64,000 nucleotides of DNA from Ignavibacteria bacterium. Its GTDB lineage: Bacteria; Bacteroidota; Ignavibacteria; Kapaibacteriales; Kapaibacteriaceae. The notes beneath the pieces were generated by a model. The model saw only the letters and a list, made by a program, of their open reading frames with translations. It was not told the DNA's origin and made no database searches. Numbering within the stretch: position 1 is the stretch's first letter; each line of letters begins with the position of its first letter. Both the position numbers and the translations under genes were made by a program. The DNA lies in NCBI GenBank assembly GCA_947495975.1, contig CANMBE010000012.1:1-64000 (forward strand). The letters run 5' to 3'. Positions 1-64,000 of the stretch are shown piece by piece.

Positions 1-38
1 GTTGGGGGGGGGGGCGCAGCCGACGCGGCCGTACGACG

Positions 39-46
39 TATCTTTC
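39..46 (+). promoter_or_regulatory. Candidate -7 promoter box of the MFS gene
   Basis: The octamer TATCTTTC matches the Bacteroidota -7 consensus TAnnTTTG at all but the last base and ends 4 nt before the ATG of the MFS gene. The same arrangement recurs at several other genes in the window. No -33 TTG can be confirmed so close to the window edge. Confidence 0.4.
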
Positions 47-50
47 TTCC

Positions 51-1253
51 ATGGAATTCATCGCGTTTCTTCAGCTGCGTCTCTTTGTGGCAATGGGATG
101 GCACATGCAGGCACTCGTTGTGAGCTGGTATGTATATGCATTAACACATGACCCACTCATGTTGGCCATGATTGGGTTGGCAGAGGCAGTGCCTGCCATT
201 GGTTTTGCATTGCCTATGGGATACTTCGTTGATCGGATGGACAAGCGAACCGGGATACGAATTGCCTTGATGATGATCATTGTTTCGGGGGTGACTTCTG
301 CAATCTTCGTGCAGCCATGGGTTGCGAAAGAATATGGGAATGCTGCAGTGGTCGCCGGACTCATGGCGATGATATTCGTGAACGGTAGTGCGCGAGCAAT
401 CTATTCTCCGTCAATGTTCAGCGCATTGGGACAAATAGTGCCGCGTGATCAGATTGCGCGCTCCTCTGCGTTGAGTAGTACAATGTGGCAGGGGGCTATG
501 ATAGCCGGACCACTGCTTGGTGGACTCGTCTATGGAGTATATGGTGTTGGCATTGCGGCCATAGTATTTGTGGCGCTACTTGTGTTGGGCGCTACCGGAG
601 CGTTGAGACTATCCCCCAAGCCCCCTGTAGAACAAACTGAGCGACGGTCAATGAAGAAAGACCTAACAATGGGGATCAGGTTCATTTTCTCACGCCCAGC
701 AATTCTGGGCGCACTATCCCTTGATCTCTTTGCCGTTTTGTTTGGCGGAGTGATTGCGTTGTTGCCAGTGTTTGCTCACGACATCCTTCACGTTGGTGAA
801 TCTGGACTTGGACTGCTTCGTGCATCGATGAGCATTGGCAGTGTTGCAATGATGGCATTCCTATCGTGGAAGCCACTAAAGAGAAATGCAGGTCGCATAT
901 TGTTGTGGTCTGTAGCAGGCTTTGGTGTTAGCATACTCGCATTTTCTGCAAGCACCGTTTTTGCATTGAGCGTTGCAATCCTTGTTTTTGCTGGCGCCTT
1001 TGATGCAGTGAGCGTTGTGATTCGTCACACAATCTTGCAACTCGAAACTCCAGACAACATGAAGGGCAGAGTTGCTGCTGCAAACACCATGTTCATCTCT
1101 AGTTCAAATGAACTTGGTGCCGTAGAGAGCGGGATCGCTGCTAAACTATTCGGCACCGCACCAAGCGTAGTGCTCGGTGGTGTTATGACGCTGCTCGTTG
1201 TTGGTCTGGTTGCGTGGAAGAACCCCACGCTGCGGAAATTGGATATGAAATGA
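51..1253 (+). CDS. MFS transporter (EntS/MFS_3-like exporter)
   Basis: The product is an inner-membrane major facilitator protein of 400 residues with about 12 hydrophobic segments. It resembles the MFS_3 group, which includes the enterobactin exporter EntS. The motif after the second segment, GYFVDRMDKR, is the usual cytoplasmic loop with basic residues. The substrate cannot be read from the sequence. The first residues correspond to the region just before TM1 in homologues, so about ten residues may be missing. The reading frame stays open upstream to the window edge, so the true start could lie outside. However, the upstream translation is Gly/Arg-rich and unlike an MFS N-terminus, and a TATCTTTC box sits directly before this ATG, which favours the start used here. 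A run of 11 or more G at the window start may be an assembly edge. Confidence 0.8.
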   Translation: MEFIAFLQLRLFVAMGWHMQALVVSWYVYALTHDPLMLAMIGLAEAVPAIGFALPMGYFVDRMDKRTGIRIALMMIIVSGVTSAIFVQPWVAKEYGNAAVVAGLMAMIFVNGSARAIYSPSMFSALGQIVPRDQIARSSALSSTMWQGAMIAGPLLGGLVYGVYGVGIAAIVFVALLVLGATGALRLSPKPPVEQTERRSMKKDLTMGIRFIFSRPAILGALSLDLFAVLFGGVIALLPVFAHDILHVGESGLGLLRASMSIGSVAMMAFLSWKPLKRNAGRILLWSVAGFGVSILAFSASTVFALSVAILVFAGAFDAVSVVIRHTILQLETPDNMKGRVAAANTMFISSSNELGAVESGIAAKLFGTAPSVVLGGVMTLLVVGLVAWKNPTLRKLDMK

Positions 1254-1398
1254 TGGTGATACGGAGATACGAAGTCGAGTGATAGCGTGCTATGGCGCAC
1301 ACATGGCTACGGAAAGAGAGGGGGTGCATTTTGACGCCCTCCGTATGTTGTACGAGCAGGAAACCGCACCTGAGTACTCAGATACGAACTAATTCCCG

Positions 1399-1406
1399 TA
1401 TCTTTA
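1399..1406 (+). promoter_or_regulatory. Candidate -7 box for the first EF-G gene
   Basis: TATCTTTA fits TAnnTTTG except for the last base. It is the right arm of a perfect 7-bp inverted repeat (AGATACG at 1380-1386, CGTATCT at 1397-1403). The rest of the 217-bp gap upstream of the gene holds two further copies of the CTCCGTAT/GATACGGA octamer (near 1258-1270 and 1339-1346) and no gene. Confidence 0.4.
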
Positions 1407-1415
1407 TAGTCTTTG

Positions 1416-1440
1416 CCGCTTTTGTCTTGGGACAAGGCGG
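1416..1440 (+). other. Leader hairpin of EF-G mRNA
   Basis: CCGC and TTGTC pair with GACAA and GCGG around a TTGG loop, with a small internal bulge. If transcription starts just after the box at 1399-1406, this hairpin is the very 5' end of the EF-G mRNA. A pyrimidine-rich stretch follows. It may stabilise the mRNA or control it; no regulator can be named. Confidence 0.4.
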
Positions 1441-1470
1441 TTTCTCTCAACTTTATCTAGGTGACCTGCT

Positions 1471-3564
1471 ATGGCAGATCTGTCGAAAATCCGGAATATT
1501 GGGATCAGTGCCCACATCGACTCCGGTAAAACGACGCTGTCCGAGCGCATCCTGTATTACACGGGTAAGATCCATGCAATCCATGAAGTGCGCGGTAAGG
1601 ACGGCGTGGGCGCAAAGATGGACTCAATGGATCTTGAGCGCGAAAAGGGTATCACAATTCAATCCGCTGCTACGTACTGCATGTGGGGCGAATTTGATAT
1701 CAACCTTATTGATACACCGGGCCACGTAGACTTTACAGTAGAAGTAGAACGTGCACTTCGTGTTCTTGATGGCGCCGTGCTCGTTTTGTGCTCTGTAGCC
1801 GGTGTACAGTCGCAATCCATTACTGTGGACCGTCAGATGCGCAGGTACAGCGTTCCACGTTTGGCCTTCATCAACAAGTGTGACCGTCAAGGTGCAAATC
1901 CAGACCGTGTTGCTGATCAACTCCGCGAAAAGCTTGCGCACAACCCAGCGTTTGTAACGTATCCAATTGGTATCGAAGACAAGCTTGAAGGTGTGATCAA
2001 TCTCATCTCCATGGAAGCCAATTATTTTGATGGCGAAGGGGGCTCAAACATCCGTGTAGAGCCAATCCCAGCAGAACTTGAAGGCAAGGCAAAAGAGCTG
2101 CGCCATCGTTTGGTTGAAGTAGCAGCCGACTATGATGATGCACTCATGGAGAAATTTTTGAGCGATGAGAGCCCAAGTGCAGCAGAGCTTACAGAAGCCG
2201 TGCGCAAGGGAACTCTTTCAATGAAGATGACTCCGGTGTTCTGCGGTTCTGCATATAAGAACAAGGGAGTTCAAACTCTGCTTGATGGAATCACTGCGCT
2301 TTTGCCAGCTCCATCTGATGTGAAGAATGAAGCTCTTGATCAAGATCACAACGAAGAAAAAGTAACGCTCGTTACAGATCCTGCAAAAGATCTTGTGATG
2401 CTTGCTTTTAAACTCGAAGATGGTCGATATGGCCAGCTCACGTACATGCGTGTTTATCAGGGAACGCTCAAGAAGGGCGACACAATCGTCAATATTGCCA
2501 ACGGCAAGAAGGTGAAAGTCCCGCGTCTTGTAAGAATGCACTCAGATGACATGAACGAAATCGATCAAGCAACGGCAGGCGACATCGTAGCCATGTTTGG
2601 TGTTGATTGTGCTTCGGGTGATACGTTCACAGACGGCAACGTGCGTTATACCATGACGTCGATGTTCGTACCAGAGCCTGTTATCGAACTTGCAGTTGCT
2701 CCAAAGGACAAGGCCGGTCTTGTGAGTTTCTCAAAGGCACTCAACCGCTTTACAAAGGAAGATCCAACCTTCCGCGTGATGCGTGATGAAGAGTCGCACG
2801 AGACAATCATTAAGGGCATGGGCGAGCTTCACCTTGAAATCTACATTGAGCGAATTAAGCGTGAGTACAACACTGAAGTAACGGTTGGTCGTCCAAAAGT
2901 TGCCTTCCGTGAGACAATCACGCAGCGTTCTGAGTTCAACTACACGCATAAGAAGCAAACTGGTGGTTCGGGTCAGTTCGCTCGTGTTGGTGGCTTCATT
3001 GAGCCCCTTCCAGGTGATGCGGTTGAGAACTATGAATTTGTTGACGACATCGTAGGTGGTGTTATTCCTCGTGAATACATTCCTGCGTGTGATAAAGGCT
3101 TTAAAGAAGCAGTTATCGAAGGTTCACTCATTGGCCAACCCGTTGTGCGTGTTCGCGTAACGATTGATGATGGGGCTACGCACGCTGTTGACTCTTCTGA
3201 AATGGCCTTTAAAACAGCTGCTATCATGGCGTTCCGCGAGGCGTATTCGCATGCAAAGCCAACGATTCTTGAGCCTATCATGAAACTCGAAGTTTCTGTT
3301 CCCGACGAATTCCAAGGCACAGTAATTGGTCAAATCAACCAACGTCGTGGCGTTATTCTTGGCACTGATTCAGACATGGGTTACGTGACTGTTGAATCTG
3401 AAGTTCCGCTTTCTGAAATGTTCGGCTACTCAACTGACCTTCGTTCGGTTACGCAAGGCAAGGGCGAGTTCTCAATGGAATTCAAGAAGTACCAACCGGT
3501 ACCGCGGATGATCCAAGAAGAGATGGTGAAAGAGCATCAGAAGAAGCGCGCCGAAGGCAAATAA
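1471..3564 (+). CDS. fusA: Elongation factor G, mtEFG1/spdEFG1 type
   Basis: This is a translational GTPase of 697 residues that moves tRNA-mRNA on the ribosome. G motifs are AHIDSGKTT (14-22), DTPGH (81-85) and NKCD (135-138). The N-terminal HIDSGKTT, the switch I segment with [11 protein letters not shown], the [11 protein letters not shown] motif and the end [11 protein letters not shown]...GKGEFSMEF are characteristic of mitochondrial EF-G1 and bacterial spdEFG1 rather than canonical EF-G. Both domain IV tips are intact: GGSGQ at 498-502 and His571 in THAVDSSE, so it should be a working translocase. AGGTGA at 1459-1464 is a good ribosome site. The gene stands alone: a strong terminator follows, and a second EF-G gene lies in the str operon downstream. 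Confidence 0.93.
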
Positions 3565-3568
3565 ATTC

Positions 3569-3606
3569 AAAAGCCCCCTTGCAGAAATGCTCGGGGGCTT
3601 TTTTTG
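3569..3606 (+). terminator. Rho-independent terminator after EF-G
   Basis: AAAAGCCCCC (3569-3578) pairs with GGGGGCTTTT (3593-3602), and the T run continues to 3605. It separates the upstream EF-G gene from the str operon. Confidence 0.9.
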
Positions 3607-3627
3607 TAAGGAAATCTCTACGGGTAT

Positions 3628-3658
3628 TTGGTTTTGACACCCCAACCACCTATTTTTA
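3628..3658 (+). promoter_or_regulatory. str operon promoter
   Basis: TTG at 3628-3630 and TATTTTTA at 3651-3658 are 20 nt apart, which fits the Bacteroidota -33/-7 promoter pattern. The start codon of rpsL is about 80 nt downstream. Confidence 0.65.
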
Positions 3659-3736
3659 CAGGCTCTACTGGCGCAAAGGGTTCCCCCGATGCGCCGTCCC
3701 TGTCTAGACACGAATCATACAAAGACGGCAGAACAC

Positions 3737-4132
3737 ATGCCTACGATCAGCCAGCTAGTCCGTAAAGGGCGCCTTGTTGTAACAGTAAAGAGCAAATCCC
3801 CAGCTCTTCAATCATGCCCACAGAAGCGTGGCGTGTGCACTCGCGTGTACACAACAACGCCTAAAAAGCCGAACTCTGCTCTTCGCAAGGTGGCGCGTGT
3901 GCGCCTCTCGAATGGTCTCGAGGTAACGGCCTATATCCCGGGAGAAGGCCACAACCTTCAGGAGCACTCAATTGTGCTCATCCGCGGTGGTCGTGTAAAG
4001 GATCTTCCTGGGGTACGGTATCACATCGTGCGCGGTTCTGCTGACACGCAGGGCGTGGCAAATCGCAAACAATCTCGTTCGAAGTACGGTGCTAAGAAGC
4101 CTAAAGCCGGCGCTCCGGCAGCAAAGAAGTAA
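3737..4132 (+). CDS. rpsL: 30S ribosomal protein S12
   Basis: S12 sits at the decoding centre of the 30S subunit and monitors codon-anticodon pairing. The product has 131 residues, a little longer than the usual 124 because of an Ala/Lys-rich tail. The motifs [20 protein letters not shown] and [11 protein letters not shown] are intact, including the lysines where streptomycin-resistance changes occur, so the wild-type sensitive form is expected. The ATG at 3737 gives the standard MPTISQLV start; an upstream in-frame ATG would add 16 residues unlike S12. It is the first gene of rpsL-rpsG-EF-G-tuf. Confidence 0.97.
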
Positions 4133-4141
4133 GGAATAACC

Positions 4142-4609
4142 ATGCGTAAAAAGCGTTCAGATAAGCGTCGTACTTCCATAGACCCACGTTTCAATGACGT
4201 GATGGTAGCCAAGTTCGTGAACAACATCATGATTCAAGGCAAGAAGAATACGGCTCGTAAAATCGTGTATGAGGCAATGGAAATCGTTGCGAAGAAGACC
4301 GAGCAAGATCCGCTTGAAGTTTTCCGCAAGGCAATTCAGAATGCTTCACCGGCAATTGAGGTTCGTCCTCGCCGTGTTGGTGGTGCTACGTACCAGGTTC
4401 CGATGGAAGTCCGTGAAGAACGTCGGGCAGCCTTGGCAATCCGTTGGTTAAAGAAATTCGCCTCTGAGCGCCGTGATCGCTCGATGGCATCAAAGCTTGC
4501 AAGTGAGCTATTGGCAGCTGCCAATGGTGAAGGTGGCGCTATCAAGCGTCGCGATGAAATGCACCGGATGGCTGACGCTAACCGTGCATTTGCCCACTTC
4601 CGTTGGTAA
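4142..4609 (+). CDS. rpsG: 30S ribosomal protein S7
   Basis: S7 binds the 3' major domain of 16S rRNA and starts assembly of the 30S head. The product has 155 residues, the normal length. The N-terminal Arg/Lys-rich arm, the FVNNIMIQGKKNTARKIVYE segment and the C-terminal MADANRAFAHFRW end are typical. It begins 9 bp after rpsL and is followed after 52 bp by the second EF-G gene, the classical str order. Confidence 0.97.
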   Translation: MRKKRSDKRRTSIDPRFNDVMVAKFVNNIMIQGKKNTARKIVYEAMEIVAKKTEQDPLEVFRKAIQNASPAIEVRPRRVGGATYQVPMEVREERRAALAIRWLKKFASERRDRSMASKLASELLAAANGEGGAIKRRDEMHRMADANRAFAHFRW

Positions 4610-4661
4610 GGGGCGGGACACGTTCCTTGAAACACTGAAAACTTCGTGAGAATTTGACGAC

Positions 4662-6710
4662 ATGACGCGTTCCGTGGCTATCGAACTCGTGCGCAACATC
4701 GGTATCATGGCGCATATCGATGCTGGCAAGACCACCACAACGGAACGTATCCTGTACTATACAGGAGTGCTCCATCGGATGGGGGAAGTGCATGAAGGCA
4801 CTGCTTTCACCGACTACATGGACCAAGAAAAAGAACGCGGAATAACAATTACGTCCGCGGCCGTTACATGCAAATGGCATGATCATACGATCAACATCAT
4901 TGATACTCCGGGTCACGTGGATTTTACGGCCGAGGTACAACGATCACTTCGTGTTCTTGATGGTGCAATAGCGATTTTTTGTGCTGTTGCTGGTGTAGAA
5001 CCACAGTCCGAAACCGTGTGGCACCAAGCAAATCAATATCACGTTCCGCGCATTGCGTTCGTAAACAAGATGGACAGAGTGGGAGCAAATTTCCCACGTG
5101 TTCTCGACATGATGCGTTCGCGATTAGGTGCAAACCCTGTGGCCGTTCAGTTGCCACTAGGAGCCGAAGATACCTTTGAAGGCGTGATAGATCTTATTGA
5201 TCGAACAGCGATAGTTTTTGATCGCGATCAGGGTGAAAAATTTGAGATTGTTGAAGTCCCTGATGACATGAAATCAGCAGTGGAAGTGGCTCGCCAAACG
5301 CTTGTAGAAGCCGTTGCTGAGCATGACGACGTGTTGCTTGAACGGTATTTGAGTGGTAGCGACATAACGTCTGATGAGCTGCGATTAGGCCTTCGTAAGG
5401 CAACGATGCTCCTAAAAGTAACGCCCGTTTTTTGTGGAAGTGCATTTAAGAACAAAGGTGTTCAGCATTTGCTTGATGGTGTGATAGCGTATTTGCCATC
5501 TCCAGTTGACGTTGGGTATACGCATGGTTATAGTCTAGCCGATCAAGCAAACGAGGAGATTCGCCAACCAGCAGATGATGAATCGTTCTCTGCACTGGCA
5601 TTCAAGATTATCACCGATCCCTTTGTTGGCAGACTTACATTCATCCGCATTTACTCTGGAAATATCAAGGCAGGCGAACAGCTGTACAACGTAACCAACG
5701 ATAAAAAAGAACGAGCTGGTAAGATCATGCGCATGAGCGCAAATAAACGTGAGGAGCTCGAAGCAGCGTATGCCGGTGATATTGTTGCCATACCATCGAT
5801 GAGATTTACTCGCACTGGAGACACGCTGTGCGATCCCAAGCGCCCCATACTTTTAGAAAACATTCGTTTCTCAGATCCGGTTATCAACCAAGCGGTTGAG
5901 GCACGGACACTGGCGGATCAGGAAAAACTGACGGAATCCTTACATCGGCTCTCTGAAGAAGATCCGACGTTTCGATTCCATACGGATGCAGAGTCTGGGC
6001 AGGTAATCATATCCGGTGTAGGGGAGCTCCATTTGGAGATCCTTGTAGACCGACTCAAGAGAGAATTTAACGTTCCAGTTAAAGTGGGGAAGCCCCAGGT
6101 GGCTTACCGAGAGACCATTACAAGTTTTGCAAAAGCGGAAGGCAAGTTCGTTCGCAGCAACGCAGGTAAGAATCAATTCGGACAAACGACCATCGAATTA
6201 CGACCGAACGACCCAGGAAAAGGCCTCGAGTTCAGAAATGAGCTTGTACCGGGGGCACTTCCTGAGAAGTACATTAAGAGTGCAGAGCAGGGGGCTTTGG
6301 AAGCCCTCAAAGTCGGACCGATCTCAGGATACCCCATGATTGACATCATGGCCGTCCTCATAGACTCGGCATACAATGAAGAAGACGCAACGGAAACGGC
6401 TTACGCTGTTTCCTCCTCTATCGCAGCAAAGGATGCTTGCAGGTTGGCGAATCCCGTCATCATGGAACCAGTCTTTCACGTAGAGGTTGTTACGCCCGAG
6501 GATTACGTAGGAGAGGTCATTGCTGACCTCAGCTCGCGTAGCGGGATGGTGCAAGGGATTTCCCAACGCGACATCCTGCAAGTTGTGACGGCTTTGGTAC
6601 CGCTGTCTCAATTATTCGGCTACGTAACGCAGTTGCGATCGCTCACGCAGGGCCGTGCCTCGTACACCATGCACTTCCATGGATACGAGCAGGCTCAACG
6701 CCGCGCATAA
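4662..6710 (+). CDS. Elongation factor G paralogue in the str operon, divergent domain IV
   Basis: This 682-residue translational GTPase has intact G motifs: AHIDAGKTT (18-26), DTPGH (81-85) and NKMD (135-138). Domains I-III follow canonical EF-G closely ([38 protein letters not shown]). The two loops at the tip of domain IV, which enter the decoding centre during translocation, are changed. The usual GGxGQ is AGKNQ (501-505), and the loop that normally reads YHDVDSSE is YNEEDATE, with Asn572 in place of the conserved histidine. The upstream EF-G keeps both. This suggests a factor specialised for another step, such as ribosome recycling with RRF, as shown for mitochondrial EF-G2 and Borrelia EF-G2. 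The role is inferred; a less efficient canonical EF-G is the alternative. Confidence 0.88.
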
Positions 6711-6816
6711 AGCGTAGCGTGCGCTAGCGAAACGCAGCGTACCCGCCAAATTCAAGAGTTTGGTACCGGGATGGCATTTTATTGCGTTTCCATTAAGAAA
6801 TCACAAAAAGTTTTCG

Positions 6817-6824
6817 TAGGTTTG
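6817..6824 (+). promoter_or_regulatory. Candidate -7 box for tuf
   Basis: TAGGTTTG is a perfect match to TAnnTTTG in the 208-bp gap before tuf and would give a leader of about 90 nt. No clear TTG is seen at the -33 distance. The rest of the gap shows only a weak inverted repeat (around 6713-6742) and no small gene. Confidence 0.5.
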
Positions 6825-6918
6825 TTTTCTGTCCCGTTCCGGACGATGGCGTTCAACGGACAGTAATAAAAGCAAATAATCGAACACCTCACTCAACGAA
6901 ACCTGAGGAGTAGGCAGA

Positions 6919-8121
6919 ATGGCAAAAGAAAAATTTGAGCGGAATAAGCCGCACGTAAATGTTGGAACCATTGGTCACGTTGACCACGGCAAGACAACGC
7001 TTACTGCAGCAATCACCATGTGTTTGGCTTCTAAGGGCCTTTCAGCGAAGCGTTCGTTCGACTCGATCGACAATGCTCCTGAAGAAAAAGCACGTGGAAT
7101 AACGATCGCAACGGCGCACGTAGAATACGAGACAGAGAATCGTCACTACGCGCACGTTGATTGTCCGGGCCACGCCGATTATGTAAAGAACATGATCACT
7201 GGTGCAGCTCAGATGGACGGCGCAATCCTTGTTGTTGCAGCCACTGACGGTCCGATGCCACAAACGCGTGAGCACATTCTGCTTGCACGTCAAGTTGGTG
7301 TACCTCGTATCGTGGTGTTCATGAACAAGGTTGACATTGCGGATCCAGATCTTGTGGAACTCGTTGAGATGGAAATCCGCGAGCTGCTCACGAAGTACGA
7401 ATATCCAGGCGACGATATTCCAATCATCAAGGGTTCTGCTCTAAAGGCACTTGATGCATCTTCAGGCGAAGGTGGAGACGCTGCGGATATGGCGTGCATC
7501 TTTGAACTGATGGCAGCTGTAGACGAATACATCCCAACACCAATTCGTGATGTTGATAAGCCGTTTCTTATGCCGGTAGAAGACGTGTTCTCGATCACTG
7601 GTCGTGGAACAGTTGGTACTGGTCGTATCGAACGTGGAATTGTAAAGGTTAACGAAGAAGTTGAAATCGTTGGATTTGGTCTTCAAAAGAAGACCATCGT
7701 AACAGGTATCGAAATGTTCCGCAAGCTGCTCGACGAAGGTCGCGCTGGCGATAACGTTGGACTCTTGTTGCGCGGTGTGGACAAGGAAGAAATCGAGCGC
7801 GGAATGGTTATTGCCAAGCCGGGATCGATTACTCCTCACCATAAGTTTAAGGCGCAAGCCTACGTGCTTACGAAAGAAGAAGGCGGCCGTCACACGCCAT
7901 TCTTTACAAACTACCGTCCTCAGTTCTACTTCCGTACAACAGACGTAACAGGTGTACTCAACTTGCCAGCTGGCGTTGAGATGATCATGCCTGGTGACAA
8001 TGTTGACAATCTCGAAGTAGTGCTTATCACACCAATCGCAATGGAAGAGGGCCTTCGCTTCGCCATTCGCGAAGGTGGACGTACGGTAGGTGCTGGTGTA
8101 GTGGCGACGATCATCGAATAA
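6919..8121 (+). CDS. tuf: Elongation factor Tu
   Basis: EF-Tu delivers aminoacyl-tRNA to the ribosome. The product has 400 residues with [11 protein letters not shown] (P-loop), [12 protein letters not shown] (G3), NKVD (G4) and SALKA (G5), followed by the two beta-barrel domains. GAGGAG lies 8 nt before the ATG. It is the last gene of the str cluster and directly precedes rpsJ. Only one tuf copy is in the window. Confidence 0.98.
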
Positions 8122-8143
8122 CAAACCGAATTTTGAGATTCAT

Positions 8144-8168
8144 CGAGGGGGTAACTCCCCTCGTTTTG
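8144..8168 (+). terminator. Hairpin between tuf and rpsJ, weak terminator or attenuator
   Basis: CGAGGGG (8144-8150) pairs with CCCCTCG (8157-8163) around a 6-nt loop and is followed by TTTTG. The short T run suggests partial termination, which would set the ratio of tuf to S10-operon mRNA. Confidence 0.6.
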
Positions 8169-8202
8169 TCTCTGACAGAAACTCCAACCAGGGGAATAAC
8201 GA

Positions 8203-8511
8203 GTGGCAACGCAACGCATTCGCATAAAGCTTCGTTCTTACGATCATAATCTTATTGATCGTTCGGCAGAGCGCATTGTTCGCACAGTGAAGCAAACAGG
8301 TGCAGTGGTCTCCGGACCAATACCGCTACCTACAGAGCGCACGGTGTACACAGTGCTGCGGTCTCCTCACGTGGACAAGAAATCGCGTGAGCAATTTGAA
8401 GCTCGTGTGCACAAGCGTGTTATCGACATCTTCAGCAGTACGCAGAAGACAATCGATGCGCTTATGCGCCTAGAGTTACCGGCGGGTGTTGATGTGGAAG
8501 TGAAAGTCTAG
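8203..8511 (+). CDS. rpsJ: 30S ribosomal protein S10
   Basis: S10 is part of the 30S head and, in other bacteria, partners NusB in antitermination. The product has 102 residues, the usual size, with [18 protein letters not shown] at the N-terminus. The start is GTG, placed 8 nt after AGGGGAA. It opens the S10 operon. Confidence 0.97.
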
Positions 8512-8524
8512 GAGTAACGGGACA

Positions 8525-9145
8525 ATGAGCGCAATCCTCGGGCGAAAGCTGGGAATGACAAGCATCTTTACAGACGATGGGGCCTTTGTGCCCTGCACTG
8601 TTATCGAAGCAGGTCCATGCCCAGTGGTCCAAATAAAAACGTTAGACAACGACGGCTACAACGCCGTGCAGCTAGGCTATGAGCCAATTGCAGATCGTAA
8701 AGTAAACCGCCCTCGGGCTGGTCACTTCGCGAAAAACGATGTCTCACCTACGCGCCACTTGAAAGAGTTCCGTCAGCTTGTTGCCAAGGTAAAGAATGGT
8801 GACATCGTGACTGTGGAGATCTTCGCAACGGGCGACAAGGTAAAAGTCTCTGCAACAAGTAAGGGCAAGGGCTTTCAGGGTGTTGTGCGCCGTCACCACT
8901 TTGGTGGTGTTGGTATGGCAACACACGGACAGAGCGACCGTCCTCGTGCGCCGGGTTCTATCGGTTCGTCGTCGTATCCGTCTCGTGTATTCAAGGGAAT
9001 GCGCATGGCTGGTAGAATGGGTGGTACTCGTATCACTATTCGCAATCTCACGGTTCTCCGTGTGATGCCCGAGCAAAACCTTCTCCTTGTGAAGGGAAGC
9101 ATTCCGGGTGCAATGAATTCAGTAGTTGAAATTGTAAAGCTCTAA
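8525..9145 (+). CDS. rplC: 50S ribosomal protein L3
   Basis: L3 is an early-assembly protein of the 50S subunit that reaches close to the peptidyl transferase centre. The product has 206 residues and begins GRKLGMTSIFTDDG. The central extension KGKGFQGVVRRHHFGG and the glycine-rich loop around GRMGGTRIT are typical. It lies 13 bp after rpsJ. Confidence 0.97.
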   Translation: MSAILGRKLGMTSIFTDDGAFVPCTVIEAGPCPVVQIKTLDNDGYNAVQLGYEPIADRKVNRPRAGHFAKNDVSPTRHLKEFRQLVAKVKNGDIVTVEIFATGDKVKVSATSKGKGFQGVVRRHHFGGVGMATHGQSDRPRAPGSIGSSSYPSRVFKGMRMAGRMGGTRITIRNLTVLRVMPEQNLLLVKGSIPGAMNSVVEIVKL

Positions 9146-9158
9146 GAAGAAGATCGCC

Positions 9159-9806
9159 ATGACTGTGGATGTACTAACAAAAGACGGTGTAAAAGCGGGC
9201 TCAATTGAGCTGCCAGCATCTGTCTTCGGTATTGAGCCAAGTGAGCACGCTATGTATTTAGCAGTGCGAGCATATCTTGCGCATAGGCGTCAGGGTAATG
9301 CTAAGACTAAGACTCGCGCCGAAGTTTCTGGTGGTGGCAGGAAGCCATTCAATCAAAAAGGTACTGGCGGAGCACGTAAGGGTACGAGCCGCTCGCCACT
9401 TTCACCAGGTGGTGGTAGAATTCACGGACCAGTTCCGCACTTCTATCGTATTGATTTGCCGATGAAGGTAAAGCGTCTTGCTCGCAAGTCTGCACTTACA
9501 CTGCGTGCACGCGAAAACAATCTTGTTGTGCTCGAAGACTTTACGGTAAGTGCACCAAAGACTCGCGAAGTAGCATCGATGTTGAAGGCAATAAAGCTCG
9601 ACGGTAAGAAAGTCTTGATGCTTTTGCCATTGGCTGATGAGATGTTTGTGAAATCAGCACGCAACATTGCCGGTGTAACAACATTCCCGGCTGATAAAAT
9701 ATCAGCATATGATGTTCTAAGCCACGGCAAGCTCGTAATCTTCAAAAGCGCAATCGAAACGATCGCTAACTCATTTGGCGACTCTCATGAAGGAGATGCC
9801 GAATGA
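9159..9806 (+). CDS. rplD: 50S ribosomal protein L4
   Basis: L4 lines the exit tunnel of the 50S subunit through its extended loop. The product has 215 residues and carries the conserved loop segment NQKGTGGARKGTSRSPL. In Escherichia coli L4 also represses the S10 operon; no equivalent leader can be shown here. Its stop overlaps the rplW start (ATGA). Confidence 0.96.
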   Translation: MTVDVLTKDGVKAGSIELPASVFGIEPSEHAMYLAVRAYLAHRRQGNAKTKTRAEVSGGGRKPFNQKGTGGARKGTSRSPLSPGGGRIHGPVPHFYRIDLPMKVKRLARKSALTLRARENNLVVLEDFTVSAPKTREVASMLKAIKLDGKKVLMLLPLADEMFVKSARNIAGVTTFPADKISAYDVLSHGKLVIFKSAIETIANSFGDSHEGDAE

Positions 9807-10105
9807 TTACTGTATTGAAGCGGCCGATCATCACAGAGAAGGCTACTCGAGTTGGGCACATGCGTCAGTATGTGTTTGAAGTAGATACAAATGCGAACAA
9901 GCTTCAGATCCGTCAGGCTATCAAGCAAATGTTTGACGTAGAAGCAATCAGCGTTCGTACGGTTAGGATTAAAGGAAAAGTCAAGACCCGCCAGACTCGC
10001 GGAGGCCCTCAGATTGGTCGTACCAATCTTATTAAGAAGGCTTATGTGACGCTCAAGGAAGGTCAGTCAATTGACGTCGTTGCCGGCGAAGGCACCGAAG
10101 AGTAA
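9803..10105 (+). CDS. rplW: 50S ribosomal protein L23
   Basis: L23 sits at the tunnel exit and forms the docking site for trigger factor and SRP. The product has 100 residues with [20 protein letters not shown] at the start and the lysine-rich segment [20 protein letters not shown]. It overlaps rplD by 4 bp, so the two are probably translationally coupled. Confidence 0.96.
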
Positions 10106-10121
10106 GCGGAGAATAAAAATC

Positions 10122-10958
10122 ATGGCAATTAGAAACCTCAAACCGATCACACCTGGAACGCGCTACTACAGTATTAGCACGTTCGATGAGATCACAACTT
10201 CCAAGCCGGAGAAGAGCCTTCTCGAACCGCTGAAGAAGTCGGGTGGACGGAACAATACTGGACGTGTTACTTCGCGCCACCGCGGTGGTGGACACAAGCG
10301 CATGTATCGTATCATCGACTTCAAGCGCAACAAGCCTGGAGTAGAAGCCACGGTCATGACGATTGAATACGATCCAAATCGTTCTTGCCGTATTGCTCTA
10401 CTTGAGTATGCAGACGGAGAGAAGCGTTACATCATCGCGCCAGACAAAGTTGTTGTTGGCCAGAAGTTGATGAGCGGTGAAACGGCACTTCCAAAGGATG
10501 GCAACGCGTTGCCATTTACAAAGATCCCAATGGGATATGTAGTGCACAATATTGAAATGAAACCCGGTAAGGGTGGACAGATGGTTCGTTCGGCTGGCAC
10601 ATCGGCACAGTTTGTTGGTATTGACAACGGCAAGGCGCAGATCAAACTCCCTTCGGGTGAGATTCGCATGGTGCCCGCTGTTTGTATGGCCACAATTGGC
10701 GTGGTGAGCAACGGATCGAACAAAGACATTAGCTATGGCAAGGCCGGACGTATGCGTTGGTTGGGTGTTCGCCCTCAAACGCGTGGTATGGCAATGAACC
10801 CAATCGATCACCCAAACGGTGGTGGTGAAGGTCGTTCAAAATCGGGTGGTGGTCGCAAGCACATGCGTTCGCCGTGGGGTCAGCTTGCTAAGGGACTCAA
10901 GACAAGGAAGAAGAAGAACGCCTCGGACGATATGATCATTCGTAGGCGCAACGCGTAA
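10122..10958 (+). CDS. rplB: 50S ribosomal protein L2
   Basis: L2 joins the subunits and is needed for peptidyl transferase activity. The product has 278 residues. The start at 10122 gives the standard [15 protein letters not shown]-terminus and follows GGAG; an upstream in-frame ATG would only add residues from the rplW end. The functional motif near the C-terminus reads [13 protein letters not shown], with the second histidine of the common DHPHGGG replaced by Asn. That site also varies in other Bacteroidota. Confidence 0.97.
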
Positions 10959-10982
10959 CCTAGGAAAACGGAGTAGTTAGAG

Positions 10983-11270
10983 ATGCCACGTTCACTGAAG
11001 AAAGAACCATTTGTCAGCTTTAAGCTGGTAAAAAAGGTAGCGGTAATGAATGATGCGGGCAAGAAGTCTGTGATCAAAACGTGGTCGCGTTCTTCAACGA
11101 TCTCTCCGGATTTTGTTGGGCACACGCTCGCAGTACATAATGGAAACAAGTTCATTCCGGTTTATGTAACGGAGAACATGGTTGGGCACAAGCTTGGTGA
11201 ATTTTCGCCAACTCGTACGTACCGTGGGCACTCTGGAAACCGCAAAGATCTCAAAACGGGTAAGAGGTAA
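10983..11270 (+). CDS. rpsS: 30S ribosomal protein S19
   Basis: S19 is in the 30S head and contacts S13 and the A-site finger. The product has 95 residues with the family signature [20 protein letters not shown] near the C-terminus. GGAG lies upstream of the ATG. It is cotranscribed within the S10 operon. Confidence 0.97.
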
Positions 11271-11278
11271 GACGAACG

Positions 11279-11617
11279 ATGGAAGCACGCGCAATCAAAC
11301 GCTACAATAGGTCTTCGCCTCGCAAGATGCGTCTTGTGATCGATCTTATACGTGGCAAGTCTGCTCAGCAGGCGCTTAATATTCTCCGATTCTCGGATAA
11401 GGCTGCAGGTCTTGTTGCTGAGGTAACACTCAAGTCAGCGATCAGCAACCTTACGAATAAGGATCAGGGAATCGACCCAGAGTCAATCGTAGTTAAAGAG
11501 TGTTTCGTCGATCCGGGACCGACGATCAAGCGAATTTCACCGGCTCCTATGGGCCGTGCATTTCGCATTCGCAAGCGCTCGCACCATCTAACCATCGTCG
11601 TTTCAACGAAACAGTAA
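11279..11617 (+). CDS. rplV: 50S ribosomal protein L22
   Basis: L22 forms the constriction of the exit tunnel with L4. The product has 112 residues with the N-terminal SPRKMRLVIDLIRGK and the C-terminal beta hairpin MGRAFRIRKRSHHLTIVV. It lies 8 bp after rpsS. Confidence 0.96.
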   Translation: MEARAIKRYNRSSPRKMRLVIDLIRGKSAQQALNILRFSDKAAGLVAEVTLKSAISNLTNKDQGIDPESIVVKECFVDPGPTIKRISPAPMGRAFRIRKRSHHLTIVVSTKQ

Positions 11618-11632
11618 GCGGAGTCAGATCAA

Positions 11633-12280
11633 GTGGGTCAGAAGACAAATCCGATCGGTCTGCGACTAGGCATCATCCGTCAGTGGGAAGCCAACTGGTT
11701 CGATGAGAAGAACGTCGCAGAAAAGTTGCAAGAAGACATTATGGTGCGCAACTACATCAAGAGCCGTCTTAAAAAGGCTGGTGTAGCACGCATTATCGTT
11801 GAGCGTACAGCGAAACAACTTCGCGTTACGATCAACACGTCGCGTCCAGGCGTCATCATTGGTCGCTCGGGCAAGGACATTGCACAACTCGAAGAAGAGC
11901 TTCGTAAGCTCACAAACAGGGAAGTAAAAATCCTCATTAGTGAGATCAAGCGCCCAGAGCTTGATGCACAACTGGTAGCAGACAACATCGCTGCGCAACT
12001 CGAGGGTAGAATCTCGTTTCGCCGTGCAATGAAGAACGCTGTAAGTAGCACGATGAGAGTAGGAGCAGAAGGTGTTCGCGTGATGTGTTCGGGCCGTCTT
12101 GGCGGAGCGGACATGACACGTAAGGAGCAGTACAAAGAGGGTCGTGTTCCGCTGCACACATTGCGTGCGGATATCGACTATGCACAAGGTCGTGCAGAAA
12201 CTGTGTACGGTTCGATTGGTGTGAAGGTGTGGATCTGCCGTGGCGACGTAATCGGCAAGCAACAGAACAAGGAACAGTAA
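11633..12280 (+). CDS. rpsC: 30S ribosomal protein S3
   Basis: S3 lies at the mRNA entry channel and helps unwind mRNA. The product has 215 residues and begins at a GTG (MGQKTNPIGLRLGIIRQW). The KH-type RNA-binding motif GVIIGRSGKDIAQLEEEL is clear, as is the C-terminal domain with SGRLGGADMTRKEQYKEGRV. A long antisense frame covers much of this gene and is judged spurious. Confidence 0.97.
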   Translation: MGQKTNPIGLRLGIIRQWEANWFDEKNVAEKLQEDIMVRNYIKSRLKKAGVARIIVERTAKQLRVTINTSRPGVIIGRSGKDIAQLEEELRKLTNREVKILISEIKRPELDAQLVADNIAAQLEGRISFRRAMKNAVSSTMRVGAEGVRVMCSGRLGGADMTRKEQYKEGRVPLHTLRADIDYAQGRAETVYGSIGVKVWICRGDVIGKQQNKEQ

Positions 12281-12300
12281 GTCAGGCGTAAGGCAACGAC

Positions 12301-12720
12301 ATGCTCATCCCAAAAAGAGTTAAACACCGTAAGACCCAACGGGGCCGCCGTAGAGGCAAGGCCTATCGTGGATCAACGGTAGCATTTGGATCATACGGTC
12401 TTAAAGCGCTGGAAGCAGCGTGGATTACGAATCGTCAGATCGAATCGGCACGTATCGCTATCAATCGATACCTCCGCCGTGACGGTAAGGTTTGGATCCG
12501 CATTTTTCCAGACAAGCCAGTAACGAAGAAGCCAGCCGAAACCCGAATGGGTTCCGGTAAAGGTAATCCGGAGTTCTGGGTTGCAGTAGTGAAGCCAGGT
12601 CGTATTCTCTTTGAGATAGACGGCGTCACAAAGGAGCGTGCTCAGGAAGCTGTGCGTCTCGCGATTCACAAGCTCCCAATTAAATGCAAGTTCGTTCAAC
12701 GAGTGGATCTGGAGGGTTAA
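12301..12720 (+). CDS. rplP: 50S ribosomal protein L16
   Basis: L16 helps position A-site tRNA near the peptidyl transferase centre. The product has 139 residues, the usual length. It starts [20 protein letters not shown] and contains [20 protein letters not shown], the conserved loop. It is followed after 3 bp by rpmC. Confidence 0.97.
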
Positions 12721-12723
12721 GAA

Positions 12724-12930
12724 ATGAAATCACGTAAAGCAGGAGACCTCCGTTCTCTCTCGACGCAAGAGCTCGAGGGATTCCTCAAGGAAAGCGAAAT
12801 CAATGTCGTTCGACTACGATTTCAGCTTACACTGAGCCAGCTTCAAGATTCTTCAAGTATCAAAACGCTGCGCAAAGACATAGCGCGAATGAAGACTATT
12901 CTTCACCAGCGCCTTAGTAACGCCAACTGA
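12724..12930 (+). CDS. rpmC: 50S ribosomal protein L29
   Basis: L29 is a small two-helix protein beside L23 at the tunnel exit. The product has 68 residues with the L29 pattern of an N-terminal charged helix ([20 protein letters not shown]) and a second helix ending in [12 protein letters not shown]. Confidence 0.95.
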
Positions 12931-12944
12931 ATCGGATCGAAATT

Positions 12945-13226
12945 ATGGCAGACGTAACAACAACAACGGACACCACGGTATCGCGACGTAAAGTGCGGAC
13001 CGGCAAGGTGGTGAGTAACAAAGCGGAGAAGACTATCGTGGTTAGCATTGAGCGCCAGATAGCCCACCCCCTCTACAAAAAGTACTTCAAGCGGAGTACA
13101 AAGGTGATGGCGCACGATGAAAAGAATGAGTGCAACATCGGCGATGTCGTAAAAGTCATCGAAAGCCGTCCGCTAAGTGCCCGCAAACGCTGGGCGCTTG
13201 TTGAGATCATCGAACGTGCGCAGTAA
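12945..13226 (+). CDS. rpsQ: 30S ribosomal protein S17
   Basis: S17 is an OB-fold protein that binds 16S rRNA early in 30S assembly. The product has 93 residues. After a Thr-rich N-terminal stretch it shows [18 protein letters not shown] and the family motif [17 protein letters not shown]. Confidence 0.96.
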
Positions 13227-13238
13227 GGGAGAACGGAC

Positions 13239-13607
13239 ATGATTCAAGAAGAATCAAATCTCGTGGTAGCTGATAATTCGGGAGCGCGCAAGTTGCGATG
13301 CATTCGAGTTCTCGGTGGACACGGTAAGCGCTACGCAACGGTGGGTGACATCATCGTTTGCTCGGTTAAGGCAGCATTGCCTGCCGGCGCTGTTAAAAAA
13401 GGCGAAGTAGTGAAAGCTGTGATCGTTCGTACAAAGAAGGAAATACGTCGCCGCGATGGCTCGTTTATCCGCTTTGATGAAAACGCTGCAGTGATCATTA
13501 ACAACAATAACGATCCACGAGGAACGCGAATCTTTGGGCCAGTGGCCCGCGAACTTCGCGAACGCTCGTTTATGAAGATCATTTCCCTAGCACCAGAAGT
13601 GCTCTGA
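13239..13607 (+). CDS. rplN: 50S ribosomal protein L14
   Basis: L14 forms an intersubunit bridge and is the docking site of the silencing factor RsfS. The product has 122 residues with [20 protein letters not shown] at the N-terminus and the conserved [15 protein letters not shown] near the end. Confidence 0.97.
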
Positions 13608-13615
13608 GGTACACG

Positions 13616-13936
13616 ATGAAGCTCAAGATCAAAAAGGGCGACACTATCAAGGTGATCGCAGGAAATAGCAAAGGGGCTACGGGGCGTGTGCTCCAGGTGC
13701 TTCCATCTAAGATGCAGATCCTCGTTGAGGGTGTGAACCTTCGTTCGAAGGCTGTTCGTGCTTCACCAAAGCATCCGAACGGTGGCATTGTAAAGATGGA
13801 GATCCCGGTGCATTACTCTAACGTACAACTCGTCGACAAAAATGGTAAGCCCACACGTGTTGCACGTGAGCGCACTACCACAGGAGACAAGACAGTTGTG
13901 AAGCGCATTGCGAAGACCACTAAAGAAGTAATCTAA
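13616..13936 (+). CDS. rplX: 50S ribosomal protein L24
   Basis: L24 initiates 50S assembly and has a KOW fold. The product has 106 residues with the KOW motif [20 protein letters not shown] and a second strand [11 protein letters not shown]. It lies 8 bp after rplN. Confidence 0.96.
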
Positions 13937-13967
13937 AGAAGACGAACGTCGAAGGAACGTAGAAACC

Positions 13968-14591
13968 ATGGCAAAAACAACAACAAAGAAGGAACAGTTC
14001 AAGCCTGACGGCCCACGTCTTGAAGATATTCAAGATGTGAAGATCCCGGCTCGCTTGCACGCCTTCTACAAAGACGAAGTAGTTCCGGCGCTTATGAAGC
14101 GTTTTAACTACGAGAGTGTTATGCAGGTGCCCCGTGTTGAGAAGATCACCGTAAACATTGGTGTTGGTGGTGCAACTCAAGATGCAAAGCAACTGCAAGC
14201 TGCTGTGAATGAGCTCGAGCTGATCGTTGGACAGCGCCCTGCTATTTCGCGCGCTCGCAAGTCTATCGCAAACTTCAAGCTTCGTGAAGGTATGCCGATC
14301 GGAACTCGCGTTACTCTTCGTCGTGCACATCTTTACGAATTTCTCGACAGATTCATCAACATTGCTGCGCCCCGTATCCGCGACTTCCGTGGATTCTCGG
14401 ACAAGAGTTTTGATGGACGTGGCAACTACACGATCGGCATCAAGGAACAGATCATCTTTCCGGAAATCGACGTTGATAAAGTGTCGAAGATTCAGGGTAT
14501 GGATATCACATTCGTGACGTCGGCAAAGACAGATGAAGAGGCACATGCCTTGCTTAAAGAGTTTGGTTTCCCGTTCCGCAAACGCGACTAA
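13968..14591 (+). CDS. rplE: 50S ribosomal protein L5 with N-terminal extension
   Basis: L5 binds 5S rRNA in the central protuberance. The product has 207 residues, compared with about 180 in most bacteria. The normal protein begins near residue 25 ([20 protein letters not shown]). The first 25 residues form a lysine-rich extension starting [11 protein letters not shown]. The family core [11 protein letters not shown] and the C-terminal [16 protein letters not shown] are intact. No methionine suits a shorter start, so the extension appears real. Confidence 0.95.
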
Positions 14592-14608
14592 GACATTAAG
14601 AGAATTCC

Positions 14609-14878
14609 ATGGCAAAGACATCAGTCATAGCACGTAATAAGAAACGCATCCGTCTGGCAGCAAAGTACGCAGCAAAGCGTGCAGAGCTAAAAGCGGCTGG
14701 CGATATGGTGGGACTTCAAAAGCTCCCACGCAATAGTTCCCCGACACGCGTCCGCAGCCGTTGCCTGATCACAGGTCGTGGCAAAGGCGTATACCGCAAG
14801 TTTGGCCTATGCCGTAACATGTTCCGACTTCTTGCCCTCGAAGGTAAGATCCCGGGTATGCGTAAGGCAAGTTGGTAA
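14609..14878 (+). CDS. rpsN: 30S ribosomal protein S14, zinc-free form
   Basis: S14 is in the 30S head. The product has 89 residues and belongs to the longer form without the CxxC zinc motifs of the 61-residue type. The conserved end [19 protein letters not shown] is present. It is the only S14 copy in the window and sits in its standard spc position. Confidence 0.96.
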
Positions 14879-14922
14879 GACAGTTGAAGCCCTGATTTTC
14901 GAACACGACCAAGACGACGATT

Positions 14923-15318
14923 ATGCCAGTTTCAGATACAATCGCCGATTTCATAACACGCATCCGCAACGCGTCGGCGGCGAAGCACAAAACAGTTGAT
15001 GTGCCTTCGTCCAAGCTCAAAGTGGCTATAGCTGAGATCCTCAAGGATCAAGGCTTCATTTTGGACTACGACCGCGTTGAAGACAACAAGCAAGGTGTTC
15101 TCACCTTGAAGCTGCGCTATCACTACGGGCAACCGTCTATTCGCGAGGTACATCGCGTGAGCAAGCCTGGCTGTCGCATTTATGCGCCGGCAGACAATCT
15201 CCCGCGTGTTCGTAACGGCCTTGGAGTTGCGATCATCTCAACGCCTCGAGGCGTTATGACGGACAAGCAAGCCCGTCGCGAAAATGTTGGTGGTGAAGTG
15301 CTTTGCACAATCTGGTAA
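14923..15318 (+). CDS. rpsH: 30S ribosomal protein S8
   Basis: S8 organises the central domain of 16S rRNA and in E. coli represses the spc operon. The product has 131 residues, begins MPVSDTIADFITRIRNA and ends with the typical RENVGGEVLCTIW. Confidence 0.97.
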   Translation: MPVSDTIADFITRIRNASAAKHKTVDVPSSKLKVAIAEILKDQGFILDYDRVEDNKQGVLTLKLRYHYGQPSIREVHRVSKPGCRIYAPADNLPRVRNGLGVAIISTPRGVMTDKQARRENVGGEVLCTIW

Positions 15319-15343
15319 GAAGAGAAGCGAGGAGCAAAAGAAC

Positions 15344-15883
15344 ATGTCACGAGTAGGAAAAAAACTCATCACCATTCCGAGTACCGTCAACGTAAAGTTC
15401 GACGCCACGGTTTGCACGGTTAAGGGGCCAAAGGGTGAACTCACGTTTACCGTTGACCCATCGATCACACCGGTGATGGAGAATGATACGCTCACGTTTA
15501 CGCGAGCGAATGACGAAAAGAAGGTGCGTGCTTTGCACGGCCTCACGCGTGCGCATATCGCATGGATGGTTGAAGGTGTGTCCACTGGATTCACGCGCAA
15601 TCTCCAAATCGAAGGCGTAGGTTATAAGGTTGAGTTGCGGGGCAAGAACTTGCTCTTGTCGCTCGGCTATTCTCATCCGATCTTTTTCATGCCACCAGAT
15701 GGTGTGGAGTTCGTTGTCGCAACGCCAACTGCATTCTCAGTGAAGGGTGCAAACAAGCACCTCGTAGGTGAAGTTGCAGCGAAAGTGCGCAAACTCCGTC
15801 CACCTGAGCCGTATAAGGGCAAAGGCATTCGCTACGAAGGTGAATACATCCGCCGCAAGGCCGGCAAGTCAGCAGGCAAGTAA
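15344..15883 (+). CDS. rplF: 50S ribosomal protein L6
   Basis: L6 lies near the sarcin-ricin loop where the translational GTPases bind. The product has 179 residues. The start at 15344 gives MSRVGKKLITIPSTVNV and follows GGAG; an earlier in-frame ATG inside rpsH is rejected. The C-terminal motif PPEPYKGKGIRYEGE is diagnostic. Confidence 0.97.
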   Translation: MSRVGKKLITIPSTVNVKFDATVCTVKGPKGELTFTVDPSITPVMENDTLTFTRANDEKKVRALHGLTRAHIAWMVEGVSTGFTRNLQIEGVGYKVELRGKNLLLSLGYSHPIFFMPPDGVEFVVATPTAFSVKGANKHLVGEVAAKVRKLRPPEPYKGKGIRYEGEYIRRKAGKSAGK

Positions 15884-15896
15884 GGAATATTGAACT

Positions 15897-16268
15897 ATGA
15901 ACCGCATTAAACTAAAATCCGTGCGTCATGCACGCCGCGATCGTAGAGTTCGCAAGAACATCTCAGGTACTCCGGATCGGTTCCGGCTGACGGTGTTCCG
16001 CTCGCTCAATCACATCTATGCGCAGATCATCAATGATGTTGATGCAACGACGCTCGCGTCGGCTTCAACACTAGAAAAAGATATCCGTGCAAAGATTACA
16101 GATGGCATGTCGAAGGTGGACGAAAGTCGGATCGTTGGCGTTGCACTAGCAGAACGTGCGAAGGCAGCAAACGTCACAAAGGTTGCATTTGATCGCAATG
16201 GCTTTCTTTATCATGGCCGCGTCAAAGCGCTTGCAGAATCTGCACGCGAAGGTGGTCTCGATTTCTAA
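15897..16268 (+). CDS. rplR: 50S ribosomal protein L18
   Basis: L18 binds 5S rRNA with L5. The product has 123 residues with [20 protein letters not shown] in the core and [20 protein letters not shown] at the C-terminus. Confidence 0.97.
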
Positions 16269-16293
16269 CGCTGAATGAAACGGAGCTGATTAC

Positions 16294-16797
16294 GTGGCAA
16301 AACAAAAAGTATCGGAACTGAACCTCAAGGACAAAATTGTCTACGTGGGTCGCACAGCAAAGGTTGTGAAGGGTGGACGTAGGTTCAACTTCTCAGCGAT
16401 GGTGGTTGTGGGCGACGAAGCAGGACATGTTGGCTACGGATTAGGTAAAGCCGGTGAAGTGTCGAATGCGGTAACCAAGGCAACTGACGCTGCAAAGAAA
16501 TCTGTTGTTAAGGTTCGTGTTCAGAACGGCACAGTTCCTCACGAAGTTATTGGTCGCTTTGGCGCTGCTAAGGTTCTCATCCGCCCGGCAACTCCCGGTA
16601 CTGGTGTTATTGCCGCTGGTGGTGTACGAGCTATTCTCGAGCTTGCTGGTGTAACAGATGTACTCACGAAATCTCAAGGTTCGTCTAACCCGCACAATAC
16701 GGTGAAGGCAACCATGAATGCATTGATGCAACTCGAAGATGCAGCTGCCGTGTCCATACGTCGTGGTATATCGCTTAAAAAGGTTCTTCAAGGCTAA
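16294..16797 (+). CDS. rpsE: 30S ribosomal protein S5
   Basis: S5 shapes the mRNA entry and decoding fidelity with S4. The product has 167 residues, starts at GTG and shows [20 protein letters not shown] followed by the domain signature [20 protein letters not shown]. The partner S4 gene is not in the window. Confidence 0.97.
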
Positions 16798-16818
16798 GGG
16801 CATAGAAGGAAACGAATC

Positions 16819-17001
16819 ATGAAATTGAAGATTACCCAAGTGCGTTCGATCATCGGCGCCCTGCGGAACCAGAAGGATACGATCAAGGCCCTTGGCCTCG
16901 GTCATCCTCATTACGTAACGGTCAAGCCGAAGAATCCACAAATTCTCGGCATGGTCAACGTGGTTCGGCACCTTGTAACCGTTGAAGAGATCGCAGACTG
17001 A
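16819..17001 (+). CDS. rpmD: 50S ribosomal protein L30
   Basis: L30 is a small 50S protein. The product has 60 residues. The N-terminal KLKITQVRSIIGALRNQKDT and the core GHPHYVTVKPKNPQILGMVN fit the family. Confidence 0.95.
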   Translation: MKLKITQVRSIIGALRNQKDTIKALGLGHPHYVTVKPKNPQILGMVNVVRHLVTVEEIAD

Positions 17002-17009
17002 GGCCCATC

Positions 17010-17471
17010 ATGAAACACATCGGAAATTTATCGCCCGCGCCGGGCTCACGTCATAAGAAAAAGCGCATTGGTCGTGGTGCCGGTTCAGGTCACGGCGGCA
17101 CTTCTACACGTGGACACAAAGGTCACCAGTCGCGTAGCGGCTTTAGCCAAAGTCCAGGCTTTGAGGGCGGTCAAATGTCGCTCAAACGTCGTGTACCAAA
17201 GTTCGGTTTCACGAACATCAATCGCATTGAGTATCAAGAAGTGAATGTCGCAACGTTGCAGCGTTTGGTTGACGAGAATCTCGTTACCAACGGCTCTGTT
17301 ACGAAGGATGTTTTGCTTGATCTTGGTGTAATCCGCAAACGATCAGCGCCAGTGAAGATCCTCGGTAACGGAGATCTTTCGGCAAAGCTCACAGTAATCT
17401 GTGACAAGATCTCGGAAACAGCCAAGCAGAAGATCGAAACAGCCGGGGGAGCGGTAACCGTCAATGGCTAA
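17010..17471 (+). CDS. rplO: 50S ribosomal protein L15
   Basis: L15 is a late-assembly 50S protein. The product has 153 residues with the Gly/Arg-rich N-terminal region KKRIGRGAGSGHGG and the folded C-terminal half ending in ETAGGAVTVNG. Its last 8 bp overlap the start of secY. Confidence 0.96.
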   Translation: MKHIGNLSPAPGSRHKKKRIGRGAGSGHGGTSTRGHKGHQSRSGFSQSPGFEGGQMSLKRRVPKFGFTNINRIEYQEVNVATLQRLVDENLVTNGSVTKDVLLDLGVIRKRSAPVKILGNGDLSAKLTVICDKISETAKQKIETAGGAVTVNG

Positions 17472-18813
17472 TATCGTTACCACATTCCGGAATATGATCC
17501 GAATCGAAGAGCTTCGCCAACGAATCGCGTTTACGCTGATTGCGTTGCTAGCTGTACGTATTGGATCGTTCATCACGATTCCGGGCGTAGACGTTGCTCT
17601 GCTCACTCAGGCCTCGGCCTTGGATGATGGTGGAACGATCTTTGGTCTCTATGACATGTTCGTTGGGGGCGCATTCTCAAATGCGGCCATCTTTGCGTTG
17701 GGTATCATGCCGTATATCTCTGCGAGTATCATACTCCAGATTGCTGGCGTGGTGTTGCCTGAGTTGCAGAAGCTCCAAAAAGAAGGCGAAGACGGTAGAA
17801 GAAAAATCAATCAGTACACAAGACTCCTCACTGTTCCTATTGCAGCGTTGCAAGCATGGGCTGTGTCTATCAAGATTGCCCAAACAACAGTTGGTGCTGG
17901 TGGTGCCTCGGTTGTGCCTGACGCGGGTTTCATGTGGACGATGGCTACAGTCCTCATTCTTACGGCAGGAACTGTTGGACTGATGTGGATTGGCGAGCAG
18001 ATCACGGATCGTGGACTAGGCAATGGAATTTCGTTGATCATCTTCATTGGAATTATTGCACGATTGCCTACAGCCATCATGCAAGAGTTTACACTTATCC
18101 AATCCGGTGCTCGCAACCTGGTTATTGACCTTGTGCTTGTAGCGCTCTTGTTGGGTATTGTGGCTGCTGTGATTTTGATTACGCAGGGGGCTCGAAGAAT
18201 CCCCGTTCAGTACGCAAAACGTGTTGTTGGACGCAAGGTGTATGGTGGAACAACGCAGTACATTCCGCTACGCGTGAACACGGCTGGTGTTATGCCGATC
18301 ATCTTTGCACAGTCAATCTTGTTTGTGCCGGCAACCATCGCATCATTCTTCCCAGACAGCACATTCTGGCAAGACGTATCTCAATTGTTTAGTGATCGCA
18401 CAGTGTTCTACGCCGTGTTCTACGGTGTGATTATCGTGTTCTTCACATACTTCTATACTGCGATTGCCTTCAATCCAAAAGAAGTTGCTGACAATATGAA
18501 ACGCAATGGTGGCTTTATTCCAGGCGTGCGCCCGGGTGCGCCAACATCTGAATACATCGAAAATATTCTCACTCGTATTACACTTCCTGGCGCGATTTTC
18601 TTGGCACTCATCGCTATCCTTCCAACGTTTGCGATGAACGTCCTGAAAGTACCGCCAATCTTCGCATCGTTCTTCGGTGGTACAAGCCTTCTCATTATCG
18701 TTGGTGTTGCATTGGATACACTGCAGCAGATCGAATCCTTCCTTCTTATGCGTCATTACGACGGATTTATGAAGACTGGTAAGATCCGCGGTCGTGCTGG
18801 TGCTGTCTCCTGA
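17464..18813 (+). CDS. secY: Protein translocase subunit SecY
   Basis: SecY is the channel of the Sec translocon in the inner membrane. The product has 449 residues and about ten membrane segments. Typical segments are GIMPYISASIILQI (plug-domain side of TM2) and the C-terminal cytoplasmic loop FNPKEVADNMKRNGGFIPGV. It overlaps rplO by 8 bp, which suggests translational coupling, and precedes map. Confidence 0.97.
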   Translation: MANIVTTFRNMIRIEELRQRIAFTLIALLAVRIGSFITIPGVDVALLTQASALDDGGTIFGLYDMFVGGAFSNAAIFALGIMPYISASIILQIAGVVLPELQKLQKEGEDGRRKINQYTRLLTVPIAALQAWAVSIKIAQTTVGAGGASVVPDAGFMWTMATVLILTAGTVGLMWIGEQITDRGLGNGISLIIFIGIIARLPTAIMQEFTLIQSGARNLVIDLVLVALLLGIVAAVILITQGARRIPVQYAKRVVGRKVYGGTTQYIPLRVNTAGVMPIIFAQSILFVPATIASFFPDSTFWQDVSQLFSDRTVFYAVFYGVIIVFFTYFYTAIAFNPKEVADNMKRNGGFIPGVRPGAPTSEYIENILTRITLPGAIFLALIAILPTFAMNVLKVPPIFASFFGGTSLLIIVGVALDTLQQIESFLLMRHYDGFMKTGKIRGRAGAVS

Positions 18814-18818
18814 TAGCC

Positions 18819-19616
18819 ATGATGGTTGCTGACCTAAACATCTCTATTCGAACAGAAGATGAGATTTCAAAAATGGAAGCAGCATGTCGGATCGTTGCTG
18901 ACGTGTTGAACCATGTACGAGGATATGTTAAGCCGGGTGTGACAACGTTGGAGCTCGATGCCATTGTAGAGGATTTTATCCGAACACGTGGGGGAGAGCC
19001 AGCTTTCAAAGGTTATGAAGTGGATGGAAAGCTATTCCCTTCGTCTATCTGCGTTAGTGTTGATGAAGAGGTAGTTCATGGAATGCCAGGTCAGCGAATG
19101 CTCAAAGAAGGGCAAATCGTAACTGTTGATGTTGGTGTACAATTGGACGGCTACTTTGGAGACAGTGCGTACACGTTTGGTGTGGGTGAGATTTCAACTG
19201 ACAAACAACGTTTGTTAGATGCAACAAAAGAGTCTCTGGCTCTTGGCATCGAACAGGCAATAGATGGTAATCGCGTGTATGATATAGCACGAGCTGTTCA
19301 GACACATGTTGAAAAACAGGGTTTTTCGGTTGTGCGGGAACTTGTGGGACACGGCATTGGCCGTCATCTCCACGAAGAACCGCCGGTTCCGAACTTCGTT
19401 CCGGGTCTGTTGCATCGCAGCAGATTCCCTAACGCCCGCCTCAAAACGGGGATGGCGTTAGCGATTGAGCCGATGGTGAATATGGGGCTTTTCCATGTGC
19501 ACACGGCAAGCGATGGGTGGACAGTGTATGCGGCAGATGGGAAGCCATCAGCACACTTTGAACACACGATCGTGATTGATGGAGCAACGCCGAGAATTCT
19601 GACTTTGATGGAGTAA
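18819..19616 (+). CDS. map: Methionine aminopeptidase, type I
   Basis: This metalloenzyme removes the N-terminal Met from new proteins. The product has 265 residues. The five metal ligands can be placed: Asp in [10 protein letters not shown], Asp in GDSAYTF, His in [11 protein letters not shown], Glu in IEPMVNMG and Glu in FEHTIV. The substrate-binding histidine is in EVVHGMPGQ. Two adjacent ATG codons (18819, 18822) are possible starts. The gene lies between secY and infA as in many bacteria. Confidence 0.96.
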
Positions 19617-19635
19617 CGATAACGACAAGGTTTTG

Positions 19636-19854
19636 ATGGGTCGCGAAGATGTCATACGTGTTGATGGTGTGATCGAGGAAGCACTCCCGAATACTCAGTT
19701 CATAGTAAAACTGGATAACGGGCATAAAATTCTCGCACACGTCTCCGGAAAGATGAGAATGCACTTTATTAAGATCTTCCGCGGAGATAAGGTCACGGTT
19801 GAGATGTCTCCATATGATCTGTCAAAGGGTCGAATCGTCTATCGCTACAAGTAA
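19636..19854 (+). CDS. infA: Translation initiation factor IF-1
   Basis: IF-1 blocks the A site during initiation. The ATG at 19636 gives 72 residues, exactly the common size, with the OB-fold motifs [20 protein letters not shown] and [18 protein letters not shown] codon directly upstream would add one residue and is not needed. Confidence 0.97.
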
Positions 19855-19890
19855 AATGAAATTCGAATGTGAACAAAGAAGGATGAGGCC

Positions 19891-20007
19891 ATGAAGGTTC
19901 AAGCATCGGTGAAAAAGCGCAGCCCCGACGACAAGATTGTTCGTCGTAAGGGGAGGGTGTACATCATCAACAAGAAGAACCCTCGATTCAAGCAACGTCA
20001 AGGTTAA
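19891..20007 (+). CDS. rpmJ: 50S ribosomal protein L36, cysteine-free
   Basis: This 38-residue protein begins [20 protein letters not shown] and ends [12 protein letters not shown], the L36 signature. None of the Cys/His zinc ligands of the usual form is present, so it should not bind zinc. It lies between infA and rpsM, the standard place. Confidence 0.95.
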
Positions 20008-20022
20008 TTCAGGAGACACAAA

Positions 20023-20400
20023 GTGGCTCGTATCGCAGGTATCGATCTACCAAAAAATAAGCGTGGCGTCATTGCACTCACGTACATCTATGGCATTGGG
20101 AACACGCTCAGCAGTCAAGTACTTGACAAAGCCGGTCTTGATCACAACAAGCGCGTTTCTACATGGACGGATGACGAGGTAGCTCGTATTCGTCAGGCAC
20201 TGGCAGACTACAAAGTAGAAGGCCAGCTCCGCTCAGAGGTGCAACTCAACATTAAGCGTCTTATGGACGTGGGATGCTATCGTGGCTTGCGCCACCGTCG
20301 CGGTCTTCCGGTTCGTGGACAACGCACACGCACCAACGCTCGCACTCGCAAGGGCAAGCGCAAGACAGTGGCTGGTAAAAAGAAGGCAGTGAAGAAGTAA
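20023..20400 (+). CDS. rpsM: 30S ribosomal protein S13
   Basis: S13 makes the head bridges to the 50S subunit and touches P-site tRNA. The product has 125 residues, starts at GTG after AGGAG, begins [15 protein letters not shown] and carries the RNA-binding tail [19 protein letters not shown]. Confidence 0.97.
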
Positions 20401-20417
20401 TATAGGATTGAACGACA

Positions 20418-20804
20418 ATGGCAGCTGCAAAAAAGCGCGTCAAGCGCAAAATCGTTACGGATGTTCACGGCAAGGTCTATGTCCGTGCAACGTTTAACAA
20501 CGTGATCGTTACGATCACGGATACATACGGCAATACGCTGTCTTGGTCATCCGCTGGAAAGAATGGTTTCCGCGGTTCCAAGAAGAATACTCCGTATGCA
20601 TCGCAGGTCTCCGCAGACAAGGCTTCTCGCGAAGCCTTTGAAATGGGGCTCCGCAAGGTTGACGTGATAGTAAAAGGCCCAGGTTCTGGACGCGAAGCGG
20701 CTATCCGTGCGCTTACCCAGGCTGGCTTTGAAGTGCTTTCTATCCTAGACCAAACGCCGCTGCCTCATAACGGATGCCGTCCGCCTAAAAAGCGACGTGT
20801 CTAA
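20418..20804 (+). CDS. rpsK: 30S ribosomal protein S11
   Basis: S11 forms part of the platform near the E site. The product has 128 residues and ends [15 protein letters not shown], the S11 signature. In most bacteria rpsD would follow; here only 48 bp separate it from rpoA. Confidence 0.97.
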
Positions 20805-20852
20805 TCCGTTAAGACAAATTTAAAATGTGCGACTATTGAACCAAGGAAGTCC

Positions 20853-21872
20853 ATGAACATGCAGATGCAGATGCCGGATGGCGTAGTGGTAGAAGAACTC
20901 GGTAGTCCTTACCACGCTCGATTCGTGCTCAATCCTCTCGAAGAAGGTTACGGAACAACAATCGGAAACGCTTTTCGCCGCGTACTCCTTTCTTCTATCC
21001 AAGGATCTTCGATCATTGGTGTAAAGATCTCGGATGTGCAGCATGAGTTTCAAACAATTGCTGGTGTTGTAGAAGATATGTGTGAGATCATCCTCAATCT
21101 GAAGGAAGTTCGCATCCGTATCCTCGATCCAAAAGCATTGAACCGCATCACGTTCCGCGTGAAAGGCCAAAAGATTTGGACGGCACAGATGATTCAAGAC
21201 GCAACCGCAGGTGCGATTGAAGTCCTTGATCCGTCAAAGAAGATTGCTACGCTTGCAGACGACGCAGACTTTGATGTGGAACTTCGCATCGGACGTGGCA
21301 AAGGCTATGTTCCATCTGAAGAGCAAAACACAACAGACTTCCCGTTTGGTATGCTCCCGATTGATGCGATCTATACTCCAATCAAGAACGTGATCTATAA
21401 TGTAGAGCCGTTTCGTGTTGGACAAAAGACTGACTATGAGAGACTCTTGCTAGACGTAAGCACAGATGGCTCGATTACAGCGAAAGAAGCAATGGAGCAC
21501 TCTGCAACGATTCTTCGTTCGCATGTTGCGTTGCTACTCGGTGTTAATCCTGCTGTTGGAGCAAATGCAGATCAATCAGAAACGCCATCAGCAGATTCTG
21601 AAGCAGAGCGCGAGCGCATACGCGTACGCCGTATCCTCCTTCAATCAGTTGATGAACTCGAACTAAGTGTTCGTGCTCATAACTGCCTCAAAGCAGCAAG
21701 CATTCGCACGTTGGCAGACCTTGTAAGTCTGCAGGAATCTGACCTCTTGAAGTTCCGCAACTTCGGTCGGAAGTCTCTGTCGGAACTCGCAGATGTCGTA
21801 GTTCAAAACGGTCTCCTGTTCGGTATGAACGTGGAAGGCTACCTACGAGACGATGAAAAGAAGAACGACTAA
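20853..21872 (+). CDS. rpoA: RNA polymerase alpha subunit
   Basis: Alpha nucleates RNA polymerase assembly and binds upstream DNA and activators. The product has 339 residues. The N-terminal domain has NPLEEGYGTTIGNAFRRVLL, which holds the conserved arginine pair. The acidic/Ser linker lies near residues 232-252. The C-terminal domain has SVRAHNCLKAASIRTLADLV with the DNA-binding arginine, and KFRNFGRKSLSEL. The gene follows rpsK directly without rpsD. Confidence 0.97.
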   Translation: MNMQMQMPDGVVVEELGSPYHARFVLNPLEEGYGTTIGNAFRRVLLSSIQGSSIIGVKISDVQHEFQTIAGVVEDMCEIILNLKEVRIRILDPKALNRITFRVKGQKIWTAQMIQDATAGAIEVLDPSKKIATLADDADFDVELRIGRGKGYVPSEEQNTTDFPFGMLPIDAIYTPIKNVIYNVEPFRVGQKTDYERLLLDVSTDGSITAKEAMEHSATILRSHVALLLGVNPAVGANADQSETPSADSEAERERIRVRRILLQSVDELELSVRAHNCLKAASIRTLADLVSLQESDLLKFRNFGRKSLSELADVVVQNGLLFGMNVEGYLRDDEKKND

Positions 21873-21892
21873 GGAAGGCTAAGGAGAATAGA

Positions 21893-22471
21893 ATGCGACA
21901 CCATTATGCAGGCCGAAAACTCAAGCGCACAGCTAGCCACAAGCGAGCCATGCTCGCAAACATGGCTACCTCATTGTTTGAACATAAGCGCGTTGTTACA
22001 ACGGTAGCCAAGGCGAAAGAACTTCGTCCGTTCGCCGAGCATCTCATTACACGTGCAAGAAATGCACATCGTTCTGAGAAAACCGGTACGATCGTTGGCA
22101 TCGATGTTCACAATCGTCGCATGGTAGGCCGATTCATCAAGAACAAGGCTGTACTTCAAGAGCTATTCGATACGATCGCACCGATCGTGTTGGAGCGCGA
22201 TGGAGGTTATACTCGGATCACAAAGCTTGGTTTGCGCCGTGGAGATAACGCTGCAACGGCAATGATTGAACTCGTTGATTGGTCTAATCCAGTTGACGGT
22301 CGCATCTCATCTGCAAAGCGCCGTGTAGCTGCCAAGGGACCAGCAAAGCCTAAACCAACAGCAAAGCCAAAACCGATCATCGTTGCTGATGTGGCCGCCG
22401 CGGTCATTGAAGCACCGGAGGTTGATGCTCCAGATCTGGAAGCGCCAGCCGACGGCGAAGAAACGGAATAA
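21893..22471 (+). CDS. rplQ: 50S ribosomal protein L17 with C-terminal tail
   Basis: L17 lies near the tunnel exit. The product has 192 residues, while the common length is about 120-130. The L17 domain occupies roughly the first 125 residues (MRHHYAGRKLKRTASHKRAM to TAMIELVDWS). The rest is an Ala/Pro/Lys-rich linker and then an acidic end rich in Glu, Asp and Pro. The tail is low-complexity and probably disordered. It closes the alpha operon. Confidence 0.95.
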   Translation: MRHHYAGRKLKRTASHKRAMLANMATSLFEHKRVVTTVAKAKELRPFAEHLITRARNAHRSEKTGTIVGIDVHNRRMVGRFIKNKAVLQELFDTIAPIVLERDGGYTRITKLGLRRGDNAATAMIELVDWSNPVDGRISSAKRRVAAKGPAKPKPTAKPKPIIVADVAAAVIEAPEVDAPDLEAPADGEETE

Positions 22472-22491
22472 TCTAACCGACCATACGAACA

Positions 22492-22523
22492 AAAACGCCG
22501 GGTGCTTACGCATCCGGCGTTTT
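22492..22523 (+). terminator. Terminator of the ribosomal block
   Basis: AAAACGCCGGGTGC (22492-22505) pairs with GCATCCGGCGTTTT (22510-22523) around TTAC, with one G-T pair. The start codon of engB lies only 12 nt after the hairpin. Confidence 0.88.
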
Positions 22524-22535
22524 CCATTTTCTAGC

Positions 22536-23141
22536 ATGGCACACGACATTCACATCAGTGCTGAGTTCGTGAAGGGAGCTACCAAACCGGAGCACTTCCC
22601 GGAGTCATCCCTTCCAGAGATCGCAATGATCGGCCGCTCAAACGTGGGTAAGTCGTCGCTGATCAACACACTCGTGCGCCACAGTAGAATGGCCAGAGTA
22701 TCAAACACGCCCGGAAAAACACAAGAGATCAACTTCTTTGTTACGGACATGAACTTCATGCTCGTGGATTTGCCTGGGTATGGGTATGCTCGCAGAAGCA
22801 AAGATCAACGACAGTTATTTTCCGAGCTCATTCGCGCCTATGTTCTCAACCGTCCACAACTCGTAGTTACGTGTATACTTGTTGACGCTCGCCACGATCC
22901 ACAACCATTGGATCTTGCGATGCTCGAAGAACTTGAACTCGGCGGACGTCGGTATGCAATCCTTCTAACAAAATGTGACAAGCTCAAACCGACTGCTCTC
23001 GTAGAACGTGAACAACAAGTGAGAGACCTCGTTGTAAATTGTGAATTCCTCGTGGATGTAGTGCCAACATCTAGTGAGACGGGCCTCGGCAGGCATCAAC
23101 TTCTAGGACTCATCAAGCGGATCGTCAATCTTTCATCATAG
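22536..23141 (+). CDS. engB: Ribosome biogenesis GTPase EngB (YsxC/YihA)
   Basis: EngB is a small GTPase needed for 50S assembly. The product has 201 residues with [10 protein letters not shown] (P-loop), [11 protein letters not shown] (switch I), DLPGYGYA (G3) and TKCD (G4). The start at 22536 is chosen because it fits the family; an upstream in-frame extension would cover the terminator and the rplQ end. It leads a same-strand run with purE and the arginine genes. Its mRNA must come from readthrough or from a promoter overlapping the terminator, since only 12 nt separate them. Confidence 0.93.
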
Positions 23142-23149
23142 GTGATGTA

Positions 23150-23641
23150 ATGATAACTCAGCCTCTTGTCGGAATAATCATGGGTAGCGACTCAGATATG
23201 TCTGTAATGCGCGAAGCTGCAGAGGTCTGCGAAGAGTTTGAAATCCCGTTCGAGATGAGAATTGTTAGCGCGCATCGTACGCCACAAGACATGGCTGAGT
23301 ACGGCTCTACGGCGCACTCTCGAGGTATCAAGGTCATCATTGCGGGTGCAGGTGGCGCTGCACATTTACCGGGAATGATTGCGTCTTACTCGCCCCTTCC
23401 CATCATTGGAGTGCCGATTCCAACCAAGCAACTCAGAGGGCTAGACTCGCTCATGAGCATTGTGCAAATGCCGGCAGGCGTTCCTGTGGCCACCGTGGCT
23501 ATCGGTGGCGGCCGTAATGCAGGTATACTTGCAGTCGAAATACTTTCCGTTGCCGATTCGAATCTTCAATCAAAGGTGTTATCGTACAAGGAGAAGCTTG
23601 CCGTGGAATCTCGTCAAAAGAATGAAGGCATTCAAAGTTGA
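23150..23641 (+). CDS. purE: N5-carboxyaminoimidazole ribonucleotide mutase PurE
   Basis: PurE converts N5-CAIR to CAIR in purine synthesis. The product has 163 residues, typical of class I PurE. Motifs are GSDSDMSVM (phosphate binding), SAHRTPQDM (catalytic His), [12 protein letters not shown] and [14 protein letters not shown]. No purK is in the window. The gene lies 8 bp after engB and its stop overlaps the TTG start of the next gene. Confidence 0.95.
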
Positions 23642-24204
23642 GCGCAACGTCATTCCCAACAGATCCTATTCAAATCTCTGTTGCAGATATGTCGCATGCT
23701 ACGTACGCCGATGAGATCGTAGAAACGATCTATCAAGCTGCACAACAACGTAATACTGGTATCGCGCGCCGTACATCAGAATACGTCATTCAGAAAATGT
23801 CAGAAGGTAAGGCCATCATTGCTATTGCAGGTGATGGACGCTTTGCGGGGTTCTGCTACATTGAAACATGGGAACATGGCGGCTATGTTGCGAATTCTGG
23901 ACTTATCGTAAAGCCAGAGTTTCGTAGACGTAATCTCGCGCGCAGAATCAAGCGCGCTGCGTTTGATCTGTCGCGTGCAAAGTTTCCCGATGCTAAAATC
24001 TTTGGCATTACCACAAGCGCAGCAGTGATGAAGATCAATTCTGAACTTGGATATATGCCCGTGCATTTTTCAGAGCTCACTACCGATGAGTCGTTCTGGA
24101 AGGGTTGTCAGTCCTGCCCCAACTACGATATCCTTCAGCGCACCAATCGCTCCATGTGCCTCTGTACAGGTCTGTTGTTCGATCCAAAGGATGATAAGCC
24201 ATGA
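23638..24204 (+). CDS. GNAT acyltransferase of the arginine operon, candidate glutamate N-acyltransferase
   Basis: This 188-residue protein belongs to the GNAT family. The acyl-CoA segment is [20 protein letters not shown], followed by [20 protein letters not shown]. The C-terminal part has a cysteine pattern GCQSCPNY...CLC that could bind a metal or be redox active. Its place at the head of the arginine genes, in a cluster without argA or argJ, suggests it makes N-acetyl- or N-succinylglutamate, as proposed for the same gene order in Bacteroidetes. The TTG start at 23638 overlaps the purE stop (TTGA) and keeps the full first strand [10 protein letters not shown]. The ATG at 23689 would remove that strand. 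The function is inferred from context. Confidence 0.8.
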
Positions 24205-25403
24205 AGAAGATTCTGCTTGCCTTTAGTGGTGGACTAGACACATCGTATTGCGCTCGTTACTTCGCAGTAGAGCTTGGTATGGAAGTTCATACTGTGATTG
24301 TTGATACAGGTGGCTTCTCTGCCGAAGAGTTACAGCGCATTGAGCAGCGCGCGTACGCATGTGGCGCAGCTTCACATTCTGCACTTGATCGAATCAATGA
24401 ACTCTACAATACTGTTTTGCGACATTGTATTGCAGGCAACATTCTCAAGAATAGCACATATCCATTGAGCGTAAGTGCAGAACGTATTGTGCAGGCAATT
24501 GCAATTGCACAGCATGCTCTTTCAATTGGCGCAACTCATTTGGCACATGGTAGCACTGGTGCTGGAAATGATCAAGTGCGCTTTGATGTAATCTTTCGCA
24601 TTCTTTGTCCAGGCATCGAAGTAATCACACCCATCCGCGACATGCAACTGTCGCGTGAGCAAGAGATTGCCTACCTCAAGCAACATGGTGTTGAGGGAGA
24701 CTGGACAAAGGCCTCGTATTCAATCAATCAGGGCATTTGGGGAACAACCATCGGAGGGCGCCAAACGCTTACATCTGATGAGCCCCTTCCCATAGATGTA
24801 TGGCCATCTGCAGCCTATCCAGTGCCTGCCGAAGACACGCACGCAACTATCACTATCGACTTTGTTAAGGGGCAACCCACGGCGCTTGATGGTGTTGCGC
24901 TCCCTCCGATTCAATTGCTACGAAAGCTCAATGATGTGGGCTCGCGATGGCACATCGGACGCGATATGCATGTTGGCGACACGATCATTGGCATCAAGGG
25001 GAGGGTGGCGTTTGAAGCCCCGTGTGCGCTGCTACTCATCAAAGCGCATCACGCATTGGAAAAGCATACACTTTCAAAATGGCAGCTCACGTTGAAGGAC
25101 CAGCTATCGATCTGGTATGGCCAACTGCTTCACGAAGGACAATTTCTTGACCCTGCAATGCGGGGCATCGAAGCATTCTTTGATGAAACACAGACGAGTG
25201 TAACGGGACAAGTAATTGTGCGACTCATGCGTGAGCGTTTTTCGATTGATGGAATTCGCTCTTTACATGATCTCATGAAATCAAGTTTCGCAACGTATGG
25301 CGAAGAGAATAAAGCGTGGACGGGTGATGATGCAAAGGGTTTCGCAACGATTAGCGCAGTGTCAACTTCTTTATGGATGGCAGTTCACGGAGAGAAGTCA
25401 TGA
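24201..25403 (+). CDS. argG: Argininosuccinate synthase
   Basis: The enzyme joins citrulline and aspartate using ATP. The product has 400 residues. The N-terminal ATP-binding motif is LAFSGGLDTSYCAR, and the substrate-binding region contains HGSTGAGNDQVRF. It overlaps the GNAT gene by 4 bp (ATGA) and argC by 4 bp. Spacing throughout this group points to one transcript for the whole pathway. Confidence 0.95.
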   Translation: MKKILLAFSGGLDTSYCARYFAVELGMEVHTVIVDTGGFSAEELQRIEQRAYACGAASHSALDRINELYNTVLRHCIAGNILKNSTYPLSVSAERIVQAIAIAQHALSIGATHLAHGSTGAGNDQVRFDVIFRILCPGIEVITPIRDMQLSREQEIAYLKQHGVEGDWTKASYSINQGIWGTTIGGRQTLTSDEPLPIDVWPSAAYPVPAEDTHATITIDFVKGQPTALDGVALPPIQLLRKLNDVGSRWHIGRDMHVGDTIIGIKGRVAFEAPCALLLIKAHHALEKHTLSKWQLTLKDQLSIWYGQLLHEGQFLDPAMRGIEAFFDETQTSVTGQVIVRLMRERFSIDGIRSLHDLMKSSFATYGEENKAWTGDDAKGFATISAVSTSLWMAVHGEKS

Positions 25404-26353
25404 TACGTGTTGCCGTGATAGGCGCCGCTGGCTATACAGGAGGCGAGATGGTCCGCCTCCTCATGAGACATCCACACGTTGGGGCCAAAAGCGTAGTTGC
25501 AGTAAGTGCGTCGCATGCAGAAAAATTGTTATCCGTTGCACATCCTGATCTAAGCGGTCTAACAGACCTCGTGTTCGTTGAGAAGGCACCTACCGATGCA
25601 GATCTCTACGTGTTATGCTTAGGTCATGGCAAGTCCGCGCAATGGCTGAGTGAGAATGATCTGCCTTTACGTGCGAAAGTAATTGATGTAGGACATGATT
25701 TCCGTATCGAGAGCAGCGCGCATACATTCATTTACGGCTTGCCAGAAGTACATAGAGAGAGGATTCGCAACGCCACGCGCATTGCAAACCCAGGATGTTT
25801 TGCAACGGCAATACAACTTGCACTTATTCCCTTGGCAGAGAAGGGTCTACTGACAGCCGATGTAGTGGTGCATGCCATTACGGGTTCTACAGGAGCCGGA
25901 CAACAGCCAACCGAGACTACGCATTACTCATGGCGTGTGAATAACGTGAGCACATATAAAGTGTTCGAACACCAGCACGAGCCCGAGATCAAGCAGACAC
26001 TGGGTGATGTGCCGCTACATTTTGTCCCACTCCGAGGTCCATTCGCACGCGGCATTCATGTTTCAGCCGTGATACCTGGAAACTGGAGCAGCATAGACGT
26101 GAAAACATTGTTTCGTGATCGGTACGCAACACATCCATTCGTGGTTATCTGTGATGAGCTCCCTGACATGAAACGTGTCATCAATACGAACATGTGCCAC
26201 ATAGGCTTGCTCGTTCGCAATAACTCGCTGATGGTAGTAAGTGTGATTGACAATCTTCTGAAAGGTGCAGCTGGGCAGGCCATTCAGAACATGAATCTCG
26301 CATGTGGTTTTGATGAGGCAGCTGGTCTCGATCTTAAATCATCCGTGTTTTAG
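25400..26353 (+). CDS. argC: N-acyl-gamma-glutamyl-phosphate reductase
   Basis: ArgC makes the N-acylglutamate semialdehyde with NADPH. The product has 317 residues. The Rossmann motif GAAGYTGGEM is at the N-terminus and the catalytic cysteine is in ANPGCFATA. The motif GSTGAGQQPTETTHYSWR and the downstream HEPEI are family features. The ATG at 25400 overlaps the argG stop; a longer in-frame start inside argG is rejected. Confidence 0.95.
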   Translation: MIRVAVIGAAGYTGGEMVRLLMRHPHVGAKSVVAVSASHAEKLLSVAHPDLSGLTDLVFVEKAPTDADLYVLCLGHGKSAQWLSENDLPLRAKVIDVGHDFRIESSAHTFIYGLPEVHRERIRNATRIANPGCFATAIQLALIPLAEKGLLTADVVVHAITGSTGAGQQPTETTHYSWRVNNVSTYKVFEHQHEPEIKQTLGDVPLHFVPLRGPFARGIHVSAVIPGNWSSIDVKTLFRDRYATHPFVVICDELPDMKRVINTNMCHIGLLVRNNSLMVVSVIDNLLKGAAGQAIQNMNLACGFDEAAGLDLKSSVF

Positions 26354-26363
26354 TAGGAATTAC

Positions 26364-27323
26364 ATGCGTCGTTTTACCTCAGTACAAGATCTTATTGACG
26401 GTCCAGGACTTGACGCAGCGCTCATTGATGCGCTCGAATTCGCACGGCACCCATGGATAAACACAGAGCTAGGAAGACGCAAAACAGTGGGCTTGCTCTT
26501 CATGAATCCTTCCTTGCGTACTCGCATGAGCACGCAGAAGGCTGCAACGCTCATGGGCGCCGAGACTATCATTCTCAATGCCGGTAGTGACTCGTGGACG
26601 CTAGAGACACGTGATGGGGTAGTCATGGATGGTGCTGCAACTGAACACATCAAAGAAGCTGCAGGCGTCATGGGAAGATATTGCGATGTGCTTGGACTGC
26701 GCACGTTTGCTTCACTCACAGATAGACAAGCCGACTACCAAGAAGACATTCTTGAGAAGTTTATTCGGTACTCTGGCGTGCCTGTTGTTAGTCTCGAGAG
26801 CGCTACCCGTCATCCGTTGCAGAGTTTTGCAGACCTCATTACAATCGAACAGATGAAGCGTGTTGCGCGCCCCAAGGTAGTGCTAACGTGGGCGCCACAT
26901 CCAAAAGCATTGCCGCAGGCAGTTGCAAATTCATTTGTTGAATGGATGTCTCATGCAAACGTAGATCTTGTTGTGACCCATCCTCATGGATATGAACTTG
27001 CACCTGAGTTTGTAGGTGGTGTAACAGTCACAAACGATCAAGACAGCGCACTTGCAGGGGCAGACTTTGTGTATGCAAAGAACTGGTCTGCATACGAACC
27101 ATACGGTCAGATCCTTTCGAAGGACACATCGTGGACCATCACAGAAGAGAAGATGTTGCTCACGAACCGCGCTCAATTTATGCACTGCCTACCAGCACGT
27201 CGCAACATGATAGTAAGCGACGGCGTGCTTGATGGACCTCATTCAATCGTCTTACAGCAAGCAGCAAACCGCGTTGTATCTGCGCAAACAGTGCTGTATT
27301 ATTTGCTTAAGGGACTTCAGTGA
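26364..27323 (+). CDS. argF': N-acylornithine carbamoyltransferase (ArgF')
   Basis: The 319-residue product follows the Bacteroides N-succinylornithine carbamoyltransferase closely: NPSLRTRMSTQKA (carbamoyl phosphate site), ESATRHPLQSFADLITIE, LTWAPHPKALPQAVANSF and FMHCLPARRNMIVSD. It therefore transfers carbamoyl to an N-acylated ornithine, not to ornithine. The residue known to set acyl preference lies in MDGxxxEH: Glu in the Xanthomonas N-acetylornithine enzyme and Pro in the Bacteroides succinyl enzyme. Here the segment reads MDGAATEH, so the deciding position is Thr93. The substrate, acetyl or succinyl, is therefore open. The start at 26364 follows AGGAA. Confidence 0.92.
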   Translation: MRRFTSVQDLIDGPGLDAALIDALEFARHPWINTELGRRKTVGLLFMNPSLRTRMSTQKAATLMGAETIILNAGSDSWTLETRDGVVMDGAATEHIKEAAGVMGRYCDVLGLRTFASLTDRQADYQEDILEKFIRYSGVPVVSLESATRHPLQSFADLITIEQMKRVARPKVVLTWAPHPKALPQAVANSFVEWMSHANVDLVVTHPHGYELAPEFVGGVTVTNDQDSALAGADFVYAKNWSAYEPYGQILSKDTSWTITEEKMLLTNRAQFMHCLPARRNMIVSDGVLDGPHSIVLQQAANRVVSAQTVLYYLLKGLQ

Positions 27324-28087
27324 CCTACGTTGTCAAGATTGGCGGCGCCATTGTTGACGATGAATCGTCACTCAATCTTGTGCTCGATCGTTGCGCAGCG
27401 CTCGATAAACCCTTCGTACTTGTGCACGGTGGCGGTAGGGTAGCATCAACACTTGCCGATGAATTGGGCATCGAACAAACAATAGTAGATGGCAGAAGAA
27501 TAACTAATGTAGATACGCTGCGCATTGTGACGATGGTCTATGCAGGTCTGATCAACAAAAACATTGTCGCAAAGCTTCAGGCAAGGGGCATTCAGAACAT
27601 AGGCATGACTGGTGCAGACGCCAATCTCGTGAGAGCGCATCGGCGTATACATCCAACAATCGACTTTGGATTTGTAGGCGATATCGATGAAGTGCATGTT
27701 GATGTTTTGACGATGTTGCTCAGCAACGGTATAAGCGTTGTTGTTGCGCCTCTTACCCATGACGGAGAGGGAGGACTGTTGAATACCAATGCCGATACGA
27801 TGGCTGCGAGCATTGCCATGAGTCTACAAACAAAAGTAGAATCAGACGTTCAGTTACGATACCTCTTTGAACACCCTGGTGTGATGCAAGATATCGGCAA
27901 CACTGATTCGGTTATCCCACTTGTGCACGCAGCAGACGTTGCCGCACTGACAGCCAATGGCATAATTGACACGGGTATGTTGCCAAAGATCACAAATGCA
28001 GTTGATGCAGCGCGGGTGGGAATTGATGTGCGCATTCAACATGTATCAGCGCTAGGAACGATTTCAGGAACGCACATCTTATGTTAG
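27320..28087 (+). CDS. argB: N-acylglutamate kinase
   Basis: ArgB phosphorylates N-acylglutamate. The product has 255 residues with VVKIGGAIVDDE at the N-terminus, the glycine loop VLVHGGGRVAS, and the C-terminal GTISGTHI. The start is GTG overlapping the argF' stop (GTGA). The acyl group handled should match that of argF' and the first enzyme. Confidence 0.93.
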   Translation: MTYVVKIGGAIVDDESSLNLVLDRCAALDKPFVLVHGGGRVASTLADELGIEQTIVDGRRITNVDTLRIVTMVYAGLINKNIVAKLQARGIQNIGMTGADANLVRAHRRIHPTIDFGFVGDIDEVHVDVLTMLLSNGISVVVAPLTHDGEGGLLNTNADTMAASIAMSLQTKVESDVQLRYLFEHPGVMQDIGNTDSVIPLVHAADVAALTANGIIDTGMLPKITNAVDAARVGIDVRIQHVSALGTISGTHILC

Positions 28088-29136
28088 AGCTACTATCGCT
28101 TCTTACCTCAACACCTTCTTTTAGTAGGCAAGAGGGGGCTACAGCAGATATCATCGAAGCAGTTCTGCAGGAGGCTGGCGTTGTTGTAGAGCGATATGGA
28201 AACAACGTTGTTGCATGGAGTGGCTCTCCTTCCATGCCGGTTTTGTTGCTCAATTCCCATCATGACACAGTAAAGCCAGGGGCTGGGTGGACACATAATC
28301 CGCACGCGCCCGTGCATGTTGATGGCAAACTTATCGGCCTCGGTAGCAATGATGCTGGCGGTGCACTGGTGATGATGATTGCAGCATTCCTTCACTTCCA
28401 CAATCGCATCGATCTGCCGTATTCGCTGTGTTTTGCTGCAACGGCAGAAGAAGAAGTGAGTGGCGAGAATGGAATGGCATTGTTGACTCGTAATGTATTT
28501 GTAAAACGTCCAATTGATATTGCCATCGTTGGTGAGCCAACAGGAATGCAGATGGCCGTTGCTGAAAAAGGGCTCATGGTGCTTGATTGTGTTGTGCGTG
28601 GCAGGACGGGTCATGCTGCGCGCAATGAAGGTGTAAATGCATTGTATGCCGCTCTCAATGACATTGAATGGTTCCGTAATCATCGCTTTGAGCGCACATC
28701 GCCCGTGCTTGGCAACGTAAAGATGACCGTAACACAAATCGATGCTGGTTCCCAGCATAACGTTGTGCCAGACAATTGTCATTTTGTAGTGGACGTGCGC
28801 GTGACTGATGTGTACACAAACGAGGAAGTGCTCGAAGAGATTAAGCGTCATGTAGCATGCGAGATTACACCGCGTTCGATGCACTTAGCCCCCTCATCAA
28901 TTCCGATGGATCATCCTCTTGTAGTAACGGGAATTGAAATGGGGTTAACCACATATGGCAGCCCTACAATGTCTGATCAATCACTCCTACCGCTTGGTGT
29001 TCCTTCAATGAAAATTGGACCTGGCGATTCAGCGCGTTCGCATACACCCGATGAATGGCTTGGCGTGCAAGAGCTAGAGCAAGGAATATCTACGTTTATA
29101 CGATTGTTAGACACAATGATGCAGAGGTTGTCATGA
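28081..29136 (+). CDS. argE: M20 family deacylase, probable N-acylcitrulline/ornithine deacetylase (ArgE-like)
   Basis: This 351-residue M20 metallopeptidase-fold protein removes the acyl group in the pathway. Metal and catalytic residues can be placed: LNSHHDTVKP, GLGSNDAGGAL, TAEEEVSGENG, GEPTG and HTPDEW near the end. In the route through an N-acylornithine carbamoyltransferase the deacylase acts on N-acylcitrulline, so that is the likely substrate. It overlaps argB by 7 bp and argH by 4 bp. Confidence 0.9.
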   Translation: MLELLSLLTSTPSFSRQEGATADIIEAVLQEAGVVVERYGNNVVAWSGSPSMPVLLLNSHHDTVKPGAGWTHNPHAPVHVDGKLIGLGSNDAGGALVMMIAAFLHFHNRIDLPYSLCFAATAEEEVSGENGMALLTRNVFVKRPIDIAIVGEPTGMQMAVAEKGLMVLDCVVRGRTGHAARNEGVNALYAALNDIEWFRNHRFERTSPVLGNVKMTVTQIDAGSQHNVVPDNCHFVVDVRVTDVYTNEEVLEEIKRHVACEITPRSMHLAPSSIPMDHPLVVTGIEMGLTTYGSPTMSDQSLLPLGVPSMKIGPGDSARSHTPDEWLGVQELEQGISTFIRLLDTMMQRLS

Positions 29137-30413
29137 AGCTGTGGGATAAAGGCACACCAATCGATGAAGTGATGGAATCCTTCACTGTTGGCAATGACAG
29201 AGAGATAGATGTGCGTCTTGCGAGATGGGACGTTGTTGGCTCTCTCGCACATGCAGAGATGCTTGGATCTGTTGGTCTCATTTCAAATGATGACCGTCTG
29301 GCACTTATTCGAGAGCTAGGTCTACTTCTTGCATCAATTGATGCGAATGGCTTTGTTATTGATGATGATAGCGAAGATGTGCACTCGCAGGTAGAGAAGC
29401 ATCTCATTGAGAAACTTGGTAACGTGGGGAAGAAGATTCATACCGGACGCAGTCGCAATGACCAGGTTTTGGTTGACATCAAACTATTCCTGCGGCACGA
29501 GCTACGCACGTTGCGCTCCTCCACACGGGAAGCTGCAATGCTATTTCTTGACCTTGCTGAGAAGCACGAAAACATTCTCATGCCTGGCTACACACACTAC
29601 CAGATTGCCATGCCATCGAGTTTTGGCCTCTGGTTTGCGGGATATGCAGAAGCGCTCACAGAGGACATGCGTGTGCTCGATATGGCCATTGATGCAGCAA
29701 ATGCAAACCCCCTTGGAAGTGCAGCTGGTTATGGCACGCAACTCCCATTAGATAGAGATGTAACAACACGTGCATTAAACTTTGACCGCGTACATGTCAC
29801 GAGCACCTTTGCCCAGATGTCTCGTGGCCGTACTGAAAAACTTGCTGCAGTTGCGATTGCACAAGTAGCTTCAACAGTTGCGCGATTTGCGGCCGACGTA
29901 GTGCACTATGCAAGCCAGAATTTTAGATTCATCAAACTTCCTGATGCGTTCACAACGGGTTCAAGCATTATGCCGCATAAGAAGAATCCAGATGTGTTTG
30001 AAGTTCTTCGTGCGCGCTGCAACAGACTTCAGTCAGTTCCTACGGAGATCGGTTTTGTTCTGACAAACCTACCGTCTGGATATCACAGAGATCTGCAGTT
30101 CATTAAGGATCGAATTGTGCCGGCCATCGATGAGCTCACATTAATACTTCGTGTGCTTACACATGTTGCGCCCCATATTCAACCAATCGATGACATTCTA
30201 GAGAACGGTATGTATCAACATCTTTTCAGCGTTGATCGCGTAGACGAGCTGGTGCGCTCTGGCGTGCCTTTTCGCGATGCATATCGTCAGGTTGCGCAAG
30301 AGATTAGTGATGGGGCAATCATGCGCCCCTTGCCATCAACAAATCAGAATGAGCGTTCAGCCCTCGGCAGCATAGGCAATGTTGGAATTGCGGATTTGCG
30401 CAAGCGTTTGTAG
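29133..30413 (+). CDS. argH: Argininosuccinate lyase
   Basis: ArgH splits argininosuccinate to arginine and fumarate. The product has 426 residues, belongs to the fumarase/aspartase fold, and carries the signature GSSIMPHKKNPD, with HTGRSRNDQV and PGYTHYQIA upstream. The start at 29133 gives MKLWDKG and overlaps the argE stop; a longer in-frame start would reach into argE. It is the last gene of the operon. No terminator is clear in the 52 bp before the opposite-strand PAP2 gene. Confidence 0.95.
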   Translation: MKLWDKGTPIDEVMESFTVGNDREIDVRLARWDVVGSLAHAEMLGSVGLISNDDRLALIRELGLLLASIDANGFVIDDDSEDVHSQVEKHLIEKLGNVGKKIHTGRSRNDQVLVDIKLFLRHELRTLRSSTREAAMLFLDLAEKHENILMPGYTHYQIAMPSSFGLWFAGYAEALTEDMRVLDMAIDAANANPLGSAAGYGTQLPLDRDVTTRALNFDRVHVTSTFAQMSRGRTEKLAAVAIAQVASTVARFAADVVHYASQNFRFIKLPDAFTTGSSIMPHKKNPDVFEVLRARCNRLQSVPTEIGFVLTNLPSGYHRDLQFIKDRIVPAIDELTLILRVLTHVAPHIQPIDDILENGMYQHLFSVDRVDELVRSGVPFRDAYRQVAQEISDGAIMRPLPSTNQNERSALGSIGNVGIADLRKRL

Positions 30414-30465
30414 GTGGATGAGCCTTGAGTTCTACGATAGACTCTTTGAGAAACTTTTTGAGAAG

Positions 30466-31065
30466 CTACACTCTGATTTTCTTTACAAGAATGACATTCA
30501 CCACCAGTGCTACCACTGCTCCTAACAAGCCCCCTGCAATAACATCGCTTAGGTAGTGAGCATTGATCGCTAAGCGCCCAAGTGCGATGGCAATACCGAT
30601 GCTCCAGAACAACCAGCGTAGATGCGGGTAGATTGCAGAGCCCGAGATCGCAATCGCAAGACCTGTCGTAGCATGTCCTGATGGAAAGCTATTCCAGATG
30701 TATTCAATCTGAAAGCCAAAAACGTTCCACTGTGTGATGCCCTGTTGAATAAAAAGGGGCGGACGTGGCCTGCAAACAATCACTTTGATAAGGTTTGCAA
30801 GAATACCAGATGCGGCAACACTAGCAAAGAGAGCCAGAAACTTGTACGCTATCGATCGTGTTGACCGCCACGTAATGGCAATCATAATGATGCAATAAAT
30901 CAGCACCCAATGTGACTTACCTGCCTCTTCTAGCCACGATCCAACGTTGCTCAACCACTCTGTTTGGTGCGCCTCAATCCACATGGCAAGGGGCTGATCC
31001 ATCCAAATAATGGAAGCAACAATCGTAAGTGCTGCAATTGCTGCGAGCAATAACTGACGGCTCAC
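30466..31065 (-). CDS. PAP2 family membrane phosphatase
   Basis: The 199-residue membrane protein has all three motifs of the phosphatidic acid phosphatase 2 family: K94-x6-R101-P102, PSGH at 128-131 and R164-x5-H170-x3-D174. These form the catalytic site on the outer face of the membrane. Likely substrates are undecaprenyl pyrophosphate or lipid phosphates; the sequence does not decide. It overlaps the VPS10-like gene by 4 bp and is the third gene downstream of the cobalamin riboswitch. Confidence 0.87.
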   Translation of the reverse strand: MSRQLLLAAIAALTIVASIIWMDQPLAMWIEAHQTEWLSNVGSWLEEAGKSHWVLIYCIIMIAITWRSTRSIAYKFLALFASVAASGILANLIKVIVCRPRPPLFIQQGITQWNVFGFQIEYIWNSFPSGHATTGLAIAISGSAIYPHLRWLFWSIGIAIALGRLAINAHYLSDVIAGGLLGAVVALVVNVILVKKIRV

Positions 31066-34000
31066 TTTTTATCTGACTGTTTTGGAATCGCAGGCAAATC
31101 AAGTTGTTTGAATCTGACATTGAGCTCTTCGATCTGGGTTGATTCGATTCCCTTTAGCGCAGCGAGGTATCCATCAGCCTCTACTCGAAGGGTTTCAAAG
31201 AGATCGTACGTTTGTTGCGTCGGCTTTCTGTCTGCACTCGACGCAACACTCGCAAGCGATGCAATCTTGTTATTGAGTTTCACTGGAAAATTCAACAAAT
31301 CCTGAAACGCTTGTGCCTTCGTTTGCACAAGAGCGTTCTCTAACGTTGAAAGTGAATCTGCGATCTTCTTTGCAAGCGTAGATATTTCTTTTGTGGTACT
31401 TGTATCAAGGCTCTTCCACTGCGCGGTAAGTCCACTAACACTTGAGCGTACTTCACGAAGACGCTTGATTGCCTTGTGTACATCTGTGAGCTTTGCATTG
31501 ATGCGTTGGTGAAGATCAAACTGTGCTTGCAAATCTTCTTTGGGTGTAGTGAGGCGAGGATCCATTCGGAGCTCAAATGCAACGGTCTGTGTATCAGCAC
31601 CAAGGGTAAAGGTAGCAGTATATAGACCTGGCATTGCAGTGGGGCCTCCAGTGCCGCCAGCCCATAACAAGGCGCCCTCAAGCTCTTCGGCAGGTGGCCA
31701 ACTCATGTTCCATGAGAATCTGTTGAGCCCCGTAAATAGAGTGAGGGCATCATCTGATACGCGATGAAGTGAATCTTGATGGAAGGATGTCTCTGATTTA
31801 AATGGCTCACCCTTGAGATCCTTAATGCTAGAAAACGTGATGATGCTATCGCCACGATCATTGCGAATAGTGACTCGCAATTCTTTTGACGTGGTGTCGC
31901 TAAGTGAGTAGTTGAACAACACACCACTCGGAGCATTCTGCCCAACACTCATTGTAGAGCTGATCCAAGAGCCACCTGAAACGCGATAGGCATGGCGAGG
32001 AGAATATGTGCTCAACAATCGCTTTGATGAGGCATCGTATTGATGGAGCGGCGTGAGATCATCGAGTATCCAGAATGACCGACCATGCGTGCAGACGACG
32101 AGGTCTTTCTCTGTGGGATGCACTACTAAATCATGAATTGGTGTGGTTGGAAGATTCAACCGAAATCTGCTCCACGAGCTGCCACCATCAAAGGAAACGT
32201 AGAGTCCGCGCTCTGTGCCAGCATAGAGCAGCCCCTTTCGAAAGGGGTCTTCGCGCACAACTCGGACAAATGCACCGTTAGGAATACCTTTCGTGATGAG
32301 CGACCACGATGTTCCATTGTTGGTGGTCTTGTAGATATAGGGGGCATCATCTCCGTGCTTGTACCGATTGATTGCTGCATATGCAGTGGCACCATCAAAT
32401 GGTGACGGCTCAATAATGCTAATGAGTGATTCTTTTAATCCGCTCGGTGTTACGTTTAACCATGATGTTCCACTATTGGTGCTCACATGAATGAGCCCGC
32501 AGTCGCTGCCAGCCCACAGCGTGCCTTTTGCAACTGCTGATTCAGCAAACGTGAAGATGGTGTTGTACACTTCAACGCCAGTATTGTCCTTTGTGATTGG
32601 ACCGCCAGAAGCAATTTGTTTTGTTGTGTCGTTACGCGTGAGGTCGGCGCTAATCTTTGCCCAGCTCATGCCTTCGTTTGTTGTGCGCCACACGTGCTGT
32701 GATGTAGTGTACATCACCGACGCATCATGTGGAGAAAACACAATGGGGAATGTCCACTGAAACCGTTCGCCGCGATCCTTAGCTCCTTCACCAATAGGAT
32801 TATTGGGATAGACGGAGATGTCTTGCTCCTGATTGAGCTTCATCGACTTGCGACCAAGGTATCCTGAGTAGTTGCCACCAAATGTGATGTCAGGATCTGT
32901 AGGATGCGGAATAACATATCCGCTTTCGAAACCTGCCACTGAATACCAATCACTTTTGTCAATGGACCAGCCACCAATGACGCGGCTAGGAATGGAGCAG
33001 GTAGAGTTGTCCTGCTGGGCGCCATACAAACGATACGGAAAATGCTTGTCTACACTAACGTGATAGAATTGCGCCGTAGCAAGATCATCTTCGGTCCAGT
33101 GACGTCCACCATCTTCACTGACAACAGCGCCGCCATCATCACCAAGGATCATGCGCTTAGAATTTTTTGGATCAATCCATAGATCATGATGATCGCCATG
33201 ATTTGAACCCATGCCGGAGAATGTTCTGCCGCCATCAATACTCTTGTGCCAGCCAACATTGAGAACGTAAACAACGTTAGCATCGGTAGGATCGGCATAT
33301 ACGTGATTGAAGTACCATGGGCGCTGCCGTAGATCAGCAGAGGTGCTCGTGCGTTGCCAGGATTGTCCAGCGTCTGCGCTTCTAAACAATCCGCCATTCT
33401 CACCTTCAATCATAGCCCAGACAAGATTGCGTTGCACGCGCGACGCGTCAACATTAATCTTGCCGAGCGTGCCCTTTGGCATCCCTGGGTTCTTCGTGAT
33501 CTCTTTCCATGTTTCACCGCCATCAGTGCTCTTGAAGAGCCCCGATCCACTGCCGCCGCTGCTCATGCTATACGCGTTGCGATATGCCTGCCAGAGCGAG
33601 GCGTAGATAATTCGCGGATTATTGGGATCCATTTTCAACGTCATACCACCGGTGCTGTCATTTCGGTAGAGCACCTTGCGCCAATTCTTTCCGCCATCAA
33701 TACTCTTGAATATTCCGCGTTCTGCATTTGCAGTAAAGACGTTGCCCATGGATGATACCAGAACAACATCCGCATCTTCTGGGTGCACCACGATGTCCGC
33801 AACCATCTGTGCGTTTGAGAGTCCGATGTGCTGCCACGTATTACCACCATCGTTGCTGCGATACACGCCGTCACCAGGCGAGATGTTGCCACGAATATCT
33901 GTTTCGCCCATACCCACATAGACAATATTTGGGTCGGAAGGGGCTATGCAGATCACACCAACACTAGACGTGTTAAACGTTGTATCTGAAACCGCACGCC

Positions 34001-34238
34001 ATGTCTCGCCGCCATCTTCAGTCTTCCATACACCGCCACCCGTTGCCCCAAAATAATAGGTGGAAGGCAAATCCGAATGTCCTGCAACTGCTAACGACCT
34101 GCCGGCGCGATACGGACCGATGTTTCGGAATTGCATAGACCGAAAGGCAACGTGGAGCTCAGCGCTTGATGGGGTAGTCTGTGCAGAGAGTGATGGAACA
34201 AGGAAAATGAAGGCGAGACAAGCGGCGGCAAAATTCAT
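31062..34238 (-). CDS. Secreted VPS10/sortilin-like BNR-repeat protein
   Basis: The 1058-residue protein begins with a signal peptide (about residues 1-19, ending SLSAQ). It then has many Asp-box/BNR repeats, for example VWKTEDGGETWRAVSD, VYRSNDGGNTWQ, IFKSIDGGKNWRK and LYVSFDGGSSWSRF, which build beta-propellers as in VPS10/sortilin domains. A C-terminal part of about 300 residues includes a helical, charged region (AQFDLHQRINAKLTDVHKAI). Such proteins are common and mostly uncharacterised in Bacteroidota; no enzyme activity can be claimed. It overlaps both neighbours by 4 bp, so it is probably cotranscribed with the propeller gene under the cobalamin riboswitch. Confidence 0.85.
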   Translation of the reverse strand: MNFAAACLAFIFLVPSLSAQTTPSSAELHVAFRSMQFRNIGPYRAGRSLAVAGHSDLPSTYYFGATGGGVWKTEDGGETWRAVSDTTFNTSSVGVICIAPSDPNIVYVGMGETDIRGNISPGDGVYRSNDGGNTWQHIGLSNAQMVADIVVHPEDADVVLVSSMGNVFTANAERGIFKSIDGGKNWRKVLYRNDSTGGMTLKMDPNNPRIIYASLWQAYRNAYSMSSGGSGSGLFKSTDGGETWKEITKNPGMPKGTLGKINVDASRVQRNLVWAMIEGENGGLFRSADAGQSWQRTSTSADLRQRPWYFNHVYADPTDANVVYVLNVGWHKSIDGGRTFSGMGSNHGDHHDLWIDPKNSKRMILGDDGGAVVSEDGGRHWTEDDLATAQFYHVSVDKHFPYRLYGAQQDNSTCSIPSRVIGGWSIDKSDWYSVAGFESGYVIPHPTDPDITFGGNYSGYLGRKSMKLNQEQDISVYPNNPIGEGAKDRGERFQWTFPIVFSPHDASVMYTTSQHVWRTTNEGMSWAKISADLTRNDTTKQIASGGPITKDNTGVEVYNTIFTFAESAVAKGTLWAGSDCGLIHVSTNSGTSWLNVTPSGLKESLISIIEPSPFDGATAYAAINRYKHGDDAPYIYKTTNNGTSWSLITKGIPNGAFVRVVREDPFRKGLLYAGTERGLYVSFDGGSSWSRFRLNLPTTPIHDLVVHPTEKDLVVCTHGRSFWILDDLTPLHQYDASSKRLLSTYSPRHAYRVSGGSWISSTMSVGQNAPSGVLFNYSLSDTTSKELRVTIRNDRGDSIITFSSIKDLKGEPFKSETSFHQDSLHRVSDDALTLFTGLNRFSWNMSWPPAEELEGALLWAGGTGGPTAMPGLYTATFTLGADTQTVAFELRMDPRLTTPKEDLQAQFDLHQRINAKLTDVHKAIKRLREVRSSVSGLTAQWKSLDTSTTKEISTLAKKIADSLSTLENALVQTKAQAFQDLLNFPVKLNNKIASLASVASSADRKPTQQTYDLFETLRVEADGYLAALKGIESTQIEELNVRFKQLDLPAIPKQSDKK

Positions 34239-35491
34239 CGCATAAGAGTTATGGCAGACGTTCCGTCAGAGACCACGTATACGCCGTGCGTGAGAGAAGA
34301 AATATCAATCGTGTTTGAACCCGAATCTACGATCTGCGCGTCAGTTCTTCTACCATCTATTGCAGTAATCGTGATCTGATTGTGGAAATCACGGGGCAGC
34401 ACAACTCTATTCGTTGAAGCAATGATGGCTTTTGGGGTATTGATAACAAAAGGGTCATCATTGACCGAAACGGCCTGAGTAAGATCGTAGACTGCAACGT
34501 TGCGCTCCGCAGAATAGCCCCCTGCAACAAACGCCCGTGTAACCCAGAGGTCTGTGCCATTGATTGCAATGCCTTCTGGCTTGGCATCGAGGGTAATGGA
34601 TCCCACTCGCCTGCCGGTTGAAATATCAAAGACGCGCACATCGCCCGTAAAGGTGGACACGTAGAGTCGACCATTGTTGACGACAGATTCTCGTGGCCCA
34701 TCATAACCAGATGTTCCAACTAGAATTGTATCAACTGCTTCGGTAGTAAACAGGTTTATAACTACAATCCAATGAGAACCGTTAACAGTGATATAGGCAC
34801 TGTCTCCGCTTACACAAAAGTGGTTGGGGGTGGCACCCACAGCATGAGATGTGAGCCCAGCACCCAGAACTGACTCTTTCCAGATGTCGAAGACACCAGT
34901 GGGTTGACCAAAATCTCCTTCACTAAGAACGAGGAGACCCTGTGCATTTGTTGACGTTAGAAACCGACCAGATTGCTGAGGGTTGGTCCCAGCCTGATAC
35001 ACAACCGTATCTCCTGTGGCCAACGTAACCTGCACTACTGACCCTGGATCAGTGTACGAGGGACGCTGGCTAACATAGATAGCGCTCCCATCTAACGTAG
35101 AAGAAACGGCAAACACAAGTCCATTGTATACAACTCCAATACGTTCCTGTGACTCAAGAGAAAACTGTTCAACAGTATTATCTACGCCAACAAAGAGAAG
35201 CTTCGCCGTTTCCGAAATACCCATACGCGAAGCGGTTACCTCAGCCCACGGAAACGTATATGATCGCAGTGGTTGTAGGGTTGAAGGGTCAATCTGCACC
35301 CATGTTGCCCGAGCATCCCCGTCATCTTGAGTCCCATTAAAATTTACATCTACACGTGCACAAAACACGTGCATGATCCCACCGGCTCGCACAATGCTTA
35401 ACGGTGATGGCGGAGTTTGTGCAACTCGTTGCGCAGTGAGAGAAACGATGCCACAGAGGCATGCAATAGCAAACAGGAGAAGGTCACGCAT
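34235..35491 (-). CDS. YncE-like secreted beta-propeller, candidate BtuG-type cobalamin-binding protein
   Basis: The 418-residue protein has a signal peptide (MRDLLLFAIACLCGIVSLTA) and a row of propeller blades of the YVTN/YncE kind, for example GPRESVVNNGRLYVSTFTGD and KPEGIAINGTDLWVT. Its end resembles the last strands of a T9SS sorting domain. A cobalamin riboswitch lies just upstream on the same strand. BtuG, the surface B12-capture protein of Bacteroides, is also a seven-bladed YncE-like propeller, so a role in B12 binding is a good hypothesis. A true lipobox is not seen, so anchoring would differ from BtuG. The start at 35491 is preferred because GGAG lies 7 nt before it; ATGs at 35503 and 35512 are possible. 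Confidence 0.75.
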   Translation of the reverse strand: MRDLLLFAIACLCGIVSLTAQRVAQTPPSPLSIVRAGGIMHVFCARVDVNFNGTQDDGDARATWVQIDPSTLQPLRSYTFPWAEVTASRMGISETAKLLFVGVDNTVEQFSLESQERIGVVYNGLVFAVSSTLDGSAIYVSQRPSYTDPGSVVQVTLATGDTVVYQAGTNPQQSGRFLTSTNAQGLLVLSEGDFGQPTGVFDIWKESVLGAGLTSHAVGATPNHFCVSGDSAYITVNGSHWIVVINLFTTEAVDTILVGTSGYDGPRESVVNNGRLYVSTFTGDVRVFDISTGRRVGSITLDAKPEGIAINGTDLWVTRAFVAGGYSAERNVAVYDLTQAVSVNDDPFVINTPKAIIASTNRVVLPRDFHNQITITAIDGRRTDAQIVDSGSNTIDISSLTHGVYVVSDGTSAITLMR

Positions 35492-35562
35492 AGCGTGCTC
35501 CATATGATTCAACTGCCATGATGCGTGGCGGAGGGGCGCAGCGGCCCCAAGTATATAATCGA

Positions 35563-35745
35563 TGTGGCAGGTCTTCCGGCTCGGGCGTCATCCTTCCCAT
35601 TCGCCTTCCCGTGCTGCGTCATCAACAACAGTACAGTGGCTTGCCCTAGAGGGGCTAGAACGGGTCGTCAGCCGTTACGGCGGCGCAACCGCGCACGATT
35701 TACACGTGCTTCCCTCACAGCACCGCTTTGATAGCGGCGACCACA
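35563..35745 (-). ncRNA. Cobalamin riboswitch
   Basis: Read on the minus strand, the segment has the conserved B12 elements in order: GAGGGAAGCACGTGTAAATC, then GCGGTTGCGCCGCCGTAACG, GCCACTGT, GGGAAGG twice and the terminal B12 box AGCCGGAAGACCTGCCA. It ends about 70 nt before the start of the YncE-like gene. A GC-rich hairpin (GGGGC...GCCCC) lies between the B12 box and the start, without a T run, so control of translation is more likely than termination. A weak -7 box, TATATTCG, lies at 35763-35756. Outer boundaries are approximate. Confidence 0.88.
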
Positions 35746-35795
35746 TCGGGAGCGCGAATATACATCACGCAGGTGCACGCTGTGGTGTTAGCCAT

Positions 35796-35803
35796 TACAT
35801 TTG
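35796..35803 (+). promoter_or_regulatory. -7 promoter box of the MFS gene
   Basis: TACATTTG is an exact TAnnTTTG match that ends 3 nt before the ATG at 35807. It lies just beyond the upstream edge of the riboswitch region, so the two divergent transcripts start close together. Confidence 0.55.
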
Positions 35804-35806
35804 CAC

Positions 35807-37021
35807 ATGCAATCTCGCAGAATGCTCTATCTCGTCAGCTGGCTCTCCACGGTCAGTGCTGGCATCGCGGCCACGCTTTTTAGCGTCTACCTCCCTCTTA
35901 TTGCAGCTGAATTGGCAGGGGGCTCGGCATCACCAGAATTTATTGCACGGACGGGATCGTTTGCCGGTGGTGCGTTTCTGCTTGGATGGGCGCTGGGCGC
36001 CTTTCTCCTGGGTGCTTTGGGCGATAGATTCGGAAGAAGGCTGGCGCTCTTTGCAAGCGTTCTTACGTGTTCAATAGGAATCATTTCTACCGCTTTTGCC
36101 ACGTCGCTGCCTATCCTTGTTGCAATTCGTCTACTAACAGGCGCTGGCGCCGGCGGCATTCTCTTACTCACGGCTGTGATGGTTTCTGAGGCGTGGGCAA
36201 CGGGAAACAGGGCGCGCATGGTTGGCATTCTCATCAATGCGTTTCCGGTGGGATTCATTGTTGCTGGACTCATTGCAAAAAACGTTGGTGATTGGCGCAC
36301 AGCATATCTCATTGGTGGAAGCACAATTGTACTTGCAGCGTCAATACTTGTTGTGGTAAAAGAATCGGCTTGGTGGAAGAGTAGTGAAGAGGATCATGCA
36401 CTTCAACACCGCGAGCGCGAACACGTTTTGGATTCGAAGTACCGACGTGACCTTATCGCAGGTGTTCTCCTCTTTGGATCAATGTTGGTGGGTCTGTGGG
36501 CCGTCTTTGTATGGATGCCAACATGGGTTCACAAATTGAGCGCACCAGATGTTGCGCAGCACAATCGAAGTCTCGCAACTATCATGTTAGGTGCAGGAAG
36601 TTTTGCGGGTGGATTATTGAGCGGTCCACTATCGAATGCACTTGGTCGTAAGCGCGCTGCTGCATTCGGCTATATTGGTTGCATCACGCTTACGGCGTGC
36701 ACATTCCTTACTGGACTTCAGCCAGGTGATGTTCTTTTTGCATTAACATTTATACTCAGCCTCTTCATTGGCATCAATCAAGGCGTGTTGAGTGGTTACA
36801 TCCCTGAATTGTTCCCTACGCTCATTCGAGGTGCTGCAACGGGAATAAGTATGAATGCAGGTAGACTCCTTACAACGATCACTGTATTCTTTGTAGGTGT
36901 GCTTGTGCAAACTCTTGGCGGTTACAACAATGCCATCTTCGTATTCAGTGGTGCATACGTGGTTGGACTTGTGACGCTGATGTTTGCAAGAGAAACACGG
37001 GGCCAAGAACTACCGAGATAA
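35807..37021 (+). CDS. MFS transporter
   Basis: This inner-membrane protein of about 404 residues has 12 hydrophobic segments and the MFS loop motif GALGDRFGRRLALF between TM2 and TM3, plus the repeated loop LSNALGRKRAAAFG in the second half. The motif YIPELFPTLIRGAATG resembles the PELFPT motif of the metabolite:H+ symporter group (sugar or organic acid carriers). The exact substrate is unknown. The ATG at 35807 is used; a TTG just before it falls inside the promoter box, and the ATG at 35822 is an alternative. It diverges from the cobalamin-controlled operon, so uptake of a B12-related compound is possible but unsupported. Confidence 0.82.
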   Translation: MQSRRMLYLVSWLSTVSAGIAATLFSVYLPLIAAELAGGSASPEFIARTGSFAGGAFLLGWALGAFLLGALGDRFGRRLALFASVLTCSIGIISTAFATSLPILVAIRLLTGAGAGGILLLTAVMVSEAWATGNRARMVGILINAFPVGFIVAGLIAKNVGDWRTAYLIGGSTIVLAASILVVVKESAWWKSSEEDHALQHREREHVLDSKYRRDLIAGVLLFGSMLVGLWAVFVWMPTWVHKLSAPDVAQHNRSLATIMLGAGSFAGGLLSGPLSNALGRKRAAAFGYIGCITLTACTFLTGLQPGDVLFALTFILSLFIGINQGVLSGYIPELFPTLIRGAATGISMNAGRLLTTITVFFVGVLVQTLGGYNNAIFVFSGAYVVGLVTLMFARETRGQELPR

Positions 37022-37034
37022 TGAACACGCCGCG

Positions 37035-38855
37035 TTAATATCTAAAGTAGACCCACCGGCTATCTTCGATAGCTGCAGTGGCTTGAAGTTTTTTTACAAA
37101 GCTCAACCACTGAGCTTCTCGTTGCTCGGCTTCAAGATCTGCTCTGCGCATTTCTAGCCACATTGGATATTCTTCGCTGTTGGCCTTTATCACACCTGTA
37201 ATATTCACAACGTACCAACCAGATTCCCCCAGAAATGGACCGTAGATATCGGGCTTGGGTTTCGCCAAGATCTCGCGCGCGGCTGTAGGGTCTAGAAGCA
37301 CTTCGCCAATCATACCATCGGAGTGCACCTCTAGTCCGCGAGCAATTTGTGCTTCTGGAATTGTCTCAGCTATGAACATCGTGCCATCATCGAGGCGAGT
37401 GGTGAGCCCCCGTGCATTTTTTGCCTGCTCACTGCGCTCGTCACATCCCCGCTTGCGATTAATTGCATCTGCAACACGCGGTATAGCAGCCTCGAATGGC
37501 ATGGGTCCGGCTGGGACACTATCAATAACGACCGCCAACACAGTACCTCGGTCGGGTGTATCAATTGGGTCGCATGCTGCGGCCACTTGAGTTTTGAATG
37601 CTACCTGCACAAGGCGAAATGAACCGTAGAGCTTTTCGCTGCTGGTGCACCATGGGGAAGATTCTATTGCACGGCCATATCTACCGGCAATTGCGCCAAA
37701 TTCCATTCCGCGCTCATACATCTCTGCTGCTTCATCAACCTGTGTGAGTATGCTGTCGATTGTTTGACGCGATGGTTCAATTTCAGAAATGATGACGCGC
37801 ACACTTATCTCATGTGGGTGTTTGCTTTTCTTGGAAAAAATCGTGTCGACCAACAATACATGCACACCCGTGCGATGAGCAATTGGTCCGATGGCAGTGC
37901 CAACACTCTTCCCTTTAACAAGCGCATAGAACTGTTCGTGCGAAGCGCTATCAGGAGAGAGACGCGTTTCGCCACTCGACGTGGTAGATGCAACACTCAT
38001 CCACAGAGAATCGCGCTGTTGCTTCTTGCGAGCCCCATTCAAAAGTTTTGCAAACGATCGCACGTTATCAAGAAAAAGTGCTGAATCAATAGGAGCCGCA
38101 GTCATCGGCCACGAAAGTAATGCAAGCCGACGCATGGGAAGGGGCGATGTAAAATCTGCGCTGTGTGCTTTGTAATAGGCCTGGAGTTCTGAGACAGACG
38201 GAGCGGGAAGATTTGTAACGCATGGAAATAGTATTACATCAACCGTTGCAGACGTGGCTACTTCTCGGTAGCGTTGTCTGAGGTCTGTTGTATCAAATTG
38301 AAATTCTTTTGCGAGGCTTGCACGGAGTCTAGATTCCATTTCAATCAAGCCAATGCGCTCGCGGAGTTGTGCAATGGATGCATTGAGCTGTGCACGTTCA
38401 TTTGTTCTATCGCTGGCATTCATTCCGGGAGTATTGACCGCAATGAGTGAGTCTGGTGCATAGAGCATGGCATAGAGGAGCCCCTTATCAAACCTACCTT
38501 TTTCATCAACGATGCCACGTTTGATGTAGTCCGGCGTGGCCTCCAACAGCACACTGTCTACTTCTCTCAGTTCAAGCACGATGCCACGCCGAGTAGACTC
38601 TTGAAGCATCAGCCTGCGACGCACAACATCTGTCCAGGCCTGTTGCATGAGATCCGACGGATCTACGTGGCCACGTTGAGAAGCCATTTCAGTAATTCGG
38701 CCTACTTCGCGCGAATATTCGTTGAGCCACACAGTATCGCCGTTAACAACACCGGCGATGAGGCGCTTTTCCTGGTTTGGCTGAGCGGGCGCAAGAACCT
38801 GCGACGTAGCCGCGGTTGTAGACAGGATTATCAGGAGGGAGAAGAAGAAGTACAT
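37035..38855 (-). CDS. Periplasmic peptidyl-prolyl isomerase, SurA/PpiD-like
   Basis: The 606-residue protein has a signal peptide (MYFFFSLLIILSTTAATSQ) and an N-terminal chaperone domain of the SurA type: VVNGDTVWLNEYSREVGRIT, then DVVRRRLMLQESTRRGI. Parvulin-like regions follow, for example HEISVRVIISEIEPSRQTID and the C-terminal YGPFLGESGWYVVNITGV. It probably helps outer-membrane and secreted proteins fold. Parvulin motifs are weak, so it may act mainly as a chaperone. A TATCTTTG box lies 4 nt before the ATG. Confidence 0.78.
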   Translation of the reverse strand: MYFFFSLLIILSTTAATSQVLAPAQPNQEKRLIAGVVNGDTVWLNEYSREVGRITEMASQRGHVDPSDLMQQAWTDVVRRRLMLQESTRRGIVLELREVDSVLLEATPDYIKRGIVDEKGRFDKGLLYAMLYAPDSLIAVNTPGMNASDRTNERAQLNASIAQLRERIGLIEMESRLRASLAKEFQFDTTDLRQRYREVATSATVDVILFPCVTNLPAPSVSELQAYYKAHSADFTSPLPMRRLALLSWPMTAAPIDSALFLDNVRSFAKLLNGARKKQQRDSLWMSVASTTSSGETRLSPDSASHEQFYALVKGKSVGTAIGPIAHRTGVHVLLVDTIFSKKSKHPHEISVRVIISEIEPSRQTIDSILTQVDEAAEMYERGMEFGAIAGRYGRAIESSPWCTSSEKLYGSFRLVQVAFKTQVAAACDPIDTPDRGTVLAVVIDSVPAGPMPFEAAIPRVADAINRKRGCDERSEQAKNARGLTTRLDDGTMFIAETIPEAQIARGLEVHSDGMIGEVLLDPTAAREILAKPKPDIYGPFLGESGWYVVNITGVIKANSEEYPMWLEMRRADLEAEQREAQWLSFVKKLQATAAIEDSRWVYFRY

Positions 38856-38859
38856 GCCA

Positions 38860-38882
38860 CAAAGATACCGACCGTAGATTTG
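38860..38882. promoter_or_regulatory. Divergent promoter pair
   Basis: Two exact TAnnTTTG boxes face away from each other: TATCTTTG on the minus strand (38867-38860), 4 nt before the PPIase ATG, and TAGATTTG on the plus strand (38875-38882), 5 nt before the ATG of the small gene. Both mRNAs would then start at or next to their start codons. Confidence 0.65.
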
Positions 38883-38887
38883 CAGAC

Positions 38888-39112
38888 ATGAACTCGTTTC
38901 AGATCATTCAAGCCAAACGCTTTCTGGTGGATCAGCTTCATCAGAGAGACCCCAAAGAAATCGCCGTTGAAGAGGCCCTATCGATTCTGAAGACCGCAGG
39001 GTATCAGGTTACGGCAGATGTGCTCCGAGTGCTCGTACTAGGCAGCTCTTCGCAACAGATAGCTTTTAACAGCAACCATACTTCAATCATGCTTCTTGAG
39101 AGCAACGAATGA
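38888..39112 (+). CDS. Small conserved-looking hypothetical protein
   Basis: The 74-residue product is soluble and mostly helical in appearance, with no signal peptide or known motif: MNSFQIIQAKRFLVDQLHQR at the start and VTADVLRVLVLGSSSQQIAF in the second half. It is supported as a gene by a TAnnTTTG box 5 nt upstream and by a 4-bp overlap (ATGA) with the oxidoreductase gene that follows. The function is unknown. Confidence 0.65.
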   Translation: MNSFQIIQAKRFLVDQLHQRDPKEIAVEEALSILKTAGYQVTADVLRVLVLGSSSQQIAFNSNHTSIMLLESNE

Positions 39113-40107
39113 TACGCCTCTCAATCTTGGATCAATCACCCATTGTTGATGGGCGTACTGCAACAGATGCAATCAACGAGACAATGGATCTCGTGGTAAG
39201 AGCTGATGCATGGGGCTATGAGAGATATTGGTTTGCTGAGCATCATGGCTCTGCTTCTTTTGCGAGCGCGTCTCCTGAGATAATGATAGCCAACGCTGCA
39301 GCCCGCACAAAGAATATCCGTCTCGGTAGTGGCGGCATATTATTGGGCCATGCCTCGCCCCTTCGTGTTGCGGAGTCACTTCGGGCTCTGCATGCACTTG
39401 CTCCATCTAGAGTTGATGCGGGCTTTGGACGCGCACCGGGTGGTGACCAACGTGTGATGTCTGCATTGGGAGAGCGCCCAAACGATTCGTGGCAGCGTTT
39501 GGATGAGATATTGGCTCAACTGCAGGATATGAAGCAACCAGCAAACAGTGGGAATATTGTTGCCGTGCCCGATGGAGTTCCGCCACCAGAGGTATGGGTT
39601 CTTGGCACCAGTCCATCAAGTGCAATGGAAGCCGGCAAACGAGGCCTAGCGTATGCGTTTGGGGCATTCATTGATCCATCGCATCTCACAGAGGCGCTCT
39701 CCGCATATCATGCAAGTTTTATTCCGAGTACGTGGAATGATAAGCCCCGCACAATGATTGCAACGGTTGCATTCGTTGGAGAAACAGAAGCAGACGCCTC
39801 ACGCATGGCGCGCAGCAGTGAGCAATGGTTTGTTGAATCTTTCCTGCGTTCAAAAAACGTACGATTCCCAATCGCTGGAGAAAGCGGGACGTTTGCTCTG
39901 CAGCCATTTGAGAGTATTGTCCGCGATATGCGTAGGGCAAGTGTGCTGATAGGATCCGTTGAGCACGTGCATGAGAAGTTGCTACAAATGGGACAGCGCT
40001 ATGCCACGAATGAATTTTCTATCGTAACGATTACTGATGATCATGCCATGCGAGTTGCATCGTACGAGCGATGTGCATCGCTCATTCCTAAACGTTCAGA
40101 GAGTTAA
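39109..40107 (+). CDS. LLM-class (luciferase-like) flavin-dependent oxidoreductase
   Basis: The 332-residue product has the TIM-barrel signatures of the bacterial luciferase family: RLSILDQSPIVDGRTA at the N-terminus, GYERYWFAEHHGSASFASAS, RTKNIRLGSGGILLGHASPL and RVDAGFGRAPGGDQ. This is the group 1 (MsnO8-like) form that uses FMNH2 or F420. The substrate is unknown. It overlaps the small gene upstream by 4 bp. Confidence 0.88.
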   Translation: MIRLSILDQSPIVDGRTATDAINETMDLVVRADAWGYERYWFAEHHGSASFASASPEIMIANAAARTKNIRLGSGGILLGHASPLRVAESLRALHALAPSRVDAGFGRAPGGDQRVMSALGERPNDSWQRLDEILAQLQDMKQPANSGNIVAVPDGVPPPEVWVLGTSPSSAMEAGKRGLAYAFGAFIDPSHLTEALSAYHASFIPSTWNDKPRTMIATVAFVGETEADASRMARSSEQWFVESFLRSKNVRFPIAGESGTFALQPFESIVRDMRRASVLIGSVEHVHEKLLQMGQRYATNEFSIVTITDDHAMRVASYERCASLIPKRSES

Positions 40108-40109
40108 TC

Positions 40110-40265
40110 ATAAAAATTATTCTTTGTTTCGTTGTGATTGCAAGTTCCGTTGTTCAGATGCATGCCATTGCACAAATCGAGTGGGCCTGTGATGGTGCGT
40201 TGTGGGGGATAACATCTACTACGCAAGAGTCAATGCTAACAGTTGCTGGCGTCTGGGAGCGATAA
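40110..40265 (+). pseudogene. Remnant of a secreted-protein gene
   Basis: From an ATA codon the frame reads IKIILCFVVIASSVVQMHA, a typical signal peptide, continues about 30 residues (IEWACDGALWGITSTTQ) and stops. If the ATA was once ATG, this is the 5' end of a secreted-protein gene that lost its start and the rest of its body. The remaining 178 bp to the tRNA gene show no clear gene. Confidence 0.35.
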
Positions 40266-40443
40266 CAATCTCTTCGCCACGATCAACCGAAGAGCAGACA
40301 TTTACCATGATCACCGCAGCCCCCTTTTTAAATGGTTGATCAATAGGAAGAACGTATAAAATTCAACAGTTGTACCGCTCCTTTGGCGGCTGTGTAGGGC
40401 ACTATCAAACGTGACTTCTGAATTCCGTAACTTCGCACCTCAT

Positions 40444-40517
40444 GGTCCCGTAGTTCAGCTGGATAGAACGTCAGCCTCCGAAGCTGAAGGTCAGCGGTTC
40501 GACTCCGCTCGGGACTA
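40444..40517 (+). tRNA. tRNA-Arg, anticodon CCG
   Basis: A 74-nt cloverleaf folds: acceptor GGTCCCG/CGGGACT (first pair G-T), D stem GTTC/GAAC, anticodon stem TCAGC/GCTGA with loop CTCCGAA (anticodon CCG, reads CGG), variable loop AGGTC, and T stem AGCGG/CCGCT with loop TTCGACT. CCA is not encoded. The last 16 bases plus one recur exactly at 44188 and 47992, as expected when a mobile element has used the tRNA 3' end as target. Confidence 0.92.
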
Positions 40518-40810
40518 CAGATTCGCTAGCGGCACTGCTTTAGGTCCCTCGTCGGAAAGGTCGAGGCATGGCCTCGACCCTACCTCCTCGGGATGACGCA
40601 GGTCCCTCGCTCCGCTCGGGATGACGCAACGGCTCGCAGGTACGTAGTAAAGAAAGGCGAGCACCATCCATGATGGTGCTCGCCTTTCTCTTTTAAAAAA
40701 AATCGCGACGCGGCGTCATCCCGAGGCTTTGCGAGGGACCTGAGTAGAGATTCCCGCACCCCCTAACCATATCCAAATCCGCGCGCAACTGTCCACCAGA
40801 CGATGTGGTT
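40502..40810 (+). repeat. Left-end direct repeat, copy 1 (starts in the tRNA 3' end)
   Basis: The segment starts with the 17-mer ACTCCGCTCGGGACTAC of the tRNA. It contains a perfect 9-bp hairpin (GGTCGAGGC, loop ATG, GCCTCGACC; 40559-40579), REP-like units AGGTCCCTCG...TCGGGATGACGC in both orientations (40542-40628 and inverted at 40713-40741), and the terminator hairpin. It is nearly identical to 44188-44466, apart from a 28-bp extra REP unit at 40601-40628. The homology continues more weakly to about 40900. Confidence 0.85.
40652..40696 (+). terminator. Strong terminator after tRNA-Arg
   Basis: GAAAGGCGAGCACCATC (40652-40668) pairs perfectly with GATGGTGCTCGCCTTTC (40672-40688) around CAT, followed by TCTTTT and an A run, so it could work in both directions. 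Confidence 0.85.
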
Positions 40811-40866
40811 CGTCGTTCTTCTAGGTGCAGTGCTTGATCGCGGTTGAGTCTTCGTCCGAGTGCAAT

Positions 40867-40879
40867 ATCAAGTGGCCAC
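40867..40879 (+). repeat. IS21-like end motif, degenerate copy
   Basis: ATCAAGTGGCCAC corresponds to the ATCAGGTGGTCAC pair found at the equivalent place in the second unit (44523 and 44559). Multiple GTGGTCAC-type repeats are typical of IS21-family ends. Between here and the secreted-protein gene (about 180 bp) nothing else is recognised; the DNA becomes AT-rich. Confidence 0.35.
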
Positions 40880-41063
40880 TTTGCGTGGCTTTTCCATGCC
40901 ACCTAGGACGCCCGTCATCAGGCGAGATTCCATGGCAATAGCTCACAATGTAGGGATCCACTTAATCTGTTAATAAAACATCTGTAATAATATGTACGTA
41001 ATTGCCCGTAATTTGTATATTGTTTTTGTCGTAATCTGCTTCAATATTTCTTTAGAGATTGAG

Positions 41064-41654
41064 ATGATAAAAAGTATCGTACTTGCATGCCTAAGTGCAG
41101 TGGCCATGCTTGTTGTAGCGCCGACAGCCTCTATGGCTGTCCAAGTTTGCACAACTGAGGTTTTTTCAGCACCTCAACCTGGAGGTGGTTGTTGTGACGT
41201 CACTGTGACCTATTGTCATGACGTAGTTGGCGGGACCCTCGTCGTTTCGATAGGAGTGATAACAGTGCCAGACGACTGTCCAATTATTGTCAACCCCGGT
41301 TTTTTCAATTGGCTCCGCAAGAAGATTGTATTTGAACTAAATAAACCTGGCCGTCGCAATTTGGGAATTCCTAATTGCCCTACCACATCTACAATAACAG
41401 TTCAGACGGGTTATGCTAGTTGCTATACGATGAGCTATCAAAGCGTTTCTCACACCAAGATCTATGATCCGTGTGGTGATGCCATGTGCATCAGGACGTG
41501 CGAAGTCTGCCTTTCAACCACAGACACAGACGCTTGTTCAACCCCAGCAAATGAACCCATGTTGCAATACGTTGGGTGTTCGAATAGTATCAATCCGTGT
41601 ATTCCAGGCACCGGAAATAGTGGATGCAACATAAATACTTGCGACAGCAACTAA
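41064..41654 (+). CDS. Secreted 16-cysteine protein, island copy 1
   Basis: The 196-residue protein has a signal peptide (MIKSIVLACLSAVAMLVVAP) and a mature part with 16 cysteines. All 16 align with those of the paralogue at 46906-47514, enough for eight disulfides. Shared blocks are GGGCCDVTVTYC/GGCCTITVTYC, DCPIIVNPGFFNW, ACSTPANEPMLQYVGC and the identical end INTCDSN. No known family is recognised. The ATG at 41064 is chosen because it gives a clean signal peptide; an upstream ATG would add 24 hydrophobic residues. It is followed after 37 bp by the T9SS-type gene and the pair probably acts together outside the cell. Confidence 0.75.
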   Translation: MIKSIVLACLSAVAMLVVAPTASMAVQVCTTEVFSAPQPGGGCCDVTVTYCHDVVGGTLVVSIGVITVPDDCPIIVNPGFFNWLRKKIVFELNKPGRRNLGIPNCPTTSTITVQTGYASCYTMSYQSVSHTKIYDPCGDAMCIRTCEVCLSTTDTDACSTPANEPMLQYVGCSNSINPCIPGTGNSGCNINTCDSN

Positions 41655-41691
41655 CCTAAAGCAAGCTTTTCCCAAGTAACATGGCAAGGCA

Positions 41692-43911
41692 ATGAGATAC
41701 ATCCTATTGGTATTGCTCTTGACTGCATCCATAGTGCATTCGAGTTCACAAATCGCTCGAATCGAGCAACTGTATGCCTTCGAGCATTCCGAACCAACGT
41801 CGATATTGGAACATGATAATCAGTACTTCTGCACCTATCTAAACGGACAGGTGGCCGTATTTGATGCGAAGAACCTTCAACCACGTTTGGTTCAGATACC
41901 AGTAGGAATCTACGTTACGGACGTCTATTCAGCAGATGGCCTGCTCTGGATTCATTCCAGCACAGGCCATCTATTTTATTCAGCAAGTAGTGGCCTCGCG
42001 TGGGATGACTATGGATGTGAAACTTTTGCTGTCTTCAAACCGCATGGTGCCGGTTTGTACTTTGCCGTTGGGGATACAATTCGCAGAATCTCTCGCCAAG
42101 GACAATCAGTTTCGGATTCTGTCTATCGTGTGATTCAAGACTCAAGAACACTCGAATCGTTTGCGATCAGGAATGACACAGCGGTCGTAATTTTCCGTTT
42201 ATCTGACTCTATGAGCGTGATTGCAAGCGATTTGATTTGGGTGCTCCCCTTGGATTATGCGAGAGTAGCTCACTTCTATCAGCTGAACGATGAATCAATA
42301 GTGTACGTCACTCTTGGTCAACGACTATATTTTCAAAGCTCCAGTCTTAGACTTTCTTTTTTAAACTATACATCCACGTTGTCTATGAACTTTGTTGCGG
42401 CAATTGTTCCTGGCAACTATAACAATGACTTTACGCTTGTTGCATCCGGGTTTAATTCTGTTCCTTTTAAACACCTTGTGAGCAAAATCGGTTCGGACCG
42501 AGTCGGAGGAGTTGTCTTAGAGTCCTCAGGTAGTTATGGCCGATTGAGAGCAGCCACTGTTCATGATGATTCAGTCATTGTCCTAACCGCCTACGGCAAG
42601 GCCGTGCTTCAAACTGGAACATCGCTTGACTCCTCAACATCGAACTATCCAGATGTTTTTGATCGTGGAGGGTTTGGGTATTCCTTCCTTGACAACAAGG
42701 ATGTTGTCACAAGATCTCTTCCCCGCTCAGTCGCGTCTGGATATCGTAGCATTCTATATTCTGATTTCAAAGTGAACGAACTGTTTGAATCCGAGTCTAG
42801 GGTGCTTCGAGACTCATTGGGCGCCGCACAAAGTCTGATTGGCAACGATCTCACCGGCATTGTTGCCTCAACTAGCAAGAGTATCGCATTTGCTCCTTCT
42901 GTTGCGGGGCCATGGAGCATTGCGTTGCCAATAAATGGTGGTCAACTGTTCAGGCTCAGAGATGGAGGCCTCGTATCAACGATTCTTGGCAATGGGGTTG
43001 GGCTGTCGAATGACAATGGTAAAACATGGAGCGTGCACTACATAAAGAGTATGTTCAATGGTTTTGTTCAAGCCGTTTCAGACGGCAACTTCATTGCCCT
43101 CAACCGTGGTCTCGAATTGTACATCCTGCCGAGACCCCTTGCTGGAGATACCGTGGTGCCGTTCACATACACTCCAACACATGGAGGCAGCATTACTATC
43201 CTCGATTTGAAAGGTGACACAGCATATCTACTCCACCCTCGGTATACATCCAAATTGTCACGCGAGCTGGACAGGCTTGTGTTACTTCGTGTATCGAGAA
43301 AAGGGGTTCTGGATTCTACGGTGATTTCATTGCCGGAACCGTTGCCGGGCTTTTCTCGCGTTAGTGCGGCACTTTTCAACGACACCGTTGTTGTTTATGA
43401 GAGTATTTCCGCGCGATACCTGATGATTATGAATGGTGAGCTTATCTATGACTCGGTATTGCCCCAGTCCATGCGTGAGCCCTTCGCGAGCGCTGCCCAA
43501 CTAAATATGACCGCAACTATAATGAATTCTAAACATGTTCGGGTGATCTCGCCCGATTACGGTTTTGCCGCTGACATCTATCCGTTTGGTGTTGATTCGA
43601 CAGTTGGGGTTGTGGATCAGTATATTTCTCACTTCTATATCTCCGTCGTTAGACCTAATCCAGCAGCAGGATCTATCAATGTTGATATAGGGAAATTCGT
43701 AACCGCAGATGTAAAGGGTGTAACTCTGCACCTTTGCGCACTTGACGGCAAGATAGAACGCGACTTTACGGAACAACTTCCCGTGTTTGGGAGTGGGAAT
43801 GAAGTTAAGACCGTAACATTGAATATTGGAGATGTTGCTTGTGGCGCCTATCTCCTTGTCATACGCAGCTCTAAGAATGTTCATTCCTACAAAGTGATGG
43901 TTGTTCGTTGA
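41692..43911 (+). CDS. T9SS-exported propeller-like protein, island copy 1
   Basis: The 739-residue protein has a signal peptide (MRYILLVLLLTASIVHSSSQ), a long beta-rich body with propeller-like repeats (GNGVGLSNDNGKTWSVHYIK is BNR-like), and a C-terminal type A sorting domain from about residue 655: VVRPNPAAGSINVDIG, then LCALDGKIERDF and GAYLLVIRSSKNVHSYKVMV. It should cross the outer membrane by the type IX system and stay on the surface or be released. It is homologous along its length to the gene at 44651-46876. The sorting domain is almost identical between the two and the body much less so. The function is unknown. Confidence 0.82.
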   Translation: MRYILLVLLLTASIVHSSSQIARIEQLYAFEHSEPTSILEHDNQYFCTYLNGQVAVFDAKNLQPRLVQIPVGIYVTDVYSADGLLWIHSSTGHLFYSASSGLAWDDYGCETFAVFKPHGAGLYFAVGDTIRRISRQGQSVSDSVYRVIQDSRTLESFAIRNDTAVVIFRLSDSMSVIASDLIWVLPLDYARVAHFYQLNDESIVYVTLGQRLYFQSSSLRLSFLNYTSTLSMNFVAAIVPGNYNNDFTLVASGFNSVPFKHLVSKIGSDRVGGVVLESSGSYGRLRAATVHDDSVIVLTAYGKAVLQTGTSLDSSTSNYPDVFDRGGFGYSFLDNKDVVTRSLPRSVASGYRSILYSDFKVNELFESESRVLRDSLGAAQSLIGNDLTGIVASTSKSIAFAPSVAGPWSIALPINGGQLFRLRDGGLVSTILGNGVGLSNDNGKTWSVHYIKSMFNGFVQAVSDGNFIALNRGLELYILPRPLAGDTVVPFTYTPTHGGSITILDLKGDTAYLLHPRYTSKLSRELDRLVLLRVSRKGVLDSTVISLPEPLPGFSRVSAALFNDTVVVYESISARYLMIMNGELIYDSVLPQSMREPFASAAQLNMTATIMNSKHVRVISPDYGFAADIYPFGVDSTVGVVDQYISHFYISVVRPNPAAGSINVDIGKFVTADVKGVTLHLCALDGKIERDFTEQLPVFGSGNEVKTVTLNIGDVACGAYLLVIRSSKNVHSYKVMVVR

Positions 43912-44060
43912 TTAATAAGTCTCTAGTTGGCTTGCCTGCTTGGTTCTAATCCAGGATGTTTTGTACCTTCCTTTGGTATGATCCCACCAATCAAAGTCCC
44001 TGTTTTTTTCGGCGGCCAGTGACCTACCCCCGATTGTCAGCCTATCTTTAATCGTAGTCA

Positions 44061-44187
44061 CTATGTGGAGATTTCGTGTAAAATGGCTCATGAAATCCGC
44101 GTCAAATACTGCCAGTGACAGCGCCAGTAAAATTGTTTGCCGGAAAGCTAACTAGCATACACAGGTGACCTTAGCACCGAAAACCCG
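44061..44187 (+). repeat. Right-end repeat, copy 1
   Basis: These 127 bp align without gaps to 47865-47991 at roughly two thirds identity, with a perfect 20-bp core ACTGCCAGTGACAGCGCCAG. Both copies end exactly at a 17-mer of the tRNA 3' end. Upstream, a CAGTGACC motif at 44018-44025 resembles an IS21-type end repeat. The remaining 100 bp after the T9SS gene show no gene and no clear terminator. Confidence 0.65.
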
Positions 44188-44466
44188 ACTCCGCTCGGGA
44201 CTACAGATTCGCTAGCGGCACTGCTTTAGGTCCCTCGTCGGAAAGGTCGAGGCATGGCCTCGACCCTACCTCCTCGGGATGACGCACCGGCTCGCAGGTA
44301 CGTAGTAAAGAAAGGCGAGCACCATCCATGATGGTGCTCGCCGTTCTCTTTTTAAAAATCACGATGCGGCGTCATCCCGAGGCTTTGCGAGGGACCTGAG
44401 TAGAGATTCCCGCACCCCCTAACCATATCCAAATCCGCGCGCAACTGTCCACCAGACGATGTGGTT
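44188..44466 (+). repeat. Left-end direct repeat, copy 2
   Basis: The second copy of the segment that begins in the tRNA-Arg 3' end. It starts with the exact 17-mer and keeps the 9-bp hairpin, the REP-like units (44228-44285, inverted 44369-44397) and the terminator hairpin. No tRNA body precedes this copy, so it is an att-like duplication and not a second tRNA. Confidence 0.85.
44310..44353 (+). terminator. Copy of the tRNA-Arg terminator
   Basis: This is the same long hairpin as at 40652, with one change in the right arm (CCGTT for CCTTT) and a following T run. Lying between two converging gene pairs, it could end transcripts from both sides. Confidence 0.7.
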
Positions 44467-44522
44467 GGTCATTCTTCAAAGCGCAATGCTAGATTGCAGT
44501 TGCGTCTGCGTTGTTGTGCAAT

Positions 44523-44559
44523 ATCAGGTGGTCACTTTGGCGCGGAATCAGGTGGTCAC
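44523..44559 (+). repeat. Paired IS21-like end repeats
   Basis: ATCAGGTGGTCAC occurs twice, at 44523-44535 and 44547-44559, 24 bp apart, each followed by a GCGCGG or ACGCGG box. Closely spaced GTGGTCAC repeats are the mark of IS21-family termini. No istA or istB is present. Confidence 0.45.
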
Positions 44560-44650
44560 ATAACGCGGATTTTCCAAAAATGCGTAAGTACCTGGTCCTG
44601 TTGCGAGCCATGGCTATCACGTGGAGCGACATGTCGCCCGATGCAAGAGG

Positions 44651-46876
44651 TCAACGCTCTACCATCACTTTATAGGAGTGAACGTTCTTGGAACTTCGCA
44701 CGACGAGAAGGTACGCGCCAGTGGCAACGCCGGAAACGTCAAGCGTTACAGTCTTGACTTCGTTCCCGCTCCCAAAAACAGGAAGCTGAGCAGAAAAATC
44801 ACGCTCTATCTTACCGTCCATGGCGCAGAGTTGCAGAGTTACGCCATTCAAATCTGCCGTAACGAATTTGCCAATCTCCACAACGATTGTACCCGATGCG
44901 GGATTGGGCTTTACGACGGATATGTAGTAATGTGAAATACTCTGTTCTACAACAGACACCGCGCTGTCTTCACCGAACGGGAATATGCTTGTTGCAATTC
45001 CGTACTGAGGCATGACAATTCTGATGTGTCTAGTACTGTTGATTGTAGTTGTTGCAAGGTGATAAAGTGTGAAAGGATCCTTCACATTCTGTGACAAGGT
45101 GGATTCGTAGATGACTTCGCCATTCTTAATAAGAATGAATCTCGCCGTTACACGGTCATAAACTACTAATGTGTCATTAACGAGACGTGCAGTAGCGCGA
45201 GAGTAGTTGGCAAGAGGATTTGCAAGAGTGATGACAGTTGAGTCCAATACTCCAATACGAGAGACATGAAGAAGCTCGAAACGATTAAACGACTCCTGCG
45301 AAGTTTCTGCGAACATCGGATGAAAAAAGTATGCCGTGTCACCTTGCAACCCGAGTATCGTCAAGTCACCGCCAGGGACCGGAGAGTATAGATACCTAGC
45401 GACAGTATCACCGGTAAGATGTCGAGGTAGTATATAGATCTCTTTTCGACGGTTAAATGCCAGAAAATCAGCGGATTCCAAAACCTGAAAGAAGCCGCCA
45501 AACATGCCCTTTATATAGTGTACACTCCACGTCTTTCCTTGGTCTTCAGAAACACCAACCCCATTGCCCAATAATGACGAAATTAAGCTACCACTTGCGA
45601 GTTTATAAATTCTACCGCCTCTAATTGGTAATGCGTGTTTCCACGGTCCCGCAACCGATGGCGAATATGCAATGCTCTCACTACCAGAGGCGACATACCC
45701 ATTTTGATCATCGCCAAGTAGCTGCTCAACTTCACCAAGTGAATCACGGAATCCTATTGATTCTTTTTCGAAAGGCTCTCGAATCTCCTGTTTCGTATAA
45801 AGCAGATGGCGGTAGTCAATCTCTTTTGAAACGGGCAGAAGCGATCGGATGATTCCTTCCTTCCCCTGAACTACTGAGTACTTCAAGGGATTATATGCTC
45901 GATTGGGAAGGATAGACAGAGAAGAATCTACCGTGACTAAGTTGAGACTCATGACTTTGCCATAGGGTGACAGCGTGTAGACAGTATCGTCATTCATTGT
46001 AAGCACGTTAAACCCAAGCCACGGCTCTATCGGTCGATTTAATATGACTTGTCCCCCATTTGTAGGATCGATCCGGACAACGATCACAGAATCTGCGTTG
46101 GTTACGCGATTTCCGCCCGAGAACATCATAGCGAGTTTCCCATTAGTGCGACCTATCCCCAGTCCAGAGATGGAGGGAACGCCAACTGCTGATGTAATAT
46201 CTTGAAATCCCGTAGATAGATTTGGTCTTTGAAGGTAAACGCGGTTAAACGTTGAGAAATACGCAATCGTCCCATCATCGAACTGATAGAAATTAGCCGC
46301 TCTTGCCTGTTGCCACAAAGGGCTTGTGAAAGTTCTGTTTTCAACAAACACACTCATTGAATCTGTAAACTGAAAGATCGTTATCACCGTGTCAGACTTG
46401 ATCGCAAACGACTCGATTGGGCGTAGGTCGGCAACTACTCGAACAACTGAATCTGTGATTACTGTCCCATTGCGTTTCAGTAGGTGAATAGTATCGCTAA
46501 CGGCAACATACAGCCCGCTGCCATGGGGTTTGAATGCTGCCAATACGGAGTGGCCGTAACTGACCCATGATCCACCACTATTAATTGTATAAAAAAGACG
46601 GCCTGCGCTAGTGTGGATCCAGAGCAGGCCATCTGCTGAATAGAGATCAGTAACGTAAGCTCCTGATGGCGTTGGTACTAACCGTGGTTGAAGATTCTCT
46701 GAATCGAAGACAGAGACTTGCCCATTGTTATAGGAACAGAAATATTGCCCGCCGTGTGCCATAACAGACCTTGGTTCAGCATGCTCGAAGCCAAAGATCT
46801 GTTCCACATAGGCGGACTGGGCCCTTGTAGTGATAACGAAAGATAATATCGCAAGTATGACAAAGAGATATTTCAT
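44651..46876 (-). CDS. T9SS-exported propeller-like protein, island copy 2
   Basis: The 741-residue paralogue of the protein at 41692-43911 lies in the opposite orientation. It has a signal peptide (MKYLFVILAILSFVITTRAQ), the shared N-terminal block (FGFEHAEPRSVMAHGGQYFC and YVTDLYSADGLLWIH), the BNR-like GNGVGVSEDQGKTWSVHYIK and a C-terminal type A sorting domain (VVKPNPASGTIVVEIG, then LCAMDGKIERDF and GAYLLVVRSSKNVHSYKVMV). The sorting domain is strongly conserved between the copies, while the body has diverged. That suggests either different binding targets or gene conversion at the 3' end. It follows the Cys-rich gene by 29 bp. Confidence 0.82.
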   Translation of the reverse strand: MKYLFVILAILSFVITTRAQSAYVEQIFGFEHAEPRSVMAHGGQYFCSYNNGQVSVFDSENLQPRLVPTPSGAYVTDLYSADGLLWIHTSAGRLFYTINSGGSWVSYGHSVLAAFKPHGSGLYVAVSDTIHLLKRNGTVITDSVVRVVADLRPIESFAIKSDTVITIFQFTDSMSVFVENRTFTSPLWQQARAANFYQFDDGTIAYFSTFNRVYLQRPNLSTGFQDITSAVGVPSISGLGIGRTNGKLAMMFSGGNRVTNADSVIVVRIDPTNGGQVILNRPIEPWLGFNVLTMNDDTVYTLSPYGKVMSLNLVTVDSSLSILPNRAYNPLKYSVVQGKEGIIRSLLPVSKEIDYRHLLYTKQEIREPFEKESIGFRDSLGEVEQLLGDDQNGYVASGSESIAYSPSVAGPWKHALPIRGGRIYKLASGSLISSLLGNGVGVSEDQGKTWSVHYIKGMFGGFFQVLESADFLAFNRRKEIYILPRHLTGDTVARYLYSPVPGGDLTILGLQGDTAYFFHPMFAETSQESFNRFELLHVSRIGVLDSTVITLANPLANYSRATARLVNDTLVVYDRVTARFILIKNGEVIYESTLSQNVKDPFTLYHLATTTINSTRHIRIVMPQYGIATSIFPFGEDSAVSVVEQSISHYYISVVKPNPASGTIVVEIGKFVTADLNGVTLQLCAMDGKIERDFSAQLPVFGSGNEVKTVTLDVSGVATGAYLLVVRSSKNVHSYKVMVER

Positions 46877-46905
46877 GTGATCCTCAAGGCAAGGTGAGAC
46901 TCGTC

Positions 46906-47514
46906 TTAGTTACTGTCGCAGGTGTTTATGACACAGTCTGGCTTTGAAGCATCGGGTACGCAGGGCACGGTAGTGTACACACATCCTACATACTGCAACA
47001 TCGGTTCATTGGCAGGTGTTGAACAGGGGTCTGTTTGTGAAGTAGACAAACAGACGGCACATCTTCTTAGGCATATCGATGTGCCACAAGGATTGTAAAT
47101 GTTAAAACCGGTACCCCCCACAAGAGCATACTGTTTCATATAGCAACTAGACTGACCCGTTTCAACGGTCAATTGAGTTGTTGTGGGGCAATTAAAAATT
47201 TCGGGAATCCCACCTGCCAAACTAAGTCTAAACACAATTTTCTTACTGAGCCAGTTGAACAGCCCTGGGTTAACTATGAGAGGACAGTCGGCTGGGACCG
47301 TAATCGTACCTATAACAAGTGTGAGGGTAGTACCTGAATACAGATAGCAATATGTCACTGTAATCGTGCAACAGCCTCCATCCGGCAGTGGAGCGGAAAA
47401 AGCCTGTGTTGTTGTGGTAGAACCAGGTGGGCATACTGGCTGCGCTATTGTTTCAGCAGCACCCGCAAACAACATGGCTATAAAAACCAATATTGAAAAG
47501 AATGAAAATTTCAT
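46906..47514 (-). CDS. Secreted 16-cysteine protein, island copy 2
   Basis: The 202-residue paralogue of the protein at 41064-41654 has a signal peptide (MKFSFFSILVFIAMLFAGAA) and 16 cysteines in the same order. Conserved blocks include DCPLIVNPGLFNWLSKKIVF and CSTPANEPMLQYVGC. GGAGG lies 8 nt before the ATG. It is first in a two-gene minus-strand unit with the T9SS protein, the same gene order as copy 1, so the whole cargo is inverted relative to copy 1. Confidence 0.77.
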   Translation of the reverse strand: MKFSFFSILVFIAMLFAGAAETIAQPVCPPGSTTTTQAFSAPLPDGGCCTITVTYCYLYSGTTLTLVIGTITVPADCPLIVNPGLFNWLSKKIVFRLSLAGGIPEIFNCPTTTQLTVETGQSSCYMKQYALVGGTGFNIYNPCGTSICLRRCAVCLSTSQTDPCSTPANEPMLQYVGCVYTTVPCVPDASKPDCVINTCDSN

Positions 47515-47606
47515 CTCGTAGTCCTCCCGTACAACTTATACAGTAAGAGGCTTGATGACCTCGTATTACAACCAACGTATAAAAACAGATGCAATTGGTG
47601 CACGGC

Positions 47607-47673
47607 GTGTAACTCTTCGCTCATTTTCTCTCTGCCCAACTAACCAATGCGCTTAACTACAAAAGAGTTACAC
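47607..47673. promoter_or_regulatory. 11-bp inverted repeat upstream of the Cys-rich gene
   Basis: GTGTAACTCTT (47607-47617) and AAGAGTTACAC (47663-47673) are perfect inverted copies 45 nt apart in the 350-bp region upstream of the minus-strand pair. They could be an operator or the ends of a short insertion. Confidence 0.35.
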
Positions 47674-47864
47674 AAGGTAATCCACGCAGGTTCCCATCCC
47701 AGACCCCTATAGATAGGAACCCTAGTGAGTCTCGATCCTTGGCTGACGACATGCATTTTCCGCTTAGTGACCAGTTTCGGCGATCACCGAGGGGACCTGA
47801 CCGCATAGCGGACGAATAGGCAAAGCACGAGAAATGACTCCTGATCCACCTATAATGTTAGCAT

Positions 47865-47991
47865 CTACGTGGAGATTCCGGGTTAAGTGCTCAATGAAGT
47901 CGGCGATAGAAACTGCCAGTGACAGCGCCAGTCAAATTATTTCGCGTCGGACTAACCGTCATATATGGTTGATCTTAGCTTTGAAAAATGT
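47865..47991 (+). repeat. Right-end repeat, copy 2
   Basis: This is the partner of 44061-44187: same length, same orientation, and also ending at a 17-mer. About 100 bp upstream, AGTGACCAGTTTCGGCGATC (47766-47785) resembles an IS21-type end. A small reading frame through this repeat is not conserved in copy 1 and is not called a gene. Confidence 0.65.
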
Positions 47992-48008
47992 ACTCCGCTC
48001 GGGACTAC
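47992..48008 (+). repeat. Third copy of the tRNA-Arg 3' end (att-like site)
   Basis: ACTCCGCTCGGGACTAC is identical to 40502-40518 and 44188-44204. The flanking bases downstream differ from the other two, so this is the distal boundary of the island. About 50 bp later the minus-strand methyltransferase gene ends. Confidence 0.75.
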
Positions 48009-48056
48009 CAAGTCGATGCAGGTGATGCTCCGCCAAGTAGCCGTCTCGGCTCGCCT

Positions 48057-49301
48057 CTACAGCGGTATTTTCTTCATCCGTGCCATAAACAGCCCATCGG
48101 TTCCATGGTGGAATGGATCGGCTTGAAACATGTGGCTCGCTGATGTATGCAGGTCAGGAATATGAATACCATATTTCTCAAAACACGGGGCTAATGGATC
48201 TGGCTGAAAATCCGGATGCTCTGATAAAAAGTGTTCAATCACACGCTCGTTTTCTTCAGGCAGGATGCTACACGTAGAATACACAAGTACGCCACCCTCG
48301 CGTACGTGAGGAGCATATTCTTTGAGGACGGATTGCTGTTTGCGGACGTGGCGTTTTAACGATGCTTCATTCAGGCGCCACTTGGGCATTGGAAGTCTAC
48401 GCACGGTCCCCATGCCAGAACATGGTGCATCCACAAGAACAATGTCGTACAATGTTGGATGTCGTGCATCGAGTTGTTGACTCTCTGCGCGGGGTTGACG
48501 GCTCTGCTTTCTACCATCATCAACAGAAGCCCATACCGACCGAATGCCTGCACGGTTCGCTCGCGTTGGTACTTCCTTTAATCGATTCCATTCTATATCG
48601 TGCGCCGTGATACGCCCCTTATCACTTTGAATATCAGCAAGATGAAGACTCTTGCCACCAGCGCCAGCACAGGCATCGAGAATGTTATCGTCCTCGTTAG
48701 GCGCACAGGCATATCCAATGAGCTGACTTCCCTCATCCTGCACTTCAACAAAACCGCCTGTATACAATGGGTGCTGCTGTAGGTTCACACGTTGGTTTAC
48801 GATGATAGCCGCAGGTGATAAGGGGCCAATTGTACAATCAATACCTTCCTCTACAAGCTTCTGCAACACGCTGTTTCGCGTTACTCGTCTGAGATTCACG
48901 CGCAATACAAGTGGTGCGGAGTTCATCATAGCGCGCCACACATCAGCGGAATCATCAGGCCACCGCTTTTGAGTTGAGCTAAGCAGCCACTCCTGCGTGT
49001 TGATCTGAATATGAAATGGTAGGTCACCAATAAATGAAAGATCAACGTTCTCTGAATTGTCCTGAAGTAAGTGCGCGCCGTGAACAACGTCTTCTAGTGA
49101 AAGGTGTGCTGCAATTGCTTCACTCAATGAAAGTGTGCGCAACGTCTGAAAGACAAGTCCGCTTATGAAACGTCTATCGGCGCCGCCCAGATATTTTTTA
49201 GATCGAAAATATTCAGATGCGATTGCATCGCCCGGTTGCGGGCTCTTACGAATGATGCGAACAAGTTCGGCGCTATGGCCACGTAACGAGCTTAACTGCA
49301 T
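48057..49301 (-). CDS. RNA (cytosine-5-)-methyltransferase, NOL1/NOP2/Sun (RsmB-like)
   Basis: The 414-residue protein has an N-terminal NusB/RsmB-like helical part (GGADRRFISGLVFQTLRTLS) and a SAM-dependent domain with ILDACAGAGGKSLHLADIQS. The catalytic cysteines are in VDAPCSGMG and YSTCSI. It probably methylates 16S rRNA or tRNA. A hydrophilic insert (KQSRQPRAESQQLDARHP) interrupts the domain. Its start overlaps the neighbouring oxidoreductase gene by 10 bp, so the two are cotranscribed. Confidence 0.88.
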   Translation of the reverse strand: MQLSSLRGHSAELVRIIRKSPQPGDAIASEYFRSKKYLGGADRRFISGLVFQTLRTLSLSEAIAAHLSLEDVVHGAHLLQDNSENVDLSFIGDLPFHIQINTQEWLLSSTQKRWPDDSADVWRAMMNSAPLVLRVNLRRVTRNSVLQKLVEEGIDCTIGPLSPAAIIVNQRVNLQQHPLYTGGFVEVQDEGSQLIGYACAPNEDDNILDACAGAGGKSLHLADIQSDKGRITAHDIEWNRLKEVPTRANRAGIRSVWASVDDGRKQSRQPRAESQQLDARHPTLYDIVLVDAPCSGMGTVRRLPMPKWRLNEASLKRHVRKQQSVLKEYAPHVREGGVLVYSTCSILPEENERVIEHFLSEHPDFQPDPLAPCFEKYGIHIPDLHTSASHMFQADPFHHGTDGLFMARMKKIPL

Positions 49302-50245
49302 GAGACAACGATCTTTCCAAATTGCTGCGCTGCATGAAGTCGATCAAATGCGTCTACTGCATCGCTCATTGCATAGACTCTATCTACAACGGGCACAATC
49401 GAATGATGACGAACGAGCTGTAGCATATCTGCGAACTCCTGCGCCGAACCCATGGTAGAGCCGAGAATATGAAGTTGTTTCCAAAACACACGATGAAGAT
49501 TCATCATCGGCGCTGCCCCGCGCGCAGCCCCATAGATCACAACGCGTCCACCAGGAACGAGAACATCAGTGAGATCATTGAACGTATCGCCTCCTATAGA
49601 ATCGATGACAAGATCTATGCTCCCTTGCTCCTTTAAGCGCTTTGCCCAGTCGGATTCACGAATGTTGATTCCGTACGATGCACCAAGAGCAACAGCACGA
49701 TTGAGTTTCTCATCACTTGTGCTACTCACACACACGCGCGCTCCTGCAGCAACCGCAAAAAGCAGCGCCATCGTTGCTACTCCTCCGCCAATACCTGTTA
49801 TGAGAACGGTGTCCGTTGCCTGTAGTGCCCCCTGCCTCATTAGCGCGCGAAATGCAGTAAGCCCAGCAAGTGGTAATGCAGCCGCTTGCTCGTCAGAAAG
49901 ATGTTCAGGAGCCTCAAAAACATTGGCAGCCGGCACAACAATCTCTTGCGCAAGCGTTCCTTGCGTTGGCATACCGATGATGTTGCCAGCGCTCAACTCT
50001 GGATAGATAACTACTCGCGTGCCCACAAGATCTGGCTGAGAAGGGGCTTCTGTCACTACGCCCATACCATCAGAACCGAGCACTGCGGGCAAAACAATCT
50101 TGGAATATTTGCCTTCACGAATGTATTGATCTCGGTGATTCAGCGCAGCCGCAGCAAGGCGAACACGAACATGATCCTCAGCGCACATAGGGGAAGGAAT
50201 CTCGTCTATGTGCAGTCCTTGGGCGTCTAAGATGGTTGCTCTCAT
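49292..50245 (-). CDS. Quinone-oxidoreductase-like MDR protein
   Basis: The 317-residue product is a zinc-independent medium-chain dehydrogenase/reductase. It begins MRATILDAQGLHIDEIPSP, has ALNHRDQYIREGKY and VLGSDGMGVV in the catalytic part, and the NADPH Rossmann motif ITGIGGGVATMALLFAVAAG. No structural or catalytic zinc cysteines are seen. The ATG at 50245 is chosen; a longer frame to 50323 would translate an intergenic CTCCGTAT-type repeat. Confidence 0.87.
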   Translation of the reverse strand: MRATILDAQGLHIDEIPSPMCAEDHVRVRLAAAALNHRDQYIREGKYSKIVLPAVLGSDGMGVVTEAPSQPDLVGTRVVIYPELSAGNIIGMPTQGTLAQEIVVPAANVFEAPEHLSDEQAAALPLAGLTAFRALMRQGALQATDTVLITGIGGGVATMALLFAVAAGARVCVSSTSDEKLNRAVALGASYGINIRESDWAKRLKEQGSIDLVIDSIGGDTFNDLTDVLVPGGRVVIYGAARGAAPMMNLHRVFWKQLHILGSTMGSAQEFADMLQLVRHHSIVPVVDRVYAMSDAVDAFDRLHAAQQFGKIVVSCS

Positions 50246-50283
50246 CCACGAAGTTAATGGGTTAATCAGTTCATGAGACAATG

Positions 50284-50305
50284 GTATCTCTGTATCTCCG
50301 TATCT
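50284..50305. repeat. Tandem octamer repeat GTATCTCC
   Basis: Three units in a row: GTATCTCT, GTATCTCC, GTATCT. The same octamer occurs in intergenic DNA near 1262, 1341, 53331, 59826, 62005, 62151 and 63868. It lies in the divergent gap between the oxidoreductase and TonB-receptor genes. Confidence 0.6.
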
Positions 50306-50360
50306 ATGCACCTCTTGCGCCATAGCACGATTCGTGCCTTAGGGTTACTCATGCTCCCGC

Positions 50361-50380
50361 GTAACCTAACTTGCGGTTAC
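50361..50380 (+). promoter_or_regulatory. Inverted repeat before the TonB receptor gene
   Basis: GTAACC and GGTTAC are separated by 8 nt, and a further GGGTTAC lies at 50342-50348. The repeat ends 2 nt before the ATG, a place where a bound regulator would block expression. The regulator is unknown. Confidence 0.4.
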
Positions 50381-50382
50381 TT

Positions 50383-52710
50383 ATGCTGTCACTCCTGCTG
50401 CTCCTCTCCACCGTACTCGATGCTCACGTGCACGGCGTTGTACGTGATCGTAGCACAAAGCAGACGCTGCATGGTGCAACGGTCCGTGTGGTGGGCACAA
50501 CGAGGGGTGCGATTACGGATAGAATAGGCACGTTTCACTTGCACGATATTGTGGGCGACTCCATTACTCTCGACGTGTCGTACGTGGGATATCGTCAGAC
50601 CCGGGTGCGTGTAGGTGTAAGTGCATCAGAAGATGTGCGCATCGAAGTAATGCTTTCAGAAGATAGTAATGTGCGAGAAGAGGTTGTTGTTACAGATGCC
50701 AGACATCAACAGTCAGGATTGCCAACACAAAGAGTTGATGTACTGACCGCAGCGGAGATCGATGAGCATCGCGGCCAAACATTTTCTGATGTGCTGACGC
50801 AAGTACCAGGGGTAACGGTGGTGCAGACTGGACCAAGCATCAGTAAGCCAATGATTCATGGAATGATGGGTACACGAATTGTATTACGCAACAACGGCGT
50901 TATACAAGAGGGTCAACAGTGGGGAGCTGAACACGCACCTGAAATTGATCCGTTCACGCCATCGCGTATCTCGGTTGTAAAAGGTCCTGCTTCGGTGATG
51001 TACGGCCCTAATGCAATGGGCGGTGTGATAGACGTGGTGCCTCGCCCCTTACCTTCTATGGATGGTGTGCATGGTGAGGCATCTGCGAACCTCTTCACGA
51101 ATAACAAGCAGGGAGCTGCTGGTGTGTTTGTAGAGTCGCGCAGCATCGCAGGATTACCAATTGGTGTACGAGTGCAAGGCGCTGCACGGCGAGCGGGCGA
51201 CGCACTAACACCGGACTATGCACTGACGAATACGGGCTTTCAGGAATGGAGTGCTGGTGCTACGCTCGATGCTGGTGATGCTAACCTGGGACTTACTGCA
51301 ACAGGCACATTCTTTAGCACAACACTCGGCATTTATAAGGGGGCACATTTAGGAAATGCGGAAGATTTGAAACGTGCAATTGATCGTGGATATCCTTTGC
51401 AGACATATCCCTTTACATACGACATCAAGAATCCACGGCAAGAAATTGATCACGCGATGTTATCGCTTCAGGGCCGTCTGCGTTTGAGCCCGGATGCACT
51501 ACTTCGGCTGACATATGGATGGCAACAAAATGATCGCAGTGAATTTGATGCGCATAACACGCGATTTATTACGGGTGGACCTGACTCTTCAGCAAATCTT
51601 GAAAGAGCGCTACAAACTCCTGCGATGAATCTCTTGCTCACAACGTATTCTGCTGACGCCGTTCTAGAACACGGGCTCACAGAGAGCATCCGGGGCAAAG
51701 CCGGTGTAAGTGTCATGCGTCAGGTGAATGATCGTAGTGGCAGTGTGTTCCTTGTTCCAGATTACACAGCGTTGGGTATTGGTGGCTTTGCGTATGAATC
51801 ATTAGTGCTAACAGAGGTTACCATCAGCGCTGGACTACGCTATGATGTTCGTTGGCTAGATGTTTCTCTTAAGCGTCGCGGAAGCCAGATCGTAACACCT
51901 CAAGAAAAAGTGTTCGCAAGTGTTACGGCAAGTGTAGGGGGCTTGTGGGTCCCATCGGAGCGTTGGTCTTTGGGCATCAACATCGCCACAGCGTGGCGTC
52001 CACCGCAAGTAAATGAGCTCTATAGTAACGATGTGCATCATGGGACGGCAGTGTACGAGATTGGTGATAGTACTCTTGGTGCGGAGCGCACAACTGGCAT
52101 TGACGCAACTGTGCGTTATACAATTGCTGGTGTTGAGTTGGAGGCGTCTGCATACACAAACTTCTTTAGCAACTACATCCTGGCATTGCCTGATCCTAAC
52201 AATCCAACGATCACCGTTCGCGGAACTTTTCCTACGTTTCGATTCACGCAACTCCCTGCCATCGTGAGCGGTGCTGATCTTTCTGCCACCGTTGCAGTAT
52301 CAAGACGCGTTAACGTCTACACAACCGGCAGCATTGTGCGTGGCATCGATACAGAAAGTGATCAACCATTGTTTCTCATGCCGAGCGACCGTCTGCGCAT
52401 TGGAACGCACGTACATGCAGATGACGTATGGTTTTTGCACGATGCGTTCGTTGATCTTAGCGTATTTGGTGTGAGACAGCAAACAGAATTTGTACCGGGG
52501 CAAGATTATGCTGCGCCCCCGAGCGGATACGTACGAGCAGACGTGTCACTTGGCGGTATGATTGATATTGGTGAAGGCGTACAATCGCGCCTAACAATAT
52601 CTTGTCAGAATATTCTCAACACATCCTATCGAGATTACTTGAGTCGATATCGATATTTTGCAGATGATTCCGGTCGGAATATCATCATGCGGTTCACCAC
52701 AACGTTTTAA
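50383..52710 (+). CDS. TonB-dependent outer-membrane receptor
   Basis: The 775-residue protein has a signal peptide (MLSLLLLLSTVLDA). A carboxypeptidase-like beta domain typical of Bacteroidota receptors follows (HGATVRVVGTTRGAITDRIG), then the plug (FSDVLTQVPGVTVVQTGPSI, SVVKGPASVMYGPNAMGGVI) and a beta-barrel ending in the aromatic RFTTTF. The plug motif QQWGAEHAPEIDPF and the barrel motif NDVHHGTAVYEIG occur in receptors often tied to metal uptake; zinc or copper is a guess. The ATG at 50383 is preferred to a TTG four codons earlier. The lipoprotein gene 8 bp downstream is probably its partner. Confidence 0.9.
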   Translation: MLSLLLLLSTVLDAHVHGVVRDRSTKQTLHGATVRVVGTTRGAITDRIGTFHLHDIVGDSITLDVSYVGYRQTRVRVGVSASEDVRIEVMLSEDSNVREEVVVTDARHQQSGLPTQRVDVLTAAEIDEHRGQTFSDVLTQVPGVTVVQTGPSISKPMIHGMMGTRIVLRNNGVIQEGQQWGAEHAPEIDPFTPSRISVVKGPASVMYGPNAMGGVIDVVPRPLPSMDGVHGEASANLFTNNKQGAAGVFVESRSIAGLPIGVRVQGAARRAGDALTPDYALTNTGFQEWSAGATLDAGDANLGLTATGTFFSTTLGIYKGAHLGNAEDLKRAIDRGYPLQTYPFTYDIKNPRQEIDHAMLSLQGRLRLSPDALLRLTYGWQQNDRSEFDAHNTRFITGGPDSSANLERALQTPAMNLLLTTYSADAVLEHGLTESIRGKAGVSVMRQVNDRSGSVFLVPDYTALGIGGFAYESLVLTEVTISAGLRYDVRWLDVSLKRRGSQIVTPQEKVFASVTASVGGLWVPSERWSLGINIATAWRPPQVNELYSNDVHHGTAVYEIGDSTLGAERTTGIDATVRYTIAGVELEASAYTNFFSNYILALPDPNNPTITVRGTFPTFRFTQLPAIVSGADLSATVAVSRRVNVYTTGSIVRGIDTESDQPLFLMPSDRLRIGTHVHADDVWFLHDAFVDLSVFGVRQQTEFVPGQDYAAPPSGYVRADVSLGGMIDIGEGVQSRLTISCQNILNTSYRDYLSRYRYFADDSGRNIIMRFTTTF

Positions 52711-52718
52711 GTGCAATA

Positions 52719-53282
52719 ATGAGCAATGTATTGATCGCTTTGTCATTCTGTGGAATGATGTTACTCTTTACGTCTGGATGCAAGGAAACATCCACTACGC
52801 CAGACCCAATCAATCACGACATCGTAACAACAGTGACTATCACGCTCAAGCCAAGAGGGGTGATCATAGATTCACTCGTTGCTGTTTGGGAGGATATCGA
52901 TGGGGTAGGGGGCGCAAACCCCAATCGCATTGATACGCTAAAGTTGAAAGCTGGCACAGAGTATATATGTTCGATACAAGTTGAAAATTGCTCCGTGACG
53001 CCAATAGTGGATATCACATCAGAGATCGATGCAGAAAGAGAGAACCACCAGTTCTTTTACGCCATTACAAATAGCCTTGGCAACGTAACCGTAATAGATA
53101 AAGATAGTCGGAGCCTACCTGTTGGTTTGCAATTCTATCTCTCGACAACAGTAACTGCTTCAGCTGTGCCGGGTGCCCTCACAATGTCTCTTTCGCATTG
53201 GGAGAATGCAGCCGACAAAAACGGCACAACGCCAAGCGCAGAAACGGACGTCTCAATTGAACTGCCGATGATCGTGCGTTAA
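52719..53282 (+). CDS. Lipoprotein partner of the TonB receptor
   Basis: The 187-residue product has a lipoprotein signal (MSNVLIALSFCGMMLLFTSG followed by the lipid-modified Cys21). The mature part is beta-rich with ITLKPRGVIIDSLVAVWEDI and ENHQFFYAITNSLGNVTVID. Similar small lipoproteins accompany this receptor type in other Bacteroidota, but no function is established. It may bind the ligand at the cell surface or in the periplasm. A terminator follows. Confidence 0.75.
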   Translation: MSNVLIALSFCGMMLLFTSGCKETSTTPDPINHDIVTTVTITLKPRGVIIDSLVAVWEDIDGVGGANPNRIDTLKLKAGTEYICSIQVENCSVTPIVDITSEIDAERENHQFFYAITNSLGNVTVIDKDSRSLPVGLQFYLSTTVTASAVPGALTMSLSHWENAADKNGTTPSAETDVSIELPMIVR

Positions 53283-53299
53283 TCCTGCAGTCCCACAAA

Positions 53300-53326
53300 G
53301 CTGGGCTGAAGCCCGGCTCTTTTTGT
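53300..53326 (+). terminator. Terminator after the receptor-lipoprotein pair
   Basis: AGCTGGGC pairs with GCCCGGCT around TGAA, with one T-G pair, and CTTTTTG follows. Confidence 0.8.
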
Positions 53327-53339
53327 CTCCGTATCTCCG

Positions 53340-53347
53340 TATTTTCT
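53340..53347 (+). promoter_or_regulatory. Candidate -7 box of the nuclease gene
   Basis: TATTTTCT partly matches TAnnTTTG. It directly follows a CTCCGTAT tandem (53329-53341) and ends 3 nt before the GTG start. Confidence 0.4.
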
Positions 53348-53350
53348 CCT

Positions 53351-55111
53351 GTGCTAAACACTCCAATAGAACTCGTACGCTTTGTTGTGGTTGATGTAGA
53401 AACCACTGGCGGTAAGGCGGCAGACCATCGCATGACGGAGATTGCGATGTGTGTTGTGGAGGATGACTCTATTGTGCGCAGCTACGAGTCTCTTATAAAT
53501 CCGCATCAGCCGATACCTGATTTTATTCAGATGATGACGGGTATTACTCCGCAAATGGTTGCTGATGCGCCTGACGAGGATGTTGTGCTTGCACCTATCA
53601 TCTCTGAGCTATCAAGTGAGAACCAGGTTGTAGTATTTGTTGGACATAATGTTGGGTTTGATTGGAGCTTTGTTAACAAGGCAGTTGAGCGGATGGGCGA
53701 GCCCCTTATCGATGTACCGCGACTGTGTACGTGTAGGTTGTCGCGCAGACTCAGCGCGGGCCTTCCGAAGCATAACCTGGGCGCAGTGGCTGAGTTTTAT
53801 GGGTGTACAATCTCTGCGCGACATAGAGCAATGGGTGACACGGAGGCCACGGCGCGAGTCCTCATAAAGCTGATTGATAGGGCAAGGGGCGAGCATGATG
53901 CGCTAACACTTGGCGACGTCATTGCTCTGCAGCATGCTCCAAAAACAACAACCACATCTAAAACAACATCAAAGGTAAAACAGCTTCTTGCGCCACGCTT
54001 ACAAGAACTCCCAGATGAGCCGGGTGTGTACTATTTCTTCAATGCAAAGAAGACGGTGTTGTACGTTGGTAAGGCAAAGTCATTGCGCGCACGCGTGAAT
54101 ACATACTTTCATGATGGCCCTCTGCACGGCAAGTCTGTGCAGAAAATGATTCGCTACATCCGTCATGTTGAGTGGGAGACAACGGGTACTGAACTTGGCG
54201 CGATGTTGTTAGAGTCGCGCGAGATAAAAACAAAACATCCGCTGCATAATCGTGCTGGACTCGAATATCACGCACCATCGTTTCTGAAGATTACAAATGA
54301 AGCTTTTCCGCGCATTGATCTTGTTAATCGCATAGAAGATGATGGCGCAGAATATTTTGGACCGTTTCGTTCACAACGCATGGCAGAGCGTATTTGCGAA
54401 ATGGTGGTGCGCGAGCACAATCTGCGCACGTGCAGTGGAGAACTTTATCCCGATGCCGATGTACGCCCCTGTTTTGACTATCACATCAAAAAGTGTTTCG
54501 GACCGTGCGCACTGCATCAGACAATTGATGACTACCGTTACTCAGTAGAGTGTGCGCGTAAGTTTCTGATGAACGTAGAGACTGGTGCAATTGCAAAACT
54601 AGCGTCACAGATGGACGATGCAGCGTCGCGGCTGGACTATGAGCGCGCAGCGATGTTGCGCGATGGTATTCGAGAGATTGAGCGCGTAACCTTGCACGGT
54701 AGCGATCGGCCTCTTGCTGTTACCGATACAAACGTTGTGATTATTGTACCAACAAATGATAGGTATGCAACCGTTGAAGTGTATGCCCTTCGTGCGGGTA
54801 GGTTGGCATATCAGCGCGTAATAGGCACGGGTGCTGACCGGACACCTATTATTGATGCACTGAAAGACGTGTTCCTTGCCGATGCTCCCAAGGGGGCTTT
54901 CAGTGAGCGCGAACTTGATGAACTGCGCATCATAACCTCGTGGTTGTATCAACGCAGAGAACGTGCATCAACCATTGTTGTTCGCAATGTAGATATGTTG
55001 GCTCTTGAGATTGATACATCAATGGGAATGTATCGCAAACGCGGGACGCAACGTAGACCAATGCAAAATGAATATTCGCAAATACCGGAGAATGATGACT
55101 ACGGTGTTTGA
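53351..55111 (+). CDS. DnaQ-like exonuclease fused to UvrC-type GIY-YIG nuclease
   Basis: The 586-residue fusion has an N-terminal DEDDh 3'-5' exonuclease domain: Asp15 and Glu17 in VVDVETTG, Asp104, His158 and Asp163 in HRAMGDTEAT. A Thr/Lys linker near 198-212 leads to a GIY-YIG domain (GVYYF 225-229, LYVG 237-240, then the arginine in LRARVNTYF). Next comes a cysteine-bearing stretch (CFDYHIKKCFGPC) and a UVR motif (AASRLDYERAAMLRDGI). The UvrC C-terminal RNase H and HhH domains are missing, so it is like Cho or the mycobacterial DnaQ-UvrC fusion, probably a supplementary repair nuclease. The start is GTG at 53351. Confidence 0.88.
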   Translation: MLNTPIELVRFVVVDVETTGGKAADHRMTEIAMCVVEDDSIVRSYESLINPHQPIPDFIQMMTGITPQMVADAPDEDVVLAPIISELSSENQVVVFVGHNVGFDWSFVNKAVERMGEPLIDVPRLCTCRLSRRLSAGLPKHNLGAVAEFYGCTISARHRAMGDTEATARVLIKLIDRARGEHDALTLGDVIALQHAPKTTTTSKTTSKVKQLLAPRLQELPDEPGVYYFFNAKKTVLYVGKAKSLRARVNTYFHDGPLHGKSVQKMIRYIRHVEWETTGTELGAMLLESREIKTKHPLHNRAGLEYHAPSFLKITNEAFPRIDLVNRIEDDGAEYFGPFRSQRMAERICEMVVREHNLRTCSGELYPDADVRPCFDYHIKKCFGPCALHQTIDDYRYSVECARKFLMNVETGAIAKLASQMDDAASRLDYERAAMLRDGIREIERVTLHGSDRPLAVTDTNVVIIVPTNDRYATVEVYALRAGRLAYQRVIGTGADRTPIIDALKDVFLADAPKGAFSERELDELRIITSWLYQRRERASTIVVRNVDMLALEIDTSMGMYRKRGTQRRPMQNEYSQIPENDDYGV

Positions 55112-56018
55112 CGATCTTCACTCTGAACACGTAGCAATTGTTGACGTGCGATCTCCTGCTGAATATTTAGCAGGCCATATTCCTGGAGCAGTGAATATTC
55201 CACTCTTTTCCAACGAAGAGCGCGCCGTTGTTGGAACCGCATATGCGAAAAATGGAAATCAGCGTGCTGTTGAGATTGGACTAGAAATTGTAGGCCCAAA
55301 ATTATCGTTGTTTGTGAAACAAGCTCGTGCGTTAGGGAAGCCTCTTATCATCTATTGTTGGAGAGGGGGCATGCGTAGCGCTTCAATGTGTTGGCTTTTT
55401 CAAACTGCCGGTATGGACGTGCGCACAATTCCAAGAGGATACAAAGGCTATAGGGCATGGGGTCTGAGCCTGATTGCAAAGCCGTGGAATTTACGCGTGG
55501 TATGTGGACGAACTGGATCGGGCAAAACACACTACTTGCATGAACTTGCTTCGCGTGGCGAACAGGTTCTAGATCTTGAGGGACTCGCTCATCATAAAGG
55601 TTCATCTTTTGGAGCAATTGGATTGCCACCGCAACCATCCACTGAACACTTTATGAATCTCGTTACTCAGCAACTGCAGAAGTTTATGGTGGAGCGAACT
55701 CTCTGGGTGGAAGATGAGAGTCGCAATGTTGGCAGCGTATCGGTTCCCGAAGTTCTTTTTAACGCTATGCAGCGTGCTCCCATTGAAAAGCTGGATGTCC
55801 CTCGAAATCTACGAGTACAAAACTTAGTAGCAGATTATGGACAAGCATCACGTGCAGACCTTATCGCCGCATTCGAACGACTACGCCGAAAACTTGGTGG
55901 AGATCGCTGTAACCAGGCTATTGAGGCGGTTTCCGCTGGCGATATGGCAACGGCGGCTGAACTTGCTCTTGACTATTATGACCAGACCTATGACTACTGT
56001 TTAACAAAGAGACCTTAA
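55095..56018 (+). CDS. selU: tRNA 2-selenouridine synthase
   Basis: SelU (MnmH) replaces sulfur with selenium at the wobble 2-thiouridine of some tRNAs, using selenophosphate. The 307-residue product has an N-terminal rhodanese domain with the catalytic Cys88 in [11 protein letters not shown] and a P-loop domain with [10 protein letters not shown] (137-146). The start is either ATG at 55092 or 55095, inside the 3' end of the nuclease gene; 55095 is better spaced from GGAG. selD follows after 28 bp and supplies the substrate. Confidence 0.93.
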
Positions 56019-56046
56019 GAAACGAAAAGAAAATGTAAGAACTTCC

Positions 56047-57117
56047 ATGAACTACACACTCACACAATACTCCCACGGCGCTGGTTGTGGTTGCAAAATC
56101 TCACCGGCAGTATTGGATGTAATACTTAGCACGGAGCATGTTGGTCTTCCTGATCCACGACTGATCGTTGGGAATGACTCACGTGATGACGCCGCGGTAT
56201 ACGATCTTGGTGATGGCACAGCCATCGTAAGCACAACAGATTTCTTTATGCCTATCGTTGATGACCCCATCGACTTTGGTCGCATCGCTAGTGTGAATGC
56301 AATTAGCGATATCTATGCAATGGGTGGCACTCCACTCATGGCCATTGCTGTGCTTGGTTGGCCAATCAACACTGTGCCACTCGAAGCTGCTCGACTTGTT
56401 TTGGATGGGGCTCGCCAGGCATGTGCAGAGGCAGGCATCGTATTGGCTGGTGGGCATAGTATAGATAGTCCAGAACCAATCTTTGGTCTTGCAGTAACAG
56501 GACGTGTTGCACTTGCACATCTCAAAAGAAATACCGGCGCACAAGAAGGCGATGTGCTGTTTCTCACCAAGCCCCTTGGTATTGGCATTCTCACAACGGC
56601 ACAGAAGAAGGGCATCCTTAAGGATGAGCACGCAACTCTTGCGCGCGATATAATGTGCCGGCTAAACAATGCAGGAGCAACGTTTGGAACACTACCGTAT
56701 GTGCACGCGATGACTGATGTAACAGGCTTTGGCCTCATGGGCCATCTGTGCGAGCTTTGCGAGGGAGCTGATCTTACCGCCGAGATTGATTACATCGCGG
56801 TGCCGATTATAGAGAGAGACGTAATCAATGACTACCTCTCGCAGAAGTCATTCCCAGGTGGAACAACGCGTAACATTGAATCATATGGTCATAAACTCGC
56901 GCCTCTCACAGAGGAGCAGAAGTATATCCTTTGTGATCCACAAACAAGTGGCGGCTTGCTCGTGTGTGTTGATCCTCAGCACACGCAAGACTTCTTGGCA
57001 GTTGCACGGGAATGCGGGCTGGGTGATCTACAACCAATAGGCCGTATGACGTCAGTCCACCCAATCGGCCATGAAAACATTCGTGTCTCGAGTGCCGTTA
57101 TTATTACGGTTGCTTGA
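56047..57117 (+). CDS. selD: Selenophosphate synthase
   Basis: SelD makes selenophosphate from selenide and ATP. The 356-residue product is close to the E. coli enzyme, including [11 protein letters not shown] (Cys14, Lys17 in the active site), [20 protein letters not shown] and [10 protein letters not shown]. The reactive position is Cys and not selenocysteine. Neither selA nor selB is in the window, so from this window alone selenium use in tRNA is the only one supported. Its last 66 bp overlap the converging TolB-like gene. Confidence 0.95.
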
Positions 57118-58116
57118 CCATACGAGGTGCTTGCCATCGGGCGAGAACATTGGGAAAGCATTAAAAATACTCTCAGAAGAAATCTGCTCTAGACCGGTGC
57201 CATCAAGGTTAATCATGTAGAGCTGAAAATCGTATCCACGTTGAGACGCGTGGTTAGATGAAAAGATGATCTTCCTTGACGATGGATGATAGAACGGTGC
57301 CCAATTGGCCTTTCCAAGTTTTGTTATTTGCTGCACATTTGACCCGTCAACGTTGCAGGTAAAAATCTCCATGTCGGTTGGGGCCACTAAACCTTGTGCT
57401 AACAACTCCTTGTAATCGCGCTGTGCTTCTTCAGTTCTTGGCCGGGATGCACGATAAACCAGTTTAGTACCGTCAGGAGAAAAGAATGCGCCGCCATCAT
57501 ATCCAAGTTCATTCGTTATTTGATGAAGGTCAGTGCCATCGATAGTCATTGTCCATAATTCCAAATCGCCACTGCGATCCGATGTGAAGACAATGAGATC
57601 GCCTTTAGGAGAGAGCGTTGCCTCCGCGTCATATCCATTACGATCTGTGAGCTTTAACTTTACAATCCCACGAGCATCCGCAACGTAAATGTCATACGAT
57701 GGCAATACCTGCCAGAGATATTTGCGGTCGGTGCGGGGAGCAGGCAACGCAGGACATGCTGCATCGGCTTCGTGCGTACTTGCGTACAGAATGTCCGAAT
57801 TGTTGGGCATGAAATACGAACATGTGGTGCGCCCCTTACCAGTGCTTATACGCGGAGCACGATACGAGGAATCTCCTGCAGCACGCGCGATGTCCATCAT
57901 GTGAATTTGATCGCATGAATGACCCCACGATTTGTTGTTTGATTGAAACGAAAGTTTTGTGCCATCTGGGCTGAAGTATGCTTCTGCGTTATCGCCACCA
58001 AATGTAAGCTGACGAACATTCGCAAGGTGATGTTCCTTTGGTTGTGCCGTTGCGATTGCAGCGGTAGAGATGAGAAGCAATACCATTGGATAGAAGCGAC
58101 ACAAAAATCTTTTCAT
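57052..58116 (-). CDS. Periplasmic TolB-like propeller protein (PD40 repeats)
   Basis: The 354-residue product has a signal peptide ([20 protein letters not shown]) and at least five PD40/WD40-like repeats, for example [56 protein letters not shown] and [19 protein letters not shown]. It resembles TolB's propeller and related exported proteins that bind peptides or proteins, but the TolB N-terminal domain and other tol genes are absent. The function is unknown. Its 3' end overlaps selD by 66 bp on the other strand. Confidence 0.8.
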
Positions 58117-58181
58117 TCAGTAAATCACATAAAAACAGAGTTAAACGATGCTTCGTAGGTCTCGAAGCTACGAAGAGTCCG

Positions 58182-58189
58182 TATTTTTA
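58182..58189 (+). promoter_or_regulatory. -7 box of the malic enzyme gene
   Basis: TATTTTTA, preceded by CCG as in the other promoters, ends 6 nt before the ATG. An 8-bp inverted repeat (CTTCGTAG, CTACGAAG; 58151-58175) lies just upstream. Confidence 0.5.
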
Positions 58190-58195
58190 AGTCCT

Positions 58196-59824
58196 ATGTC
58201 AATTCACGACCAGTCAAAGAAGTCCGGCCTCGATATGCTGCGGGACCCACGCTATAACAAGGGCACGGGCTTTACACGCGAAGAGCGAGAAAAATATGGG
58301 CTTATGGGGCTTCTGCCCGATATGGTCTCTACTCTCGAAATGCAAATCCAGCGTATTGAAGGGCATATAAAGTCGCTTCCTACAGACATTGAAAAATATG
58401 TCTACTTCAGTGACCTACAAGAGCGAAACGAAAGCCTGTTCTATCGTATTCTCATGGGTAATCCTGAAGCGTACATGCCCGTGGTGTATACGCCAACCGT
58501 GGGGCTTGCGTGTCAGACATTTGGGAGAATCTATCGTCGTCCAAAGGGTCTCTTCATTAGTGCGAGACATCGCGGCAAAATTGCTGACGTATTGTGTAAC
58601 TGGCCCGAAGAAGACGTGCGCTGGATTTGCGTTACCGATGGCGAACGCATTCTTGGTCTAGGCGATCTTGGTGCTCAAGGCATGGGTATTCCCATTGGCA
58701 AGCTTGCCCTCTATACAGCATGTGCAGGGGTGCCCCCTCAGATGACGTTGCCTGTTGTACTAGACATTGGCACGAACAATGAAGAGCTATTGAAAGATCC
58801 GTTCTACATCGGATTACGCGAACGCAGACTTGTTGGTGAAGAATACGAGTCTTTCATCGAAGAATTTGTCACTGCGGTAGAACACATCTTTCCAAAGTGC
58901 AGCATTCAGTGGGAAGATTTTGCGAATCCGAATTCAGGACCCATCCTGGAACGGTATCGTAACCGCATCTCCTCGTTTAATGACGATATACAAGGCACTG
59001 CAGCCGTTGGTGTTGCCGGCATACTTGCCGCACTTCGAATGAAAGGCGAGTCGCTCGCTGAACAAACATTCTTGTTCTTTGGTGCGGGCTCAGCAGGCAC
59101 AGGCATTGCAGACCTATTGTGTAGGGTGATGCAGAAAGATGGCATTCCACTCGAGGAAGCGCGTAAAAAATGTTGGCTTGTTGATAGCAAAGGGCTTGTT
59201 GTTGCCTCTCGCGAAGATCTCACGGAAACTAAACGTCCTTTTGCTCACGATGCTGAGCCTGTAGGTACACTTGCAAATGCAGCGCTCTTCACAAAGGCAA
59301 CAGCACTCATTGGCACAAGCACTATTCCAAAAAGTTTCAGCTTTGAAGTTATCGAGCAGATGGCGTCCAACACAGACCGACCAATCATCTTCCCATTCTC
59401 GAATCCTACATCAAAGAGCGAGTGTTCTGCAGAAGAAGCGTACACATGGACGAATGGCCGCGCCATTTTTGCAAGTGGCAGCCCCTTCCAACCCGTTGTT
59501 CTCGATGGTGTAACGTACTACCCGGGACAAGGTAATAATGTTTACATTTTTCCTGGACTCTGCCTTGCCGTTTATGCCACCATGGCTACTACCATACCAG
59601 ATCAGGCTTTTGCTGTTGCGGCACGCGCACTTGCTGCAATGGTTTCAGATGAACAATTTGCTAGGGGGCTTATCTATCCGCCCATGTCTAATATCTGCGC
59701 TGCAGCAGCAGTGGTAGCTAATGCCGTTGCTACCTTCTTTTTTGATGAAGGCCTTGCACGTGTAGAACGTCCAGAAAATATTCCAGCGTTCTTGGATGGA
59801 TGTGCGTGGAAGCCAGAGTATTGA
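58196..59824 (+). CDS. maeA: NAD-dependent malic enzyme
   Basis: The enzyme converts malate to pyruvate and CO2 with NAD(P) reduction. The 542-residue product is the large bacterial/eukaryotic type. Motifs in order are MPVVYTPTVGLACQ, GLGDLGAQGMGIPIGKLALY, IQWEDFANPNSGPIL, FNDDIQGTAAVGVAGILA (metal site) and the dinucleotide motif FFGAGSAGTGIADL. The ATG at 58196 follows a promoter box; an earlier frame start would lie upstream of that box and is rejected. Confidence 0.95.
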   Translation: MSIHDQSKKSGLDMLRDPRYNKGTGFTREEREKYGLMGLLPDMVSTLEMQIQRIEGHIKSLPTDIEKYVYFSDLQERNESLFYRILMGNPEAYMPVVYTPTVGLACQTFGRIYRRPKGLFISARHRGKIADVLCNWPEEDVRWICVTDGERILGLGDLGAQGMGIPIGKLALYTACAGVPPQMTLPVVLDIGTNNEELLKDPFYIGLRERRLVGEEYESFIEEFVTAVEHIFPKCSIQWEDFANPNSGPILERYRNRISSFNDDIQGTAAVGVAGILAALRMKGESLAEQTFLFFGAGSAGTGIADLLCRVMQKDGIPLEEARKKCWLVDSKGLVVASREDLTETKRPFAHDAEPVGTLANAALFTKATALIGTSTIPKSFSFEVIEQMASNTDRPIIFPFSNPTSKSECSAEEAYTWTNGRAIFASGSPFQPVVLDGVTYYPGQGNNVYIFPGLCLAVYATMATTIPDQAFAVAARALAAMVSDEQFARGLIYPPMSNICAAAAVVANAVATFFFDEGLARVERPENIPAFLDGCAWKPEY

Positions 59825-59864
59825 CAGATACGGAGATGCCTAGAGTGCTTACTCAACGAACCAT

Positions 59865-61217
59865 CTATCTCAATTCTTTCTCGGCAACATCCCTCTTCCA
59901 AACTTCTTTGCCATCCTTATTCATAACACGCATAGTGAGGACGCGAGCCCCCTTCATTCCGGCAACGCTGATGAGAGCAAAGTTATGTTCTCCGAATTCA
60001 GTGCCGGGGACGCGATAGGTGTTTGATTGCTTTGCAATGTCTTTGTTGCTGCCGGCTGTGAGCGAGGATGTAGTCAGTTCATAAAGAGGATATGAACCAA
60101 CGCGATCAAACGTAGAGAGTTCGGCAGCGTGGATATCGCCGCTTACAAACAATACGCCGTTGATTTTGTTTGTAGAAATGAGGTCAATAATTCGTTGACG
60201 CTCACTGGGCATACGGGCGAAACATTCTTTACGAAGATTATCTGTAAGAAACTGTGATCCAACGGCAATGATCTTAAAGGTAGCCGTTGACGATGCAAGA
60301 GCATCGATGAGCCACTGAATCTGATGTTCGCCAAGGATAGTCTGATCTCCATCTTTGCGATCATTCGGTGCACGGTAGTATCGATCGTCAAGCATAAACA
60401 CCTGTACGTCTATCAACTCGAATGATGTTGTTATGCCGGGCTTTTCCATTACGCCATATGATGGGTTGGCCCAGAAAAGTTTAAATACATCAAGCGCATC
60501 TTTCTTACCCCACCAACCACGATCTGAGTCATTCGGCCCATAGTCATGATCGTCCCATGTTGCATAATTCGGGACGGATGCAAATAATGCGCGCGATTCC
60601 AACAACGCGCGCGTATGACCATAACGCTTTATCATCCCCGCTCGCGAATTCCAATCGGGCTCGCGCAGATACGTGTTGTCGCCTAACCAAAGCATTGCAT
60701 CAGGCTTCATTGCATTTATGGCTGTAAATATCTGATAGTCAGAGCCGTATCCACTTTCCTTGCCTAATGAATCTTGACGCTCAAAGCCAGCTTCATTTAC
60801 ATAATGACAAGATCCCAACGCAATGGCAAGAGGAGGTACGTTCTTGCCACGCCACTTCCATATAGGTCTTGATTTGAATGTTGTGGGCACATCGAACGTT
60901 TGAACAACATCGTTGATCATAATGCTGTATTCGTATGTACGTCCGGGCTCTACACTGTCTAGCACAAATGTGATGCAGTTGCCATCTTCAGCGCGCGTCT
61001 GACGTGTAGATGTAGAGAGCCACTTACCAGTGACATTATTGCGATACGTTATGCGAACAGATGATTCCGTTAACGTTTGCACCCATATGCTTGCACTTCG
61101 CATATCTACGTGACCCACCATTGGGCCTGCTCGTAAGCCAATCTGAGCCATGAGGGAGGGGGCGGCACAGACTGCTATGATGCAGAGTGCAAAACAAGCA
61201 TACAGTAGTTTATGCAT
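59865..61217 (-). CDS. PhoD-like secreted alkaline phosphatase/phosphodiesterase
   Basis: The 450-residue product has a signal peptide (MHKLLYACFALCIIAVCAAP), an N-terminal fibronectin-like PhoD domain (VGHVDMRSASIWVQTLTESS) and a metallophosphatase domain with the metal ligands in GDNTYLREPDW, WDDHDYGPND and FVSGDIHAAEL. It probably releases phosphate outside the cell. The ATG at 61217 overlaps the stop of the AMP nucleosidase gene, so the two form an operon. A single GATACGGA repeat unit lies in the 40-bp gap at its 3' side. Confidence 0.88.
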   Translation of the reverse strand: MHKLLYACFALCIIAVCAAPSLMAQIGLRAGPMVGHVDMRSASIWVQTLTESSVRITYRNNVTGKWLSTSTRQTRAEDGNCITFVLDSVEPGRTYEYSIMINDVVQTFDVPTTFKSRPIWKWRGKNVPPLAIALGSCHYVNEAGFERQDSLGKESGYGSDYQIFTAINAMKPDAMLWLGDNTYLREPDWNSRAGMIKRYGHTRALLESRALFASVPNYATWDDHDYGPNDSDRGWWGKKDALDVFKLFWANPSYGVMEKPGITTSFELIDVQVFMLDDRYYRAPNDRKDGDQTILGEHQIQWLIDALASSTATFKIIAVGSQFLTDNLRKECFARMPSERQRIIDLISTNKINGVLFVSGDIHAAELSTFDRVGSYPLYELTTSSLTAGSNKDIAKQSNTYRVPGTEFGEHNFALISVAGMKGARVLTMRVMNKDGKEVWKRDVAEKELR

Positions 61218-61983
61218 AGCGTAGGTGTTTGATTTCCTCTCCCTTGTCGCCAATCTCATTCATTGCATCGATGCCAATTGTAAGATGCAATTCAGAATAT
61301 GCTTCTGTTACACGTCTATCAGATTCTTCTGTCTTCACACCCTCTGGCATGATCGGCACATCACTTACGAGCAAGAGGGCTCCGCGCGGTATGCCGTTCT
61401 TGTGACCAACGATAAGTATGGTTGCTGTCTCCATATCAATTGCAATACACGACAAATCTGTTAGCCGATTGCGAAATACATCATCCCATTCCCAGACACG
61501 CCGGTTTGTGGTGTACACTACACCCGTGCGATATTCTTGACCATGTTCGAGAATCTTATCAGAAACAAACTTGTGCAATTTGAAAGACGGCAACGCAGGC
61601 ACCTCTGGTGGGAAGTAGTCGTTGCTTGTTCCATCTCCGCGTATTGCAGCTATCGGCAAGATAAAGTGTCCAATCTCAGTTGACTTGTTTAGCCCGCCAC
61701 ATTTGCCAAGAAATAACACACCCTTTGGCATCCGAGCTACAAGCAAATCCATAATGAGTGCAGCATTCGGAGAACCGATCCCATAATTAATGATCGTCAG
61801 ATTGCCGTGCGTTGCCGTCTGCATTGGTTTTTGGAGACCCTTCACCTCTACATCAAACCGCTTCGCGAAAGACTCTACGTACCCCTTGAAGTTGGTTAGA
61901 AGTATGTAGTCGCCAAAGTCGGAAATCTCTGTTCCCGTATACCGCGGCAACCAATTCTGGGCGATAGAAAGTTTGGTGTTCAT
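61210..61983 (-). CDS. amn: AMP nucleosidase
   Basis: The enzyme splits AMP to adenine and ribose 5-phosphate. The 257-residue product is the short Bacteroidota form without the extra N-terminal domain of the E. coli enzyme. Nucleoside-phosphorylase-fold motifs are INYGIGSPNAALIMDLL, GVLFLGKCGGLN and the active-site SCIAIDMETATILIVG. A TATCTTTT box lies 4 nt before the ATG. It is followed by a phosphatase gene that overlaps its stop. Confidence 0.92.
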   Translation of the reverse strand: MNTKLSIAQNWLPRYTGTEISDFGDYILLTNFKGYVESFAKRFDVEVKGLQKPMQTATHGNLTIINYGIGSPNAALIMDLLVARMPKGVLFLGKCGGLNKSTEIGHFILPIAAIRGDGTSNDYFPPEVPALPSFKLHKFVSDKILEHGQEYRTGVVYTTNRRVWEWDDVFRNRLTDLSCIAIDMETATILIVGHKNGIPRGALLLVSDVPIMPEGVKTEESDRRVTEAYSELHLTIGIDAMNEIGDKGEEIKHLRYA

Positions 61984-61987
61984 GATG

Positions 61988-61995
61988 AAAAGATA
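61988..61995 (-). promoter_or_regulatory. -7 box of amn
   Basis: TATCTTTT on the minus strand, preceded by TCG, ends 4 nt before the amn ATG. Confidence 0.5.
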
Positions 61996-62004
61996 CGACC
62001 CCGA

Positions 62005-62054
62005 CAGAGATACAGAGATACAGAAGAAGGTCCCTCGCTTGGCTCGGGATTACG
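62005..62054. repeat. Octamer tandem and a REP-like unit
   Basis: AGAGATACAGAGATAC (62006-62021) is the octamer repeat in the opposite sense. GGTCCCTCGCTTGGCTCGGG (62029-62048) is one REP-like unit of the kind seen next to tRNA-Arg. It shows that the REP-like sequence is spread in the genome and not limited to the island. Confidence 0.6.
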
Positions 62055-62111
62055 GCATGAACGAACTAACCCATTAATTGCCTTACCAGTTAACATGTCT
62101 TGGGGTAACAT

Positions 62112-62125
62112 GAGAGCATGCTCTC
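62112..62125. promoter_or_regulatory. Perfect 14-bp palindrome upstream of the DHODH-like gene
   Basis: GAGAGCATGCTCTC lies 45 bp before the chosen start of the next gene. It could be an operator for a dimeric regulator; nothing more can be said. Confidence 0.35.
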
Positions 62126-62169
62126 GCGCTTTTCAAGGACTCTTCGAGGCTATCTCCGTAACTTATTCT

Positions 62170-63315
62170 ATGTCTTTCCTCGAAACTCTTGCTCGTATCG
62201 AGCATCGCTTGCGTGGTGTGGTGGGGGTTTTGCCACCATCTGTGGGTGTGAGATTGTTTTCTGCCGGCCGTACAGCGTTTGCCAAGGAGTTTGCGCAGGA
62301 TGTGCCCCCTAAGGTGTTCATACCACCATCAGAGCTAGGCGTTACGGCGTGGGGACTACGGTTTCAGTTACCCTTGTGGAATGCCGCGGGGATGTTCAAA
62401 AAGGGTGAAGGCTATGATGTTGTCTCTCGGCAAGGGGCTGGGGGCTACGTAGCTGGGACAACCACGTCGCGAGCGCGCGAAGGGAATGTGCGCAATGGTG
62501 TTCGCTGGCCAGCAATCCCGTATGCGCATTCACATGCAGGATCGAACTGGATGGGCTTGCCAAATGAAGGGCACGCTGTGGTTGCAGCAAGGCTTGCACG
62601 CATTGAACGCAGGGCAGGATGTCCGGTAGGTGCAAGTGTGTCTGCAGAACCTGGACTTGATGATGCTATGGCAACTCCAGAACTCGTTGAAGGTATCAAG
62701 CTCTATGACGGGGCTGGTGTTGACTACATTGAACTCAACGAGAGTTGTCCAAATGTACATGGATATCAAGGCGCCACGATCCTAGATGCGGCATTACTGA
62801 AGAGACTCGATGCGATAGCTACGCATGTGCTTGCTCATCGCTCGCGCCGCCTACCAGTAGTTGCAAAGTTTTCTACAGATGTAAATCTCGAACAGATTCC
62901 AGAGCTCGTGCAAACACTCATTGAGCGCGGCTTTGATGGGATAGTACTCGGAAATACATCAACTCGGTACGCAGAATATAGAAGTGCGATTGATCAGCGC
63001 GATACATCATTGTACGATTATTTTACTTCAACCTATGGTGGCGGACTCAGTGGCGGCATACTTCGATTGGACTCACTTGCTGCAGCGCGTTGTGCCGTTG
63101 ATGCCGTGCGTGCACTCGCCCCTTCCCATGAATTTCAGGTGATACGATGTGGTGGTATATCATCAGCCGCGGATATTGTTGAATCGCATAAGGCTGGCGT
63201 GCTACTCAACCAATGGTATGTGGGATACTTTGAAGCGTTTGCACTGGCCGGACACAACGTTTACGGTGCTGTTGTGTCTCGCATGAGTGAGAGCCTAACA
63301 GAAACACTGTCATAG
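62170..63315 (+). CDS. Dihydroorotate dehydrogenase-like FMN protein
   Basis: The 381-residue product has a TIM-barrel with PLWNAAGMFKKGEGYDVV, YIELNESCPNVHGY and a C-terminal phosphate-binding FQVIRCGGISSAADIVE. It would oxidise dihydroorotate in pyrimidine synthesis. The N-terminal helix region (MSFLETLARIEHRLRGVVGV) resembles quinone-dependent class 2 enzymes. The catalytic position in NESCPN is Cys, as in class 1, whereas class 2 has Ser. It may be an unusual DHODH or a related dehydrogenase. The ATG at 62170 is used; a frame start at 62095 would translate the palindrome and an octamer repeat. Confidence 0.72.
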   Translation: MSFLETLARIEHRLRGVVGVLPPSVGVRLFSAGRTAFAKEFAQDVPPKVFIPPSELGVTAWGLRFQLPLWNAAGMFKKGEGYDVVSRQGAGGYVAGTTTSRAREGNVRNGVRWPAIPYAHSHAGSNWMGLPNEGHAVVAARLARIERRAGCPVGASVSAEPGLDDAMATPELVEGIKLYDGAGVDYIELNESCPNVHGYQGATILDAALLKRLDAIATHVLAHRSRRLPVVAKFSTDVNLEQIPELVQTLIERGFDGIVLGNTSTRYAEYRSAIDQRDTSLYDYFTSTYGGGLSGGILRLDSLAAARCAVDAVRALAPSHEFQVIRCGGISSAADIVESHKAGVLLNQWYVGYFEAFALAGHNVYGAVVSRMSESLTETLS

Positions 63316-63578
63316 AATGATTTGAAAAGTTCTGGGTTGGTACCCATCGAGCGCAAGTCTCTTTCAAAATCTTCTCGTACATATCGATGTACAACTAAAA
63401 CAGAATCTATCGTACGTTGAATGAACCCGGTATCATTCAGTGACTCGCGAACGAGAATAACATCGGCATAGGCTGCTACAAGGCGCTCATCAGGTACGTT
63501 GCCGCCTGAGCATCCTATGAACGTAAGGCCCACCGCCATAAACGCTGCGAGAGAAATTTGTGCCAGTCGTCTTTTCAT
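63261..63578 (-). CDS. Small lipoprotein, DUF4296-like
   Basis: The 105-residue product has a lipoprotein signal ending LTFIGC (Cys23). A helical domain follows (PDERLVAAYADVILVRESLN and EDFERDLRSMGTNPELFKSF), which resembles DUF4296 proteins of Bacteroidota. The function is unknown. It starts 1 bp after the stop of the next minus-strand gene, so they share a transcript. Its last 55 bp overlap the converging DHODH-like gene. Confidence 0.65.
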   Translation of the reverse strand: MKRRLAQISLAAFMAVGLTFIGCSGGNVPDERLVAAYADVILVRESLNDTGFIQRTIDSVLVVHRYVREDFERDLRSMGTNPELFKSFYDSVSVRLSLMRDTTAP

Positions 63579-63579
63579 G

Positions 63580-63891
63580 TTACTTGTTTCTCGCGTGACC
63601 TGATATCAAAGTTGTTCTGAACGTGCCGGTCTTCTGCGTCGTCACTTCACGTACGTCAAACGATAAAGTAATTTCATTTTCAATCAATTCGCATTCGCTC
63701 ACATCAAAATACCGAACGCCTACTGATTCATCGTGGTATTGGTCATTTTCTACCGATGTCTGCAGTGCACAACCAAATGGGATACGTTCTGTACTACTCG
63801 TGTTGAATTGGCGTTCCATCATTCCTTGCGCCCAATGATCGCTCATAAAGGCCAACACGCGTTCTTTGTATCTCCGTACCTCTGCCTTCAT
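63580..63891 (-). CDS. Hypothetical protein
   Basis: The 103-residue product shows no signal peptide. It begins MKAEVRRYKERVLAFMSDHW and its second half is beta-rich (VRYFDVSECELIENEITLSF). No family is recognised. The ATG at 63891 overlaps the region of the NUDIX stop and has GAGGA upstream; an earlier ATG at 63915 would lie within the NUDIX gene. The first codons coincide with a GTATCTCCGTAC octamer repeat on the plus strand. It lies between the NUDIX gene and the lipoprotein gene. Confidence 0.6.
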   Translation of the reverse strand: MKAEVRRYKERVLAFMSDHWAQGMMERQFNTSSTERIPFGCALQTSVENDQYHDESVGVRYFDVSECELIENEITLSFDVREVTTQKTGTFRTTLISGHARNK

Positions 63892-63892
63892 C

Positions 63893-64000
63893 TTATTCCT
63901 CTGATTGATATTCATTGATCAGCCAAAGAAGTTCGTTTAGTATCATGGCTGTTGCGCCCCACAGCGGAATTGTTGGATGTATGTCCCACTGCGGAACGTC
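63893..64000 (-). CDS. NUDIX hydrolase, C-terminal part (runs out of the window)
   Basis: The frame from the window edge reads DVPQWDIHPTIPLWGATAMI then LNELLWLINEYQSEE and stops. The segment WGATAMILNELL matches the C-terminal end of NUDIX pyrophosphatases of the CoA-diphosphatase type. The NUDIX box itself lies outside the window. Confidence 0.65.
   Translation of the reverse strand, partial: DVPQWDIHPTIPLWGATAMILNELLWLINEYQSEE

Follow-up and report, generated by a model that had tools for sequence, protein, structure and literature searches.

Two related units in tandem at the tRNA-Arg(CCG) 3' end in an Ignavibacteria genome, and gene-end repeats around their cargo family at other gene junctions

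Small gene cassettes without a recombinase of their own occur in bacterial hotspots, and the route by which they entered is hard to read from sequence. Several described systems resemble the array reported here. In a tandem array of tRNA-integrated islands of the Islander type, each island by definition has its own integrase gene (PMC4383910). Tandem stacking is known for the mobilisable island SGI1 (PMC2297512), which targets the 3' end of thdF. In the minimal mobile elements (MMEs) of Neisseria, two conserved genes flank different whole-gene cassettes in different strains, the cassettes being taken up through homologous recombination within those genes (PMC3082526). Integron cassette arrays, in which serial cassettes share one anchor site and a common recombination core, and IS21-derived MITEs complete the set.

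The array lies in the window, i.e. the whole 64-kb stretch of DNA that was analysed, at its only tRNA gene, tRNA-Arg(CCG) (ARAGORN). In the order tRNA.T-R-M-cargo1-RE1-T-R-M-cargo2-RE2-T-rsmB, it is composed of the following features.

40444..40518, plus strand: tRNA-Arg(CCG), the anchor gene (ARAGORN; Rfam RF00005)
40502..40518, plus strand: T1, the 17-mer that is the 3' end of the tRNA gene (exact-match search)
40519..40744, no strand assigned: R1, REP-like doublet with hairpin (REP units at 40587, 40615 and 40713)
40745..40896, plus strand: M1, IS21-ended MITE with one internal box deleted (profile match, E 1e-27)
40992..41654, plus strand: cargo 1, Cys-rich secreted protein, 220 aa (ORF; family alignment)
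41692..43911, plus strand: cargo 1, T9SS-type beta-propeller protein (predicted), 739 aa (ORF; weak Por_Secre_tail; family alignment)
44066..44187, no strand assigned: RE1, right end of unit 1 with an IS21-like terminus at its start (76% to RE2; weak match to MITE ends)
44188..44204, plus strand: T2, the 17-mer between the units (exact-match search)
44205..44400, no strand assigned: R2, REP-like doublet with hairpin (97.4% to R1)
44401..44576, plus strand: M2, IS21-ended MITE, 176 bp (profile match, E 4e-49)
44651..46876, minus strand: cargo 2, T9SS-type beta-propeller protein (predicted), 741 aa (ORF; TIGR04183; model and Foldseek, best match PorZ)
46906..47514, minus strand: cargo 2, Cys-rich secreted protein, 202 aa (ORF; alignment)
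47870..47991, no strand assigned: RE2, right end of unit 2 (comparison with RE1)
47992..48008, plus strand: T3, the 17-mer at the outer edge of the array (exact-match search)
48057..49301, minus strand: rsmB-like gene, right-hand neighbour of the hotspot (present in 23/23 family genomes, usually near tRNA-Arg(CCG))

An earlier note on this DNA had described the essentials of this layout, and they are borne out: exact copies of the 17-mer start at 40502, 44188 and 47992, spacing the units by 3686 and 3804 bp, the cargo pair is read from the plus strand in unit 1 and the minus strand in unit 2, and the units hold no recombinase ORF. The array is like tRNA islands in its target at a tRNA 3' end, the restoration of that target and the displaced fragment at the far edge, and like SGI1 at thdF in its tandem units with a shared core at a gene 3' end. 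It differs from tRNA islands, however, in that no integrase is present in the units, nor in the genome beyond XerC/XerD, and in that the units span 3.7-3.8 kb with two genes each and have left ends made of dispersed REP and MITE sequences. Since the array contains the tRNA fragment but no integrase of its own, it stands outside the strict tRNA-island class. The likeness to integron cassette arrays is limited in a similar way by the lack of an integron integrase, the mixed orientation of the cargo and the tRNA-derived core.

A genome-wide profile search for tyrosine recombinases returned XerC and XerD only, XerD above its cut-off and XerC as the best match just under the equivalog cut-off. Both fall well short of the integron-integrase cut-offs and resemble XerD/XerC, so that an integron integrase is absent. 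Sibling genomes of the genus mostly have 1-4 tyrosine recombinases each, with the exception of one (G017) that has 11, and no resolvase-family recombinase was found in the genus.

The joint between the units is intact as RE-T-R-M at 44066-44576, while both outer edges of the array are split exactly at T. In the one assembly from which the array is known, where misassembly at repeats is possible, this arrangement of an intact joint inside and a cut at T outside is as expected for an attL / attP-like / attR pattern. The 17-mers at 44188 and 47992 lie on the tRNA strand, in the right orientation for a displaced tRNA fragment, and shuffled sequence gives on average 0.11 matches to the 17-mer at up to 3 mismatches. 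The earlier note had warned that the 17-mers might derive from the spread of a REP-like unit or be common across the genome. Neither holds, as the 2.18-Mb genome has only these three copies at up to 1 mismatch and the 17-mer is no dispersed REP unit.

The two units are unequally related along their length. T, R and the 5' part of M are ~98% identical, RE and the 3' part of M 76-78%, whereas the T9SS proteins are 51% and the Cys-rich proteins 57% identical, with the cargo DNA homology stopping at the coding ends (BLAST). The contrast between the ~98% left part and the diverged right ends and cargos implies that the cargos are old, independent arrivals, and that T-R-M5' is a recently shared or homogenised segment. 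On the same grounds, recent copying of one entire unit with later flipping of its cargo is rejected. Had T drifted as far as RE, a 17-mer would have stayed unchanged with a probability of 0.76 to the power 17, about 0.01 by our own calculation. An unchanged T beside RE at 76% therefore suggests constraint on T, of the kind expected at a recombination core, although gene conversion with the tRNA gene could also account for it.

Alignment of both units maps the left repeat, which the earlier note had put at 280-310 bp, into T, R and M. That length fits the near-identical part, but the full repeat covers 382 bp at 86% (BLAST): 17 bp at 100%, the REP region at 97.4% (191/196 plus 30 bp of indels), 65 bp at 100% and ~87 bp at 78%. 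The right repeat, noted earlier as 127 bp, is real, and its length is adjusted to ~120 bp before the 17-mer at ~76% (by BLAST, 75% over about 148 bp). The left repeat is a composite of a REP doublet and a ~175-bp MITE with IS21-matching ends. The REP-type sequence CTCGGGATGACGC occurs five times in the window, always within the two left repeats, and R-like doublets are dispersed in three siblings (G014, G016 and G017). R as native sequence 3' of the tRNA was rejected because it is absent downstream of tRNA-Arg in the siblings examined.

M is a complete MITE of ~175 bp, whose first 65 bp are identical between the units and the rest 78%. Same-kind MITEs of 170-173 bp are dispersed in G014 and G017, and intact IS21 elements in two further genomes (G008 and G009) carry the same kind of termini, a left terminus TGGAAATTCCGCG and a right terminus of CGGAAT followed by TATCCA or a close variant, with subterminal GTGGTCA boxes. 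With IS21-like termini, no transposase and dispersed copies of fixed size, M1 and M2 classify as IS21-derived MITEs, which they match also in subterminal boxes and the ~175-bp size; the cassettes as wholes differ and are not MITEs. The genome has four MITE copies (M1, M2 and two on contig C21) and a 31-bp piece on contig C18. No target-site duplication is evident by eye at M2, and none was found around M1 or M2, whose edges have been recombined. The breakpoint of M1/M2 identity falls inside the MITE, which shows later recombination that has blurred the original edges. Both right ends start with a terminus that weakly matches that of the MITE, but the MITE profile recognises neither RE1 nor RE2, so that the candidate reading of RE as a full inverted MITE copy is reduced to terminal resemblance. 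As both R and M are of dispersed kinds, some of the left repeat could have arrived independently. We first took the left end for one private to the element and then for a lone IS21 right end; both readings gave way to the complete dispersed MITE.

It is an evenly balanced judgement, in our view, that the array represents two related non-autonomous cassettes stacked at the 3' end of tRNA-Arg(CCG) by circle-type (Campbell) integration, whichever enzyme was involved. In the circular form that we infer, a unit would run T-R-M-cargo-RE and be closed through RE-T-R-M. A single crossover between the T that it carries and the T that ends the tRNA gene would insert the unit, leave the tRNA gene whole and place a copy of T at the far edge, and repetition of the crossover would produce a tandem array. 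Each unit lineage would have acquired its cargo pair separately, which would explain the opposite orientations. Paper searches for tRNA islands in Ignavibacteria and for gene cassettes of the Campbell type yielded nothing.

The tRNA-Arg(CCG) gene and the rsmB-like gene adjoin in much of the family (23 genomes; the names selD, frnE, rsmB and quinone oxidoreductase are our own reading of the translations). In several genomes of other genera the two genes run in the same direction and lie close together; in several of the array's genus they converge, with inserts between them. The insert is a beta-helix T9SS protein gene in G012 and, in G013, a GNAT acetyltransferase gene between 63-bp copies of the rsmB 3' end. 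Compared as an empty (G012) and a filled (G013) site, the two have collinear blocks that overlap by 63 bp of the rsmB 3' end around the 842-bp insert. In G020 (L105, 3403-4369), a four-helix-bundle-suffix gene with a topoisomerase zinc ribbon lies within an exact 29-bp flanking repeat. A YhcG/DUF1016 nuclease gene lies beside rsmB with a 24-bp flanking copy of the rsmB 3' end in G019 (L115, 177-1437), on a short contig that stops before any tRNA.

No sibling has T joined to the array's rsmB flank CAAGTCGATGC, i.e. an empty tRNA-Arg site, and the interval there has other inserts or rearrangements. The earlier note had named, as a finding that would speak against its reading, relatives that always hold both units in the same form; this is not the case, because siblings carry different cargo in the interval. 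It contains different genes in the array genome (G000), G012, G013 and G020, as do the cassette sites of MMEs, though here between species and not strains. MMEs are like the present case in having different whole-gene cassettes, here between tRNA-Arg and rsmB by species, and no mobility genes. However, they are defined by exchange via conserved flanks, whereas copies of the target end flank many cassettes here and the units stack; the available part of the MME source does not describe such repeats.

The same cargo family is found well beyond this hotspot. About 20 full-length relatives of the T9SS partner are encoded in the 23 family genomes, at unrelated gene junctions, and the named records found for them are Ignavibacteria MAGs. 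One cargo protein searched in each of the plasmid and phage records gave no match. Direct repeats (threshold at least 24 bp and at least 80% identity) flank 9/14 testable cassettes, at lengths of 38-475 bp, against 5/597 control intervals; the cassettes were chosen by cargo similarity and the controls taken from the same loci, so that the contrast describes this cargo family and not all genes. All five positive controls lie in the selD array locus. Five of the 14 cassettes lack a flanking repeat at the threshold, including unit 2, which scored negative because its repeat is 75-76% identical and the 17-mer is below the length limit.

The repeats mostly copy the ends of adjacent host genes. The longest, at 475 bp, copies a DsbA-family (frnE-like) gene and extends into the end of the T9SS gene; an ATG22-type MFS gene is copied over 167 bp and a lipase-like gene over 75 bp. 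A quinone oxidoreductase/rsmB junction is copied over ~175 bp in G008, and tRNA-Thr plus a SIS-domain gene end over 38 exact bp in G014, where the gene-end part was judged by eye; both neighbours are whole in these last two. Others consist of 116 bp of a T9SS gene end, 84 bp of an intergenic hairpin and 209 bp of REP-like sequence. Such gene-end repeats around one cargo family at many targets point to a general gene-end insertion process, not specific to tRNA-Arg. The reading of the earlier note, two mobile elements in series at a tRNA end, stands as to the two related units and the independent history and orientation of their cargo; the left repeat, however, is no private element end, and the mechanism is probably not tRNA-specific.

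Three further loci are of note in their own right. In G016 (contig C20, L039, 10825-17107), selD-like 3' fragments recur between T9SS genes and delimit an array, which appears to be a separate array of the type found at tRNA-Arg and is outside the 9/14 count. In G005 (L043, 7668-8780), a ~215-bp unit is tandemly repeated beside the frnE-like target gene. Contig C21 of the array genome (1-8381; L033, L046) has two more Cys-rich/T9SS pairs in opposite orientations next to tRNA-Arg(ACG), with a complete MITE at 8057-8230 between cargo and tRNA and a second, partial MITE where the contig begins; the two are inverted and point towards the cargo. This locus was rejected as a second site with the same scar, as there is no tRNA-end repeat within the contig, which breaks inside the MITE.

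At tRNA-Arg the 17-bp core suggests a lost or trans-acting integrase behind the crossover, and elsewhere the long, varied repeats suggest general recombination. Seventeen base pairs are short for RecA, a point against our reading. Judged by repeat length and placement, general recombination or repair would fit the wider family better, with its long varied repeats at many targets, some of them spanning gene junctions. Relatives have the gene pair in cassettes beside the ends of other genes as well, mostly with a copy of the neighbour's end, which suggests a common way of moving surface genes, and we infer that crossover at a gene-end copy is the mechanism common to the cargo family.

A tyrosine integrase would leave behind just such a short, conserved core, and a lost or trans-acting integrase is hence a serious rival at tRNA-Arg. 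The units would then be relics of two small satellite islands at the T-arm/acceptor site of tRNA-Arg, with the integrase elsewhere or deleted, and the repeats of the relatives would reflect other integrases and targets. The classic tDNA signature is present, namely a short, correctly oriented core at the 3' end of a tRNA gene (PMC4383910), T is conserved while its neighbours drift, and trans-mobilised, tandem-stacking islands are known from SGI1 (PMC2297512). Overall we rate it as rather unlikely: few tyrosine recombinases occur in most cassette-carrying siblings and only XerC/XerD in this genome, one cargo family at many targets would require many integrases, and repeats of 167-475 bp or spanning a junction are unusual for integrase cores.

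A route without any circle seems improbable. Linear cargo captured at staggered or sister-chromosome breaks would duplicate the target on insertion, and the 17-mer would be the tRNA part of the duplicated stretch. The variable repeat lengths (24-475 bp) and the whole neighbours on both sides in G008 (quinone oxidoreductase/rsmB) and G014 (SIS gene/tRNA-Thr) are in line with this, and transformation can produce duplications joined by imported DNA, but those described are of 100-900 kb (PMC3784515). It also leaves unexplained the kinship of RE1 and RE2, the fact that both end at T, and the unchanged T beside a drifted RE.

Quite improbable, finally, is IS21-driven movement, in which a transposase moved MITE-cargo-MITE blocks, or MITE recombination stacked and flipped them, with the tRNA-end copies as a by-product: the four MITE copies of the genome all border this cargo family, their termini match intact IS21 elements of the family, those on C21 are inverted and face the cargo, and M1/M2 identity breaks within the MITE, but no istA/istB pair was found in the genome (PF01695 matches are weak and not IS21-like), the MITE profile does not detect RE, cassettes of other genomes are without MITEs at their edges, and tRNA-end copying is not expected of IS21 transposition.

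Circle-type integration at a gene-end copy remains our preferred reading. As to the C-terminal sorting domain of T9SS cargo, the T9SS protein of unit 2 scores 23.3 bits with TIGR04183 (cut-off 23), PF18962 (Por_Secre_tail) stays below cut-off in both T9SS proteins, and the family alignment has a conserved C-terminal block. Structure prediction gives the T9SS partner a beta-propeller architecture; among PDB entries the unit 2 model matches PorZ best (Foldseek), at a TM-score of 0.28 and a mean pLDDT of 59, i.e. low confidence. The Cys-rich protein gave no PDB fold match. A long simple repeat lies just upstream in 5/15 Cys-rich genes of relatives, where ~0.007 per gene would be expected. These tracts are poly-G/C of 9-12 or (GT)8-12, up to 250 bp upstream or at the gene start (L034, L035, L036, L043, L050), and only 10 such tracts occur in 557 kb of family loci. 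This suggests that the Cys-rich cargo of relatives may be phase-variably expressed; the two units of the window have no such upstream simple repeat. Elsewhere in the window, an 11-G run at 4-14, ~36 bp upstream of a transporter-like ORF (51-1253), is a possible phase-variable promoter.

Tentatively, and with more doubt than confidence, we propose for this Ignavibacteria-type family a recombinase-independent cassette system for pairs of surface-protein genes, in which a copy of the adjacent gene's end, a single crossover and tandem stacking would move cargo that is partly under phase-variable repeat tracts. The duplicated gene end is a readable insertion scar in most testable copies of one cargo family at many junctions. 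Together with the empty and filled sibling sites, which hold other cargo at the same hotspot, this scar makes the insertion mechanism testable, and it links that mechanism to possibly phase-variable surface proteins.
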